From positions 1 through 57,633 of the forward strand of contig JAJDUG010000070.1 in assembly GCA_022826755.1 (NCBI GenBank): a DNA stretch of 57,633 bases, written 5' to 3'. This stretch comes from Acidobacteriota bacterium. GTDB taxonomy: Bacteria; Acidobacteriota; Terriglobia; Versatilivoradales; Versatilivoraceae. This document shows, piece after piece, positions 1 to 57,633 of this stretch. A program made the position numbers and the translations under genes. How positions within the stretch are numbered: the stretch's first letter is position 1; each line of letters opens with the position of its first letter. Below the pieces are notes generated by a model. It was not told the DNA's origin, ran no database searches, and saw only the letters and a program-made list of their open reading frames with translations.

Positions 1-99
1 GGCTGCCGCGGTTGGGAATGGATTCGAGGTGATAGGACATGGAAACAGCATACAAGGCACAACATATGGTGTCAAGAGGTAAAACCCCTACAAGACGCC

Positions 100-115
100 T
101 GTATACATGTAAACA
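100..115. promoter_or_regulatory. 16-bp imperfect palindrome, operator-like
   Basis: The sequence TGTATACATGTAAACA matches its own reverse complement at 14 of 16 positions, around the perfect core TACATGTA. It is an AT-rich island in GC-rich DNA. No gene is adjacent within the window, so any regulated gene would lie to the left. Confidence 0.25.
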
Positions 116-579
116 TAATCCCACACGAAACCACTCATCGACCCCCACAAAAGGCCGCTGTTTCAACGCCTTATCCTGGTTTTTCCTGGTTTGTTGCGGA
201 TGAAGTTCGGACTAAGAAAGACAATGTTCTTGACCCACTCAAAGGGAACGCTCCGTGGGTTCGGGTGAGGGAAAACACAGCGAGTCAGCTTCCCGTGTCA
301 CAGCCTCTCGTCCTGTTAATCCTGTGCATCCTGTGTATCCATGTTCAATAGGTCGATAACCGGATCAACCGGCCAGGGTCCTTGTTGCCGATAGGCCACG
401 AAAAAAACTCAAAGAGGCCCATTCGTATTCGTGTCTATTCGTGTTCGTTCGTGGTTCGTCTTTATTAACGACCCCCTGTTTCTCTCTCGAATGATCCGTC
501 CCGTCGTGGGGGACGGGGACGTAACTCTCCACTCCCCACTCTTCACTCTCCACTTATTTTATTTGGCGGCGGCTTCCGA

Positions 580-585
580 TATACT
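580..585 (+). promoter_or_regulatory. Possible -10 box upstream of sucC
   Basis: TATACT lies about 60 bases before the sucC ATG, in the expected orientation. No good -35 box is seen at 16-18 bases upstream, so the call is weak. Confidence 0.3.
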
Positions 586-645
586 TGGGCGCTTCCGAGG
601 GGGGAGCGGCAATCCTGTTCGACCTCGATCCCCGGACATTCCACC

Positions 646-1815
646 ATGAAGATTCACGAGTTTCAGGCCAAGGCGATCCTTGGCGCCCACGGGGTCCCCG
701 TGCCTCGGGGCAAGGTGGCCGACACCAAGGAGAAAGCTCGGGAAATCGCCAGCGAGTTGGGCGGACTGGTGGTGGTCAAGGCGCAAATTCACGCCGGTGG
801 ACGCGGCAAGGGAGGAGGGGTCCGTCTGGCTCGTTCTCCGGAAGAGGCTCAGGAGGTCGCCGCCTCGATTCTGGGCATGCAACTGGTCACGCATCAGACC
901 GGACCCGAGGGACAAACCGTGAAGCGGGTTCTGGTCGAGGAGGGCCTCAAGATCCAACGGGAGTACTACCTCGGGATCGCCATCGACCGGGATGCCGGCA
1001 AAGTGGTCTTCATGGCGAGCCGGGAAGGTGGGGTCGAAATCGAAAAGGTCGCGGCCGAAGAGCCTGAGCTAATCCTCAAGGAAGCCTTGGAGCCGGGCTT
1101 GGGCTTGACTCCCTTCCAAGCCCGCAAGCTGGCCTTTGGCCTGGACCTCCCCGCGAAACTGGTCCCTGCCGCCGTCCGGTTCATGCTCTCTCTCTACCGG
1201 GCATTCGAAGCCACCGACGCCTCCCTGGCCGAGATCAATCCCCTGCTCCTGACCGAAGAGGGGGGACTCTATGCCCTGGATGCCAAGATCAACTTCGACG
1301 ACAATGCGCTCTACCGGCACCCCGGCGTCCGAGAACTTCGCGACACCGACGAAGAAGACCCCCTGGAAGTTGAAGCCGGCAGGCACGGACTGAACTACAT
1401 CAAGTTGGACGGCAACGTGGGTTGCATGGTCAACGGGGCCGGGCTGGCCATGGCCACCATGGACATCATCAAGTTGGCCGGGGGATCTCCCGCCAACTTC
1501 CTGGATGTCGGCGGCGGAGCGACTGCCGAACAGGTCCGAAACGCTTTTGGCATCATTCTCTCCGATGCCAACGTCAAGGCTGTGCTGATCAATATCTTCG
1601 GCGGCATCATGCGTTGCGACATCGTGGCCCAAGGCGTAGTGGAAGCGGCCAAGTCCATGCAGATGGAGGTTCCCATCGTGGTTCGTCTGGAAGGGACCAA
1701 CCTGGAACAGGGCCAGGAAATTCTCAAGGCATCCGGACTCAGTCTGACAGTGGCTTCGGGTATGCAGGATGCAGCCGAAAAGGTGGTTCGATTGGCATCG
1801 AGGTCAACGGCGTGA
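646..1815 (+). CDS. sucC: Succinyl-CoA synthetase beta subunit (ADP-forming)
   Basis: Beta subunit of the TCA-cycle enzyme that interconverts succinyl-CoA plus NDP and succinate plus NTP. The 389 aa match the family length. The N-terminal ATP-grasp starts [12 protein letters not shown], with the glycine-rich '[11 protein letters not shown]' nucleotide loop at about residue 50. The C-terminal CoA-ligase domain contains '[14 protein letters not shown]' and '[11 protein letters not shown]'. It is the first gene of a plus-strand run, and its TGA overlaps the GTG start of sucD (GTGA), suggesting translational coupling and 1:1 subunit synthesis. The Shine-Dalgarno before the ATG is weak. Confidence 0.97.
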
Positions 1816-2684
1816 GCATTCTGGTCGACCGGGACACACGACTGATCGTACAGGGCATTACCGGACGCGAGGGAACCTTCCATACCCTCCAGTGCATCCG
1901 GTACGGGACCCGTGTCGTTGGCGGAGTCACCCCCGGGAAGGGCGGTTCCGTTCATGAAGGGATCCCCGTTTTCGACAGCATGGAACAGGCCCGCCGGGAG
2001 ACTGGCGGCAACGCCTCGGTGATCTTCGTCCCTCCCGCGGTGGCGGCGGATGCCATCATGGAGGCGGCAGATGCCGGGGTCGACCTGGTGGTGTGCATCA
2101 CCGAAGGGATCCCGACCCTCGACATGATCCAAGTCAGGCAGTTCATGGCCGCAAAGGAATCCCGGCTGATCGGCCCCAACTGCCCGGGGATCATTTCGCC
2201 GGGCAAATGCAAGATCGGAATCATGCCCGGGGCCATCCACCGGGAGGGCACGGTCGGAGTGATCTCCAGAAGTGGAACGCTGACCTATGAAGCCGTTCAG
2301 CAATTGAGCTCCCGGGGTATCGGTCAATCGACCTGCATCGGCATCGGGGGAGACCCGATCATCGGCACCTCCTTCGTGGACGCCCTCCGCCTCTTCAAGG
2401 ATGATCCGGGAACGGAAGCCATCGTGCTGATCGGAGAGATTGGAGGCACTGCCGAGGAAGCGGCCGCCAGCTACGTGCATTCCCATCTCTCCAAACCGGT
2501 TGTGGGATTCATCGCGGGTCAGACAGCTCCTCCCGGAAGGCGCATGGGGCACGCGGGGGCCATCATCAGCGGGGGCCAGGGCACGGCAGAGGAAAAGATC
2601 CGCCTGATGGAGAAGTCCGGACTCCACGTGGCCCGGAGTCCGGCCGACATCGGCGAAACGACGGCCCGGATTCTGCCGGGGTAG
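1812..2684 (+). CDS. sucD: Succinyl-CoA synthetase alpha subunit
   Basis: CoA-binding subunit carrying the catalytic phosphohistidine. I chose the GTG at 1812, which overlaps the sucC stop by four bases. It gives a 290-aa protein beginning [18 protein letters not shown], the normal length and N-terminus. The frame stays open far upstream inside sucC, but that part is a shadow. The motif '[17 protein letters not shown]' near residue 240 contains the active-site His. The NAD(P)-like CoA-binding fold occupies roughly residues 1-125 and the ligase domain the remainder. Confidence 0.96.
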
Positions 2685-2788
2685 TCTTCGCGAGAAGAAC
2701 CCCTGCTTCCGGGATGGTCCACCGGCGCATTTGCAGTGGCCGACTCGGAAGGGGCCGCAATACTTTCATCGTTAGTGGAGGCTTTTCT

Positions 2789-3211
2789 TTGAGTCTGCAA
2801 CGCACCCTGTCAATCATCAAGCCGGACGGCGTCGCCCAAGGAAACGTCGGGGATATCCTGAAACGGTTCGAAGAATCGGACTTCCGGATCAAAGCCCTCA
2901 AGATGCTGCACTTGAGTCCGCGGCAGGCCGGGGGTTTCTACGCGGTTCACCGCGAACGAAGCTTCTTTCAGGACCTGATTCGCTACATGAGCTCGGGCGC
3001 CGTCGTTGTGGTCGTCCTTGAAGCCCCCGATGCGGTGGTCCGCCTGCGGGAACTGATGGGAGCCACCGACCCCAGACAGGCCGCGGAAGGAACGCTGCGC
3101 AAACTCTACGCCACCTCCATCGAAAAAAACGTCGTCCACGGTTCCGACAGCCATGAGAACGCCCGGAGGGAGATCCAGTACTTCTTCAGCGATTCGGAGT
3201 TGCCGGACTAG
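2789..3211 (+). CDS. ndk: Nucleoside diphosphate kinase
   Basis: Transfers the gamma-phosphate of NTPs to NDPs through a phosphohistidine. I place the start at TTG 2789, because GGAGG (2777-2781) lies seven bases upstream and the resulting 140-aa protein starts SLQRTLSIIKPDG as in the family. An upstream ATG at 2714 would add 25 residues with no homologous character. The active-site motif 'NVVHGSDS' and the C-terminal 'REIQYFF' are intact. Its position directly after sucCD fits a nucleotide-energy theme. Confidence 0.95.
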   Translation: MSLQRTLSIIKPDGVAQGNVGDILKRFEESDFRIKALKMLHLSPRQAGGFYAVHRERSFFQDLIRYMSSGAVVVVVLEAPDAVVRLRELMGATDPRQAAEGTLRKLYATSIEKNVVHGSDSHENARREIQYFFSDSELPD

Positions 3212-3229
3212 GCGGGTAGGACGGTATAT

Positions 3230-3442
3230 ATGGCCAAGGGTTTCATTGTCCTGGGACTGGCTTTTCTGGCGATCGGCCTGATCCTGAATTTTGCCGGCCA
3301 TCTGTCGTTCTTGAAGCTGGGCCGGCTTCCGGGAGACCTGATCTTCAAGCGGGACAACTTGACCTTCCATCTCCCGGTGACTACCTCCATCGTGCTCAGC
3401 GTCCTCCTGACCCTGGTCCTGTCTTTCTTCTTGCGGCGCTAG
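3230..3442 (+). CDS. DUF2905 family small membrane protein
   Basis: A 70-aa protein with two hydrophobic segments (about residues 4-22 and 49-67) around a conserved-looking 'LGRLPGDLIFKRDN' loop, which I recognise as the DUF2905 pattern. Function unknown. It sits 18 bases after ndk and 39 before xseA, so is probably co-transcribed. Confidence 0.85.
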   Translation: MAKGFIVLGLAFLAIGLILNFAGHLSFLKLGRLPGDLIFKRDNLTFHLPVTTSIVLSVLLTLVLSFFLRR

Positions 3443-3481
3443 CTCCCGGTTTCCGCGGCTGCCGAGGCGGCCCCACAACGC

Positions 3482-4864
3482 ATGCATTCCCTTCCCGCTC
3501 AACCAATCTATCGGGTCTCCGAAATCACGGCCGAGGTAAGATCGCTCCTGGAGGGGGAGTTTCAGGGTGTGCTGGTCGAGGGAGAGATCTCCAACTGGAC
3601 CGTCTCCAACGCCGGGCACATCTACTTTGCGCTGAAAGACGCACGGGCCCAGTTGAAGTGCGTCTGCTTCCGCGGCAAAGCCCGGCAGCTCCGCCAACGA
3701 TTCGAGGACGGCAACCAGGTCCTGGTCCGAGGAAGCCTGGGGGTCTATGAACTCCGCGGCGAATATTCCCTCTATGCCGAGTCCATTGAACCCAGAGGGA
3801 TCGGCGCCCTGCAGATCGCCTTCGAGCGACTGAAAGCCCGGCTCGAGGCCGAGGGCCTGTTCGATGAAGCGCGCAAGAAACCCTTGCCGGTCCTCCCTCG
3901 AACCATCGGGATCGTGACCTCACCGACCGGAGCGGCGATTCACGACATTCTGCGGACCTTGAACCGCAGTCGTCAACCGATCCCGGCGCTGCTGTTTCCG
4001 GCCAAGGTCCAAGGCGAGGGAGCGGCGGAGGAAATTGCCGCCGGCATTCACACCCTCAACGGCATTCCCGGCGTAGACCTCATCATTGTCGGCCGCGGCG
4101 GAGGATCCATGGAAGATCTATGGGCCTTCAACCAGGAGCCGGTCGCCAGAGCCATCTCGGTCTCCCGGGTTCCCGTAATCTCGGCGGTGGGTCACCAGGT
4201 CGACTTCACCATTTCCGATTTCGTCGCCGACATTCGGGCTGCGACTCCGACCGGCGCAGCCGAGTTGGTGGCTGCGACACGGGAAGAGCTGGCCACCCGG
4301 TTAGGCCATTGTCGAGACCGGCTGCAACGGACATTGCAGCTTCGGCTCAGCCAATTGCGCAACCGGGTGCTGGAGTTGTCGACTGCTCGCGCCTTCGAGT
4401 CGGCCCGGGGCCGCATCCGGTCGCAGCGGCAATGGTTGGACGAAATGGGCTTTCGTCTCAACGGATGGCCTCGGAACACCCTGGGTGCTCGGAGAGAATA
4501 CTGGCGCCTGACGGCCGAGCGCCTGGAACGCTTCAATCTGCACGACCTGGTGACCCGAAGGCGAATAGCCCTGAACCTGTTCGCGGAGCGGGCCGCCTCC
4601 CAAGTCCGCTTCACCCTGCAAGCTCTTCAGGCGCGACTCTCGGCGCAAACCGGGACGCTGCGCAGCCTGAGCCCGGATGCCGTGCTGAACCGGGGTTATT
4701 CCATCTGCCGGGACACCGACGGGACCATTCTCAGGGACGCGGCCCGGCTGCAAAGAGGAGATCCGTTTTCCGTTACTCTTTCCAAGGGGAATATCGCGGC
4801 GCGGGCGGAGCGCATCGAGACCTCCCGGGACTTCGGCAAGACAACCGAGCAGAGTGATCCATGA
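3482..4864 (+). CDS. xseA: Exodeoxyribonuclease VII large subunit
   Basis: Catalytic subunit of the single-strand exonuclease used in mismatch repair and recombination. At 460 aa it has the usual length. An N-terminal OB-fold runs from 'YRVSEITAEVRSLLEGEF' through 'VEGEISNW', followed by the nuclease domain with 'GIVTSPTGAAIHDI', 'IIVGRGGGSMEDLW' and 'PVISAVGHQVDFTISDFVAD'. Arg-rich helices near 270-390 resemble the family's long coiled region. The C-terminus has 'LNRGYSICRD'. The stop overlaps the xseB ATG by four bases. Confidence 0.96.
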   Translation: MHSLPAQPIYRVSEITAEVRSLLEGEFQGVLVEGEISNWTVSNAGHIYFALKDARAQLKCVCFRGKARQLRQRFEDGNQVLVRGSLGVYELRGEYSLYAESIEPRGIGALQIAFERLKARLEAEGLFDEARKKPLPVLPRTIGIVTSPTGAAIHDILRTLNRSRQPIPALLFPAKVQGEGAAEEIAAGIHTLNGIPGVDLIIVGRGGGSMEDLWAFNQEPVARAISVSRVPVISAVGHQVDFTISDFVADIRAATPTGAAELVAATREELATRLGHCRDRLQRTLQLRLSQLRNRVLELSTARAFESARGRIRSQRQWLDEMGFRLNGWPRNTLGARREYWRLTAERLERFNLHDLVTRRRIALNLFAERAASQVRFTLQALQARLSAQTGTLRSLSPDAVLNRGYSICRDTDGTILRDAARLQRGDPFSVTLSKGNIAARAERIETSRDFGKTTEQSDP

Positions 4865-5094
4865 CCCGATACAAAGACTTTGAGTCAGCCATGAAACGGC
4901 TTGAGGAAATCGTCAAGATCCTGGAGAAGGGCGAACTGCCGCTGGCATCCCTCCTGGAGATGTACGAGGAGGGAGTGAAGCTGCAGAATTTCTGCCAGGA
5001 GAAGCTGGACGAAGCTGAACGCAAGGTCGAAATCCTGGTCCGCAAGAACGAAGGGGCCCTGGAGCGGGAACCCTTTTCCGGTGACACGCAGTAA
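4861..5094 (+). CDS. xseB: Exodeoxyribonuclease VII small subunit
   Basis: A 77-aa partner of XseA. It begins MTRYKDFESAMKRLEEIVKI and carries the conserved 'LEKGELPLASLLEMYEEGVKL' pattern and a helical 'CQEKLDEAERKVEILV' segment. The ATG overlaps the xseA stop (ATGA), the classic coupled arrangement that sets subunit ratio. Confidence 0.95.
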   Translation: MTRYKDFESAMKRLEEIVKILEKGELPLASLLEMYEEGVKLQNFCQEKLDEAERKVEILVRKNEGALEREPFSGDTQ

Positions 5095-5193
5095 TGGCCG
5101 CCCCCTCTCCTTCGAAAACCCGCTGTCCCTGGAAGACCGTCGTGAGGGCCGCATTCACCAGAAAGTCCTGATCGGATTTCGCTTCACATCTCA

Positions 5194-5940
5194 ATGAAGG
5201 AACGCATCGACAAGCTGCTACTGGCCCGCGGCCTGGCCCGGAGCCGTCATCAGGCCCAGGCCCTGGTCCTGGCGGGCTCCGTATTGGCTGACGAGCAGCG
5301 GATCGAGAAGCCCGGGGCCAGGGTGGATTTGGCATCGAAGCTTCGCCTCAAATCCGAGGCCAGGGTTTATGTCTCCCGCGGAGGCCACAAGCTGGAGCAC
5401 GCTTTGCAGCATTTCTCAATCGAGGTCTGGGGAACGATTTGCCTGGATATCGGGGCCTCCACCGGAGGGTTTACCGATTGCCTGCTCCGGCAGAGGGCCG
5501 TCAGGGTGCATGCGGTCGACGTCGGCCACAATCAACTGGACTGGAAGTTGCGAAGAGATGACCGGGTCCGCAGCCTGGAGGGACTCAATGCCCGCTACCT
5601 GAAGTTTGAAGACATAGGAGAGACCGTTGACCTGATCACGCTGGACCTGTCCTTCATCTCGCTCTGCCTGGTTCTACCCGTGCTCGGTGTTTTCCAAAAG
5701 CCCTCGACTCGCGTCCTCTGCCTGGTCAAGCCGCAGTTTGAACTGGGCAAGGGGCAGGTGGAAAAGGGCGGAATTGTCAGGGACCCTCAAAAGCACCGCT
5801 TGGCCGTCGACAAGGTCAGCGCTTGCGCCAGCGATCTGGGATATCGAATCCTGGGAACGGTTCCCTCCCCGATCCTGGGGGCCGAGGGTAACCGGGAGTT
5901 CTTCCTGGTGTTGGGTTCAATCACTCCGGTGACGTATTGA
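5194..5940 (+). CDS. tlyA: TlyA-type 16S/23S rRNA 2'-O-methyltransferase
   Basis: A 248-aa protein with an N-terminal S4 RNA-binding domain (residues 1-65, 'RIDKLLLARGLARSRHQAQALV') and an FtsJ-like SAM methyltransferase domain with motif I 'CLDIGASTGGFTDCLL'. 'LDLSFISL' and 'LVKPQFELGKGQVEKGGIVRD' are typical of the TlyA/YqxC family. Family members methylate rRNA and are often misnamed hemolysin A. The gene ends just before the guaA promoter; its TGA lies inside the predicted -35 box. Confidence 0.9.
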   Translation: MKERIDKLLLARGLARSRHQAQALVLAGSVLADEQRIEKPGARVDLASKLRLKSEARVYVSRGGHKLEHALQHFSIEVWGTICLDIGASTGGFTDCLLRQRAVRVHAVDVGHNQLDWKLRRDDRVRSLEGLNARYLKFEDIGETVDLITLDLSFISLCLVLPVLGVFQKPSTRVLCLVKPQFELGKGQVEKGGIVRDPQKHRLAVDKVSACASDLGYRILGTVPSPILGAEGNREFFLVLGSITPVTY

Positions 5941-5966
5941 AGCCGGCCATCCGGCTCGCATATAAT
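5937..5966 (+). promoter_or_regulatory. guaA promoter
   Basis: TTGAAG (5937-5942), an 18-base spacer and a perfect TATAAT (5961-5966) lie 30 bases before the guaA ATG. The spacer contains an AGCCGG-CCAT-CCGGCT inverted repeat (5941-5956) that could be an operator or the end signal of the preceding operon. Confidence 0.6.
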
Positions 5967-5995
5967 CCGATCGTCTTCCTCCGGGAACTTCCGTA

Positions 5996-7537
5996 ATGCC
6001 CCCTTCCCACGATTGTGTTCTCATTCTGGACTTCGGCTCGCAATACACTCAGCTCATCGCCCGCCGGGTTCGGGAAGCCAACGTTTTCTGCGAAATAGTC
6101 CCCTTCGACGCACCGCTGGAGCGGGTCCGCCAGCGCCGGCCCGCGGGCATCATCCTGTCCGGGGGACCCGATTCGGTCTATGGAGAACAGGCTCCCCGCA
6201 CCGCCGCCGAACTTTGGAAGCTGGCCACTCCCATTCTGGGGATCTGCTACGGATTCCAACTGCTGGCGGTGGAGCTGGGGGGCAAGGTCGAAGCGGCAGG
6301 CAGGCGGGAATACGGCCTGGCCGAGCTGAACCTGGAGTCCGAAAGTCCGCTGTTCCAGGGAGTCAAGACCCGATCCAACGTCTGGATGAGTCATGGCGAT
6401 CACATCGTCCGGCTTCCTCCGGGATTTCGTCCGACCGGCCTTTCCGCCAATGCCATGGCCGCGGCCGAGAACCCGGACCGCTCCGTCTTCGGTCTGCAGT
6501 TCCATCCCGAAGTCGCCCATACCGAAGAAGGCAAACGGATACTGGAGAACTTTCTCTTCGAGATTTGCGGATGCCGGGGAGATTGGACACCCTCCCAATT
6601 CGTCGAGGAGTCCGTCGATCGCATTCGAAGTCAGGTTGGTCGGGGAAAAGCGGTTTGCGGCCTCAGCGGCGGCGTCGACTCCACGGTGGCCGCCGTGCTG
6701 GTGGACCGGGCCATCGGCGGGAATCTGACCTGCATCTTCGTCAACAACGGTGTGCTGCGAAAGAATGAGTACGACCGGGTGCTTTCCCGGATGCAAGACC
6801 AGCTCAATCTCCACGTCCGGGGAGTCGACGCCGGCGATCGATTCCTGAAGCTGCTGGCCGGAGTGACCGACCCCGAGCGAAAACGCAAGATCATCGGAGA
6901 GGAATTCATCGCCGTCTTCGAGCGCGAGGCCCACCGGCTGGGCCGGGTGGACTTTCTGGTTCAAGGGACCCTCTACCCCGACGTCATCGAATCGGTCTCG
7001 GTCAAAGGCCCCTCGGCCACCATCAAGTCCCACCACAACGTGGGAGGGCTGCCTGAGACCATGAAGTTGAAACTGGTGGAGCCCTTGCGCGATCTGTTCA
7101 AGGACGAAGTCCGCAACGTCGGCAGGCAGTTGGGCCTGGCCGAGGAACTGGTCGGGCGGCAACCTTTCCCGGGACCGGGTCTGGCTGTCCGCATCCTGGG
7201 GGAGGTGACCCCATCCAGGGTCAGCCTGCTGCAGGAAGCCGACGAGATCGTCGTCAGCGAGGTCAGGCGGGCCGGACTCTACCAGGACATCTGGCAGGCC
7301 TTCGCCGTGCTGTTGCCCGTCAAGAGCGTCGGTGTCATGGGGGATGAGCGCTCCTACGAGTACACCTGTGCCGTACGGGCAGTACACTCCAGGGATGGGA
7401 TGACCGCCGATTGGGTCAAGCTGCCCTATTCCGTCCTGGAGAGAATCTCGACCCGTATCGTCAACGAAGTTCAAGGAATCAACCGTGTGGTTTACGACAT
7501 CAGTTCCAAGCCGCCTGCCACCATCGAGTGGGAGTGA
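5996..7537 (+). CDS. guaA: GMP synthase (glutamine-hydrolysing)
   Basis: Converts XMP, glutamine and ATP to GMP. The 513-aa protein has a class I glutamine amidotransferase domain (nucleophile Cys in '[10 protein letters not shown]', His/Glu in '[10 protein letters not shown]'), an ATP-pyrophosphatase domain with the P-loop '[10 protein letters not shown]' near residue 225, and the C-terminal dimerisation domain with '[16 protein letters not shown]' and ending '[10 protein letters not shown]'. It appears to be transcribed from its own promoter with a near-consensus -10. Confidence 0.97.
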
Positions 7538-7624
7538 AGCTTTATCCATGAATCGCGCCCGTCGAGTCGGCCCTCCTGCGGTCACTCGATGAGATTGCAA
7601 ATCCCGCTTCAACCATAGGAGCCA

Positions 7625-10600
7625 ATGAACTCGGAAGAATTCGTTCACCTGCACCTCCACACCGACTACAGCCTGCTGGACGGCGCCTGCTCGGTCGATA
7701 CCCTGATGCAGCGCCTGTCGGAACTGGAGATGCCGGCAGCGGCCATCACCGATCACGGCAACCTGTTCGGCGCCATGAGCTTCCACAAGGCGGCGCACAA
7801 ACACGGGATCAAGCCCATCATCGGCTGCGAGGTCTACGTGGCGCGAGGAGCGGCCGGCGAACGCACGGGAGGCGAAAAGTCCAACCATCACCTGGTCCTG
7901 CTGTGCGAAAACGCCACCGGATACCGAAACCTGGTCAAGCTGGTCTCCCACGGCTTCCTGCAGGGCTTCTACTACAAGCCGCGAATCGACAAGGAACTCT
8001 TGTCCCGCCACCAGGAGGGGCTGATCTGCCTTTCGGCCTGCCTGAGCGGAGAGGTCTGTTCCAACCTGGCCGAGGGACACTACGACCAGGCCCGTCAAGT
8101 CGCGGGTGAATTCCAGGACATTTTCGGGAAAGACCGCTATTTCATCGAGCTTCAGGATCAGGGCCTGGAGGTCGAACAGCGCATCAAACCCGAGCTGGTA
8201 CGGCTGGCCAGGTCCCTGGATATTCCCATCGTCGCTACCAACGACTGCCACTACGTCACCCAACAGGACTCCCTGGCCCACGAGGTGCTGCTCTGCATCC
8301 AGACCGGCAAAACCATGAGCGACCGCAACCGCATGCGTTTCGCCACCGACCAGTTCTACGTCAAGAGCGCCCGGGAGATGGCGGACCTCTTCCGGGACCA
8401 CCCCGAAGCCATTCGGCAAACTCTGGCCATCGCCGAACGCTGCCAATTTCAGTTCGAAGAAGCCGGCCAGACCTTTCCACACTTCGAGGTGCCCGGAGAG
8501 AAAAGCCTGGACGAGTATTTCGAGCAGGTGTGCTGGGAGGGCTTCGAAGCCCGCAACCGCTATTGGAAATCGCTGCAGGGTCGCGGAGAGCTGAAGCTTC
8601 CTCTGGAGGCTTACGAGGAGCGGCTCAAGCATGAAATCGGAATCATCAAGCAGATGCGCTACCCGAGCTATTTCCTGATTGTCTGGGACTTCATGAGCTA
8701 CGCCCGGCAGCAACGGATTCCGGTCGGGCCCGGCAGGGGCTCGGCGGCGGGTAGCCTGGTCTCCTACTGCCTGAAGATTACCGATATCGACCCTTTGCAG
8801 CACGGGTTGCTGTTCGAGCGATTCCTCAACCCGGAACGGATCTCCATGCCGGACATCGACATCGATTTCTGCACCAACGGGCGCCAGGACGTCATCGACT
8901 ACGTGACCCGGAAATACGGCCGCGAAAACGTGTGCCAGATCATCACCTTCGGGACCATGGCGGCCAAGGCTGCCGTCAAGGATGTGGGCCGAGGCCTGGA
9001 CATGCCTTACGCCGAGGTGGACCGCATCGCCAAGCTGATTCCGTCAGAGATCGGTATCAATCTGACCAAGGCCCTGGCCGAGACGCCGTCCTTGCGCGCC
9101 ATGATCGCCAAGGACGAACGGGTGCGCGACCTCTTCGGCATTGCCAGGCGATTGGAGGGAATGGCGCGCCACGCGTCCACCCACGCCGCCGGCGTGGTGA
9201 TCTCCCCCGTGCCCCTGACGGAGATCGTGCCCCTGTACAAGAGCAACAAGGACGAAATCACCACTCAGTACGCGATGGACCACCTGGAGGAGATCGGGCT
9301 GCTCAAGATGGATTTTCTGGCCCTGACCACCCTCACCGTCCTCGACCACGCCGTCAAGCTGATTCGCCAGACTACCGGAGAAGAAGTCAACCTGGCCACC
9401 TTGCCGATGAACGATGCCAAGACCTACGAGATTTTTTCCCAGGGGTTGTCCAATGGCATTTTTCAGTTTGAAAGCGGCGGCATGAAGGACATTCTGCGGC
9501 GTTTCAAGCCGGAAAAGCTGGAAGACCTCACCGCTCTCAACGCCCTCTACCGCCCCGGGCCCATCGGAGGCGGAATGATCGACGACTTCATCAAGAGGAA
9601 GCACGGCCGCAAGAAGGTGGCCTACGACCTGCCCGAACTGAGAGAAATTCTCGAGGAAACGCTGGGGGTCATCCTCTACCAGGAACAGGTGCAGCAGATT
9701 GCCAACAAGCTGGCGGGCTATTCGCTGGCTGAAGGGGATCTGCTGCGACGGGCCATGGGCAAGAAAAAGCAGGAGGAGATGGAGGCCCAGCGCGAGAAAT
9801 TCATCGCCGGCGCCCGAGCCCGGGGATTCGATGGGCGCAAGACGGCGCGCATCTTCGACCTGATGGTGAAATTCGCCGGCTACGGATTCAACAAGGCCCA
9901 CTCCGCCGCCTACGCCATCCTGGCCTACCAGACCGGATACCTGAAGGCCAACTATCCGGTCTGCTTCATGTCGGCGCTGCTGACCAGCGAGATCAACAAC
10001 AGCGACAAGATCGTGAAGTACATCAACGAGTGCCGGGACCTGGGCATCGAGATCCTGCCCCCGGACATCAACGTGAGTGACCTGCACTTCACTCCGTCCG
10101 GGCCGGAGATTCGGTTCGGGCTGGCGGCCATCAAGAACGTGGGCTCCAATGCCATCGCCTCCATACTCGATGCCAGAGGGCGGGTTTCCCGGTTTGGATC
10201 CCTTTTCGAATTTTGCGAGGAGATCGACCTGCGGGTGGTGAACAAGCGGGTCATCGAGAGCCTGATCAAGGCAGGCGCCCTGGATTCCCTGGGAGGACAC
10301 CGCTCCCAGTTGCTGGCCTCGCTCGATCGGGCCATCGACTCCGGCCAGCGTATCCAGCGGGACCGGGAATCGGGCCAGCGGGGACTCTTCGCCGGCTTCA
10401 ACGGCGCTCCCTCGAGCGACGACGGGTCGCTCCAACTGTATCGGGAACTGCCCGACACCCCGGAGTGGCCGCAGCCGCTGATCCTTGCCAACGAAAAAGA
10501 AGCCCTGGGTTTCTATATCACGGGACACCCCCTGGAAAAGTTCGTGGAACAGATCGAGCGGGTGACCAGCACCAAGGTCGAGGACATCAACGAACTGGAG

Positions 10601-11098
10601 ACCAGCCAGGAAATCCAGGTCGGCGCCATGATCAGCTCCCTGAGGCTGTTGAGGACACGGAAGGGCGATCGGATGGCTACCCTTTCCCTGGAGGACCTCA
10701 GCGGCTCGGTCGACGCCGTTGTCTTTCCGGATCTATTCAAACGCTGCGAGTCGCTGATGGAATCGGAGGCGGCGGTTCTGGTCCGGGGCATCCTTGAGCT
10801 GGAGGACTCGGGGAACCGCAAGGTGATCGTCAGGGAGATCCAGCCTATCGATGGTTCGCAGGCGGCCCCGCCGGTGACCATTTACGTCAAACTGGAGGCC
10901 ATGGCTCAGGATCTGCCTGTCAAGTTACGGTCAATCATGGACGAAAACCCGGGCGACAGCCGTGTCACCTTTCAACTTGAACACCCTCAATCCTATCTGA
11001 TAACCTTGCAATCAAGGGACTTAGGTCGAGTGAGGGCCGACGGACGGTTCGTCCGGCAGGTAGAGACCCTTTGCGGGGCGGGTTCGGTTCGCCGCTAA
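7625..11098 (+). CDS. dnaE: DNA polymerase III alpha subunit
   Basis: Catalytic subunit of the replicative polymerase, 1157 aa, a standard DnaE1 length. The N-terminal PHP domain starts 'HLHLHTDYSLLDGA'. The palm holds 'GPGRGSAAGSLVSY' and the catalytic aspartates in 'MPDIDIDFC'. 'YRPGPIGGGMIDDFI' and 'GYGFNKAHSAAYA' mark the fingers and tandem HhH region, and an OB-fold follows near residues 1000-1080 ('IQVGAMISSLRLLRTRKGD'). An AGGAG at 7617-7621 lies close to the ATG. accA begins 24 bases after the stop. Confidence 0.97.
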   Translation: MNSEEFVHLHLHTDYSLLDGACSVDTLMQRLSELEMPAAAITDHGNLFGAMSFHKAAHKHGIKPIIGCEVYVARGAAGERTGGEKSNHHLVLLCENATGYRNLVKLVSHGFLQGFYYKPRIDKELLSRHQEGLICLSACLSGEVCSNLAEGHYDQARQVAGEFQDIFGKDRYFIELQDQGLEVEQRIKPELVRLARSLDIPIVATNDCHYVTQQDSLAHEVLLCIQTGKTMSDRNRMRFATDQFYVKSAREMADLFRDHPEAIRQTLAIAERCQFQFEEAGQTFPHFEVPGEKSLDEYFEQVCWEGFEARNRYWKSLQGRGELKLPLEAYEERLKHEIGIIKQMRYPSYFLIVWDFMSYARQQRIPVGPGRGSAAGSLVSYCLKITDIDPLQHGLLFERFLNPERISMPDIDIDFCTNGRQDVIDYVTRKYGRENVCQIITFGTMAAKAAVKDVGRGLDMPYAEVDRIAKLIPSEIGINLTKALAETPSLRAMIAKDERVRDLFGIARRLEGMARHASTHAAGVVISPVPLTEIVPLYKSNKDEITTQYAMDHLEEIGLLKMDFLALTTLTVLDHAVKLIRQTTGEEVNLATLPMNDAKTYEIFSQGLSNGIFQFESGGMKDILRRFKPEKLEDLTALNALYRPGPIGGGMIDDFIKRKHGRKKVAYDLPELREILEETLGVILYQEQVQQIANKLAGYSLAEGDLLRRAMGKKKQEEMEAQREKFIAGARARGFDGRKTARIFDLMVKFAGYGFNKAHSAAYAILAYQTGYLKANYPVCFMSALLTSEINNSDKIVKYINECRDLGIEILPPDINVSDLHFTPSGPEIRFGLAAIKNVGSNAIASILDARGRVSRFGSLFEFCEEIDLRVVNKRVIESLIKAGALDSLGGHRSQLLASLDRAIDSGQRIQRDRESGQRGLFAGFNGAPSSDDGSLQLYRELPDTPEWPQPLILANEKEALGFYITGHPLEKFVEQIERVTSTKVEDINELETSQEIQVGAMISSLRLLRTRKGDRMATLSLEDLSGSVDAVVFPDLFKRCESLMESEAAVLVRGILELEDSGNRKVIVREIQPIDGSQAAPPVTIYVKLEAMAQDLPVKLRSIMDENPGDSRVTFQLEHPQSYLITLQSRDLGRVRADGRFVRQVETLCGAGSVRR

Positions 11099-11122
11099 TT
11101 TCCGGTGGAGCCGGAGTCCACC

Positions 11123-12109
11123 ATGGCCAATGACACCGCAAATCAGCGCCATGAGGTCGAGCGCCTCCAACGGCAGATCCAAGAACTCTCTCGCCGGCCT
11201 CCGTCCGACGACAGCGCCGAAGACCTGGAGGCGCTTCGCCGGCGCCTCCATGGCCTGCGCGGGGAAACCTCGGCAGAACTGACCTCCTGGCATCGCGTCC
11301 AACTCTCCCGCCACCCCCGGCGACCCCACGTCCAGGACTTCATCGAACTCATTTTCAGCGATTTTTCGCCGCTGCACGGGGATCGCCGTTTTGCCGACGA
11401 CCCCGCCATGATTGGCGGCATGGCCCGCTTCCACGGGGAACCCTGCATAGTTCTCGGCACCCAGAAGGGGCGGGATACCGAGCAGAAGCTGTTCCGCAAC
11501 TTCGGAATGCCCAAGCCGGAGGGCTACCGCAAGGCGTTGCGCCTGATGCAACTGGCGGAAAAGTTCGACCGCCCCATTTTCATCTTCATCGACACGGCGG
11601 GAGCCTACCCGGGCATCGGAGCGGAGGAGCGGGGACAGGCCGAAGCCATCGCTCAGAATTTGCGGGAGATGGCCCGTCTGACCGTGCCGGTCCAGGTCAC
11701 CATTACCGGGGAGGGCGGCAGCGGGGGAGCACTGGGAATCGGGATCGGGGACCGCGTCTACATGCTGGAACATGCTTACTACTCGGTGATCTCCCCCGAA
11801 GGGTGCGCCGCCATTCTCTGGAAGGACCAGTCGCGGGTTGAAGAGGCTGCCAATGCATTGAAGATCACCTCGAGCCATCTGCTGCGCCTGGGCATTGTGG
11901 ACGAGGTGATCCCTGAGCCCGAGGGCGGCGCCCACAACGACCCCGAACAGACGGCCGCTTCGGTGGACCGACAGTTGCAAGAGGGCCTGAAGGCGTTGAA
12001 GTCGCTCTCAGCCGAGCAACTGGTGCTTCAGCGAAGCCGCCGCTTCCGCCTGCTGGGAGATGCTTCCCGCCCTTCCGACCCACCGCTTGACTCCGATAGC
12101 CGACCATGA
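11123..12109 (+). CDS. accA: Acetyl-CoA carboxylase carboxyltransferase subunit alpha
   Basis: Transfers the carboxyl group from biotin to acetyl-CoA in fatty-acid synthesis; accD is not in the window. I prefer ATG 11123, preceded by GGAG at 11113-11116, over a GTG at 11105. This gives 328 aa starting MANDTANQRHEVERLQRQI. Family signatures include 'HGDRRFADDPAMIGG', 'FIDTAGAYPGIGAEERGQ' and 'GGSGGALGIGIGDRVYMLE'. The stop overlaps the next small gene by four bases. Confidence 0.96.
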   Translation: MANDTANQRHEVERLQRQIQELSRRPPSDDSAEDLEALRRRLHGLRGETSAELTSWHRVQLSRHPRRPHVQDFIELIFSDFSPLHGDRRFADDPAMIGGMARFHGEPCIVLGTQKGRDTEQKLFRNFGMPKPEGYRKALRLMQLAEKFDRPIFIFIDTAGAYPGIGAEERGQAEAIAQNLREMARLTVPVQVTITGEGGSGGALGIGIGDRVYMLEHAYYSVISPEGCAAILWKDQSRVEEAANALKITSSHLLRLGIVDEVIPEPEGGAHNDPEQTAASVDRQLQEGLKALKSLSAEQLVLQRSRRFRLLGDASRPSDPPLDSDSRP

Positions 12110-12303
12110 AAGCCGGCCTCAAGAAACTGCGCAGCTGCGCCTTTTCCAGGGAGAGAGCTCCCAAGGAGTTTTTCGGCGCCCGTACCCAGTACAACCGCAG
12201 ACGGGTGTGCGACCACCCGGAAATGAAGGCGAACTGGCGCGAAGCAACCTGCGTGGATTGCACCAGCTACCGCAACCGCAATCAGGAAACCGACTCGGCC
12301 TGA
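12106..12303 (+). CDS. Small Cys-rich protein coupled to accA
   Basis: Not recognised. A 65-aa basic protein with Cys at positions 11, 35, 49 and 52 and His 37; 'CVDC' near the C-terminus could be half of a metal site. The ATG overlaps the accA stop (ATGA), arguing for real, coupled translation. It is the last plus-strand gene before a convergent minus-strand gene 14 bases away. It may be a small zinc or Fe-S protein, but this is inference from spacing alone. Confidence 0.7.
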   Translation: MKAGLKKLRSCAFSRERAPKEFFGARTQYNRRRVCDHPEMKANWREATCVDCTSYRNRNQETDSA

Positions 12304-12317
12304 ACGACCGGCGAATG

Positions 12318-15038
12318 TCAGAAGGAGAGGGACTCCTTTGAGATCCTGAACCGGCTGACGAGGTTCTCCGGGCAGCCCAGCACCTCTGCCAGAAAGTCCT
12401 TGACCCTCATCACGGAGCCCGTATCGGGATTGAGTGAGAGTGTAAAGCTCAAGGTGAGCGGCTCTTCGCGAATCACCCTCAGATCGGCTATTCTCTCGAG
12501 CTCGGGAGTATTGCAGTAGAAGGCGTTGCCGCGATCACGATCGGCCAGATGGTTGATCAGGTCGTAGACGCGGCCGGTGAGATCGGCGACCTCGGCTGAA
12601 GCCGGCGAGGCGGCCCCATCGGGCAGCCAGGCCCGGTATCCGGCCTGCAGGGGGCGAGTCATCCGTACCTTTTTGCCGGCCTCCACCGCTTTGACAGTGT
12701 AGACCTGGAGACCTTCAATCAAGCAGTCATTGAGTTGATCCACCAGGGAATCGGACAACTCCCCGAAGGCTTCGAACTGGAGATACTCCGACCGGCTGGA
12801 CATCCCGAGAGGAATGGCGGGCGAGGCTTTGAATTTCGGCCGGGGGTTGAACCCTTCAGTGAACTTCAAGCGCACGTCGCAGCGAATCAAGGCACGCTCC
12901 AGCAACTTGAGGACGTTGAGATGCGACAGCAACCTTGCCGGGCCATCCTTCCCATAGTGGACCAGGTAGGACCGCGAGGGCAGGGTTTCCGCGGACGGAG
13001 CCAGCGCCGCCACTCCTGATGGCGGGTCTTCCTCGCCGGCCTTGAAGGCTCTTGCCTCCGGCGGAAGAGTGATCCGGACCAGCGGTCCCTGGTCCTGGAC
13101 ATCCTGATCCGGGGCCGGCTCCGAGCTTGCAGGGTTTCCCGCGGGCCCGCTGATCCCATCTGCCCGGGGCCAGTGAACCTCGACCGGCTTCTCCTCTTCC
13201 ACGGGGATGCCGGCCAGCTTGATATCCTGGTAGTTTCCCGGAATGCCGCATCCCCGGCAATCTCCCCACTTGCAGTCATAGGTCTGGATCTTGCGATAGG
13301 ACCGCTCCCGCTCCGTCAGCAGGAACCGCTTGGAGACTCCAATATCGATGAAATCCCAGGGCAGGACTTCATTCAAGGGGACATCGCGGTTGTAGAAGTG
13401 AGGGTCGACGCCGCTTTCCTCGAAAGCTCTCATCCAGAGCCGGTAGTTGAAGGTTTCGTCCCAGCCGTCGAAACGGCAACCCAGCCGGTAGGCCTGTATC
13501 AGGGCTTTTCCCACCTTGCGGTCGCCCCGGGAAAGGACCCCCTCGATGAAACACTCGGCCGGGTCATGCCATTTGAGTCGGGCGAAAGGAAACCGCACCT
13601 TGGCTTTCAAGTAATCCAGGCGCTGGGTGGTCACCTTCAGGTCTTCAAAGCGATCCCATTGAAATGGCGTGAAAGCCTTGGGAACAAAGGTGCCGATGCT
13701 GGCATTCACCTTGCGCGGCCCTTTGAACCGCTTTCCGATCCCGCCGATCTGGCGAATCAGATCCACCGTCTCTCGGATATCGGCGTCGGTTTCGCTGGGC
13801 AAGCCGATCATGAAGTAGAGCTTGATCAGGTTCCAACCTTGCCTGTAGGCCGTCTCGATGGCCTGGAACAGCTCCTCGTTGCTGATGTTCTTGTTAACGA
13901 ACTGTCGCAGGCGAACACTCCCGGCTTCGGGGGCAAAGGTAAACCCGTTCTTTCTGACTTCTCCGACGTTCTCGGCCAGCGAGACGGAAAAGGCGTCGGC
14001 TCTCAGGGAGGGAAGCGAAATGGAGACCTTGTCCCGGGAGAACGAACGGGACATCTCCCGTGTCAGGCACTCGACCTGGCTATAGTCGGCCGTCGAAAGC
14101 GAGAGCAATCCAACCTCGCGGTTCCCGGTGTTCTTCAGCATTTCCGAAGTCAGCCGCATGACGTCGTTGACTTCCAGTTCCCGAGTGGGGCGGTACCAGT
14201 AGCCCGCCTGGCAAAAGCGGCACCCTTGGGTACACCCCCTCATGACCTCAACGCTCACGCGATCCTGGACGGCGTCAATAACCGGCACCACCGGCCTGGT
14301 CGGGTAGAAGTCGGGTGACAATGCCTCCACCCAGCGTCTCTTCACCAGCGTGCGGGGTTTTGCCGGGTTCGACTCCACCGTCCAGGGGATTTCGGGTTGG
14401 TGCACCTGGGGCACATAGACGCCTCGCAGGGTCGCCAGTTGCTCCAGGATCTGCCAGCGTCGCAGCCCGTTCCCCTTGGCCTCCCGGCAGAGATCCACCA
14501 ACTCGAGGACAACTTCCTCCCCGTCCCCGATGACGAAGAAATCCACCAGGTCCGCCAGAGGCTCGGGATTGGCGGTACAGGGACCGCCGGCGCAGATCAG
14601 CGGGTCGCCTTCGCCTCTGTCTTCCGAACGCAGGGGCACTCCGGCGAGATCCAGCATGTAGGGAACGTTGATGTAGGTCAGCTCGGACTGGAGAGAAAAC
14701 CCCACCAGGTCGAACCTGTCGATCGGCGTCTTGGTTTCGAGACTCAACAACGGCAAACCCGCGGCCTGCATCAGGTCGGCCATATCGACCCAAGGCGCAA
14801 AGACCCGCTCGGCGTAGACGTCCTCGATGCCGTTCAGCAGGTGGTAAAGCATCCGCAAGCCGTTGTGAGACATTCCGATTTCATACACGTCCGGAAAGGC
14901 AAGGGCGAAACGGACCTGAACCGTCTCCGGATCCTTGCGAACCATGTTGGGCTCACCACCGATATAACGGCCCGGCTTGGAGGCTCGCTCCAGGATGGAG
15001 AAGTACTGCTCCTCGAAGGTAGCCGATGCGATTGCCAT
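12318..15038 (-). CDS. TIGR03960-type radical SAM protein fused to a DUF2344 (TIGR03936) domain
   Basis: A 906-aa fusion. The N-terminal part resembles a B12-binding-like domain ('FALAFPDVYEIGMSHNG'). The radical SAM core has the CxxxCxxC cluster motif at Cys 269, 273 and 276 ('GCTQGCRFC'). 'CKWGDCRGCGIPGNY' offers extra cysteines near residues 590-605. The C-terminal DUF2344 domain (about 690-890) starts 'YLVHYGKDGPARLLSHLN' and contains 'FTEGFNPRPKFKASPAIPLG'. In many bacteria the two halves are separate or fused genes near ribosome-related loci; the reaction is not established to my knowledge. A TATAAT on the minus strand at 15077-15082 is a plausible promoter. Confidence 0.9.
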   Translation of the reverse strand: MAIASATFEEQYFSILERASKPGRYIGGEPNMVRKDPETVQVRFALAFPDVYEIGMSHNGLRMLYHLLNGIEDVYAERVFAPWVDMADLMQAAGLPLLSLETKTPIDRFDLVGFSLQSELTYINVPYMLDLAGVPLRSEDRGEGDPLICAGGPCTANPEPLADLVDFFVIGDGEEVVLELVDLCREAKGNGLRRWQILEQLATLRGVYVPQVHQPEIPWTVESNPAKPRTLVKRRWVEALSPDFYPTRPVVPVIDAVQDRVSVEVMRGCTQGCRFCQAGYWYRPTRELEVNDVMRLTSEMLKNTGNREVGLLSLSTADYSQVECLTREMSRSFSRDKVSISLPSLRADAFSVSLAENVGEVRKNGFTFAPEAGSVRLRQFVNKNISNEELFQAIETAYRQGWNLIKLYFMIGLPSETDADIRETVDLIRQIGGIGKRFKGPRKVNASIGTFVPKAFTPFQWDRFEDLKVTTQRLDYLKAKVRFPFARLKWHDPAECFIEGVLSRGDRKVGKALIQAYRLGCRFDGWDETFNYRLWMRAFEESGVDPHFYNRDVPLNEVLPWDFIDIGVSKRFLLTERERSYRKIQTYDCKWGDCRGCGIPGNYQDIKLAGIPVEEEKPVEVHWPRADGISGPAGNPASSEPAPDQDVQDQGPLVRITLPPEARAFKAGEEDPPSGVAALAPSAETLPSRSYLVHYGKDGPARLLSHLNVLKLLERALIRCDVRLKFTEGFNPRPKFKASPAIPLGMSSRSEYLQFEAFGELSDSLVDQLNDCLIEGLQVYTVKAVEAGKKVRMTRPLQAGYRAWLPDGAASPASAEVADLTGRVYDLINHLADRDRGNAFYCNTPELERIADLRVIREEPLTLSFTLSLNPDTGSVMRVKDFLAEVLGCPENLVSRFRISKESLSF

Positions 15039-15076
15039 GGCAACTCCCTCGTCACAAACAGGACGGTCTCTGCGCC

Positions 15077-15082
15077 ATTATA
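15077..15082 (-). promoter_or_regulatory. -10 box for the radical SAM gene
   Basis: A perfect TATAAT on the minus strand about 40 bases before the ATG at 15038. No clear -35 is seen at 16-18 bases upstream. Confidence 0.4.
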
Positions 15083-15104
15083 CGCCAAACCCGTGGGCAT
15101 GCCC

Positions 15105-15170
15105 GAAACAACGACAATAACAGAGTTATCCACGAAGGCACACGAAGGACGACGAAGGCACACGAAGGCG
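15105..15170. repeat. CACGAAGG-type intergenic repeat, copy A
   Basis: Contains 'GAGTTATCCACGAAGGCACA' followed by a second CGAAGGCACACGAAGG unit. It aligns over about 45 bases with copy B near 17190-17250, including an upstream GAAACAAC string. It lies in the divergent spacer between the radical SAM gene and the Tat-exported oxidoreductase gene. Confidence 0.65.
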
Positions 15171-15313
15171 CTGAGGTTGACCGCGAAGGGGCAGCAAGGA
15201 TACGGGGGGCACGACCCTTCCCGGCAGCAAATCCAGCACCTTGACGAGTGTTGCCAAAGGCTCGGCCAATAGAACCAATGAGAATATCTCATCTCCGCAG
15301 TGCCCGGCAAAAT

Positions 15314-15322
15314 TGCTACAAT
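15314..15322 (+). promoter_or_regulatory. Extended -10 (TGCTACAAT) for the Gfo/Idh/MocA gene
   Basis: TGCTACAAT lies 32 bases before the ATG. An extended TG motif would compensate for the missing -35. The GCTACAAT core also occurs upstream of the genes at 20410 and 49548. Confidence 0.4.
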
Positions 15323-15354
15323 GCCTCCGCCCCATCATTTCTGGAGAATGCCTC

Positions 15355-16647
15355 ATGAAAGCCATCAATCGGCGCACCTTTCTGATGACGTCTCTGGCGG
15401 CGGCCGGTTCCGGGCTGGCCCGGGCTTCCGGACCCCCGGGAGCCAACAGCCGGATTCGGGTTGCGGTGGTGGGCTTGCGCGGTCGCGGCGCGGGCCACAT
15501 TCGGGATTTCGCCCAGCTCAGGCACCACAACCTGGAGGTGGCGGCCCTGTGCGACGTGGACGAAGCCATCCTGAACCGGCGAGTGGCCGAAGCGGAGAAG
15601 CTGACCGGCAAAAAACCGCAATCCTTCGTAGACGTGCGTCGACTCCTGGAAGAGAAAGAGATCGACGTGGTTTCGTTTGCAACTCCCAACCACTGGCACG
15701 CCCTGAATACCATCTGGGCCTGCCAGGCGGGCAAGGATGTCTATGTGGAAAAGCCCAGTTCTCACGGCATCTGGGAGGGACGAAAGATGGTGGAGGCGGC
15801 TCGCAAGTACGGCCGCATCGTCCAGGTCGGCTTTCAGAACCGCAGCAGCCCGGCGCTCCAGGAAGCCATGGAGAAAATTCGCCAGGGCCTGATCGGGGAG
15901 GTCTACATGGCCCGCGGGCTCTGCTTCAAGTGGCGAAAGAGCATTGGGAGGGCCAAAGTGGAGCCCGTTCCGCCAGGGGTCCATTACGACTTATGGATGG
16001 GGCCGGCCCCAAGTCGTCCCTTCACGCGAAACCGCTTCCACTACGAGTGGCACTGGCAGTGGGACTACGGCAACGGCGACATTGGCAATCAGGGCCCCCA
16101 CCAAATGGACCTGGCCCGCTGGGGTCTGGGCGTGGGGCTTCCCCGAAAGGTGCAGTGCATGGGAGGACATTTCCTGTTTGACGATGACCAGGAGACTCCC
16201 AACGTCCAGACGGCCAGCTTCGAATATCCCGACCAGAAGAAGCTGCTGACCTTCGAGGTTCGACACTGGATCACCAATTCGGAAGGCGACAGCCAGGTCG
16301 GGGCCTTTATCTACGGCTCCGAGGGGTACGTGGAAATTTCCAAATATTTTGCCTACAAGACCTTCCTGGGGAGAAAGTGCGAGCCCGGTCCGGCCCGCGA
16401 GGAGGATGGCAACCACTATGCGAATTTCATTGAAGCGGTGAGGTCCCGCAAGCCCCAACACCTGAACTCCGAGATCGAGGAGGGGCATATCTCGTCTTCA
16501 TTGGCGCACTTGGCCAACATCGCCTATCGCACCGGGCGTACCTTGACCTTCGATCCCCGACAGGAGCGATTTTCCGACGACCGGGAAGCCAATCAGTACC
16601 TGAAACGCTCCTATCGTCCGCCGTACGTCGTCCCTGACAAGGTCTGA
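15355..16647 (+). CDS. Tat-exported Gfo/Idh/MocA family oxidoreductase
   Basis: NAD(P)-dependent sugar or cyclitol dehydrogenase family, 430 aa from ATG 15355 (GGAG at 15343-15346). The N-terminus 'INRRTFLMTSLAAAGSG' is a twin-arginine signal. The Rossmann motif 'VAVVGLRGRGAGHI' follows, then 'CDVDEAILNRR', 'ATPNHWHALNTIWACQAGKDVYVEKPSSH' split over residues 105-135 with the EKP signature, and 'GYVEISKYFAYKTFLG'. Such exported forms are frequent in Acidobacteriota and Planctomycetota and may act on periplasmic glycans; the substrate is unknown. It is flanked by minus-strand genes and so is probably monocistronic. Confidence 0.92.
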   Translation: MKAINRRTFLMTSLAAAGSGLARASGPPGANSRIRVAVVGLRGRGAGHIRDFAQLRHHNLEVAALCDVDEAILNRRVAEAEKLTGKKPQSFVDVRRLLEEKEIDVVSFATPNHWHALNTIWACQAGKDVYVEKPSSHGIWEGRKMVEAARKYGRIVQVGFQNRSSPALQEAMEKIRQGLIGEVYMARGLCFKWRKSIGRAKVEPVPPGVHYDLWMGPAPSRPFTRNRFHYEWHWQWDYGNGDIGNQGPHQMDLARWGLGVGLPRKVQCMGGHFLFDDDQETPNVQTASFEYPDQKKLLTFEVRHWITNSEGDSQVGAFIYGSEGYVEISKYFAYKTFLGRKCEPGPAREEDGNHYANFIEAVRSRKPQHLNSEIEEGHISSSLAHLANIAYRTGRTLTFDPRQERFSDDREANQYLKRSYRPPYVVPDKV

Positions 16648-16682
16648 ATACGGGCTGCCTAGCCGCCGCAGCGGACCGTATT
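16647..16682. terminator. Hairpin across convergent stops, possible bidirectional terminator
   Basis: AATACGG (16647-16653) pairs with CCGTATT (16676-16682) and GCTGC (16654-16658) pairs with GCAGC (16668-16672), with a three-base bulge. The hairpin straddles the stop of the plus-strand oxidoreductase gene and the end of the minus-strand mogA-like gene. There is no T tract. Confidence 0.4.
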
Positions 16683-17162
16683 CCCGGAGATGACCTCCAG
16701 CGCGTGGGGCAGCACGGCCTGCAAGGCGTCGAGGGACTCCCGCACCCCCTTGACGCTGCCGGGCAGATTGATGATGAGGGTCCTGCCTCGCACACCCACC
16801 AGGGCGCGAGAGAGAGCCGCCCTGGGAGTCTTTCTGATCCCCTCCGACCGCATCAACTGGGCCAGCCCGGGGACTTCCCTCTCGATGACGCAGGCCGTGG
16901 CCTCCGGAGTGACGTCTCTGGGGGCCAGGCCGGTTCCACCGGTGGTCACCACCAGTTCGGCCTTTTGGACCTCGCAGCCCTGCAACAGGCACTCCCTGAT
17001 GCTCTCCAGCTCGTCCGGGACCACGGCGCCATCCAGTACCTCACACCCCAGCGCCTGCAGGGCTTCGCAGGCAGCCGGACCCGAAAGATCCTCACGCTCC
17101 CCGCGCGATGCGGAGTCGCTGACCGTCACTACCAATGCCCGCGGTTTGGCTAGTGGTTCCAT
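16659..17162 (-). CDS. MogA/MoaB family molybdopterin adenylyltransferase-like protein
   Basis: A 167-aa MoCF-fold protein of molybdenum-cofactor synthesis. It begins near 'ALVVTVSDSASRGEREDLSG' and has the glycine-rich 'LVVTTGGTGLAPRDVTPEA' substrate loop and 'LIINLPGSVKGVRESLDAL', all typical of MogA/MoaB. It could adenylylate molybdopterin (MogA) or be an inactive MoaB; no other Moco gene is nearby to decide. The end lies 11 bases from the convergent oxidoreductase gene. Confidence 0.9.
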   Translation of the reverse strand: MEPLAKPRALVVTVSDSASRGEREDLSGPAACEALQALGCEVLDGAVVPDELESIRECLLQGCEVQKAELVVTTGGTGLAPRDVTPEATACVIEREVPGLAQLMRSEGIRKTPRAALSRALVGVRGRTLIINLPGSVKGVRESLDALQAVLPHALEVISGNTVRCGG

Positions 17163-17189
17163 TTGCGAGTTTCCCTCCTCAAACTGGCC

Positions 17190-17262
17190 TGAAACAACCG
17201 AAAAAAAGAGTTATCCACGAAGACACACGAAGAACGACGAAGGGCCACTAAGAAAGACCATG
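17190..17262. repeat. CACGAAG-type intergenic repeat, copy B
   Basis: Contains 'GAGTTATCCACGAAGACACA', 'CGAAGAACGACGAAGG' and 'ACTAAGAAAGACCATG'. The first two parts match copy A at 15105-15170, and the last matches 'ACTAAGAAAGACAATG' at 211-226. It lies between the mogA-like gene and leuD. Confidence 0.6.
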
Positions 17263-17264
17263 TC

Positions 17265-17284
17265 TGAAAACCTGGTTTGCCAGG
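17265..17284 (-). terminator. Putative intrinsic terminator of leuCD
   Basis: On the minus strand CCTGG-CAAA-CCAGG is followed by TTTTC, starting about ten bases after the leuD stop. The stem is short (5 bp), so strength is uncertain. Confidence 0.45.
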
Positions 17285-17294
17285 GCGGTCGGGG

Positions 17295-17789
17295 TCAAAA
17301 CTTCTCCAGGTCGGCGAGAGCGGAGAGGCCGTTCTTCTTGAGAAAGTTGATGATGCCTCCCTCCTGGTGGAGCCGGAGCATCATGCCGGGGATTTCAATG
17401 GGGATGGTCCGATCCCTGGTGGCGTTACGAAGCACCTGCGCCTGAATGTTCAATTCCAGCCGGTCGCTTTCCTCGATGGAGTCGGTATCGGCAATGACAC
17501 ACAGAAGCCCCAGGTTGATGGCGTTGCGAAAGAAGATCCGGGCGAAGGACTTGGCGATGACGGCTCGCAGGTGGGAGTGCTTGAGCGCCACCGCCGCCGT
17601 CTCTCGCGAGCTGCCGCAACCGAAGTTGTGACCGGCCACCACGAAGTCGCCGGGTTGAACTTGCTGTCGGAATTCCGGACGATACTCGATAAAGCAGGCC
17701 TTGGCCAACTCCTTGGGGTCGGTGGTGATGTTGTAACGTCCGGGAGTGATCAGGTCCGTATTGATGTTGTCGCCGAACTTCCAGTTCAT
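17295..17789 (-). CDS. leuD: 3-isopropylmalate dehydratase small subunit
   Basis: Swivel-domain partner of LeuC in leucine synthesis, 164 aa from ATG 17789. The frame is open further upstream, but that part overlaps leuC and lacks homology. 'GDNINTDLITPGRY' and 'FVVAGHNFGCGSSRE' are family signatures, the latter forming the substrate loop. The gene follows leuC by 17 bases. The short length suits the archaeal-like two-subunit aconitase type, so homoaconitase or a methylated relative is an alternative substrate class. Confidence 0.93.
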   Translation of the reverse strand: MNWKFGDNINTDLITPGRYNITTDPKELAKACFIEYRPEFRQQVQPGDFVVAGHNFGCGSSRETAAVALKHSHLRAVIAKSFARIFFRNAINLGLLCVIADTDSIEESDRLELNIQAQVLRNATRDRTIPIEIPGMMLRLHQEGGIINFLKKNGLSALADLEKF

Positions 17790-17806
17790 CGGATCGGAAA
17801 CCTCGT

Positions 17807-19060
17807 TCAGGCAACGAACCTTCTTGGGTCGGTAATGATGCCCGTCAAGGCCGAAGCCGCCGCGGTCGCGGGGCTGGCCAGGAAAATCTTGGCCGTGGGG
17901 CTGCCCATTCGTCCCTCGAAGTTGCGGTTGCTGGTGGAAACGCACACCTCGTTGTCGTAGAGCACGCCACCCGACCGGCCCAGGCAGGGCCCGCAACCGG
18001 GACTGGAGACCACCGCCCCGAAGTTGACGAACTCCTCGACATACCCCCTCTGGAGCGCCTGCAGGTAGACCCGGCGCGAGGCAGGGGTAACAATGGCTCG
18101 CAATCCCTCCTTCACCCTCTTCCCCATCCACATTCGGTGAACGACCTCCAGGTCCTCAATGCGGCAGTTAGTGCAGGATCCGATAAAGACCTGATCCACC
18201 GAAACCTTCTCGCTTTCGACCTGTTCCACCGGCACGTCGTTGTCAATGTCCGGGGGACAGGCAATCATGGGTTTCAGATCCGAAACATCGAAGCGCAGCT
18301 CCCGCTCGAAGGAAGCTCCGGGATCGCTGCGCAGAGGTTCGAAGTCCACCAGTCGATCGTTTTCCTCGAGATAGGCTCGCGTCTGGTCGTCAGGGGCCAC
18401 CACGGCCGCCTTGGCCCCCATTTCGGCGCTCATGTTGGTCAGCGTCAACCGGGCCGGGACGTTGAAACCTTCTACCGTGGGTCCCCCGTACTCGATAACC
18501 CGATAGTTGGCCCCGTCAGGCCCCATCTCCCTGGCCACCGCCAGCACCACGTCCTTGGAGTAGCACCCCCTCGGCAGATCGCCGCTGACGGTGACCCGGA
18601 TCGTCTGGGGAACCCGAAACCAGCTCTTGCCGGTGGCCATGGCGATGGCCGCATCCGTGGAACCCACCCCGATGGTGAGAGCTCCCAGGCCGCCGCCGGT
18701 GGGGCTGTGGGAGTCCGCTCCCAGGATGAGGTTGCCCGGATTGATGAGGCGCTCCGACATGATCTGGTGGCACACCCCGTCGTAGACCACCGGAATGCCC
18801 TGCTCGTCGGCAAACTTCCGAATCTGGCTCTGCAACTTGGACATGGCCACGCTGGGGCTCGGAAAGGCGTGGTCGAAGGGAATGAAGATCTTCTTGGCAT
18901 CGAAAACGCGTTCGGCGATCTGGTAGAAGGGCTCCAAAGCCCAGGCGCAGGTGGTGTCATGGGCCATGACCAGGTCCAGGTCCGCCAGGATGAAATCCCC
19001 GGCGCTCACAGCTCTGCCGCAGTGGTTGGAGAATATCTTTTCCGCCAGCGTCTGAGTCAT
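17807..19060 (-). CDS. leuC: 3-isopropylmalate dehydratase large subunit
   Basis: [4Fe-4S] isomerase of leucine biosynthesis. I chose ATG 19060 (417 aa, MTQTLAEKIFSNHCG), because the next upstream ATG at 19144 overlaps the predicted -10 box. Cluster cysteines are seen in 'IGSCTNCR' and 'GCGPCLG'; 'GADSHSPTGGGLGAL' is the substrate region. The protein belongs to the shorter LeuC type (about 420 aa), which in some organisms serves homoaconitate or dimethylmalate. Other leu genes are not in the window. Confidence 0.93.
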   Translation of the reverse strand: MTQTLAEKIFSNHCGRAVSAGDFILADLDLVMAHDTTCAWALEPFYQIAERVFDAKKIFIPFDHAFPSPSVAMSKLQSQIRKFADEQGIPVVYDGVCHQIMSERLINPGNLILGADSHSPTGGGLGALTIGVGSTDAAIAMATGKSWFRVPQTIRVTVSGDLPRGCYSKDVVLAVAREMGPDGANYRVIEYGGPTVEGFNVPARLTLTNMSAEMGAKAAVVAPDDQTRAYLEENDRLVDFEPLRSDPGASFERELRFDVSDLKPMIACPPDIDNDVPVEQVESEKVSVDQVFIGSCTNCRIEDLEVVHRMWMGKRVKEGLRAIVTPASRRVYLQALQRGYVEEFVNFGAVVSSPGCGPCLGRSGGVLYDNEVCVSTSNRNFEGRMGSPTAKIFLASPATAAASALTGIITDPRRFVA

Positions 19061-19142
19061 TTTCTTCGTGGTGGCGACCGGAAGAGGTGAAACGGTTTGC
19101 GGCCGTCCAAACGCGCCATTCCGATCTTGAGCAGACCCGGCC

Positions 19143-19172
19143 ATTATAGGGAAAGGATCGGAATGAAGGCAA
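19143..19172 (-). promoter_or_regulatory. leuCD promoter
   Basis: On the minus strand TTGCCT (19172-19167), an 18-base spacer and a perfect TATAAT (19148-19143). Transcription would start near 19136, leaving a leader of about 75 bases. The rest of 19173-19384 shows no gene. Confidence 0.55.
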
Positions 19173-19384
19173 ACGGACCGGGTCGGACGCCAGTATCCTC
19201 TTGGTTTGGGTCTGGAAGGATCAGAGATCTACTCATGGTCAATGCTGAAACCAAACGCCGCAACGGAGTGTTGGGCATGGCAGGCGTAGGAGACGGGGAA
19301 GATCGATCGGAAGGACCAACAATTGAACTGATTCCCCATTCGGCGGGCTTGACCCTGGGGCGGGCGCCAGGGACTTCCCAATGG

Positions 19385-20185
19385 CTAGGGCCGGACCGAC
19401 CGGTGCGACAGGAGCCAGGGGAAAAAATGGGGTTCGGCGTAGGCTCTCTCCCAGGAATCGTGGCCGACTCCCGCATACTCGCTGAAGCGCACGGGTCTCC
19501 CCAATGCCCGTAAAGCCCCGGCCATTTTCCTGGATTCCGAAACCGGCACGCGCGGGTCATCGGTTCCATGAAATATCCAGACCGGCGTGGGGACGATTCT
19601 GGTGGCCATGGCGTGGTAGGGGTCGGAGGAGAAATTCACCGGCGGATGATCCCCAGGGACCTTGACTCCCGGGGGCGGCACCACGCCGCCGCAGATGGGA
19701 GCCAGCGCGGCAAACTTTCGCGGATGCCTGGCCGCCAGACTCCAGGTGCCGTACCCTCCCATGGAAATTCCGGTCAGGAATATTCTGGCGGGATCACCGC
19801 CGAAGTCCCGAACCGACGCCTCCAAAGCTGCCAGCGCCAGCTTCTCCATCCGGGTGTGTGTCCACCACATTCCCCTGCGACACTGCGGCAGGACGACGAT
19901 GGCCGGAACCCTCTCGGGATTCCGGCGAATGGCGGGGCCGATGCCGACCAGTGTCTGCCGCCAACCGTCATCTCCCCGTTCGCCGTTGCCGTGGAGAAAA
20001 AGTACCACGGGCCAACGTTTCCGCGGGTGCCATCCGGCCGGCAGGAAAACCTGATAGCGGTACGCCTCCCGACCGATGGCCAGGCTCCGTTGCTGGAACC
20101 CCCCTTGACTTGGGGGCGACCACGACAGACCGGATACCAGCAGCAGGACAGTGGCCGTAACGGCCGCGAACACGAGGGCTTTCAT
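19385..20185 (-). CDS. Secreted alpha/beta hydrolase (prolyl-oligopeptidase / PHB-depolymerase-like esterase)
   Basis: A 266-aa exported serine hydrolase. The signal peptide spans residues 1-20 ('LVFAAVTATVLLLVSGL'). The nucleophile elbow is 'GISMGGYG'; the acid is in 'FHGTDDPRVP' and the base in 'GVGHDSW', giving an intact catalytic triad. 'VVLFLHGNGERGDDG' provides the oxyanion region. The family cleaves esters, including feruloyl or polyester bonds; the substrate is unknown. GGAG lies about nine bases before the ATG. Confidence 0.88.
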   Translation of the reverse strand: MKALVFAAVTATVLLLVSGLSWSPPSQGGFQQRSLAIGREAYRYQVFLPAGWHPRKRWPVVLFLHGNGERGDDGWRQTLVGIGPAIRRNPERVPAIVVLPQCRRGMWWTHTRMEKLALAALEASVRDFGGDPARIFLTGISMGGYGTWSLAARHPRKFAALAPICGGVVPPPGVKVPGDHPPVNFSSDPYHAMATRIVPTPVWIFHGTDDPRVPVSESRKMAGALRALGRPVRFSEYAGVGHDSWERAYAEPHFFPWLLSHRSVRP

Positions 20186-20317
20186 CAGGAACAGCTCCGT
20201 AAACCGCCGACATTTTAGGAATAGAAGTCCGCATTCATCAAGTCGTCCAACCTATGTGCCGGCCGTTTCCAACCAGCAAGCAACTCGCCGGCGGGTCATG
20301 CCATCTTTTCATGGGAA

Positions 20318-20345
20318 TTCAGGCTGAACATTGCTAAGCTACAAT
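20318..20345 (+). promoter_or_regulatory. Putative promoter of the coiled-coil gene
   Basis: TTCAGG (20318-20323), a 16-base spacer and TACAAT (20340-20345), about 65 bases before the ATG. The -35 is poor. Confidence 0.3.
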
Positions 20346-20409
20346 TTTGAAAGCGCAGGGATAATCAGTCGATCTCCAGCACGTTTGAGTGAGAAAGGAG
20401 ACAACAACC

Positions 20410-21330
20410 ATGAACAGCTTCACGGACGGCAAGCCCCTCGACCAACCCAAGCCAAAGCAGCCGGCCACGGCAGGCGCGGCGGGTCGGTCCACGCCCCGCT
20501 GGGGATTGTTCGGCTTCATCATTCTGCTGGGCCTGCAGGTCTTTCTGATCTACCAGGTTCTCGGCAACAAGGACCAGATTCTCGAATCCCAGGACCAGGT
20601 GGCCGCCCTGGAAGACGAGATGATGGAGGCGGTTGACGAGCAGGAGAAGCAGGACCAGGCGCTCCAACAGAAATTGGGATCCTTGACCGCCGATTTCACG
20701 GTGGTGCAGAACCGGCTGGGCGTGACCCAGAAGGAATTGAACCGGGCCCGGGCCGCGGCCCGGCGGCTCAGGGAGGAGCAGGAGCGGTCGGTGCAGCAGC
20801 TCAACGTGGAAATTGCCCGAAAAGCCGATTCCCGGCAGCTTTCCGAGTTGAAGAGCGCCTCCGACAGTCGCTTTGGCGCTGTCAACGAGGATGTCACCAA
20901 AGTCAAGACCGACGTGGAGGCCACGCGCAAGGCACTGGAGGGCGCCCGCCGCGAGATCGTTGACGTTCGCGCCACCCTGACCCAGCAAATCGCCAGGAAC
21001 AAGGATGAGCTCAAGCAACTGCGTCTCAAGGGCGAGCGGAACTTCTACGAATTCGACATTCAGAAGAAGAAGGGTTTCGCCCTGGTCGGAGATATCCGCA
21101 TCGGGGTGACCAAGACCAATCGCAGGAGGCAACGCTACAACGTCCGCATCGTGGTCGACGACAACACCTTGGAGAAGAAGCGGCGCACCATCAACGAGCC
21201 GGTGCAATTTCTGGTGGGTCCCACCAAGTTGCGCTACGAGCTTGTGGTCAATGAAGTCCGAAGGAACCGCATCATCGGTTACTTGAGCGTCCCCAAGGAC
21301 AAGGGTCTTTCGGCCGAACGGAAGTTGTAG
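20410..21330 (+). CDS. Membrane-anchored coiled-coil protein of unknown function
   Basis: Not recognised. A 306-aa protein from ATG 20410, which is preceded by AAAGGAG (20394-20400). A polar N-terminal tail is followed by one transmembrane helix (about 32-51). A long heptad-rich coiled coil runs to about residue 205 ('LEDEMMEAVDEQEKQDQAL', 'RRLREEQERSVQQLN'), and a C-terminal domain rich in beta-strand-like hydrophobic residues (about 213-300) ends in basic residues. The topology suggests a cell-envelope spacer or scaffold with its globular head outside. An acyltransferase gene follows 19 bases later, so the two are probably co-transcribed. Confidence 0.8.
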   Translation: MNSFTDGKPLDQPKPKQPATAGAAGRSTPRWGLFGFIILLGLQVFLIYQVLGNKDQILESQDQVAALEDEMMEAVDEQEKQDQALQQKLGSLTADFTVVQNRLGVTQKELNRARAAARRLREEQERSVQQLNVEIARKADSRQLSELKSASDSRFGAVNEDVTKVKTDVEATRKALEGARREIVDVRATLTQQIARNKDELKQLRLKGERNFYEFDIQKKKGFALVGDIRIGVTKTNRRRQRYNVRIVVDDNTLEKKRRTINEPVQFLVGPTKLRYELVVNEVRRNRIIGYLSVPKDKGLSAERKL

Positions 21331-21349
21331 TCCAGGCGCGACTGAAGCC

Positions 21350-22705
21350 ATGACGCCTGCTCCGAGCGAGCCCGCCACAACCACGCCTCCGCGATCGTGG
21401 GTGTGGGGGTTCGCCCGGCTGGCCGTGCACGCCTACTACAAGGTCGAGCGCATCGGCGGCCCGCTGCCGGACGGCGCGCTGATGCTGGTCGCCAACCACC
21501 CCAATTCCCTCATCGACCCGGCGGTCATTCAGACCACGGCCGGACGTCCCATCCGCTTCCTCGCCAAGTCCACGCTCTTCGCGCGGCATCCTCTCAGCCC
21601 GCTGATCCGCCGCTCGGGGGCTATTCCCGTGTACCGCAGGAAGGACCCCGGGGTCGATACCTCCCGAAACGTGGAGACGTTCTCGGCGGTAGCGGCGTCG
21701 CTGGCGGCCGGCGAGGCCATCTGCCTCTTCCCGGAAGGCACCAGTCACGCCCGCGGCCGGCTCGAACCGCTACGGACCGGCGCCGCCCGCATGGTGCTCA
21801 ACAGTTGCGCCGCAGGGCATCCGGTGACCATCGTACCGATCGGGCTCAACTTCGACGCCCTGGCCCGCTTCCGCTCCCGGGTGACGGCGGTCTTCGGACG
21901 AACCGTGGACTACGCGGACCTCGCCGCAGGACTTGCCCAGGACGAAGGGACCGTCGTTCGGGCACTCACCGACCGGATCGAGCACCGCCTGAAGCACCTG
22001 ATGATCGAGGCGGAACCGCGGCACGATCTGCCCGTCGTCGAGAGCATAGACCGCCTCTACGCCGCCGCCCGGGGAGCGTCGTGGGACGCGAGGGAGCGCC
22101 TGGGCCGTCGCCGCCTGATTGCCGCCGGGATGGCGAAACTGCGCGAGAGGGATCCTGAACGGCTGGCCGAGATCATGGCGCAGGTGGAGGAGTACCTGGC
22201 GAGTCTGGCCCGGTTCCGACTCCGCCAACGGGACCTGGACCGACGCATCCCGGCCGCCGAGGTCATCCGATTCACACTGAGGGAAGGACTCCTCGCGCTG
22301 CTGCTCGGCCCGCTGGCGATCGCAACCATCGTCGTCTTCGCCGTTCCTTACTGGCTCACCGACCGAATCGTCCGGTGGGTGTCGACACTCGAGACCCGAG
22401 CCGTATTTCAGATCATCGGCGGCTGCCTGATCCACGGCGCCTGGATCGCCGGCCTGGCTGCCTTGGCCGGCACCCGAACCGGGTCGGCGACCGGAATTGC
22501 GATCGGACTCGCACTGGCGGCTCTGGCTGTCCTGGGAACACTGGCGGTCGAGCGGGAACTCGCCGTCTGGCGCACCGTGCGCAGCTTCTTGGTGCTGCGC
22601 AGGATGCCGCTGCGGACTCGCGCCGCCCTGCGGCGAAGGCGCAGGGCCCTCGCCGACGCGCTCGAGGAGGTGCACGCCTGGATCGAGAGAAAGACCAATC
22701 AGTGA
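21350..22705 (+). CDS. PlsC-type phospholipid/glycerol acyltransferase with C-terminal membrane region
   Basis: A 451-aa protein. The acyltransferase domain (about 25-215) shows motif I 'NHPNSLID' (NHxxxxD type, here with Ser-Leu-Ile between), 'SGAIPVYRRKD' and motif III 'FPEGTSH'. The C-terminal part has hydrophobic segments near 310-335 and 345-400, then a basic tail. Members acylate lysophosphatidate or other glycerol lipids at the inner membrane. At more than 400 residues it is larger than ordinary PlsC. It is coupled to the coiled-coil gene upstream. Confidence 0.88.
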   Translation: MTPAPSEPATTTPPRSWVWGFARLAVHAYYKVERIGGPLPDGALMLVANHPNSLIDPAVIQTTAGRPIRFLAKSTLFARHPLSPLIRRSGAIPVYRRKDPGVDTSRNVETFSAVAASLAAGEAICLFPEGTSHARGRLEPLRTGAARMVLNSCAAGHPVTIVPIGLNFDALARFRSRVTAVFGRTVDYADLAAGLAQDEGTVVRALTDRIEHRLKHLMIEAEPRHDLPVVESIDRLYAAARGASWDARERLGRRRLIAAGMAKLRERDPERLAEIMAQVEEYLASLARFRLRQRDLDRRIPAAEVIRFTLREGLLALLLGPLAIATIVVFAVPYWLTDRIVRWVSTLETRAVFQIIGGCLIHGAWIAGLAALAGTRTGSATGIAIGLALAALAVLGTLAVERELAVWRTVRSFLVLRRMPLRTRAALRRRRRALADALEEVHAWIERKTNQ

Positions 22706-22740
22706 ATCGGTTCCCAGGACAGACCCACGCTGTCGTCCCA

Positions 22741-22861
22741 CCGTAGGGGCAACCCTTGTGGTTCCCCAAAGCAAACCGCAGGGAGGTCCCTTGTGGGCGC
22801 CCAAAACAGGGATAACCGGACGAGCGCGAACAACGGGCAACCACAAGGGTTGCCCCTACGG
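22741..22861. repeat. Intergenic inverted-repeat element (MITE/REP-like)
   Basis: A perfect 23-base terminal inverted repeat: the left arm (22741-22763) starts CCGTAGGGGCAACC and the right arm (22839-22861) is its exact complement. The interior has a degenerate inner copy of CCCTTGTGGGC. There is no open frame, so it is non-autonomous or a foldback RNA element. It lies between the acyltransferase gene and tRNA-Phe. Confidence 0.7.
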
Positions 22862-22947
22862 TCCCACACGGAATTCGGGCGCCTTGACGACCCTGTTCTC
22901 CTGGTTCCGGCAGGGTGGGATCATCCGGAATCGGTTCCCCAAGATGC

Positions 22948-22976
22948 TTGAAATGCCAGGGGACTTTCACTATACT
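22948..22976 (+). promoter_or_regulatory. tRNA-Phe promoter
   Basis: TTGAAA (22948-22953), a 17-base spacer and TATACT (22971-22976), about 45 bases before the mature tRNA 5' end. Confidence 0.6.
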
Positions 22977-23021
22977 TCCCAGGCTCTGGCGCAAGCGGAA
23001 CCGGCGCCAAAGCCGCGGGAT

Positions 23022-23097
23022 GCCCAGGTAGCTCAGTCGGTAGAGCGCAGCCCTGAAAAGGCTGGCGTCGGCGGTTCAATTCCGTCCCTGGGCACCA
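23022..23097 (+). tRNA. tRNA-Phe (GAA)
   Basis: A complete cloverleaf. The acceptor GCCCAGG pairs with CCTGGGC, the D-arm is GCTC-AGTCGGTA-GAGC, the anticodon arm is CAGCC-CTGAAAA-GGCTG with anticodon GAA, the variable loop is GCGTC, and the T-arm is GGCGG-TTCAATT-CCGTC. The CCA end is encoded (23095-23097). Confidence 0.97.
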
Positions 23098-23163
23098 TCG
23101 ACCCACCCATAGGGCATTCCTCTTCCCCGCCCGCTTACCTCGCAAAATTCCCCAAGCCGGGTG

Positions 23164-23169
23164 TATAAT
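23164..23169 (+). promoter_or_regulatory. -10 box upstream of the DUF3500-like gene
   Basis: A perfect TATAAT about 58 bases before the ATG at 23227, without a recognisable -35. Confidence 0.4.
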
Positions 23170-23226
23170 ACGTTCAAGTCACCATCGTTCGGCATTCCAT
23201 AACGGCTTCAGGCGCAAGGAGGAGTC

Positions 23227-24222
23227 ATGCGGAATCAAACCAGACCGGCTCCAGCCGGGTTTTCAATCGGAGAGCGTCGGACTTTCCTGAAGGCGGCTGT
23301 CCTGGGAGGAGTGGGACTGGCGGCCCGGGCAACCCTTCCTGACGGGACGCTGTCAGCAGCCGCACCCAAAGCCCCTCCCAATTCGGAGACTCTGGTGGCC
23401 ACGCTCTACAAGAGCCTGTCGGAGGAGCAACGGCAGGTAATGACGTTCCCCTTCGATCACCCCCTTCGTTCCAAGGTGGACAACAACTGGGCGATCACGC
23501 CTCACAAGATCAACCGGTTCTACACGCCCGACCAGCAGGCGATGATCAAAGAGATCTTTCAAGGTGTTCACAATCCGGACTACGTGGACAAGGTCATGGA
23601 ACACATGAAGGAGGACGGGGGGAGCCTGGGCAACTATTCCATCGCCATCTTTGGACGACCGGCAACCGGAAAGTTCGAGTTCGTTCTCACCGGACGACAC
23701 TGCACCATGCGCTGTGACGGAGATTCGGTGGAAGGAGCCGCCTTTGGCGGACCGATCTTCTATGGACATGCCGCCCGCGACTTCTACGAGGCTCCGGACC
23801 ATCCCGGCAATGTCTACTGGTACCAGGCCAAGTCGGCCAACCGCGTATTCCAGGCCCTGGACGGCAGGCAACGCCAAATGGCGCTGCTCACCGAACCCCG
23901 CAAGGAACAGCAGACTCGAACCGTGAGACTGGATGAGGAACTGGCCGGGCTGCCCGTCTCGGAAATGAGCCGCGACCAGGTGGAGTTGGTAGAGGAGGTG
24001 CTGGCCGACCTGCTGTTGCCCTTCCGCCGGCGAGACGCCGAGGAAGCCATGCGCTACATCAAGAAGGAGGGCAAGCTGGATGGACTGAGCCTGTCGTTCT
24101 ATCGCAGCGGCGACGTTGGAAACGACGGCATCTGGGACAATTGGCAGCTCCAGAGCAAGAACATGGTCTGGTACTTCCGCGGCAGTCCCCACGTACACGT
24201 CTGGGTCAACATCAGAGCTTGA
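23227..24222 (+). CDS. Tat-exported DUF3500-like protein
   Basis: A 331-aa protein with a strong Shine-Dalgarno (AAGGAGGA) before the ATG. The N-terminus 'GERRTFLKAAVLGGVGLAARA' reads as a twin-arginine signal. The body ('SLSEEQRQVMTFPFDHP', 'GRHCTMRCDGD', 'FGGPIFYGHAARDFYE', ending 'GSPHVHVWVNIRA') resembles DUF3500 proteins. Function is unknown; conserved His residues could bind metal. It is alone on the plus strand, convergent with a sugar isomerase gene. Confidence 0.7.
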   Translation: MRNQTRPAPAGFSIGERRTFLKAAVLGGVGLAARATLPDGTLSAAAPKAPPNSETLVATLYKSLSEEQRQVMTFPFDHPLRSKVDNNWAITPHKINRFYTPDQQAMIKEIFQGVHNPDYVDKVMEHMKEDGGSLGNYSIAIFGRPATGKFEFVLTGRHCTMRCDGDSVEGAAFGGPIFYGHAARDFYEAPDHPGNVYWYQAKSANRVFQALDGRQRQMALLTEPRKEQQTRTVRLDEELAGLPVSEMSRDQVELVEEVLADLLLPFRRRDAEEAMRYIKKEGKLDGLSLSFYRSGDVGNDGIWDNWQLQSKNMVWYFRGSPHVHVWVNIRA

Positions 24223-24251
24223 TCCGGACAGGAAGGAATCCCGGCTCTCCC

Positions 24252-25052
24252 TTACCCCTTGAGCTCGCTCCAGAGCGCTTCGTAGTAGCGCATCAGGCGA
24301 ACCGCGTCGGAGCTGGCTGGAATCTCGGCCAGCGTATACCGCCGGTAACCCACCTGGGTGAGCAGATCGAAGAGCTCCCGCCAGGGGTAGTCCTTCCTCC
24401 AAAGCTCCCTGATGTGAACATTCCTCAACCAGGGCTTCAACAGTTCGAAGCTCGCGGCCACCGAACCCGCCTCGAGGTCTTCGGGGTTCGAGTTCCAGCA
24501 GACCCCGACCATGGGATGATCGGCCAACTCCATGATCCTCCGTACCCGAGCCGGACTGTTTGACTTGGACCCGTGGACTTCCAGCCAGATTTCCACGCCG
24601 TAGCCCTGAGCGTGTCGGCCGCACTCCCGCAGGGCCTCTGCAATCTGATTCAGGGTTTGACTCTCCGGAACCTCGTCGGGGATCCCGTTGGGGCGAACCT
24701 TCACTCCAAGGGCCCCCACATCGTGAGCCAGTTCCACAAACTGCTTGGTCTCTTCTATATTCCGGCTGACGACGCTCCTGTCGGTGGAGTGGTATTCGCA
24801 AGCGGTCCCCAGGCTCAGCAGGCGAATGGGAGAGAATCCGAAGCGGCTCGCAACGGCAACCCGTTCTTCCCTGCTCAGGTTGGGTTCCACCCCATGCCGG
24901 TGGGTCGTGCGCAACTCGACCGAGCGGAAGCCCGTCTTCACGCAGGCCTCGATCAGGCTCGGCAGTTTCCAGTCCTTTCCCAGATTCCAGGTGACCATGC
25001 CCAACGCGTAGTCACTGCCACCCAAAGCGGGATTGCTCCGACTTGATTGCAT
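24252..25052 (-). CDS. Sugar phosphate isomerase/epimerase (xylose-isomerase-like TIM barrel)
   Basis: A 266-aa AP-endonuclease-2 superfamily protein. Characteristic segments are 'LPSLIEACVKTGFRSVELRTTHRHG', 'LGALGVKVRPNG', 'VEIWLEVHGSK' (metal-ligand Glu and His), 'MVGVCWNSNPED' and 'WLRNVHIREL'. Substrate unknown. GGGAGG is six bases before the ATG. It lies 21 bases after a Gfo/Idh/MocA gene; such pairs commonly convert inositols or keto-sugars. Confidence 0.88.
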   Translation of the reverse strand: MQSSRSNPALGGSDYALGMVTWNLGKDWKLPSLIEACVKTGFRSVELRTTHRHGVEPNLSREERVAVASRFGFSPIRLLSLGTACEYHSTDRSVVSRNIEETKQFVELAHDVGALGVKVRPNGIPDEVPESQTLNQIAEALRECGRHAQGYGVEIWLEVHGSKSNSPARVRRIMELADHPMVGVCWNSNPEDLEAGSVAASFELLKPWLRNVHIRELWRKDYPWRELFDLLTQVGYRRYTLAEIPASSDAVRLMRYYEALWSELKG

Positions 25053-25073
25053 GACACACCTCCCTCAACCGAC

Positions 25074-26042
25074 TCAGAGAACTACGGTCGTCCGATATTT
25101 CCAGGCACGCCGAGCGGCTTCCGCAACCTCGATGGCCCGTAATCCGTCCATTCCCCCGGCCGCAACCCCCGCCCGGCCCCGGACTGCTTCCACGAAATTG
25201 GCCAGCATCCGCCGTATCGGCGTTTCCTTGGACCTGTCACAACCAGGATCCGACCCGGCGGAATCCGCACCCGCAAACAACTCCAAGTCCAGGCGGCCCA
25301 GGGGACCGGAGATCTCAAGACTCACCGCCCCCGCCGTCTTCACGACTCCAAGCGGATCCATCAGGCTCCTTTCCACGGTGACTACGGACCCATGATTCAT
25401 CTCCAGGCGCAACCACGCTGAACGCTCACCCGTTCCATCCCCGGAGTCCATGACCGATACCAAGGTGAATTCTCCGCCCAACAGCCAGCGCAGGGTATCC
25501 ACCAGGGCGGTTCCCGGATTTGCCCGGAGGCCGCTGTCCCCTCCGCAAGGGTCTTCCGATGAAAGCCCGGTGCTTCCATCCGACTTTCGGACCGTGACAG
25601 TCAAGGGATTTCCCAGGCTCCCCTGCAGGATCCGTTTCCGAACCCGGCAGCAAGCCGAACTCAAGCGAACAGGAAAACAAACCCCGAACAGCACGTCGTG
25701 AGCCTGGGAAATGGCCCACATTTCACGGGCCTCCACCAAGGCTTCGGAGATCGGGTTTTCGCAGAGAATCGGTTTGCCGGCGCGGACACAGTCCACCACG
25801 GTTTCCTTGCGGCGGTCACCGGAAACACAGATGACCATCCCGTCGGCGGGAAACTGCTCCAGCAGGATACGATGGTGGGGGAAAGTGGCCAACCCGTGAA
25901 ACTTTCCGCCCGGTTCCATGCTCAGGCAGGACTCGGACTCCACCACGGCCGCAAGCAGCACCTCGGGCATTTGCCCGAGGCACTCCAGGTAGGTTCCGGC
26001 GGTTGGCTCGCCAAGGCCGACAAGGGCAACTCGAGTGGTCAT
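25074..26042 (-). CDS. Gfo/Idh/MocA family oxidoreductase
   Basis: A 322-aa NAD(P)-dependent dehydrogenase with Rossmann motif 'VALVGLGEPTAGTYL', 'DGMVICVSGDRRKETVVDCVRAGKPILCENPIS' split around residue 85 (ENP replacing the common EKP), and a typical C-terminal beta-sheet domain. It has no signal peptide and so is cytoplasmic, unlike the homologue at 15355. It begins three bases after the ffh stop and precedes the isomerase gene. The ENP change removes the usual Lys of the EKP motif and may alter catalysis. Confidence 0.85.
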   Translation of the reverse strand: MTTRVALVGLGEPTAGTYLECLGQMPEVLLAAVVESESCLSMEPGGKFHGLATFPHHRILLEQFPADGMVICVSGDRRKETVVDCVRAGKPILCENPISEALVEAREMWAISQAHDVLFGVCFPVRLSSACCRVRKRILQGSLGNPLTVTVRKSDGSTGLSSEDPCGGDSGLRANPGTALVDTLRWLLGGEFTLVSVMDSGDGTGERSAWLRLEMNHGSVVTVERSLMDPLGVVKTAGAVSLEISGPLGRLDLELFAGADSAGSDPGCDRSKETPIRRMLANFVEAVRGRAGVAAGGMDGLRAIEVAEAARRAWKYRTTVVL

Positions 26043-26045
26043 AAG

Positions 26046-27386
26046 CTATCGAAACCCCGACAGCTTCAACCGTCCCAGGCGCCTGCCAATCTTGCCGCTG
26101 CTCATCTGCTTCATCATTTTGCGCGCCTGCACGTAACGCTTGAGCAACTGGTTTACCTTCTGGACAGAAGTGCCGCTGCCGCGAGCGATGCGTTTGCGCC
26201 GGCTTCCATTAATGATCTGATGGTGGGCCCGCTCCCTGGGGGTCATGGAATTGATGATGGCTTCAATGTGCAGCAGTTCCTTTTCGTCCACCTTGACCTT
26301 GTTCAGATCCTTGAACGCGCCCACCTGGGGAAGCATGGAAAGAATCTGCTCCATCGAGCCCAGCTTGCGCATCTGTCGCATCTGATCCCGGAAGTCTTCC
26401 AGGGTAAAGGAATCGCTTCGGACCTTCCTCTCGAGCTCCAAGGCCTTTTCACGATCGATGGTCTCCTCGGCCTTCTCGATCAGGGACAGCACATCCCCCA
26501 TGCCCAGAATCCGAGAAGCCATCCGATCCGGATGAAAGAGCTCCAGGGCATCGTATTTCTCGCCCACGCCCACAAACTTGACCGGCTGTCCCGTCACCGA
26601 CCGTATGGACAGGGCCGCCCCGCCCCTGGCGTCGCCGTCCATCTTGGTGAGGATGACGCCGCTCAACGACAAGCGCTGGTGAAACTCCCCCGCGCTCTTG
26701 ACGGCGTCCTGACCGGTCATGGCATCAGCCACCAACAAGGTTTCGGTGGGAACCACCAGGTCCTTGACCTGCTGCAGCTCCTGCATGAGAGCATCATCGA
26801 TATGGAGTCGGCCCGCCGTATCGATCAGGAGAACATCGCAGCCGCCGGTCCCGGCCTCCACGAGCGCCGAGCGGCAGAGCTGCAGCGGGTCATCGATGCC
26901 CTCTCCCCGGTAACAGGGAAGATCGAGGTCCCGGGCGATCACGGAGAGCTGTTCCCTGGCAGCCGGCCTGTACACGTCGATGGACAGCAGCAGGGGCCGA
27001 TGACCGTTGCGGTCCAGCCACCGGGCCAGTTTTCCGGCAGAGGTGGTCTTTCCCGAACCCTGCAGGCCCACCATCAAGTAGACGGAAGGCGGCTTGCGGG
27101 AGAAGGAAAGGCCGGAGGATTCCCCCCCCAGCAACTCCACCAACTCGTCCCTGACTATCTTGATGACCTGCTGGGTGGGCGTCAGGGACTGCAGAACCTC
27201 CTGTCCCGTGGCCCTGGCCCTGATAGCCTCCACGAACCGCTTGACCACCCGAAAGTTGACGTCCGCTTCCAGGAGAGCCAGGCGAATCTCTCGCAAGGCG
27301 CCGGTGACGTGAGCTTCCGACAGCTTGCCTTCGCCTCGAAGAGTCTTGAACACTCTCTGCAGGCGCTCGGTCAGTTGATCGAACAT
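26046..27386 (-). CDS. ffh: Signal recognition particle protein Ffh
   Basis: SRP54 GTPase that binds signal sequences and SRP RNA and docks with FtsY. 446 aa. The NG domain holds 'GLQGSGKTTSAGKLA' (G1), 'DVYRPAAREQL', 'DTAGRLHID' (G3) and 'TKMDGDARGGAAL' (G4). The Met-rich M domain (about 300-435) has 'SMTPRERAHHQIINGSRRKRIARGSG', which includes the RNA-binding helix. It lies 26 bases after ymdB. Confidence 0.97.
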   Translation of the reverse strand: MFDQLTERLQRVFKTLRGEGKLSEAHVTGALREIRLALLEADVNFRVVKRFVEAIRARATGQEVLQSLTPTQQVIKIVRDELVELLGGESSGLSFSRKPPSVYLMVGLQGSGKTTSAGKLARWLDRNGHRPLLLSIDVYRPAAREQLSVIARDLDLPCYRGEGIDDPLQLCRSALVEAGTGGCDVLLIDTAGRLHIDDALMQELQQVKDLVVPTETLLVADAMTGQDAVKSAGEFHQRLSLSGVILTKMDGDARGGAALSIRSVTGQPVKFVGVGEKYDALELFHPDRMASRILGMGDVLSLIEKAEETIDREKALELERKVRSDSFTLEDFRDQMRQMRKLGSMEQILSMLPQVGAFKDLNKVKVDEKELLHIEAIINSMTPRERAHHQIINGSRRKRIARGSGTSVQKVNQLLKRYVQARKMMKQMSSGKIGRRLGRLKLSGFR

Positions 27387-27412
27387 TCGGCAGGACTCCT
27401 AAAAAGCCTCGA

Positions 27413-28216
27413 TCAAGGAGACTCCGCCTTGACCGAGAGTCTTTCGATTCCCCGGGCCCGGCCGCTCTCAGGATCGATATCCACCGCAACCGCATTGATC
27501 CTGACGTTCCGCTTGGCCGGCCCAAATCGCCCCGGCAGGTGGTCGATGAACTTGGAGCGAATGATGTCTGTCTCGACACCGATGATCGAGTCGTGGGCAC
27601 CGGTCATGCCGACATCGGTCAGGTAGGCCGTCCCCTTGGGGAGTGTGCGCTCGTCGGCGGTGGCCACGTGAGTATGAGTCCCCAAAACGGCAGAAACCTT
27701 GCCGTCCAGAAACCACCCCATCGCCTGCTTCTCCGCGGTGGCTTCGGCGTGGAAATCCACCAGGATCACCTTGATGTCGGGCGAGAGGCTGTCGATAAGC
27801 TGTTCGCCCACCCGGAACGGGCAATCGGTGAGGGGCATGAACAGCCGACCCTGCAGATTGATCACGGCAAAGGGGACCCGGTTCCGGGTTTCACCGACAA
27901 AGAGGCCGTGGCCCGGAGTCGTCGGCGGATAGTTGGCCGGACGCAGCAGCCTGGGTTCCTGGTCCAGGAAATCCAGAATCTCTTTGCGGTCCCAAACGTG
28001 ATTTCCGGAGGTTAACACCTCAACCCCCATTTCGAGAAACTGGTGGGTCAAGGGCGGAGTGATCCCGTGTCCCGCGGCCGAGTTCTCGATGTTGGCCACG
28101 CACAGGTCGATCCCTCTTTCCTCCAGAATCTGGGGAAGATGGCCCCGAACGGCTTCTCGCCCCGGTCTTCCGAAGACGTCGCCAATAAACAGGATCCGCA
28201 GATTCTTTACGGGCAT
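27413..28216 (-). CDS. ymdB: YmdB/TIGR00282 family metallophosphoesterase
   Basis: A 267-aa calcineurin-like phosphoesterase of the group represented by Bacillus YmdB, a 2',3'-cAMP phosphodiesterase affecting biofilm and sporulation decisions. Metal-binding motifs are 'FIGDVFGRPGR', 'NIENSAAGHGI', 'TSGNHVWDRKEI', 'VDFHAEATAEKQAMG' and 'GTHTHVATADE'. In many bacteria rny (RNase Y) precedes ymdB; no rny is seen here, and a structured RNA occupies that position. Confidence 0.92.
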   Translation of the reverse strand: MPVKNLRILFIGDVFGRPGREAVRGHLPQILEERGIDLCVANIENSAAGHGITPPLTHQFLEMGVEVLTSGNHVWDRKEILDFLDQEPRLLRPANYPPTTPGHGLFVGETRNRVPFAVINLQGRLFMPLTDCPFRVGEQLIDSLSPDIKVILVDFHAEATAEKQAMGWFLDGKVSAVLGTHTHVATADERTLPKGTAYLTDVGMTGAHDSIIGVETDIIRSKFIDHLPGRFGPAKRNVRINAVAVDIDPESGRARGIERLSVKAESP

Positions 28217-28376
28217 GTCCCCCCGGAGGAAAGTGATCCAATCAGCGGCTTGGCGGGGATGGCCGGGAAACCCTCATAAGGGCCAAGTGCTTCAGGAGGT
28301 TGACGGCCTCAGGCCATCATAGACGACAGAGATGGAGATTACAATTGAAGGGAGGGAGGCTGCTTTCCGGACATAG

Positions 28377-28549
28377 AAAAACCCCGCTCTGCCGTGAGAC
28401 ACCTTATTTGGACCTGGAGACCAGGTGGGCGCCACTCCTTGAGCATCAGGAAGCTTCACATGGTAAAGCTTACACACCGCACAAGGATCAGGCTCCCTTC
28501 AAATAGGTGTTGGTTCAAATAATACATGCCTACACGTACATTGCAGGGT
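28377..28549 (-). ncRNA. ssrS: 6S RNA candidate
   Basis: About 173 bases on the minus strand between zapA and ymdB, with no gene. The transcript would run from a sigma70-type promoter to a GGGGTTTTT end. The ends can pair (ACCCTGC with GCAGAGCGGGG). A long inner closing stem joins ACACCTATTTG (28510-28500) to CAAATAAGGTGT (28410-28399), followed by TCCTTG/CAAGGA, AAGCTT/AAGCTT and ACCTGG/CCAGGT hairpins. An extended rod with internal bubbles, the length and the zapA-adjacent position all match 6S RNA. I could not run a covariance model. Confidence 0.65.
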
Positions 28550-28555
28550 GGTAGG

Positions 28556-28585
28556 ATTCTAGTGAAAGCCTGATCTCCAGGTCAA
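28556..28585 (-). promoter_or_regulatory. Promoter of the 6S RNA candidate
   Basis: On the minus strand TTGACC (28585-28580), an 18-base spacer and TAGAAT (28561-28556). Start is predicted near 28549. Confidence 0.6.
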
Positions 28586-28651
28586 GCCCCTATCATCCCT
28601 GTCATCCGAGGTGTCGGTGGAGTGGGGATTGCCTTCCCGGCGATCCTTCTC

Positions 28652-28945
28652 TCATTCGGGAAGCAACGCGTCCAGCATTTCGGAGCAGCGGCTGCTCCTG
28701 TCCGCGATAGCGGCGTCTGCCCGCTCGGCCTGATCCCGTTGCTGAAACAGCTCATCGGCGATATTCAGCGCCGCCATCACGGCTACCTTGACGGTATCGA
28801 CGGTTCGACTGGACTCCTGGATTTCTCTCATTTTGCCGTCGACATAAGCCGAAAGCCGCTCAAGGTAGTCCCCGTCAATGGCCCCGGTAACAGCGTAAAT
28901 CCGATCGCAGATCTCAACCCGCCTGACCTCATTTTCACTTTGCAT
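28652..28945 (-). CDS. zapA: Cell division protein ZapA
   Basis: FtsZ-ring stabiliser. I chose ATG 28945, eight bases after GGAG (28957-28954), giving 97 aa; a GTG at 28954 would directly abut the Shine-Dalgarno. 'YLERLSAYVDGKMREI' and 'AALNIADELFQQRDQ' match the ZapA head and dimerising helix. The gene follows a short coiled-coil gene and pheT, and the 6S RNA candidate follows. Confidence 0.88.
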   Translation of the reverse strand: MQSENEVRRVEICDRIYAVTGAIDGDYLERLSAYVDGKMREIQESSRTVDTVKVAVMAALNIADELFQQRDQAERADAAIADRSSRCSEMLDALLPE

Positions 28946-28970
28946 CGTCCGCACTCCGAGGGTCGACCAT

Positions 28971-29228
28971 TCAATTTTCCCATCCGTCCAAACTGCCCAG
29001 CATCCGCTCGACTTTCCGCTTGATCAGCCCCCGATCTTTTTCGAATTCCGAGACTTCGGACTTCAGCCGATCATTCTCGGACGACATTTGCTCCACTTCC
29101 GATTCGAGTCGCAGGACTTCCGCTTCGAGGGCTTCCTTCCGAGCCTTGGTAGCCTTGAACAACTCCACCATCCGGTAGACCCGGCTCTCGAGGTCAGCAA
29201 ATTTTTCCGATCCGTCTCCCAACGTCAT
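28971..29228 (-). CDS. Small coiled-coil protein, ZapB-like
   Basis: An 85-aa almost entirely helical protein with heptads from about residue 8 to 75 ('LEAEVLRLESEVEQMSSEN', 'RLKSEVSEFEKDR'). Its size, all-coiled-coil character and position directly before zapA suggest a ZapB-type partner of ZapA, but coiled coils match many things by chance. The ATG overlaps the pheT stop by four bases. Confidence 0.75.
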   Translation of the reverse strand: MTLGDGSEKFADLESRVYRMVELFKATKARKEALEAEVLRLESEVEQMSSENDRLKSEVSEFEKDRGLIKRKVERMLGSLDGWEN

Positions 29229-31279
29229 CCCCTTAGCTGTGCACCGAACCTGTCTCTCAGACTGGCCAACACCGCCTGGTCGAATCGATTGGCATCTTCC
29301 TCCACCAGCGTACGATCCAGCCTCTGGTAAACGAGCCTGATCGATATTCCCTTCTTGCCCTGAGGCAACCGACTACCCTGATACAGGTCAAACGGGAATA
29401 TCCCACCCAACTCCTCGATTCGAGTGTCCCGGATAGCCGATTCAATGTCCGCATAGCTCACGTCGCCGTCCACCACGATGGAGAGGTCTCTCTGAATGGC
29501 AGGGAAACGGGGGATTTTCCTGGCTCTGGGTTCGGAACGCCACAGTGGATGGAGTCGGCCCAACTCGATTTCAGCCGCAAATACCGGCTGTCCTATCTTA
29601 TGGTGCGCACAAATGCCGGGATCCAGTTGACCGAAACTGCCCAGTTTCGCATCCCCGAGCCGGATTTGTCCGGCGGCAACCGAGCTCCAGTGGGAATCCC
29701 CCTTGTCGCAGGCTTCAAACCGGACATCCTGTTTGCCAAGAGCCGATGGCTCCAACAGAGTCTCCATATCCCCCTTGAGGTCAAAGAGCGAATAAGCCTT
29801 GGCGGCGCCATGAACCGTCTTTTCCTCCAGGTTGCCTGTCACCAGCAACCCCACCCTGGATCGCTCTCCGGACTGCTGCGGTTGCACCCAGGCATAGACT
29901 TTGCCGATCTCATAGACCTTGAGGCTTCGGATGCCACGGTTGTAATTCCACGACAACGAAGCCAGGAGCCCCGGCAAAAGCGAGGTTCTCATAACTCCCG
30001 TTTCCGAGGAAAGGGGATTGAGCACCGAAATCCCCCGCGTGCCGCCGAATTTGAGATCCTCCCTGGCATCCACCAGGGGATAGGTCAGTGTCTGAGAATA
30101 TCCCAGATGCAACAAGCGTTCGGTCACGGTCCTTTCGACGCGGTGATCCCTGCGGCGTTGGGCGGCACCCTGCCAGGCAGGCAGCCTGGAGGGCAGGTTT
30201 CCATAGCCGTGGTGGCGGGCGATCTCCTCAATCAGGTCGATCTCCCGCTCCACATCCATCCTGGAGGTCGGGAGGGCAACCGTCCAGCCCTCGGCTCCGC
30301 TGTCGAGAACCCTGAATTGCAGGGAGTCGAGGATCCTCTCGACCTCGTCGCCGTCGATCTCCAGTCCCAGGAGCCTGGCCAGGCGCGACCGGCGAAGCAG
30401 CACCGGAGGCCTCTGCAGGACGCCGGGGTAGCTGTCGAGCGGTCCCTGCAGGATTTCTCCCCCGGCCAGTTCTTGAATCAGTTGAGCCGCTCGGTTGGCG
30501 GCCTGCAGAGTAGCTTCCAGGTCCGCTCCCCGTTCGAACCGATGAGAGGCTTCCGTATGAATTCCCAGGGCCTTGGAGGTCTTTCGAACGGAAACGGGAT
30601 CGAACCAGGCGCTTTCGACCAGTACGTCTCTGGTGCTCGAATCGATTTCGCTATCCTGTCCACCCATGACTCCTGCCAGGGCGAGAGGCTTGACCGGATC
30701 CGCGATGAGCAGCATCCCCTCCCTCAGATGGTGTTCCACCCCGTCGAGAGTCACCAGGCGCTCGCCCTTGCGCGCCTTTCGCACCACGATCCGCGCGGCG
30801 TGAATCCTGGACAGGTCGAAGGCATGGGTCGGATGGCCACTTTCCATCAGGACGTAGTTGGTGGCATCGACAATATTGTTGATGGGCCGGATACCCAGGG
30901 TATCCAGCCTCTGGCACAGCCAATCCGGAGAGGGCCCGACCCGAACCCCCTTGATCAAACGAGCCGAATAGCGGCGACACAGATCCGGGGATTCGATCTC
31001 AACCGAGGCCTGACTGGAGGTCGACGGCCGGCACTCGGACAACTCGACCCGCCGCGACCTGAGCCGCTTCCCATATAGCGTGGCGATCTCTCTGGCGACG
31101 CCCCGATGGCCCAGACAATCCGGTCGATTGGTGGTCAGCTCAAGCTCCAGGAGAGCGTCAGAGGACCCGGATTGGATAACCTCGGCCACCACCCCGCAGT
31201 CGGTCAAATCCGCCGCCAACCGATCCGGTCCGGCGTCGAATTCCACCATTTCTCCAAGCCAGCGATAGCTAACGATCAT
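29225..31279 (-). CDS. pheT: Phenylalanyl-tRNA synthetase beta subunit
   Basis: A 684-aa tRNA-binding and editing subunit. Domains in order: N-terminal region without an obvious EMAP extension, so shorter than the roughly 800-aa E. coli type; B3/B4 editing domain ('NNIVDATNYVLMESGHPTHAFD'); B5 domain; catalytic-like core ('LTYPLVDARED', 'NPLSSETGVMRTSLLPGLL'); and a ferredoxin-fold anticodon-binding domain (about 590-684, 'FPAIQRDLSIVVD', 'KKGISIRLVYQ'). It follows pheS by 17 bases and is coupled to the zapB-like gene. Confidence 0.95.
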   Translation of the reverse strand: MIVSYRWLGEMVEFDAGPDRLAADLTDCGVVAEVIQSGSSDALLELELTTNRPDCLGHRGVAREIATLYGKRLRSRRVELSECRPSTSSQASVEIESPDLCRRYSARLIKGVRVGPSPDWLCQRLDTLGIRPINNIVDATNYVLMESGHPTHAFDLSRIHAARIVVRKARKGERLVTLDGVEHHLREGMLLIADPVKPLALAGVMGGQDSEIDSSTRDVLVESAWFDPVSVRKTSKALGIHTEASHRFERGADLEATLQAANRAAQLIQELAGGEILQGPLDSYPGVLQRPPVLLRRSRLARLLGLEIDGDEVERILDSLQFRVLDSGAEGWTVALPTSRMDVEREIDLIEEIARHHGYGNLPSRLPAWQGAAQRRRDHRVERTVTERLLHLGYSQTLTYPLVDAREDLKFGGTRGISVLNPLSSETGVMRTSLLPGLLASLSWNYNRGIRSLKVYEIGKVYAWVQPQQSGERSRVGLLVTGNLEEKTVHGAAKAYSLFDLKGDMETLLEPSALGKQDVRFEACDKGDSHWSSVAAGQIRLGDAKLGSFGQLDPGICAHHKIGQPVFAAEIELGRLHPLWRSEPRARKIPRFPAIQRDLSIVVDGDVSYADIESAIRDTRIEELGGIFPFDLYQGSRLPQGKKGISIRLVYQRLDRTLVEEDANRFDQAVLASLRDRFGAQLRG

Positions 31280-31296
31280 CTCTACAGGTGTGCGGG

Positions 31297-32319
31297 CTAG
31301 AACTGCCGCAGAAACCGCAAATCATTCTGATAGAAGTTCTGAATGTTATCGACCCCATACTTGATCATGGCAAATCGCTCGATGCCCGCGCCGAAGGCGA
31401 ATCCGATATGGCGTTCAGAGTCGATACCCACGTGGCGAAACACTTCCGGGTCCACCATGCCGGCCCCCAATACCTCGATCCAACCGGTTTGCTTGCACAC
31501 CCGGCATCTGCTGCCCGCACAAAAAGTGCAGGAGATATCCACCTCTGCGCTGGGCTCGGTAAAGCCAAAGTAACTTGGACGGAAGCGGACCCTGGTTCCT
31601 TCACTGAAAAAGGCCTTCAGAAAATACTCCATCGTCCCCTTGAAATCCCGAAAGGTGAGATGCTCGTCCACGGCCAGACCCTCAATCTGCTGAAAGACAG
31701 GGGAATGGGTGGCATCGGGATTGTCCCTGCGATAGACGGTGCCCGGACAGATGATACGGAGCGGCGGACGCAGCCGTTTCATGGTTCGAATCTGCACGGG
31801 CGAAGTGTGGGTCCTCAACAAGAGGTTCTCGGAAAGATAGAAAGTGTCTCCCTGGTCTCTGGCGGGGTGATCCTCGGGAATATTCAAAGCCTCGAAATTG
31901 TAGTAGGTGGTTTCTATTTCCGGTCCGTCCGCAACCGAATAGCCGATGGAATAAAAAATCTCCTCGATGTCACGACGCACCCGGGTCAGCGGATGCAGGT
32001 GGCCGAGCGCGCGCCGCTTGCCCGGGAGGGTCACGTCCAGGGTGATCCCGGCCGACTCCTGCCGCGTCGACTCCGACTCTATCCTCTGCCGGGCAGTCTC
32101 AATGGCGGTTTCGATCCTGGCCTTGAGCTGGTTCAGGCTGCGCCCGACCTCTTTCCGATCGTCCACGGCAACAGACTTGAGCCCCTTCATCATCAGGGTC
32201 AACCGCCCCCCCTTGCGACCGAGGTATCGGTCTCGCAGCAACGAGAGCTGTCGCCCGGACCGGGCTTGCGCCAAATCGGACTCGAAGGACTGCTTCAATG
32301 CGGCCAGTTTTTCCAACAT
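31297..32319 (-). CDS. pheS: Phenylalanyl-tRNA synthetase alpha subunit
   Basis: Class II catalytic subunit, 340 aa. The N-terminal coiled-coil arm (about 1-90) begins MLEKLAALKQSFESDL. Class II motif 2 is 'GTVYRRDNPDATHSPVFQQ' and motif 3 ends 'GFAFGAGIERFAMIKYGV'. 'CSFC'-like Cys residues ('CTFCAGSRCRVC') are present, as in many bacterial PheS. A hairpin and an intrinsic terminator lie in the spacer to rplT, so expression may be attenuated. Confidence 0.96.
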   Translation of the reverse strand: MLEKLAALKQSFESDLAQARSGRQLSLLRDRYLGRKGGRLTLMMKGLKSVAVDDRKEVGRSLNQLKARIETAIETARQRIESESTRQESAGITLDVTLPGKRRALGHLHPLTRVRRDIEEIFYSIGYSVADGPEIETTYYNFEALNIPEDHPARDQGDTFYLSENLLLRTHTSPVQIRTMKRLRPPLRIICPGTVYRRDNPDATHSPVFQQIEGLAVDEHLTFRDFKGTMEYFLKAFFSEGTRVRFRPSYFGFTEPSAEVDISCTFCAGSRCRVCKQTGWIEVLGAGMVDPEVFRHVGIDSERHIGFAFGAGIERFAMIKYGVDNIQNFYQNDLRFLRQF

Positions 32320-32346
32320 TCGGGGATCCTGCCGGAATCGAAACAG

Positions 32347-32370
32347 AAAAAAAGGGGCTCAAGGCCCCCC
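32347..32370 (-). terminator. Intrinsic terminator / attenuator before pheS
   Basis: On the minus strand GGGGC-CTTGA-GCCCC is followed by seven T (32353-32347). It lies 28 bases before the pheS ATG and downstream of rplT, where a terminator must be bypassed for pheST expression or serves as a regulated attenuator. Confidence 0.65.
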
Positions 32371-32408
32371 TGTCGCTACACCCAACCCAATCGCTTTATG
32401 CCTGCACC

Positions 32409-32474
32409 CGGTGTCCCGTCTCAGAAATAAGGTTATCATCTCCGATGGAGGTTCCACCGGGAAACAGGACACCG
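32409..32474 (-). promoter_or_regulatory. Structured leader upstream of pheST
   Basis: A 14-bp stem (two G-U pairs) joins CGGTGTCCTGTTTC (32474-32461) to GAGACGGGACACCG (32422-32409) on the minus strand. Its loop contains GGTGGAACC and a CTCC-ATC-GGAG mini-hairpin. It sits between rplT and the terminator before pheS. It could be an attenuator, a protein-binding site or an rplT 3' end structure. GGTGGAACC faintly recalls the T-box core, but the rest of a T-box is not seen. Confidence 0.45.
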
Positions 32475-32506
32475 ATTCCGGGCCAATCGCAACCGCCGAA
32501 CCGGTC

Positions 32507-32866
32507 CTATGCGGCCGCCGCCTGTTTGGCGGTCTCGGCCAGCTTGGCGAACATGGCCGGATCCTTCACCGCCAATTCGGCCAGAACCTTTCGGTCCAAC
32601 TCAATGCCTGACCGCTTCAAGCCGTGTATCAACCGGCTGTAGGAAAGCCCGTTGAGCTTGGCCGCCGCCGAAATGCGGACGATCCACAAAGCCCTGAAGT
32701 CTCTTTTGCGCACCCTTCTATCCCGGGCGGCAAATCTCAACGCCCGATCGACCGATTCCCTGGCGGAATGAAAGAGCTTGCTCTTGGTGCCTCGAAAGCC
32801 CGAGGAGGCCTTGAGGAGCTTGCGCCTTCGGTTTCTCCGTCCGGCGCCTCGCGTGACTCTTGCCAC
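32507..32866 (-). CDS. rplT: 50S ribosomal protein L20
   Basis: A 119-aa 23S rRNA-binding assembly protein, beginning [23 protein letters not shown] with the very basic N-terminal arm. '[22 protein letters not shown]' and '[15 protein letters not shown]' are typical. L20 represses infC-rpmI-rplT in E. coli; no equivalent leader was identified here. Confidence 0.97.
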
Positions 32867-32930
32867 GATTAGTTCACCTCCGTCCCATCAATAGACTATC
32901 GCCCGCTGGTCGGGCCTCCCCACCCCCCGA

Positions 32931-33131
32931 TCAGGAGGCGTAGGGCAACATCTTCCTGACCTTCGGCAGGTCGCTCTTGCTCACCAGATCGGACTGGTCG
33001 AGCTTGCGCTTCCTCTTGGTTGTCTTTTTGGTCAAGATGTGGCGGGCGTGAGAGTGACCCCGCTTGATTTTGCCGCTGGCGGTCAGTTTGAACCGCTTCT
33101 TGGCTCCGCGATGAGTTTTTAGCTTGGGCAC
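32931..33131 (-). CDS. rpmI: 50S ribosomal protein L35
   Basis: A 66-aa basic protein. I chose GTG 33131, so the sequence starts (M)[19 protein letters not shown] as in the family, with GGGAG just upstream. The ATG at 33146 would add five non-conserved residues. '[22 protein letters not shown]' is characteristic (positions about 24-47, given here in part). Confidence 0.95.
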
Positions 33132-33181
33132 TTCCCTCTCCCGCATTGGGCAGGGCTTCCGGCTTCGGCCGGCCCCCTGTC

Positions 33182-33718
33182 CTACTTTTTACCGGCAAAA
33201 ATGACGAACATGTGGTTGCCTTCCATCTTCGGATTCCCCTCAACCGAGCCCTGCTCGCCGACATCCTCGATCAGGCGGAGAATCAACTGGCGTCCAATGC
33301 TCTTGTGCGCCATTTCCCGCCCCCGAAAATTGACCGACGCTTTGACCTTATCTCCGTCTTCCAGGAAACGAAGGATGTTCTTCTTCTTGAACTCGTAGTC
33401 GTGGTTGTCGGTCTTGGGGCGAAACTTGACCTCCTTGACGTGAATCATCTTCTGGTGCTTCTTGGCCTCGTGCGCCTTCTTCTTGAGCTGGTACAGGTAC
33501 TTGCCGTAATTCATGATACGGCAGACCGGGGGCTTGGCCGTGGCGGAGATCTCAACTAGGTCCAGCTCTTTCGCTCTGGCCACCTTCAGCGCATCCGCCG
33601 GAGGCATTATGCCGAGTTGCTGGCCGTCGACATCAATCACCCGGATTTCTCTGGCCCGAATGCGATCGTTGATGTTGACGCGGATCCGTTGACGACTGAA
33701 CGTGGGCTTGCGACGAAT
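33182..33718 (-). CDS. infC: Translation initiation factor IF-3, probable AUU start
   Basis: Prevents premature subunit joining and checks the initiator codon. The conserved N-terminus ([18 protein letters not shown]-like) lies upstream of the first ATG at 33640. The only well-placed start is ATT at 33718, seven bases after GGAGG (33730-33726). It gives 178 aa, the normal IF-3 size. A nearby ATG (33722) is out of frame, only three bases from the GGAGG, and its frame soon stops. Non-AUG starts allow IF-3 to repress its own synthesis. '[17 protein letters not shown]' and '[14 protein letters not shown]' confirm the C-domain. Confidence 0.93.
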
Positions 33719-33759
33719 ACATCCACCTCCGTGATTTTGACGATGCCTGCAGATGCGGG

Positions 33760-35685
33760 CTAGGGCCGCACTGCCTTTTTGTCCCGTAAATCCTGAATCA
33801 AATCCAGAAATTTTTCAAAGGAAAAAGAGCCTATATCACCGTCAAACCGGTTCCTGACCGACAGGGTACCGTTTTCCAGCTCCCTGTCCCCCAAGATGAC
33901 CATGAAGGGCACTTTCTCAATTTGAGCTCTCCGGATCTTGGCGTTGACCTTTTCGTTCCGCAGATCCGTCCTGACGCGAAACTTTTCCTGAGCCAGCCTG
34001 GCCTCTAGGGCCGAGGCCGCCTCCGCATGTCGCTGGCTGATCGGCAGGATAACGACCTGGACCGGTGACAGCCACAGAGGAAACGCCCCGGCGTAATGTT
34101 CGATCAGTATCCCGAAGAAGCGTTCCAAGGACCCCAGCAGGGCCCGGTGGACCATGTAGGGACGGTGCGATTTTCCGTCTTCTCCCACAAAGGAGAGATC
34201 GAAGCGCTCCGGAAGATTGAAATCGAACTGAATGGTGGTGCACTGCCAGGAGCGGCCGATGGCATCCTTGATCTTTAGGTCGATCTTGGGTCCGTAAAAG
34301 GCGCCCCCTCCTTCGTCGGTGCTGTAGTCCAGTCCTCGCGCCTCCACCGCTCTGCGCAGCGCCTCGGTGGAAATGTCCCAGTCTTCGATCGAGCCGACGT
34401 ACTTCTCCGGCCGCGTCGACAGAAAGACCTCGAGATCGCTGAAGCCGAAACTGCGCAGCAGCGCCAGGGTGAAGTCCAGCACACCCAGGATTTCCTCTTC
34501 GATCTTCTCCGGCTGGCAAAAGATGTGGGCGTCGTCCTGGGTGAATCCCCGCACCCGCAGCAATCCCTGCAGCACTCCCGAACGCTCGTAACGGTACACG
34601 GTTCCGGTTTCGGCCCACCTCAAGGGAAGCTCGCGATAGCTCCGCAACTGATTCTTGTAAATGAGGATATGGAACGGGCAGTTCATGGGCTTGAGCTGAT
34701 AGTCCACCTCGTCCACTTCCATCGCCGAATACATGCTCTGTCGGTAGAAGTCGACGTGCCCGCTGGTGCGCCACAGGTCCTGCTTGGCGATATGGGGCGT
34801 GTATACGAATTGGTAGCCGCCGCTGAGATGCTGCTGTCGCCAGAAATCTTCGATCTCGTTGCGAATCAAGGCTCCATTGGGGTGCCAGAAGACCAGGCCC
34901 GGGCCTGCATCCTCCTGCAGGCTGAACAGGTCCAGCTCCTTGCCGATGCGGCGGTGATCGCGTTTCTTGGCCTCCTCCAGTTGATGGAGATAGACGGCGA
35001 GCTGCTTCTTGTCGTAGAACGAGGTTCCATAGATTCGCTGGAGCTGCTGGTTGGTCTCGTCACCCTTCCAATAGGCCCCGGCCACCGACAACAGCTTCAT
35101 CGCCTTGATCCTGCCCAGGGATGGAATGTGAGGTCCCCTGCAAAAATCGACCAGGCTCCCGACCTTGTAGCAGGAAAAGCGCTCCCCGGCCCTTTCCTGA
35201 ATCAACTCGCACTTGAGGCCGGCGCCCTGCTTCCGGAACCATTCCAACCCCTCCGGCTTGTCCATCCATAGTCGTTCAAAGGGATAGTCGGCCTTCACCA
35301 GCTCCAACATCCGCCGCTCGATGATCTCCAGCTCCTCGGCCGTAAAGGGAGCATCCCGCTGAAAATCGTAGTAGAAGCCGTTTTCGATGGGTGGGCCTAT
35401 ACCCAACTGGGTCCCCGGAAACAGTTCAATGACCGCCAGCGCCAGCAGGTGGGCGCTGCTGTGACGGTAGACCTGCAGAGCCTCCGGGTCCCGCTCGGTC
35501 AGGATGGTGACCGCGGCGTCGCTGTCCAGGCTGGTGGTCAAATCCACCAGTTGGCCATCCACCTTGCCCACCAGGGCCGCTCGCGCCAGGCGCGACCCGA
35601 TGGACCGGGCCACATCCAAAACGGTTGTTCCGGAATCGAACTCCTTCTGGCTGCCGTCCGGCAGTGTCACTGTAATCTGGCTCAT
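33760..35685 (-). CDS. thrS: Threonyl-tRNA synthetase
   Basis: A 641-aa protein with TGS domain (about 1-62), editing domain ('YRHSSAHLLALAV', 'YYDFQRDAPFTAEELE'), class II catalytic core with zinc-site 'MNCPFHILIY' and motif 2 'RWAETGTVYRYERSGVLQGLLRVRGF' (given in part by position, about 345-370), and an anticodon-binding domain (about 540-641). It is the first gene of the thrS-infC-rpmI-rplT-pheST block, with its own promoter upstream. Confidence 0.97.
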   Translation of the reverse strand: MSQITVTLPDGSQKEFDSGTTVLDVARSIGSRLARAALVGKVDGQLVDLTTSLDSDAAVTILTERDPEALQVYRHSSAHLLALAVIELFPGTQLGIGPPIENGFYYDFQRDAPFTAEELEIIERRMLELVKADYPFERLWMDKPEGLEWFRKQGAGLKCELIQERAGERFSCYKVGSLVDFCRGPHIPSLGRIKAMKLLSVAGAYWKGDETNQQLQRIYGTSFYDKKQLAVYLHQLEEAKKRDHRRIGKELDLFSLQEDAGPGLVFWHPNGALIRNEIEDFWRQQHLSGGYQFVYTPHIAKQDLWRTSGHVDFYRQSMYSAMEVDEVDYQLKPMNCPFHILIYKNQLRSYRELPLRWAETGTVYRYERSGVLQGLLRVRGFTQDDAHIFCQPEKIEEEILGVLDFTLALLRSFGFSDLEVFLSTRPEKYVGSIEDWDISTEALRRAVEARGLDYSTDEGGGAFYGPKIDLKIKDAIGRSWQCTTIQFDFNLPERFDLSFVGEDGKSHRPYMVHRALLGSLERFFGILIEHYAGAFPLWLSPVQVVILPISQRHAEAASALEARLAQEKFRVRTDLRNEKVNAKIRRAQIEKVPFMVILGDRELENGTLSVRNRFDGDIGSFSFEKFLDLIQDLRDKKAVRP

Positions 35686-35718
35686 CTCTTGCTCACCAAC
35701 TCCTGCCTCCTCAACGGC

Positions 35719-35747
35719 AAAGTACCAAATAAACCCAGCTTGGTCAA
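35719..35747 (-). promoter_or_regulatory. thrS promoter
   Basis: On the minus strand TTGACC (35747-35742), a 17-base spacer and TACTTT (35724-35719). The ATG is at 35685, giving a leader of about 28 bases with GGAGG-type sequences. A leader this short leaves no room for a T-box or a large operator. The rest of 35748-35924 shows no gene. Confidence 0.55.
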
Positions 35748-35924
35748 TATCCTAGCCCCGGCATCCGGGGGCATCCCTTCCAACGGGCAAGGGAAGTTTC
35801 ACCGAGTTCGCGCGACTCCCGCCGACACCCGGCGATGCAAACTCTACCGGAAAACGGGCCGCTCGCGTACTATTGTTTCTTGGCCCGCAACGGCCCGCAA
35901 TTCCCGATGGCGGCCTAGCATACG

Positions 35925-37523
35925 ATGAATGTCCCACTCACTCCACTGATGTTCCTTCGCCGTTCGGTGAAGCTCCACCCCGACAAGACGGCCGTGGTCT
36001 GCGGAGACCGGCGCTTCAGCTACCGCCAATTCAGCCGGCGAATCCACCGATTGTCCCGCTTGCTGGTATCTCTGGGCGTCAAGCCCGGAACGGTGGTGGC
36101 CTATCTCAGCCGCAATGGTCACCGCCTGCTGGAAGCCTACTACGGGGTGGTGCAGACCGGCGCCATCTTTCTGCCGCTCAATGTGCGCCTCACTGCCGAG
36201 GATTTCCGTTACATCCTCAACCACTCCGAAGCGCGGCTGCTGCTGCTGGAAGAAGAGTTCCTTCCCCTGATCGGCGAAGTTCGCGGAGAGTTGCCCCGCC
36301 TCGACCGCGTTCTCCTTCTGGATGGCGAGCCCCGCCTTTCCTGGATTCACCCCATCGGCTACGAGCAAGCCATCCAGGAGCGCAGTCCGGATCCCTTCCC
36401 CGAAGCCATTCAGGAGGAGGACTCGGTTGCCGAGCTGTTCTACACCAGTGGAACCACGGCTCGGCCCAAGGGAGTGATGCTGACCCACCGCAATCTCTAC
36501 CTGCACGCCCTGAGCGTCGTCTTCGCCTTGCATAACCGCGAGACCGACGTGCAATTGCACACCATTCCACTGTTCCATGCCAACGGATGGGGCGCCACTC
36601 ACAGCATCACCTGCGTCGGTGGGACCCATGTCATGCTGCGCCACTTTCGGCCCCGGACCGTTCTGGAACTGATCCGCAACGAAGGAGTGACCACTCTCAA
36701 CCTGGTTCCCACCATGGCCACCCTGCTGCTCAATTCGCAGGCCATCCCCAACTACCGTCATGACAGCCTCCGACTGATTCATTTGGGAGGATCTTCCGTC
36801 CCTCCGGAAATGGTCCGCCAACTGGAGGCCGCCTTCGGATGCGAATGCAGTTGCGGCTACGGCTTGACGGAAACCTCACCCGTCCTGACGGTGTCCCTGC
36901 CCAAGTCACACCTGCGGGAGGACGGCGAGGCACGCTTTCGTCGTGCAGCCATGACCGGGTTGGAACTGCCGGGCAGCGAAGTCAGGGTAATCGACCGGCA
37001 CGGGCGGGACGTGGCCGCCGACGGACGGACGGTGGGCGAAATCGTAGCCAGAAGCAACGTGGTCATGAAGGGCTATTGGAAGCAACCCGAGGAAACAGCC
37101 AGGGTCTTGAAGCAGGGATGGTTTCACACCGGCGACCTGGCCACGGTGGATTCGGAAGGCTATCTGATGATCGTGGACCGCAAGAAGGACATCATTGTGC
37201 GAGGGGGCGAAAACGTCTCCTCCATCGAGATCGAGAAGACACTCTTCGCCCATCCGGACGTGCTGGAGTGCGCCGTCATTGCGGTGCCGGACCCCAAGTG
37301 GGGAGAGTCGCCCAAGGCCCTGGTGGTCCCCAGGGAGGGAACCGAACTCTCGGAACAGGCACTGAAGCAGTATTGCCGGCAAAAGCTGGCGGCCTACAAG
37401 GTGCCGTCCAGCGTGGAGCTCCTGACCAGCCTCCCCAAGGGAGGAACGGGGAAAATTCAGAAAAAGGCTCTGCGTGAACGCTATCTCAGGAACAACGGGA
37501 AGGGTGTCCCGCAAGGAAGGTGA
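35925..37523 (+). CDS. Fatty acyl-CoA synthetase (AMP-binding)
   Basis: A 532-aa ANL-superfamily enzyme that adenylates a carboxylic acid and transfers it to CoA. The P-loop-like motif is '[18 protein letters not shown]', with 'GYGLTETSP' (A5), '[17 protein letters not shown]' (A7/A8), '[16 protein letters not shown]' and the catalytic Lys in '[15 protein letters not shown]'. The overall pattern resembles medium/long-chain acyl-CoA ligases. It ends four bases before the uxs ATG, so the two are probably co-transcribed although functionally unlike. Confidence 0.92.
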
Positions 37524-37527
37524 CGGC

Positions 37528-38469
37528 ATGAAAATACTGGTTACCGGAGGCGCCGGTCTGATCGGGTCGCACCTGTGCGAAACCCTGCTCGCCCAAGGCC
37601 ACGAAGTCGTCTGCCTGGACAACTACTTCACCGGCTCCAAGCGAAACATATTCCACCTGCTGGACTCCAAGAATTTTGAAATTCTGCGCCACGACATCAT
37701 CAATCCCGTCGATATCGAGGTCGAGCAGATCTACAACCTGGCCTGTCCGGCCTCCCCGGTCTTCTACCAGTTCAATCCCGTCAGGACCATCCAGGCCAAC
37801 GTCCTGGGAGTGACCAACATGCTGGAGCTGGCCAAGCGGACCCGGTCCAGAATCCTGCAGGCGTCGACCTCGGAAGTCTACGGGGACCCCCGGGTTCATC
37901 CTCAGCCCGAAGACTACTGGGGCAACGTGAACCCCATAGGAGTCCGTGCCTGCTACGACGAAGGCAAGCGAGTGGCGGAAACCCTGATGATGGACTATGG
38001 GCGTCAGGACCGGGTCGACACCCGCATCGTCAGAATCTTCAACACCTACGGTCCCAGGATGGCGGTCAATGACGGGAGGGTGGTCAGCAACTTCATCGTC
38101 CAGGCACTGAAGGGAGAGGACCTGCGGATCAACGGCAACGGGCTGCAGACCCGGTCCTTCTGCTTTGTCTCGGATCTGGTTCGGGGTCTGGTCGCCATGA
38201 TGAACCAGGACGACTTCCGCGGACCGGTCAACCTGGGGAACCCCAGCGAGCTGACCATTCTCGATCTGGCCAGGAAGATCATTCAATTGGCCGGATCTTC
38301 CGCCAGGATCGTCCACGGAGAGGCGGCCTCGGACGACCCCGTCCGCCGGCAGCCCGATATCACGCTGGCCAGGCAAGAGCTGCGTTGGGAGCCGACCATG
38401 GATATCGATGAGGGGTTACAGCTCACCATTCCCTATTTCCGGCAACAGGTGGCGTCGTCCGGGGCCTAG
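37528..38469 (+). CDS. uxs: UDP-glucuronate decarboxylase (UDP-xylose synthase)
   Basis: A short-chain dehydrogenase/epimerase, 313 aa from ATG 37528 with GGAAGG seven bases upstream. The N-terminus '[19 protein letters not shown]' binds NAD. '[19 protein letters not shown]' is diagnostic of UXS, and the catalytic YxxxK is '[10 protein letters not shown]'. It converts UDP-glucuronate to UDP-xylose. The convergent gene downstream encodes UDP-glucose dehydrogenase, the preceding step. Confidence 0.93.
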
Positions 38470-38640
38470 CCGGCTCGCACATGTCACCAATTTAGGGGCA
38501 AGAAAACACCCATTGACAAGTCTCGAGTCTCGTCTTGTGCCTTTTGTGGTTGTGTCCTTCGCAAAAGGCTCGATGCCAAAGAGATTCTGAGAATCGATGC
38601 GGCCTTCCCTTGGCGAGATATCCGGGTCGGGCCGCACTTG
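38470..38640. other. Convergent spacer between uxs and ugd
   Basis: No gene seen. The string 'TTGTGCCTTTTGTGGTTG' (about 38534-38551) has the look of the dispersed intergenic repeats noted elsewhere. No T-tract terminator was found. Confidence 0.4.
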
Positions 38641-39960
38641 TCACCGGATGGGACCGGGGCGTCCCGTGCCGAAGTAGCGGAACCCCAGCGCACGCACTTT
38701 TCCCGGATCGAAGACGTTGCGGGAATCGAAGAGGACAGGCGCCTGCATCACCGCTTTGATCCGGGCCAGGTTGATGTTCCGGAACTCGTTCCACTCGGTA
38801 GCAATCCACAAGGCATCCGCTCCGGTAGCGGCGGCATAGGCATCCGGGCAATACACCACGTTCCTGTCATTGAGGACTTTCCGGCTGTTGGGCATGGCCG
38901 CGGGATCGTAGGCTTGAATATGGGCGCCGGCTTCCAGGAGCCTCCGGCAGATATCGATGGCGGGCGCATTGCGAATGTCGTCGGTGTTGGGCTTGAAAGC
39001 CAGCCCCAGGACGCCGATCCTCTTTCGCTCCAGGCTGCCCAACTCACCCGTGATCCTGTTGAAGACCCGCTCCTTTTGCCGTCGATTGATTTCTATCACG
39101 GCTTCCGCCAGCCTCTGAGGCGCTTCCAGGCGCCGTCCGGTCCTGGCCAGTGCCACAAGATCCTTGGGAAAGCAGGACCCCCCGAAGCCGGGCCCCGGAT
39201 GCAGAAACCTGGGACCGATCCGCTCGTCCAGCCCCATGGCTCTGGCCACATGATGGACGTCGGCTCCGACTTTCTCGCACAGGTTGGCCATCTCGTTGAT
39301 AAAGGAGATCTTGGTCGCCAGAAAGGCATTGCAGGCATACTTGATGAGTTCAGCCGTCTCCAGGCCGGTAATCACGAAGGGAGTCTCATTCAGGTAAAGG
39401 GGGCGATAGATATCCTTGACAATGGTTACCGCCCTGTCGCTTTCGGCCCCGATCACCACTCGATCGGGCCGCATGAAGTCTTCCACCGCTGAGCCTTCCC
39501 TCAGAAACTCGGGATTGGAAACCACGTCGAACTCGACCGGCCTCCTCTGCCTGCTCGTCAACAACCTCTGAATCCGTCTGGCCGTGCCAACCGGCACCGT
39601 GCTCTTGGTGACGACGACCTTGTAGTCGTGCAAGCACTCGGCCAGGGCGGCCACCACCGAATCGACCTGGCTCAGGTCGGGCGTGCCGTCCGGCAGGTCC
39701 GGGGTTCCCACGGCAATAAATACCGTCCGGGAAGCGCGGACAGCCGCCTCCAGATCCGTCGAAAAGGTCAGCCGGCCGTTCCTCAGGTTGCGATTGACCA
39801 GCTCTTCCAGGCCGGCCTCATAAAACGGCACCGTTCCGGAAGAGAGCGTTTCGATTTTCTGCGCGTCGCTGTCGATACAGCTTACGTTCAGTCCGAAATC
39901 GGCCAGCGCCGCTCCGGTCACCAAACCCACGTATCCTGTGCCTACGACGGTGATGTGCAT
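38641..39960 (-). CDS. ugd: UDP-glucose 6-dehydrogenase
   Basis: NAD-dependent four-electron oxidation of UDP-glucose to UDP-glucuronate. I chose ATG 39960 (439 aa, MHITVVGTGYVGLVTGAAL), because the longer frame adds a non-homologous leader. The NAD site is GTGYVG, the catalytic Cys is in 'GFGGSCFPKDL', 'ACNAFLATKISFINEMANL' is the dimer helix, and the C-terminal domain has 'VLGLAFKPNTDDIRNAP'. It is paired convergently with uxs. Confidence 0.95.
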   Translation of the reverse strand: MHITVVGTGYVGLVTGAALADFGLNVSCIDSDAQKIETLSSGTVPFYEAGLEELVNRNLRNGRLTFSTDLEAAVRASRTVFIAVGTPDLPDGTPDLSQVDSVVAALAECLHDYKVVVTKSTVPVGTARRIQRLLTSRQRRPVEFDVVSNPEFLREGSAVEDFMRPDRVVIGAESDRAVTIVKDIYRPLYLNETPFVITGLETAELIKYACNAFLATKISFINEMANLCEKVGADVHHVARAMGLDERIGPRFLHPGPGFGGSCFPKDLVALARTGRRLEAPQRLAEAVIEINRRQKERVFNRITGELGSLERKRIGVLGLAFKPNTDDIRNAPAIDICRRLLEAGAHIQAYDPAAMPNSRKVLNDRNVVYCPDAYAAATGADALWIATEWNEFRNINLARIKAVMQAPVLFDSRNVFDPGKVRALGFRYFGTGRPGPIR

Positions 39961-40119
39961 GTCGTCAGAGGATCCCCCGGCTTGCCCGCCGGCCACGGAT
40001 GGTCACGTCGGCCGATGGTGGCAGGGCGCTGCTTTCGCACCGCCGCCGAGCAGACCAGCCGAGGCCGTTCGTTTCACACGATTCTCTTGGAAAGCCAACG
40101 GGAAGGAGGTGCAAGAAGT

Positions 40120-41454
40120 TCAGATATTCCTCAGGGGTTCGTCGGAATCCCCGAACCGTTCCAGCTCGACACCGAACTTCGAAGCCAGCGACAGGTAGAG
40201 GCTGGACATTCGGCGGTTGGGGCCCTCGAGGTAGTCCAGGACGCGGCCGGTCTCGATATGGCCACCGGCCCGTCCCAGCAGCACCACCGGCAACTGGGAG
40301 GCATCGTGGTTTCCGGTCAGCATGCTGGAGCAGAAGAGGATGGCCGAATTGTCCAGCAGCGTCCGTTCCCCCTCCTGGATCTCGTCCAGTCGCCCCGCCA
40401 GGTAGGCCACCTGCTCGACGAAGTAGTGGTTCACCTTGAGCCAGTCGTCGGAATCCCCGTGGGAAAGCATATGGTGGATGGTGTGATCGATTCCCAGGTG
40501 GGGGAAGCGAAGCTGGGAGAGATCGTTGTTGAGCTTGAGCGTGCAGAAGCGGGTGCTGTCGGTCTGGAAGGCCAGCACCAGGATGTCGCACATCAGGCGC
40601 ATGTGCTCGTGAATGTCCTGAGGCAATCCGTCGGAGGGGCGTTGCCGGTCCGGCTTCTCCAGTGTCGGTCTCCAACCCTGCAGCATTCGGTCCTTCCCCG
40701 CCTGCTCGATTCGCCGTTCCACCTCGCGGACAGAGTTGAGGTACTCATCGAACTTGTACCGGTCCAGGGTGCTGATGCGCCGCCGCAGGTCCGTCGCTTC
40801 CTCCAGGACGGCATCCAGCACGCCGGCATCGCCGGCTTCGGCCCCACCGTCCCGGAAGAGGCGGTCAAAGGCCAGGGCCGGGTAGATCTCCAGCGGAGTG
40901 GGGGTGGTGGGAGAGCTCCAGGAGATATGGGAGCTGTAGAGCATGGAGTAGTTCTTGTGGACGCTGGCGATCGACTTTTCGCATCCCAGGACCAGGCTGG
41001 GCACCTTGGTCCCGCTCCCGAGACGCTGGGCCAGGACCTGGTCGATGCTGGTGCCGGAACGGATCTTTCCGCCGGGCGCCAGCAGCGCTCCGGAGAGGAG
41101 ATTGCCGGTCTGTGAGCTGTGAATGTTCCCCTTCAGGGCTTCGGCGTTGTAGAGTCCCCGCAGGAAGTTCAACTTGTGCTGCCAGGGCGCCAGCGGCTCC
41201 AGCACCTTGCCGAACTTCATGGATCGCCCCTCGATTCGGGCCCACCATTCCCCTTCATAGAAGCCGTTGCCGGCAAAAAGGCAGGCGAAACGAAGCGGCG
41301 CCTGCACGCCGGAGCGGGGCTGGGGGGAGACGCCGCCCCAGGCCGGAATGGACTCGAGCCAGGGCAGCGCCAGGCTCACGCCCAGGCCGCGCAACAGGGT
41401 GCGCCGGGTGAAGTCGACCTTCCGGCCCGGATGCTGCGATTCAATGGAATTCAT
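40120..41454 (-). CDS. Tat-exported DUF1552 family protein
   Basis: A 444-aa protein with a twin-arginine signal ('FTRRTLLRGLGVSLALPW'). The body has 'FACLFAGNGFYEGEWW', 'NFLRGLYNAEALKGNIHSS' and 'DHTIHHMLSHGD', which I associate with DUF1552. Function is not established. It is translated after the DUF1592 gene with a four-base overlap, the usual pairing in Planctomycetota and Acidobacteriota. It is probably a periplasmic partner of that cytochrome-like protein. Confidence 0.9.
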   Translation of the reverse strand: MNSIESQHPGRKVDFTRRTLLRGLGVSLALPWLESIPAWGGVSPQPRSGVQAPLRFACLFAGNGFYEGEWWARIEGRSMKFGKVLEPLAPWQHKLNFLRGLYNAEALKGNIHSSQTGNLLSGALLAPGGKIRSGTSIDQVLAQRLGSGTKVPSLVLGCEKSIASVHKNYSMLYSSHISWSSPTTPTPLEIYPALAFDRLFRDGGAEAGDAGVLDAVLEEATDLRRRISTLDRYKFDEYLNSVREVERRIEQAGKDRMLQGWRPTLEKPDRQRPSDGLPQDIHEHMRLMCDILVLAFQTDSTRFCTLKLNNDLSQLRFPHLGIDHTIHHMLSHGDSDDWLKVNHYFVEQVAYLAGRLDEIQEGERTLLDNSAILFCSSMLTGNHDASQLPVVLLGRAGGHIETGRVLDYLEGPNRRMSSLYLSLASKFGVELERFGDSDEPLRNI

Positions 41455-44400
41455 GGTTGGTCGGGGCTTCCTGCGTCCCGTCCGCGCTGGTTAAGAAACT
41501 GCGGGCTTTGCACAATGGTAGCAACTGCCGCCGAGAAACGGAAGTCGGCTCTCTCCAGGGCCTGCAGCACCTCGTCCAGGAGCCGTTCATCCGACACCTC
41601 CACCGAGCGCCCCAGGGCATACCCCAGAAGCTTGCGGCAGAAATTCCGCAGAAACTCCCCCCGCCGCTGCTCCAGCAGATAGGTCCGCAGCCCGGCCAGG
41701 TCCCGAAACTCGATGCCCGGCTGCAGTTCCACGCCGGAGTCCACCGGCCGGCCTGCCAGGTCCCGGGTGCGGCGGCGCCCGATGGGATCGAAGCCCTCCA
41801 GGGCCAACCCCAGCGGATCGATCCGGTCATGGCAGGTGGCGCATCCGGGCAGGCTGCGGTGCCTTTCCACCATCTGGCGCACCGTCAAGCCCTGGGTGTG
41901 CCGTTCGTCCTCGGGAAGCTCGGGTACGTTCGGCGGCGGTTTGGGCAGATGGTTTCCCAACAGGGTCTCGAAGATCCAGTTTCCGCGCAGAACGGGGCTG
42001 GTCCTGGAAGCACCCGACTGCTTGCTGAGCATGCTGCCCATGCCCAGCACACCCCCTCGCTGGTACTGCTTGATCCCCTGCACCCGCCTCCACTCGCTCC
42101 CCGTCACTTCGGGTTCGGGAATCCCGTAGTGGTCGGCCAGCTCCTGGTTGAGCCAGGTGTAGTCGGCATCCAGGATATCGATCACCGATCGGTCGCGGCG
42201 AAAGAACTCCTCGAAGAACCGGACCGATTCTTCATGCATATCGGCACGCCGGCGGGCGAAGGTCGGAAACAGGCGCTCGTTCTTGCCCTGGTCCTGGTCG
42301 AATTCCCGGAATCCCAGCCACTGGGCGGCAAACTCCATCGCGAGGGCGCGGGTGCGGGCATGCTTGAGCATCCTGTCGGCCTGGCCGGCCAACACCGTCG
42401 GTTCCCGGATGGAGCCGTTGGCGGCAAGTCGAAACAGCTCATCGTCGGGCATGGAGGACCAGAGGAAATAGCTGAGGCGGCTGGCCAGCTCCCAGGAGGA
42501 TACCGGTTGCGGATCCACCCCGGCCGCCGGCTGCTCGATACGATAGAGAAAGTTGGGAGACACCAGCACCCGACCCAGCAGGCTGCGGAGGGCCGGATCA
42601 TGTTCCTGCCCCTCTTCTCTCAGCGAGGTGTAGAGATTCAGGACGCCCGCTTTCTCCCGGGCCTCCAGAGGCCGGCGCCAGGCCCGCTCGGCAAACCGAA
42701 GCAAGGCATCCAGGTGCCGGGACTGCGAGGAACGCAGCTCTTCGAGATACTGCTGCGCCCGGCGGCGAATCGGCTCCTCCCGGGATTCTCGAGTGAACTT
42801 CTTGTAGTGGGCCCCGAAATTCCACCACTCGTCGAAGGAATCGGCGATGGTGAACGCGTCCCGGCTCACATAGCGCAGCTCGTGCCAGAGTCGATCCAGT
42901 GCTCTCTTCTCCTCCTCCTCCAGAACCAGCCGGCTGAGGGCCTTGTCTTCCCGGTGGAACAGAGAGATGGTGATGCCCTCGTCCACCGGGACGATCTGGC
43001 TGTAGCACATGGCCGGCGGGAACCATTTGCGGAAGGCGGCAAAGGCTTCCCGAAACCGTCCTCGGGTGGCGTCGTTCCCCACAATCACGGGATACCTGGC
43101 CGGCTCCGGGTTGGCATTGGCCTCGGGGTGGGCGTCGTTGGCGCCCACCGGGGGAACGAGACCCTGCGTCGATTGCGGAACCTCCAGGCCGGCGTGAACC
43201 TGGACGCTGCCTGCCTTGCCCAAACTGGAGTCCAGCGCCGCCTCGGCCACGAAGTTGTAGGCCTGGGCAATCCTCCGGGGCACCTCCACCCGGATGCGGG
43301 TGGATCCATCCACCAGCAGGCTGGCCTCGTCCAGGGGCTGACCGCCGGGGCGCCGGCCGAATTCGATCCCGTCCAGCCCGTTGGAAATGCCCGGCCCGGA
43401 GTCGGTCGACGGTTCGCTTCTCGAGGATTCGACCTGGCGTCCGGCAGCGGCCAGGTCGATGTCTCTCAGAAAGGGTCCATCCAGGGCGGTGATCCGGGAG
43501 TAGAGAAGGGCGTCGGGATGGTCTCGGGCGGCAGGTGGTCCCGAGTCCAGCAGTGTCGCTACCTGCCGGGCGGCCTCCGCCGACTGATGACCTGGCGCGG
43601 GGTTCGAGAGGGTGTCCAGCCAGCGGTAGAGTGCCGAACCCGGGGCAATGGCATGCAAGCGAGCGCTCGGGGGCTCCTCCAGCGTGAAAAAGCGCCAGAC
43701 GTCCGGGTTCCCGAAGGCATCCCCGTGCGGGTTGCCCTCCAGCACCGAGTCGACGACGTGGTCCGCCAGATCCCAGATACGCTCGGCTTCCGCCACTTCC
43801 CGAACGGTCAAGTCGACCCGGGTCAGATCGCAGCGGGCGTTGTGCTTGAGGGATCCCACCAGCAGCGAGATCTCATCTCCCCGGCTCAGCCGGAACCTCT
43901 GGTCGGGGCGGATGGCCCGGTGTTCGTTTTCCAGGCTCCCCGAGGCCAAAATGCGTTCGAGCCCCGACTGGCGAAGCTTCAGGACCCATTCGATGCCGTT
44001 ACCGCAGTCGAGGTGGGCATCCTCCACCCGCGCTTCCACTCCCACCGTCAGTTCCTGCGGGGAGCGCCAACCCGCCCCGACCCACCGCTGCCGGGTGGGA
44101 TGAACCACCACCGACCTGGGAGGAACCGTGCCCGGGATCTGCCAGCTTTGATCCCCGGAGTTCGCCACCAGGTAGGCGGTGTCCTGATAGGGAGCCGGCG
44201 CCGCCCCCGACAAGGGCGTGCGCCAGCCGTTGAGCTGGGCGGTTTTCTGGAGGTTTTCCATCGCCAGGGACAGAGGCTGCTCCCGACCCGATCTCGGCGG
44301 CCCGATTCCCAGGTAGCCGGTCCAACGCCGCAGCAGGTCCGGGTTCAATCCCTCACGGGAAGCGAGGGCCTCCAGATCCGGCGGGGGGCCCGGCCCCGCC

Positions 44401-45704
44401 AGCCGCGCCGCAGCAGCAAGATAGCGCCGGCTGTCGGCGAAGGTTCTTCGCAGGGTCGTCGCCAGGGTCCGGCTCACCAATGGCAGGTCCCGCAGCAGGA
44501 TCGGAGGCAGGTCGCTGGGCCGGGGCTTGTCGCCGTGGACCGGTATGGGCTTGCCCTCGAAGCGGGGGCGCTTCCACACCAGGATGTCTCCCTCGCCCCC
44601 GTCTCCGGCGTCGCCGGTCCAGAGGTAGAGCGCGATCGGTCCGTTCTGCTCGGGGGACTCCAGGGAAACGGAGAAGCTCTGCTTGCCGACCAGGGGCGTC
44701 ACCGGCTCGAGCCAATGATTCAGATGACCCACGCTGTTGAACCTCCACAGGGGCTCGTACCAGCGCTCGATCTCCGCCGTCAGCCTGGCGGAATCCTGCG
44801 GGGAGAGCGAGCGCCAGCGCGCGCGCACCTTCTCCAGCAGAAAGGAATCTCCCCCGACCTCCCCGTTGAGGACCCTCCACAATATTCCCAGGTATTTCCC
44901 CGACAAACCGTTTCGCTCAGCGACCTCGTCCACCCTGGCTCCGTCCTGACGCAACTCCAGGGTGGCCCGGACGTATTCTTCGAGGGGAACCTGTCCATAG
45001 TCGATCGCAAGAGGGATATCCCCGTACATCCACTCCCGGCGCCGCACTTCGGTGTAGCGTCCGTAAAAGGAGCGGATGCGTCCCAGGATCTCGTCGGTCC
45101 AGTCACGACGGGTGCTGTGCCTGGAAAACCGAAATCCGTCGGGAAGCAGCACCGCGTGCCGGACGATCCCCTTGGCCGCATCCAGGTACTTTCCCAGCAA
45201 GGCGGGCGACATCACCAGGGCCTCGCCGGTATTGGTGAACCCCTCTCCGGCGGCTCCGTCGATGGGAAACTCACGAGCGGGCTGCAGATCCACCCCCAGA
45301 AGGTCCCGCAAGGTGTATTCAAACTGGGCGTTGCTCAGGCGGCGCAGCACCACCCGGCCGGGATCTCCCGCTCTGGACCGCGCTTCAGCCTCCAGCAGGC
45401 CCCGAGCCCATTCGAGGATCCGCCGGCGCTCGGCGGGACTCGGCCGAGGCGATGCCTCGGGGGGCATCTGGCCGGATTCGACCATGGCGATGACCCGGGT
45501 CCAGACCTGCAGGTCCCGGCGCGCCGCCGCACCATCGGAGAACCGCTCCAGGTCCAGCTCACCGACTTTTTGCGAGGTCGAGTGGCAGCTCAGGCAATAC
45601 TGCCGCAACAGCGGCCGAACGGATCGGGAAAATTCGTCCTCGGCCCCCGCCGGCGCCCAGGCGGCCAGCAGCAGGACGACTGCCGGAATGCCGTTCCGGA
45701 ACAT
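41451..45704 (-). CDS. Giant DUF1587/DUF1595/DUF1592/DUF1588/DUF1585 protein
   Basis: A 1417-aa secreted protein with signal peptide at residues 1-21. An N-terminal c-type-cytochrome-like segment has CxxCH ('YCLSCHS', about residue 36) and 'SGQMPPEA'; a DUF1587-like region ('RLSNAQFEYTLRDLLG') follows near 125. A long region with no domain I recognise (about 190-930) comes next. Then come DUF1595/1592-like ('FAERAWRRPLEARE', 'LVSPNFLYRIEQ', 'LSYFLWSSMPDDELF'), DUF1588-like ('SPVLRGNWIFETLLG', 'GCATCHDRIDPLG', a second CxxCH) and DUF1585-like ends. Relatives are usually 700-900 aa. The ATG of the DUF1552 gene overlaps its stop. Confidence 0.88.
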   Translation of the reverse strand: MFRNGIPAVVLLLAAWAPAGAEDEFSRSVRPLLRQYCLSCHSTSQKVGELDLERFSDGAAARRDLQVWTRVIAMVESGQMPPEASPRPSPAERRRILEWARGLLEAEARSRAGDPGRVVLRRLSNAQFEYTLRDLLGVDLQPAREFPIDGAAGEGFTNTGEALVMSPALLGKYLDAAKGIVRHAVLLPDGFRFSRHSTRRDWTDEILGRIRSFYGRYTEVRRREWMYGDIPLAIDYGQVPLEEYVRATLELRQDGARVDEVAERNGLSGKYLGILWRVLNGEVGGDSFLLEKVRARWRSLSPQDSARLTAEIERWYEPLWRFNSVGHLNHWLEPVTPLVGKQSFSVSLESPEQNGPIALYLWTGDAGDGGEGDILVWKRPRFEGKPIPVHGDKPRPSDLPPILLRDLPLVSRTLATTLRRTFADSRRYLAAAARLAGPGPPPDLEALASREGLNPDLLRRWTGYLGIGPPRSGREQPLSLAMENLQKTAQLNGWRTPLSGAAPAPYQDTAYLVANSGDQSWQIPGTVPPRSVVVHPTRQRWVGAGWRSPQELTVGVEARVEDAHLDCGNGIEWVLKLRQSGLERILASGSLENEHRAIRPDQRFRLSRGDEISLLVGSLKHNARCDLTRVDLTVREVAEAERIWDLADHVVDSVLEGNPHGDAFGNPDVWRFFTLEEPPSARLHAIAPGSALYRWLDTLSNPAPGHQSAEAARQVATLLDSGPPAARDHPDALLYSRITALDGPFLRDIDLAAAGRQVESSRSEPSTDSGPGISNGLDGIEFGRRPGGQPLDEASLLVDGSTRIRVEVPRRIAQAYNFVAEAALDSSLGKAGSVQVHAGLEVPQSTQGLVPPVGANDAHPEANANPEPARYPVIVGNDATRGRFREAFAAFRKWFPPAMCYSQIVPVDEGITISLFHREDKALSRLVLEEEEKRALDRLWHELRYVSRDAFTIADSFDEWWNFGAHYKKFTRESREEPIRRRAQQYLEELRSSQSRHLDALLRFAERAWRRPLEAREKAGVLNLYTSLREEGQEHDPALRSLLGRVLVSPNFLYRIEQPAAGVDPQPVSSWELASRLSYFLWSSMPDDELFRLAANGSIREPTVLAGQADRMLKHARTRALAMEFAAQWLGFREFDQDQGKNERLFPTFARRRADMHEESVRFFEEFFRRDRSVIDILDADYTWLNQELADHYGIPEPEVTGSEWRRVQGIKQYQRGGVLGMGSMLSKQSGASRTSPVLRGNWIFETLLGNHLPKPPPNVPELPEDERHTQGLTVRQMVERHRSLPGCATCHDRIDPLGLALEGFDPIGRRRTRDLAGRPVDSGVELQPGIEFRDLAGLRTYLLEQRRGEFLRNFCRKLLGYALGRSVEVSDERLLDEVLQALERADFRFSAAVATIVQSPQFLNQRGRDAGSPDQP

Positions 45705-45838
45705 GGAATGACCTCATTGGGCGGAAGGGACGGTTTGCCGACTTTGGGTGATTTTAAGAAATGTGTTCACCAAAGGCCAGTATCCAACGAATGGCAAATC
45801 GCTTAACGATGTTGCGTAGAAGGGGCGATAATGGAGGC

Positions 45839-47137
45839 ATGTCCGAGTTGCCGCCCGGGCCGCGGGTCCCACGCCTCTTTCAGATGTCCCATTGGATCTT
45901 CCGGCCCATCCCCTTCATGCGGTCCTGTGCCGCAAGCTACGGGAACGCCTTCACCATTCGCTTTATCGCCACACCGCCGATGGTCTTTATCAGCCAGCCT
46001 GCCGCCATCAGGCAGGTCTTTACCGGAGACCCCGCCAACCTGCAAGCCGGGCGTGCCAACCGGGTGCTGAAACCGATCGTGGGCTCCAACTCCATACTCA
46101 TGCTCGACGGGGCTCGGCACAAACGTGAACGCAAGCTGCTGATGCCGCCCTTTCATGGCGAGCGCATGCGCCTTTACAGCCAAATGATGTGCGAGATTGT
46201 CGACCGATCGATCGTCTCCTGGCCGATCGGAGCCTCTTTTCCGATTCACCCGCACATGCAGGAAATCACTCTGGACGTTATCCTGCGCGCCGTCTTCGGG
46301 GTAGCCGAGGGTGAGCAGCGTTGGCGGCTGCGTCTAACCATGGTCGAGGCTCTCGGGTTGGCCGGCAGGAACCCCCTCCTCCTGGTCGCAGCCTGGAATC
46401 GCCTGGTTCGAATCCGTCGAGAAATCGACCGCTTGTTGTACGCCGAAATCGCCCGCCGAAGGGCAGCGGCTCAAAGCGATGCCAGTGACATCATGACCCT
46501 GCTGGTGGCTGCCCGTGACGAAGAGGGCCGGCCCATGAGCGACGAGGAAATCCGGGATGAGATGGTCACCATGTTGGTGGCCGGCCATGAGACAACAGCC
46601 ACCTCGCTGGCGTGGACGATACACTCTCTCCTGCGCAACCCGGAGGCGCTGGCGGCTGCCCGCGCCGAGGTCGCTCATGTGATTGGAGAGGGACAGCGAC
46701 TGCCCGCGCCTTCCCCGGAACAGATCGCCGCACTCGAGTATCTGGACGCAGTCATCAAGGAGACGGCGCGGCTCAATCCGGTGGTGCCCATCGTGGTCCG
46801 CCGGCTTGACAAGGACACACCCATCGGTGACTACAACATTAAGGCTGGGAATATCGTGGCTCCCTGCATCTATCTTACCCACCGGCGGCCTGACTTGTGG
46901 CCGGATCCGGAGGTCTTCAATCCGGACCGGTTTGTGGGGCGGCGCATCGATCCTTACACTTTTTTCCCATTCGGCGGGGGCAACCGCCACTGCCTTGGTG
47001 CGGCGTTCGCGACCTACGAGATGAAGATCGTGCTGGCTCGCCTGTTGTCGCGTGTCAGCCTGCGATCCGACGGGGGTCAAACGGTTCGGGTGGTGCGAGG
47101 GGCATCACCTTTGCTCCCTACGGCGGCGTACCCGTGA
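45839..47137 (+). CDS. Cytochrome P450
   Basis: A heme-thiolate monooxygenase of 432 aa from ATG 45839. The reading frame is open to 45761, so a start at 45809 is possible; no ideal Shine-Dalgarno decides. The I-helix is 'VAGHETTATSLAWTIH', the ExxR motif is in 'KETARLNPVVP', and heme binding is 'FFPFGGGNRHCLGAAFA' with the proximal Cys. There is no membrane anchor, so it is a soluble bacterial type. No ferredoxin or reductase gene lies nearby; substrate unknown. Confidence 0.93.
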   Translation: MSELPPGPRVPRLFQMSHWIFRPIPFMRSCAASYGNAFTIRFIATPPMVFISQPAAIRQVFTGDPANLQAGRANRVLKPIVGSNSILMLDGARHKRERKLLMPPFHGERMRLYSQMMCEIVDRSIVSWPIGASFPIHPHMQEITLDVILRAVFGVAEGEQRWRLRLTMVEALGLAGRNPLLLVAAWNRLVRIRREIDRLLYAEIARRRAAAQSDASDIMTLLVAARDEEGRPMSDEEIRDEMVTMLVAGHETTATSLAWTIHSLLRNPEALAAARAEVAHVIGEGQRLPAPSPEQIAALEYLDAVIKETARLNPVVPIVVRRLDKDTPIGDYNIKAGNIVAPCIYLTHRRPDLWPDPEVFNPDRFVGRRIDPYTFFPFGGGNRHCLGAAFATYEMKIVLARLLSRVSLRSDGGQTVRVVRGASPLLPTAAYP

Positions 47138-47302
47138 TAGCCTCCATGAACTGATATCGAATCAGGCCGATGCAGCACCTGTCAGCGCCGTAACTGCAAC
47201 AGGCAGGCTATGTCTATCCAATTGGGGCAGCAGGCGGAATCGTTTTTGGGTGTATCTGCTCGAGAAGGGGATGTGCCACCGATAACCCAGGTTGATCGGC
47301 CC

Positions 47303-48079
47303 ATGGACCGGGGCCCGCGCGCCAAATGGAAACCATCTCTTGCAGGGACCGTCCGGCGGCTTCTCCCGATGCTGATCCTGCTGGCAGCCGGCTGGGAAGC
47401 CTCCTGCTCCCCGAGCCCTGCCCAGCAGTTTCAGCACTTTAGCGCGCCCAGGCCAATGCAGCCGGGCCACACCCTGGTTGTGGGCTTCATGGGCGGCCGC
47501 GACTCCTGGCGCAACACCGAGGTGGGGGTGGGCCGGACGGCCCAATGGCTCCGCCGACAGGCCATTCCCAGAGTACACGTGGAGACCGTCGAGAACCTCA
47601 AGCGGAACCTGGCGCTTCGACTGGTTCGGGCCTGCCTGGACAGCAACGGCGACGGACGCCTCCAAGCGGAAGAACGGCAACGGGCACGCATCGTTCTCTA
47701 CGGTCAGAGCTTCGGAGGCGCCGCCGTGGTGAAGTTCGCCCGCCAGTTGGACCGCCTGGGTGTCCCGGTTCTCTTGACCATCCAGGTGGACAGCGTGGGC
47801 CGGGGCGACGCCCTGATTCCCCCCAACGTCCGCGCCGCCGCCAACCTCTACCAGGACAACGGAGCCATTATCCGCGGCGAAGCTCCCATCCGGGCCGCCG
47901 ACTCCGGCCGCACCCGCATTCTCGGAAACTTCCGCTTCGACTATGCGAACCTGGACATCGACCTTTCCCACCTGCCCTGGTACAAGACAATCGCCCGCAG
48001 GGCCCACGCCAAGATGGACCGCGACCCGAGAGTCTGGCGAAAGGTGGAAGAGTTGATTCTAAAGGTCTTTGCAGATTGA
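47303..48079 (+). CDS. Exported alpha/beta-hydrolase-like protein with an EF-hand-like loop
   Basis: 258 aa from ATG 47303; the frame extends to 47210, but the shorter start puts a hydrophobic signal ('LLPMLILLAAGW') near the N-terminus. The nucleophile elbow reads 'LYGQSFGGAAVV'. 'DSNGDGRLQAEE' fits the canonical calcium loop DxNxDGxxxxxE. No family was recognised with certainty. It might be a secreted lipase/esterase-like or thioesterase-like protein with calcium-dependent stability. It ends 35 bases from the convergent AAA ATPase gene. Confidence 0.7.
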   Translation: MDRGPRAKWKPSLAGTVRRLLPMLILLAAGWEASCSPSPAQQFQHFSAPRPMQPGHTLVVGFMGGRDSWRNTEVGVGRTAQWLRRQAIPRVHVETVENLKRNLALRLVRACLDSNGDGRLQAEERQRARIVLYGQSFGGAAVVKFARQLDRLGVPVLLTIQVDSVGRGDALIPPNVRAAANLYQDNGAIIRGEAPIRAADSGRTRILGNFRFDYANLDIDLSHLPWYKTIARRAHAKMDRDPRVWRKVEELILKVFAD

Positions 48080-48114
48080 CGGCGTTGGTGAGAATTCTTC
48101 CGAGGCCGTCCGAT

Positions 48115-49548
48115 CTATTCCAGAAAACCGACGATACGCCGAGAAAACTTGTCCGTCGCGTGCTTCATCTCGGCGTATGCTTCCTCGAAGTCCTTCGTCA
48201 TCAGTTCGGGTTTCAGATCGGGATCCTCAATTCTCTCAGTAGCGATCTGAACCGCGCGATGAACCCACTCCTTGATGAATGCCGGGGTCGTGCCCTGGCT
48301 CATCTCGACAAGCTTTTTGAAATCAGTGGCTTCCTGGTCGTAGCCCTTCGCATACTGTGCGATGTAAAGGCTCCTTAATTCCCTTCGGGGAGGACCAAAG
48401 TAGACGCATTGGCTGATCCTTCCCGGCCGATCCTTGATGGCAGCCTCCAAACGCTCGATGGAATTGGTGGTGAGGACAACGCCCACGTCCTCGAAGGGCC
48501 GCAAACCATCCATCAGGTCCAGGAGATCGCCCAGAGCAGAAGAATGAAGACTGATGTCCCGTGAGGAGAACACCAGGTCCACATCTTCCAGGAAGACGAT
48601 GGCCGGCTGATAGGCTCTGGCGAATTCGAAAACCTTTGCCGCTTGCTCCAGGGTCGTTCCGGCAGCGAAAATGCAGGCCGTTTCGGTCAGTCGTCCGCTC
48701 AGGTAGCGGCAGGCAAACGTCTTGCCGGTCCCTGGCGGGCCATAAAGAAGCAGTCCCCGACGAATGGGAACACCGTGGCGCTTGAGCAGTTCTCGTCGTT
48801 CATGCAGGTCGATGACCTTGCGCCAAAGTATCTTGTAAATCTCTTCATCGACGATGAAGTCCTCCTGCGGAACGGGTGTTGCAGTTCTGAAAGTGACCCG
48901 CAGCCTTGCCGGCTTTTCAGGATCGCCGTATTCGTCCCTGGTTCCGGCTTCATACACAAACGCGACATTCTTTCCGCGGTAGATGGAGGAGACAAGGCTG
49001 TCTCGAACGAATTTCGCGATCCACTCGTCGGCGCGTCGGGGGTCTGCCGCTGCGACGGCCAAAACCAGTCGTTCGTGCTCACTAACGTATCGCAGGCGCA
49101 CGATCACATGGTTGCCCGAAGACGTGCTCGGAAATATCCAGAACTGATCGACCGGAAGAAAGACGTCTTCCTCGGGTCCGACCGGCCAGGCAGCGCGTGG
49201 CGACAGGGTTATGTCTCTGGACGCCCAGCCAGGCCGCTCGGCGTGCAATAGATCGTTGAGAGCCTCGTCGTTGCTGGACTTGATTCGTCTCACCCCGGGA
49301 AAACCGGCCACCGCCCTGTCGATGGCGCGATAGGTATCGACGAATCGATAGGCCGGCAATTCCTTTTGACTGACGACGAATTTCTCGACCGCATCGCCGC
49401 CAACCTCAACACGCAGGCGGTGGTCGATTCGCACCTCGTGGTCATGGAACCACCGTTTTAGCCGCCGCCACCAAACCCGCGGCGAGTACCCGGCCAGTCC
49501 CAGTCTTTGTTCTTCCAAGTCGTTCTCCCAATTGAATATGGCCAACAT
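48115..49548 (-). CDS. AAA family ATPase
   Basis: 477 aa. The N-terminal half (1-235) has no domain I recognise. The AAA module has Walker A 'GPPGTGKT' (270-277), Walker B 'AIVFLEDVD' (316-324), sensor-1 'TTN' (360-362) and a 'DRPGRIS' arginine-finger region near 373-379, as in classical AAA/FtsH/BCS1-like proteins. There is no protease domain and no membrane segment, so it may be a remodelling or unfolding ATPase. It is alone on the minus strand. Confidence 0.88.
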   Translation of the reverse strand: MLAIFNWENDLEEQRLGLAGYSPRVWWRRLKRWFHDHEVRIDHRLRVEVGGDAVEKFVVSQKELPAYRFVDTYRAIDRAVAGFPGVRRIKSSNDEALNDLLHAERPGWASRDITLSPRAAWPVGPEEDVFLPVDQFWIFPSTSSGNHVIVRLRYVSEHERLVLAVAAADPRRADEWIAKFVRDSLVSSIYRGKNVAFVYEAGTRDEYGDPEKPARLRVTFRTATPVPQEDFIVDEEIYKILWRKVIDLHERRELLKRHGVPIRRGLLLYGPPGTGKTFACRYLSGRLTETACIFAAGTTLEQAAKVFEFARAYQPAIVFLEDVDLVFSSRDISLHSSALGDLLDLMDGLRPFEDVGVVLTTNSIERLEAAIKDRPGRISQCVYFGPPRRELRSLYIAQYAKGYDQEATDFKKLVEMSQGTTPAFIKEWVHRAVQIATERIEDPDLKPELMTKDFEEAYAEMKHATDKFSRRIVGFLE

Positions 49549-49585
49549 CCTGAGTAGTCGGCAAATACGGTTTCCATGGGTGGCG

Positions 49586-49594
49586 ATTGTAGCA
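49586..49594 (-). promoter_or_regulatory. Extended -10 (TGCTACAAT) upstream of the AAA gene
   Basis: TGCTACAAT on the minus strand, about 38 bases before the ATG at 49548. The -35 region is poor. Same core as at 15314-15322. Confidence 0.4.
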
Positions 49595-49748
49595 TGGCCG
49601 TGATAACTGGAAACTGGCGCGAATCAGGAGCCTTACCGGAGCCGCCCCGTGGAATCCAGCGCGAGAACCCGGAGTTCTGGAAAACTTCTGAAACTTTCCC
49701 CCTGCTTGTGGGTTATTGAGAAGATGGTCGGGCGAGACGTTGAGGGCA

Positions 49749-50291
49749 ATGACCGGTGCCACCGCATTTGAGGCGTTCGTTCGCAAGTACCAGGACATGG
49801 TATTCGGTACTGCGGTCCGGTTGCTGGGAGACGAAAGCGAGGCTCAGGACGTGTCCCAAACCGTGTTTCTAAAGGCTTTTGAACGGTTCGACCAGTTGGG
49901 CGAGAGCCCCTCGACCGGAGGATGGCTCAGAACCGTGACCACCAACCTCTGTCTGAACCACCTGTCCCGATTCCGGGCCCGCTGGCGCCTGTTCAGTCAG
50001 AGGCGACCCGGCGAGTCCGAAACGGAACCGGGTTATGAAGAACGGCTGGTGGCGAGAGGCTCACTGCAAGCGGACCTGGAACGGGCCCAGGAACATGCCC
50101 GCCTGGAGAGGGCCGTCCGCCGCCTGCCGCGGCACCAGCGGGTGCCCCTGGTGCTGTTTCATTTCGAGGAGAGAGGCTACGCTGAGATCGCCCGACTGCT
50201 GGGAGTTTCGCTGGGCAAAATAAAGACCGACATTCACCGGGGGCGAGAGACCCTACGGAAACTGATGGTGACGGATGATGAAACCCTCTGA
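49749..50291 (+). CDS. Sigma-70 family (ECF-like) RNA polymerase sigma factor
   Basis: A 180-aa two-domain sigma factor. Region 2 spans about 10-75 ('YQDMVFGTAVRLLGDESEAQDVSQTVF') and region 4 about 120-172 ('RRLPRHQRVPLVLFHFEERGYAEIARLLGVS' in part, then 'KIKTDIHRGRETLRKLM'). I chose ATG 49749; TTG codons at 49716 and 49740 are alternatives. It overlaps the next gene, a membrane protein, in the layout typical of ECF sigma and its anti-sigma. Confidence 0.9.
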   Translation: MTGATAFEAFVRKYQDMVFGTAVRLLGDESEAQDVSQTVFLKAFERFDQLGESPSTGGWLRTVTTNLCLNHLSRFRARWRLFSQRRPGESETEPGYEERLVARGSLQADLERAQEHARLERAVRRLPRHQRVPLVLFHFEERGYAEIARLLGVSLGKIKTDIHRGRETLRKLMVTDDETL

Positions 50292-50730
50292 TCTGGAACC
50301 TCTCATTCACCGAAAGCTGGCGGAGCTGCCGGCTCCGAAAGCCCCCAAGACGCTGCTGCCCCGAATCATGGCCGAGGTGCGCCGAACCCGGCGGAGCCCG
50401 AGGAGCCAACATACCTGGATTGGTGGGGTCTGGCAGCGGCCGGCCATCCGGCTGTTTGGGTGGGCTGCACTGATCCTTCTGGGGGTCCTTGCCGTGGACT
50501 GGAGCTCCGGCGCCAGGGTTGGAAGCACCTGGGCCGTTTTCCTGACGACCGCGGAAGAAGCCGCCATCGGCGCTGGGGCTGTGTTGCGCGAGGCACGGGT
50601 CCTCTGGCGTGTATTTTTGGAACCCATTGCCGCTTACCTGGTTCTGTGGGTCAGCGCCATGTGGGTCTTGTTTGCACTGCTCTGGGAGGCACTCAGGAGC
50701 GTGCTCTGGGAAGGGAGCGTCCAACAATGA
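50278..50730 (+). CDS. Membrane protein, putative anti-sigma factor
   Basis: 150 aa from ATG 50278 (an ATG at 50275 is adjacent). The N-terminal cytoplasmic part ('DLEPLIHRKLAELPAPKAP') is short, followed by hydrophobic segments near 58-76 and 118-138. There is no HxxxCxxC zinc motif, so it is not a classical ZAS anti-sigma. The role is inferred only from overlap with the sigma gene start-to-stop and membrane topology. It overlaps the following gene by four bases (ATGA). Confidence 0.6.
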   Translation: MKPSDLEPLIHRKLAELPAPKAPKTLLPRIMAEVRRTRRSPRSQHTWIGGVWQRPAIRLFGWAALILLGVLAVDWSSGARVGSTWAVFLTTAEEAAIGAGAVLREARVLWRVFLEPIAAYLVLWVSAMWVLFALLWEALRSVLWEGSVQQ

Positions 50731-52226
50731 AGACGAACTGGCAAATATTGGCAGTATTGGGAGTCACGCTGGGTCTGGCAACCAGCGTCGGAGCGGTTCA
50801 AGAAGCCGCAGCGCCATCAACGCCCGAACCACCCGTTGAGGTTGATGTCGAAATGGATATCGATATCGACGTCGACGGTGAGGTCGTTCAGATCGGACGA
50901 AGCTACACCCTCTCTGCCGGCAAGCGGGTCGAGAGCGCAGTCGTAATCGCGGGCACCGCTCGCATTGAGGGAACAATAGACCAGGATCTCGTAGTGGTCG
51001 CCGGAGCGGCGACCCTTGCCGGCACCGCCCGCGTCGGCGGGGACGTTGTCGTGGTAGGCGGAACAGGCGACGTCCAACCTGGAGCCGTGGTTGGCGGAGA
51101 CCTGGTGGCCGTGGGCAGTGGCTTGAAGGTGCCTCCCGGGTTCTCCCCGGGAGGAGACCAGGTCTCGGTCGGCGCCTTTGCCTTGGGAGACCAGGTGGCG
51201 AGTGCCGTTCCATGGCTCACTCGAGGATTGCTCTGGGGCCGGCCGATAGTACCCGATCTCTCCTGGATGTGGGGTTTCGTGGCCGTTTTCGCGCTCTTGT
51301 GCCTGCTCATCAACCTGGTGTTCGACGGGCCGGTGCGGGCCTGTGTGCACACGCTCGACGGGAAGCCATTGACCACCGGGCTGACCGGATTACTGACGCT
51401 TCTTCTGATCGCACCCGTGTCATTCATCCTGACGGTTTCGGTAATCGGACTGGCGCTGGTTCCCTTCCTGTGGTTCGCTCTTCTGATCGCCGGCCTCATC
51501 GGCAACGTGGCCGCCGCTCGCTGGATCGGAAGCCGGGTTCTGCCCGAGGAGTCGCCGCACAACCGTCTGCAGACCGCGCGGTCGGCAGGAATCGGCCTGG
51601 TTGCCATCATCCTGGTCGGCATGGTTCCGGTCGCCGGCCTCACCGCCTGGGCCCTGGTGAGCCTTCTCGGCCTGGGAGCGGCCGCCACCGCGCTGGCTGC
51701 CGGCTTGAGGCGCGAGAATCCCCCCGCGCCGACACCACCGCCGCCCACCGCCGAGTCGGGAAGCGACACCTCCAGCGGCGCTGCTGCCGAGCCCTCCAGC
51801 AGCGAAACGGCGCCGGCGGCGTCCCCGCCTCAGGGTGAGAACCTCTCATCCTTTCCGCGGGCCACTTTTCTCCGGCGGCTGGGAGCCCTGCTGCTCGACC
51901 TCTTGCTGGTGACGGCAATCACGCTGGCGTTCTTCGAGATACACCCGGGCAGATCCTTTGTCCTGCTGCTGGTCTATCGGGTGGCGCTCTGGAGCTGGAA
52001 AGCGACCACCGTGGGGGGCATCATCTGCGGTCTGCAGGTGGTTCGGATGGATGGGAAGCCCCTCGCCTTTACCGATGCGCTGGTGAGGGGACTGGCCAGC
52101 ATCCTGTCGGCGGTGGCCGCGGGACTGGGTTGGCTCTGGATCCTCTGGGACCCCGAGCGACAGGCCTGGCACGACAAGATTGCGGGAACCGTGGTGGTGC
52201 GGGTCCCGGCCGGCCGGCCGCTGTAG
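50727..52226 (+). CDS. Bactofilin/polymer-forming domain fused to RDD membrane domain
   Basis: A 499-aa exported/membrane protein from ATG 50727. Signal at 1-22 ('ILAVLGVTLGLATSVGA'). A Val/Gly-rich bactofilin-like repeat region (about 65-145: 'DLVVVAGAATLAGTARVGG', 'VVVVGGTGDVQPGAVVGGD') is followed by four or more membrane helices (about 165-330). A Pro/Ser/Ala-rich linker (330-370) precedes an RDD-like C-terminus ('RRLGALLLDLLLVTAITLA', 'WHDKIAGTVVVRV'). Third gene of the sigma factor operon and a likely regulatory target. Confidence 0.8.
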   Translation: MKTNWQILAVLGVTLGLATSVGAVQEAAAPSTPEPPVEVDVEMDIDIDVDGEVVQIGRSYTLSAGKRVESAVVIAGTARIEGTIDQDLVVVAGAATLAGTARVGGDVVVVGGTGDVQPGAVVGGDLVAVGSGLKVPPGFSPGGDQVSVGAFALGDQVASAVPWLTRGLLWGRPIVPDLSWMWGFVAVFALLCLLINLVFDGPVRACVHTLDGKPLTTGLTGLLTLLLIAPVSFILTVSVIGLALVPFLWFALLIAGLIGNVAAARWIGSRVLPEESPHNRLQTARSAGIGLVAIILVGMVPVAGLTAWALVSLLGLGAAATALAAGLRRENPPAPTPPPPTAESGSDTSSGAAAEPSSSETAPAASPPQGENLSSFPRATFLRRLGALLLDLLLVTAITLAFFEIHPGRSFVLLLVYRVALWSWKATTVGGIICGLQVVRMDGKPLAFTDALVRGLASILSAVAAGLGWLWILWDPERQAWHDKIAGTVVVRVPAGRPL

Positions 52227-52233
52227 CCGGCCG
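52211..52233 (+). terminator. GC hairpin at the end of the bactofilin-RDD gene
   Basis: CGGCCGG (52211-52217) pairs with CCGGCCG (52227-52233) around a nine-base loop that contains the TAG stop. There is no T tract. It may only reflect the GC-rich gene end. Confidence 0.3.
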
Positions 52234-52253
52234 ACCGTGGCCCGGCGACTCAA

Positions 52254-52280
52254 TCAAGAGCCGAAAGGCACTCGGCTTGA
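52254..52280. terminator. Hairpin in the convergent spacer
   Basis: AGCCGA (52259-52264) pairs with TCGGCT (52272-52277), with extra TCAA/TTGA pairing outside. It could stop either the sigma operon (+) or the carbonic anhydrase gene (-). Confidence 0.35.
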
Positions 52281-52296
52281 GGGAACTGATTGGAGC

Positions 52297-52794
52297 TCAG
52301 TCGGAAGTGACCTCGTTCAGTCGACCGCTGGCGCAATCGTAGACGAAGCCGCGCACCTGGTCCTTGTTGGGAATGAAGGGGCAGGCCCGGACGCGGGAGA
52401 TGGACTGGCGGACATCCTGTTCCAGGTTTCCGAAGGCCTCCATGGAAAAGGCCGGCCGCAGGCCGGTATCGGCCTCGATGGCGTCCTTGACGTCGTCGTC
52501 CCGGAAAGTGAGCATGCCGCAATCGGTATGGTGAATCAGCACGATGGCGGTCGTGCCCAGCAGGCGCTGGGAAATCACCAGGGAGCGGAGGGCGTCGTCG
52601 CTGACCACACCGCCCGCATTGCGAATCACGTGGGCGTCCCCTTCACTAATGCCGAGGATCTTGTGCACATCCAGGCGGGCATCCATGCAGGCCACCACCG
52701 CCAGGTTGCGGGCCGGAGGCAACGGCAGGTCGCCCTTGTCAAAGCCGTCGGCGTAGCGGGAATTGTTCTCCAGAAGCTGATCGATCACTGTCAT
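52297..52794 (-). CDS. Beta-class carbonic anhydrase
   Basis: A 165-aa zinc enzyme interconverting CO2 and bicarbonate. Zinc ligands are seen in 'VVACMDARLD' (Cys) and 'LIHHTDCGML' (His and Cys), with the Asp-Arg dyad 'DAR' and 'VIRNAGGVVSDD'. The short length fits the small prokaryotic beta-CA clade. It may support carboxylation by AccA and other enzymes. Confidence 0.93.
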   Translation of the reverse strand: MTVIDQLLENNSRYADGFDKGDLPLPPARNLAVVACMDARLDVHKILGISEGDAHVIRNAGGVVSDDALRSLVISQRLLGTTAIVLIHHTDCGMLTFRDDDVKDAIEADTGLRPAFSMEAFGNLEQDVRQSISRVRACPFIPNKDQVRGFVYDCASGRLNEVTSD

Positions 52795-52860
52795 TGGGCG
52801 CTCCTCTTTCCTAAGGGGACCTGGAAACGGGGGAGTCCGATTCTAGCACGAACCGTCCGC

Positions 52861-53343
52861 TCAGGCGTCACCATGGCCTTTCGCCACGTAGTGCGCTTCC
52901 ACGATCTCGTGGGGTTGCTTGTCGGGTGATGCGAACGGGTCGACTACCCGGACACTGTCGAACACCTGGCCTGACTGCAAGTCCTCGGTCAGGAGAATGG
53001 AGCATTGGCGGGCCTGCGCGGCGGCGACGATGAGTGCGTCCCACCAGGAGATGGCATGGCGCTCCTGCACCTGCTACGCACGCTCCAGGATTCCAATTTC
53101 GATGGGGAGCGGCTGCCATGCCGACAATAACTGTACGATCCTGCGGGCTTCTGCAGGGTCGAAGTTCAGCTGCGGTCGTGTGAGGGTGGCATAGAGTTCC
53201 TGGAGTACTTTATAGCTCAGGCGACCGGCGCGATTGCGGGCAAGGAAGGCGATCCACTGCTCGGCGCGAGACTGTTTCTCCGGCACCGAGTTGTCATGGC
53301 GGTAGACGAAGACGTTGGTGTCAACGAAGACCGGGCCGGTCAT
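52861..53343 (-). pseudogene. PIN-domain (VapC-like) toxin interrupted by an amber codon
   Basis: The PIN ribonuclease fold is in one reading frame but has TAG at 53076-53074. The upstream half (89 aa) carries the first catalytic Asp ('VFVDTNVFVYRHD') and 'AEQW'. The downstream half (69 aa) has the remaining acidic residues ('SWWDALIVAAA', 'LLTEDLQSGQ') and could start only at an internal codon. There is no frameshift, only the stop. It overlaps the antitoxin gene by 23 bases, the usual VapBC layout. The toxin is probably inactive unless the stop is suppressed. Confidence 0.8.
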
Positions 53344-53563
53344 AGAGTTCCTCCCGGGTCGGCCGGCGGTCGTTCGGCCAATCGATCTTGCGCGGCTTCA
53401 TCGCCAGGTACCGCTTCATGGCGGACTCGTACTGATCTTCCTGGCTCCGCATCCGTTCCAGCAGCTCGGCCAGCCATCGGGAAACACTGCGATCGTCCTT
53501 GGCCGCCTTGATGCGCAGCCAGCGAGCCAAATCCTCCGGCAAGGTGATGGTGACGTTCTTCAT
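53321..53563 (-). CDS. Ribbon-helix-helix (VapB/CopG-like) antitoxin
   Basis: 80 aa from ATG 53563, beginning MKNVTITLPEDLARWLRIKAAKD, a typical ribbon-helix-helix DNA-binding pattern, with a C-terminal toxin-binding tail ('PRKIDWPNDRRPTREELYD'). It precedes and overlaps the PIN gene. The antitoxin remains intact though the toxin is broken. Confidence 0.85.
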   Translation of the reverse strand: MKNVTITLPEDLARWLRIKAAKDDRSVSRWLAELLERMRSQEDQYESAMKRYLAMKPRKIDWPNDRRPTREELYDRPGLR

Positions 53564-53662
53564 CACGGCCTCCGTTCTATTGGCACGAGAATAATACAGC
53601 ACCAACTTCGTGTCGCTTCCAACGAGAACTGCCTCCTGTGGTGAGGGTGGGCATGCGGCACG

Positions 53663-54151
53663 CTACTCCGGCCAGCGGCCGGAGGCGATCCGGTGGCGGC
53701 TGACGCCAGGATTCTCGACCACGTAGACCCAGACGGGCTGGCGGACGCCCTCCACGGAGGCAGGAACGAGCACGCGCCGATAGAGGCAGCGGCCGCCGGA
53801 GTGGAAGCCCTCCAGGCGGTCAATGGGGGGAAGGCGGGTTTCAGGGTCGTCAAAGGTGAACAGTTCCCCGTAGACGGCACCCCAAATCTCCCCCGTGGCG
53901 CCTCCCGGAAGCGGCTGGAGCTTGGTCCGCACCCGATGGGCCATTCGCGCCTGCGTGGCCGCGTCGGCCAGGGGGCTCGTGGTTCCCTGGGCCAGGACGT
54001 CGCCCTCCGGCACTTCCAGAATGGGGTACCCGGGCCCCTCGTAAAGACGTCCCCGAACCGAAGCCTGCCGGACGTCCACATACCCCCGGCAGAAGTCCTG
54101 GTGGTTCCGGTACCCGCGCTTGAGCGTGCCGTAGACGAAGAGTTTCAGCAT
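53663..54151 (-). CDS. Gamma-glutamylcyclotransferase-like (GGCT/AIG2) protein
   Basis: 162 aa from ATG 54151; the longer frame runs into the divergent gene. The N-terminus 'LKLFVYGTLKRGYRNH' is the GGCT-fold signature (YGTLKRG). 'GAVYGELFTF' and 'IDRLEGFHSG' carry the likely catalytic Glu. Family members cyclise gamma-glutamyl peptides or amines, but many are uncharacterised. Divergent from the ORF at 54180. Confidence 0.85.
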   Translation of the reverse strand: MLKLFVYGTLKRGYRNHQDFCRGYVDVRQASVRGRLYEGPGYPILEVPEGDVLAQGTTSPLADAATQARMAHRVRTKLQPLPGGATGEIWGAVYGELFTFDDPETRLPPIDRLEGFHSGGRCLYRRVLVPASVEGVRQPVWVYVVENPGVSRHRIASGRWPE

Positions 54152-54179
54152 GATAGAATGACCCAAAGGAAATCGGAAC

Positions 54180-54689
54180 ATGGACTCCGAATCGATCTTG
54201 TCCCGGCAGACACTGGCGTTGGGCCAGTGCGCGCGCCCCATCGCCTCCAAGCTCCGTAGGCACATGCAGAGCAGGCCCAACCGATCGGAGCGGGTAACGG
54301 ACATTCTCAGCTTCGTGCACAACCACTTGGAGCAGATTGGCGCAAACGTCGGGCAGTTCACCGACGAGCTCAACCAGCTTGGCAGGTTGGTTGCTGCGGC
54401 CAATTCCCCCGAGAACGCCGTGCACCGGGGCAGCGCCCGGATGGAGATTCGTCTTGAACGCCTGCTGGATGGCTACGATGAAGTTCGACGGGCTGGTCCC
54501 GGCCTTGCGGATTCCGAGGGGGCCCGACTGCTCGAGAAAGTCTATTGCGACACGTTTGAAGTCAGCCAAGCACCAACGCCGTGGCCAGCCGCATCACCTC
54601 CAGCCTGGGGAAAGACGCCGCTGACACTGCGCCCATATTGGCCGACAGCAGCCAGCGGAACAACTCCGGCTGCCTGGCCAGGCCCCTGA
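54180..54689 (+). CDS. Hypothetical helical protein with a tail antisense to the next gene
   Basis: Not recognised. 169 aa from ATG 54180, with AAAGGA (54165-54170) nine bases upstream. Residues 1-125 look like a real, charged helical protein ('VTDILSFVHNHLEQIG', 'EIRLERLLDGYDEVRRAG'). The tail from about 128 is Pro/Ala-rich and runs antisense through the end of the flavoprotein gene (from 54562), suggesting loss of an original stop or a small deletion. A minus-strand frame over the same bases is also open, so coding is uncertain. Confidence 0.5.
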   Translation: MDSESILSRQTLALGQCARPIASKLRRHMQSRPNRSERVTDILSFVHNHLEQIGANVGQFTDELNQLGRLVAAANSPENAVHRGSARMEIRLERLLDGYDEVRRAGPGLADSEGARLLEKVYCDTFEVSQAPTPWPAASPPAWGKTPLTLRPYWPTAASGTTPAAWPGP

Positions 54690-55752
54690 TGGCCCGCTCG
54701 GCCAGCCTCGGGTTGCGGCTGAGAAAGAGAACCAGGCGGGTGATCCGTTGGTGCTGGCGCACCATTCCGGAGATGCGCCGCGAGTAGCCTTGAAGTTCCC
54801 GAGCCGAGGGTGCGCTGCTGTTGGAAAGCATCCAGGACCCGATCGAGTCGTAGAGCGCCTGGACCTGCGCCAGCGCCAGGCTGATGCCCTCGCCCGTGAT
54901 TGCGTCGAGGTATCCGGAGGCATCGCCCACCAACGCGACCCCATCGGAAACCGGCGACCGCGCCACCTGGTGCATCGGCCCGATTGCCCGCGCTTCGGCC
55001 GAAGGCTCGGCGCCCTGGAGTGACGCGCTCAACCGAGGGAAACGGGAAAGCATCGACGCCATCAAGCGTTGTCCGCCGACTGACTTCTTTTTTTCCGCCG
55101 CCCACAGCACGGCCACCCCCACTTCCTCCCGCCCGCAGGGCGTCACATAAACTTCAGCGTCCTCTGCCCAGTGCACCTCGACGTATTCCGACCAGGGTTG
55201 ACAGCGGAAATGCTGCTGGACCGCAAAGCGGCGCCTTCGAGGACACACGCCCTGAAGTCCCGCCCAGCGCCGCACCTCGGATCGAAAGCCGTCCGCGCCC
55301 ACGATCAATCGCGCCGTCACTCTTCGCCCGTCAAGCCAGGCTTCGGCGCCATCGGGCCCGCGCGCCCCCAGGGTAACAGGCGTCCGGGGGCGCACCTCAA
55401 GCCCATCGATCTTGCGGGCTCGTTCACAGAACGCACGGGAGAGCTCGGTGCGGCGGATGCCCTGTCCCGGCCCTTCGGCAAACCGGGCAGACGCGCCCGC
55501 CCCGGCCGTTGACAGATAGTGGACGCCGGTAAAGGGACGGGTGTGGTTCTGGTTCAGAAAGGCCGAAACGCCCAGGCGTTCCAGGTACTGAAGGCCCGTC
55601 GGCATCACCCCCTCCCCGCAGGGCTTGTCGGCCGGCAGCGGCCCGCGCTCGCAGACCAGGGTTCGCAAGCCCCCCCGGCCGAAGGCGATTCCCGCGGCCA
55701 TGCCCGCCGGGCCGCCGCCGACCACCAGCACATCGATCGCGCTTGAACTCAT
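54562..55752 (-). CDS. FAD-dependent oxidoreductase, geranylgeranyl-reductase type
   Basis: 396 aa from ATG 55752 (MSSSAIDVLVVGGGPAGMAA). The FAD-binding Rossmann motif is GGGPAG. 'PCGEGVMPTGLQYLERLG' and 'GDASGYLDAITGEGISLAL' are typical of the geranylgeranyl reductase / phenol hydroxylase-like superfamily. It may reduce polyprenyl chains or hydroxylate a secondary metabolite. The longer frame to 55890 lacks homology. No pathway partner is adjacent. Confidence 0.88.
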   Translation of the reverse strand: MSSSAIDVLVVGGGPAGMAAGIAFGRGGLRTLVCERGPLPADKPCGEGVMPTGLQYLERLGVSAFLNQNHTRPFTGVHYLSTAGAGASARFAEGPGQGIRRTELSRAFCERARKIDGLEVRPRTPVTLGARGPDGAEAWLDGRRVTARLIVGADGFRSEVRRWAGLQGVCPRRRRFAVQQHFRCQPWSEYVEVHWAEDAEVYVTPCGREEVGVAVLWAAEKKKSVGGQRLMASMLSRFPRLSASLQGAEPSAEARAIGPMHQVARSPVSDGVALVGDASGYLDAITGEGISLALAQVQALYDSIGSWMLSNSSAPSARELQGYSRRISGMVRQHQRITRLVLFLSRNPRLAERAIRGLARQPELFRWLLSANMGAVSAASFPRLEVMRLATALVLG

Positions 55753-55972
55753 GTCGCTGCAATAAGTGTTTTGGAGAAGGGAGAGAAGGGACGGGACGGA
55801 TTTTGCAGCAGGCGAGACCGCATTGGGACCACGCGGACTATGGAACTGCAGGAGTGGCCGGTGGGACAGTCGGTCCGCCGCCCGCAACACTCTTCAGGAC
55901 CGCACAGCGGTTGACACGGAAGCGGAACGGTAGTGCCTGATCCGGACGGACCGGGGCGACGGTTCGATGCCC
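55753..55972. other. Spacer without an identified gene
   Basis: Open frames here are extensions or shadows. I see no clear terminator or promoter. Confidence 0.4.
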
Positions 55973-56179
55973 TCAGGCGCTGGAGTCGCCTCGGCTCTTG
56001 TACAACCGGTACTGCAGGGCCGCTCCGATCACCGCCAGCACGATTCCGGCGGGAAGAAGCCCGGACGGCGTTGCTTCGCCCTGGATCGCACCATGGATGA
56101 GAATGACGAAACAGGCGCCCGCGCACGCACCCGCCAGAAAGGTGGCGACTTGGGTCAAAACCAGACCTGATTTGGACAT
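55973..56179 (-). CDS. Small two-helix membrane protein
   Basis: 68 aa with hydrophobic segments near 7-30 and 42-58 and a basic C-terminus ('QYRLYKSRGD'). GGAGG is ten bases before the ATG. It is 23 bases downstream of katG and so probably in its operon. Not recognised; function unknown. Confidence 0.7.
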   Translation of the reverse strand: MSKSGLVLTQVATFLAGACAGACFVILIHGAIQGEATPSGLLPAGIVLAVIGAALQYRLYKSRGDSSA

Positions 56180-56202
56180 GGTTGCGGAGCCTCCAGTTGA
56201 AC

Positions 56203-57633
56203 TCAGGCCAGGTCGAAGCGGTCGAGATTCATCACCTTGGTCCAGGCGGCCACGAAGTCGCGCACGAGCGTCTCCTGCCCGTCGTCACATCCGTAGACTT
56301 CCGCGAGGGCTCGGAGCTCGGAGTTTGATCCGAAGACCAGGTCCACCCTGGTGCCGGTCCACTTGAGCTCACCGGTTGAGACATCGCGTCCCTCGAACAC
56401 CTCCTGCGATGTCGCGGTCGCGCTCCACTCGGTGTTCATGTCGAGCAGATTCACGAAGAAGTCGTTGCTCAACGTCCCTGGCCGATCGGTGAAAACGCCG
56501 TGTTCGGACTGCCTGGTGTTCGCATTCAAGGCGCGCATGCCGCCAACGAGCACCGTCATCTCGGGAGCGGTCAGCGCCAGCATGCATGCCCGCTCGACCA
56601 GCAGGTCCTCCGCCCTGCCTTCCTGACCCGCCTGGAGGTAGTTGCGGAAACCGTCCGCGGTGGGTTCGAGCACGGCAAACGACTCCACGTCGGTCCATTC
56701 CTGCGAGGCGTCCGTGCGCCCCGGTGCAAAGGGGACCTGCACGTCATGACCGGCGTTCCTGGCGGCCTGCTCGACGCCTGCGCACCCGGCCAGGACGATC
56801 AGGTCAGCCAGGGAGACCCTCTTCCCCCCGGTCTGCGAGCTGTTGAATTCCGTCTGAATCCGCTCCAGCGCCTGCAGCACCTCGTTGAGCTCGGCGGGGT
56901 CGTTGACTTCCCAGTCCTGTTGCGGCGCGAGGCGGATGCGCGCCCCGTTGGCTCCACCGCGCTTGTCGGTGCCGCGGTAGGATGCCGCAGACGCCCAGGC
57001 GGTCGAGACCAGTTGGGAAACGGACAATCCCGAGGCGAGGACCTTCGTTTTGAGGTCGGTGATTTCCTGCTCCCCTACCAACTCGTGATCGACGTCGGGA
57101 ACGGGATCTTGCCACAACAGCGGCTCCGCGGGAACCAGGGGCCCGATATACCGACTTCGGGGCCCCATGTCGCGGTGGAGCAGCTTGAACCACGCCCTGG
57201 CGAAGGCGTCTTCAAGATCTGCCGGGCTCTCGAGGAAGCGCTTCGCAATCGGCGCATAGTCCGGGTCCATCCTCAGTGAAAGGTCGGTGGTGAGCATCAT
57301 GGGAGCGTGCTTCTTCGACGGATCGTGCGCGTCCGGCACGGTGGCTACTGCGGCGGCATTCTTGGGAGCATATTGGCATTTGCCAGCCGGACTCTTCGTC
57401 AGCTCCCACTCGTGGGCGTGCAGGTTTTCCATGAAGTTGTTGTCCCACTTCACCGGGTTATTGGTCCAGGCGCCTTCCAGGCCACTGGTGAACGTATCGC
57501 CGCCTTTGCCGCTGCCGTAGCGGTTCTTCCAGCCAAAACCTTGCTCCTCCATGCCAGCCCCCTCAGGTTCGGGACCGACATTGTCCTCGGCGACAGCACC
57601 ATGCGCCTTGCCGAACGTGTGTCCGCCGGCGAT
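56203..57633 (-). CDS. katG: Catalase-peroxidase KatG, 5' end beyond the window
   Basis: 476 C-terminal residues of a bifunctional heme catalase-peroxidase. The frame stays open from 57633, beginning '[13 protein letters not shown]' with the proximal heme His, before the internal ATG at 57552, so the gene is cut by the window edge rather than truncated. '[19 protein letters not shown]', '[13 protein letters not shown]', '[15 protein letters not shown]', '[10 protein letters not shown]'-like '[18 protein letters not shown]' and the ending '[10 protein letters not shown]' are family signatures. The second, non-heme domain is complete. Confidence 0.97.

Follow-up and report, generated by a model that had tools for sequence, protein, structure and literature searches.

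Operons of ECF sigma factors often encode effectors, and in the CnrH-CnrY-CnrX system the third protein, CnrX, is a metal sensor. CnrY binds the sigma factor with two helices, the first on sigma4 and the last on sigma2 (PMC7406223). For Toastrack operons with a linked sigma factor, a relay of membrane signals has been proposed in a study that does not mention bactofilin (PMC11237479). The RDD domain is found in VanZ-RDD fusions, in a study that states the role of RDD as unknown (PMC12419801). Our literature search found no paper describing the operon analyzed here and none joining bactofilin with RDD and a sigma factor; queries on ECF and anti-sigma factors returned papers on other matters.

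The window, by which we mean the whole stretch of 57,633 nucleotides analyzed, is one entire contig of an Acidobacteriota genome of 4.6 Mb, which named relatives put close to Candidatus Versatilivorator. Three genes lie head to tail on its + strand at 49749–52226, each overlapping the next, by 17 nt between the sigma factor stop and the start of the middle gene and by 4 nt between the middle gene stop and the start of the third gene (Table 1). The initial annotation had described three coupled genes encoding an ECF-like sigma factor, a zinc-motif-free membrane protein, and a fusion of a bactofilin-like region with an RDD domain. This description was confirmed by the overlapping ORFs, the sigma-70 regions 2 and 4 found by Pfam in the first protein, the lack of Cys and hence of the Hx3Cx2C motif of zinc class I anti-sigma factors in the second, and the RDD match and modeled bactofilin fold of the third, whose bactofilin sequence score was below cut-off. 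The sigma protein matched Sigma70_r2 (PF04542, 6e-13) and r4_2 (PF08281, 1.6e-14) over 180 aa; it consists of regions 2 and 4 only and falls within the ECF size range (about 180–200 aa). PADLOC gave no anti-phage defence match for the region, and a defence role was therefore dropped; Rfam found no structured RNA in the region. On the opposite strand, a PIN-type toxin frame (52864–53343, −) is broken by a single in-frame TAG (53074–53076, codon 90), with its likely antitoxin ORF at 53321–53605 (−).

Table 1 Features of the three-gene operon, given as positions in the window.
Feature	Position	Strand	Details
Putative ECF-type, probably autoregulatory promoter, TGAAACTTT-N12-GGGTT	49689..49714	+	Motif common to both phyla upstream of the sigma gene
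ECF sigma factor gene	49749..50291	+	180 aa; Pfam sigma-70 regions 2 and 4; clade co-occurs with the fusion
Middle gene, candidate minimal zinc-free membrane anti-sigma factor	50275..50730	+	151 aa; translation and hydropathy; kept in all intact trios
Conserved cytosolic motif LEPLIHRKLAELPAPKAPKTLLPRIMAEVRR, proposed sigma-binding element	50293..50385	+	Residues 7–37; alignment
Fusion gene, exported bactofilin-fold/5-TM/RDD protein	50727..52226	+	499 aa; RDD Pfam match, alignment, AlphaFold2
Signal peptide region	50727..50798	+	Residues 1–24; hydrophobic segment 5–25; A-x-A|QE-type cleavage sites in orthologues
Beta-solenoid, bactofilin fold	50865..51173	+	Residues 47–149; pLDDT about 92; bactofilin structural match
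Membrane domain, five TM helices by our reading	51261..51716	+	Residues 179–330; model pLDDT about 95; hydropathy and charge
Disordered linker in Pro/Ala/Ser-rich stretch	51759..51833	+	Residues 345–369; pLDDT below 50
RDD membrane domain	51867..52202	+	Residues 381–492; Pfam RDD 411–487; R384, D391, and WHDK..GT conserved

With a probability of about two in three, the trio is in our reading an ECF circuit for envelope stress that is self-contained and autoregulated, in which the anti-sigma factor is minimal and an exported solenoid/5-TM/RDD protein acts as sensor and/or effector. It is probably a conserved self-regulating switch that serves to sense or counter envelope damage.

The initial annotation had made its reading depend on co-conservation of the genes in relatives, and the trio is indeed linked in both Acidobacteriota and Verrucomicrobiota, the phyla sampled for the linkage counts. 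In the window's genus, the fusion was found in six of the seven genomes searched, including the window's own, with one copy split across two contigs; the seventh genome, a fragmented assembly, gave an RDD-only match. The sigma and middle genes were present in the genus wherever the contig extends upstream of the fusion. Without correction for the relatedness of the genomes, a full-length fusion was present in 16/396 sampled Acidobacteriota genomes from seven families and in 18/288 sampled Verrucomicrobiota genomes, the latter with the sigma and middle genes immediately upstream in 18/18. Two further Acidobacteriota carriers, representing one additional family, lie outside the 396-genome count. 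When the same 396 genomes were searched with the sigma profile alone, the sigma clade was recovered in 15, namely the 16 fusion genomes minus G187, whose operon (L059) looks degenerate. L059 is the sole Acidobacteriota fusion lacking an intact sigma gene, and a sigma N-terminal remnant lies directly 5′ of the truncated fusion in a deletion-like arrangement. The main clades of the sigma and fusion trees (41 loci) were congruent, with a Mantel r of 0.86 that was reached in 0/2000 permutations. Because orthologous trios recur in two phyla, the arrangement is, as judged from these genomic comparisons, well beyond chance. Separately, locus L025 (G028) carries a more remote form of the module, in which genes in a row encode a different ECF sigma factor, a TM protein that is anti-sigma-like and zinc-free, and a bactofilin-like membrane protein without RDD.

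A TGMAACTTT-N12/13-GKGTT-like site lies directly 5′ of the sigma gene and is common to the fusion-clade loci listed (n = 28) from both phyla; positions 2, 5, 6, and 7 (G, A, C, and T) of its −35 part are invariant among them. Going by this conservation, the sigma factor probably transcribes its own operon from the ECF-type site. The sister operons, in which the third protein lacks RDD, have other promoter motifs, of the CGAAAC..CGTA or GGAACC.. types. A strict genome-wide search matched in five genomes of the genus, with a single site, at the operon, in each of four (G000, G001, G003, and G004) and one site more than the operon's in the fifth (G005); the window's genome has one strict site in its entire 4.6 Mb. 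One-mismatch searches in the genus gave counts close to those of a reversed-pattern control, and inspection of these sites, mostly located in or across coding frames, revealed no convincing extra targets. A wider regulon in the genus was rejected with the one-mismatch sites near background. Since nearly all strict sites were single and the one-mismatch counts were near the control, the detectable regulon in the window's genus amounts, at the level of sequence, to little more than the operon.

In Verrucomicrobiota, a slightly looser pattern was used, again with the reversed pattern as control, and yielded 42 sites versus 5 in 19 carriers (88 Mb) and 5 sites versus 10 in 10 non-carriers (45 Mb). 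The sites often lie 8–60 nt ahead of the linked gene, and the same putative promoter precedes envelope genes other than the operon: MacB/FtsX permeases (MacAB-type), HlyD-type adaptors, an ABC ATPase, an AIM24 protein and, in one genome, a Toastrack DUF4097 gene. Two small membrane proteins were also linked to it. The first (MKTFLK..., ~90 aa) recurs in about ten genomes, starts about 8–12 nt past the TGMAACTT promoter at eight loci, and showed no Pfam family in the two members tested; the second begins MKTAL.... Some sites fall within coding sequence or ahead of unrelated genes, and some linked genes were seen in a single genome only. The recurrent theme among these genes, which come mostly from Verrucomicrobiota and not from the window's genus, suggests envelope maintenance and points to envelope stress.

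Within the proposed circuit, the fusion would sense an envelope disturbance and relieve the anti-sigma factor, and/or would be a protective output once the sigma factor is free. A serious competitor, to which we give somewhat less than even odds, is that the fusion is an output only, stabilizing the envelope with no sensing role, and that the anti-sigma factor itself reads the signal, for example through regulated proteolysis. Effectors are frequent in ECF operons, a function in the membrane is suggested by the RDD and 5-TM parts, and the Verrucomicrobiota linked genes resemble envelope effectors; however, the near-absolute one-to-one linkage with the sigma clade and the congruence of the two trees are tighter than expected for a dispensable effector, and the middle protein has a loop of only about 35 residues between its TM regions, which leaves little room for a sensor. 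The envelope-stress circuit with a sensor and/or effector fusion also has a narrower version, which we regard as possible but rather doubtful. Here, the exported bactofilin fold would be the sensing head of a receptor (5-TM and RDD) controlling the ECF sigma factor through a new minimal class of anti-sigma factor, a helix-PxxAP-helix element derived from zinc anti-sigma factors that lost the zinc finger and can be duplicated in tandem.

The middle protein has no Pfam match. Its translation and hydropathy predict a basic cytosolic N-terminus and two TM regions (residues 55–78 and 113–141), and in the alignment its conservation is centered on L..LP...AP..L..RVMA.V.RR, ahead of the first TM helix. 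In six Verrucomicrobiota loci, the cytosolic element (~44 residues) is present twice in tandem. The middle slot of the sister operons is occupied by a canonical Hx3Cx2C anti-sigma factor, in which the zinc motif is followed by L..L...PP.DF..AVM.RV and TM helices. By hhalign, the middle protein and the juxtamembrane segment of the sister zinc anti-sigma factors aligned weakly (P 4e-4, probability 35%), and the NCBIfam antisigma model scored 18 bits on the middle protein versus a cut-off of 100. Its length and TM layout fit a class II (CnrY-like) anti-sigma factor. Because it takes the same operon slot as the zinc anti-sigma factor of the sister operons, the middle protein is likely an anti-sigma factor. 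By analogy with CnrY, we infer a stripped-down form reduced to two helices and tethered to the membrane by two TM helices, whose helix-PxxAP-helix cytosolic element of ~30 residues would grip sigma4 and sigma2 in the manner of the two CnrY helices. It is unlikely, in our judgment, that the protein is instead a membrane partner of the fusion, with the sigma factor controlled transcriptionally or by another protein. The want of a family match above cut-off and the weak profile similarity to zinc anti-sigma factors would accord with such a partner, but the canonical zinc anti-sigma factor in the same slot of the sister operons carries a similar motif before its TM helix, and the N-terminus of the middle protein is basic and cytosolic with conservation concentrated in the cytosolic motif, which argues for an anti-sigma factor.

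The third protein matched Pfam RDD (PF06271) at 1.2e-16 and 61.7 bits (cut-off 24.1), and R384 and D391, the signature Arg and Asp of RDD, are invariant in the fusion alignment (43 homologues). By contrast, it scored 14.2 bits against Pfam bactofilin (PF04519), below the 27.9 cut-off, and only six of 15 homologues reached the bactofilin profile at E 1 or better. An AlphaFold2 model built with 43 homologues had a mean pLDDT of 81; an earlier model from 15 sequences was poor (pLDDT 62). Foldseek returned nothing significant for the earlier model and no match at E 0.001 for the better one; therefore, the bactofilin match rests on a second-look aligner, VIA-align, which superposed the solenoid on Thermus bactofilin (6rib, Z 12.2, rmsd 1.9 Å, 83 residues; 6ria, Z 12.1), with the next unrelated solenoid at Z 8.7. 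A sequence search of solved structures gave nothing meaningful. According to the model, the solenoid has a bactofilin fold. Because a signal peptide and an odd number (five) of TM helices precede the cytosolic linker, the prediction places this domain on the outer side of the cytoplasmic membrane, away from the cytoplasmic location of bactofilins, and the five TM helices and the disordered linker inside would join it to RDD. The fold is thus that of bactofilin, but the predicted location is unlike that of a cytoskeletal bactofilin. Three genuine bactofilin domains (80–89 bits) are encoded elsewhere in the genome, on contigs C23 and C38, two of them near each other on C23. The predicted RDD domain (window 51867–52226) also resembled the membrane-spanning portion of a subunit of a peroxisomal ubiquitin ligase (7t92_B; 125 residues at Z 10.1 and rmsd 3.4 Å), from which no claim is made because helical bundles reach such Z values by chance.

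The initial annotation had suggested sensing of envelope or cytoskeleton state, of which the envelope part is strengthened by the promoter-linked genes of Verrucomicrobiota; a cytoplasmic cytoskeletal bactofilin polymer reporting to the sigma factor, for which the fold of the solenoid would speak, is highly improbable and was rejected given the orthologue signal peptides with A-x-A sites, the odd number of TM helices before the cytosolic linker, the Pfam bactofilin score far under cut-off, and the genuine bactofilins elsewhere in the genome.

For RDD and for exported bactofilin-fold proteins, both of them membrane modules that are poorly understood, the envelope-stress circuit would provide a regulatory context, one that is common to two phyla with few studied signaling systems. 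The middle slot presents a natural series from a zinc anti-sigma factor to a stripped, sometimes duplicated element. With a named promoter and linked genes, the circuit can be put to a direct test in cultivated Opitutales.

In layout, the operon comes nearest to CnrH-CnrY-CnrX of Cupriavidus metallidurans, with its class II anti-sigma factor (PMC7406223). In each case a single operon encodes the ECF sigma factor, a very small anti-sigma factor (here a candidate) that is zinc-free and tethered to the membrane, and an exported third protein, and the two helices with which CnrY binds sigma4 and sigma2 have a proposed cytosolic counterpart here. The third protein here is a bactofilin-fold/5-TM/RDD protein, unlike the metal sensor CnrX, and the short motif, unlike CnrY, appears tied to a lineage of zinc anti-sigma factors and is able to occur in duplicate. 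The order of sigma factor, membrane anti-sigma factor, and exported solenoid membrane protein is shared with ECF systems having zinc class I anti-sigma factors (RsiW/ChrR type), among them five sister operons; by contrast, the window's clade lacks the zinc finger, the sister third proteins lack RDD, and the promoters differ. Like the bactofilins (PF04519; Thermus 6rib/6ria), the domain behind the signal peptide is a beta-solenoid, with 83 residues superposed at Z 12.2, but it differs from them in its predicted export behind a signal peptide, its fusion to TM and RDD parts, its sub-cut-off Pfam score, and a C-terminal end that runs into the membrane. Closest in theme are the Toastrack/PspC/Lia envelope-stress modules of the PSP group (PMC11237479), which likewise link a transcription regulator to a membrane protein bearing a beta-rich exported domain, whereas the domain exported in the operon analyzed here is a solenoid with the fold of bactofilin and not a Toastrack domain. 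As in VanZ-RDD fusions (RDD family PF06271; PMC12419801), an RDD membrane domain is joined to other envelope domains, but here it is fused to a bactofilin-fold protein with five TM helices, in a sigma factor operon.
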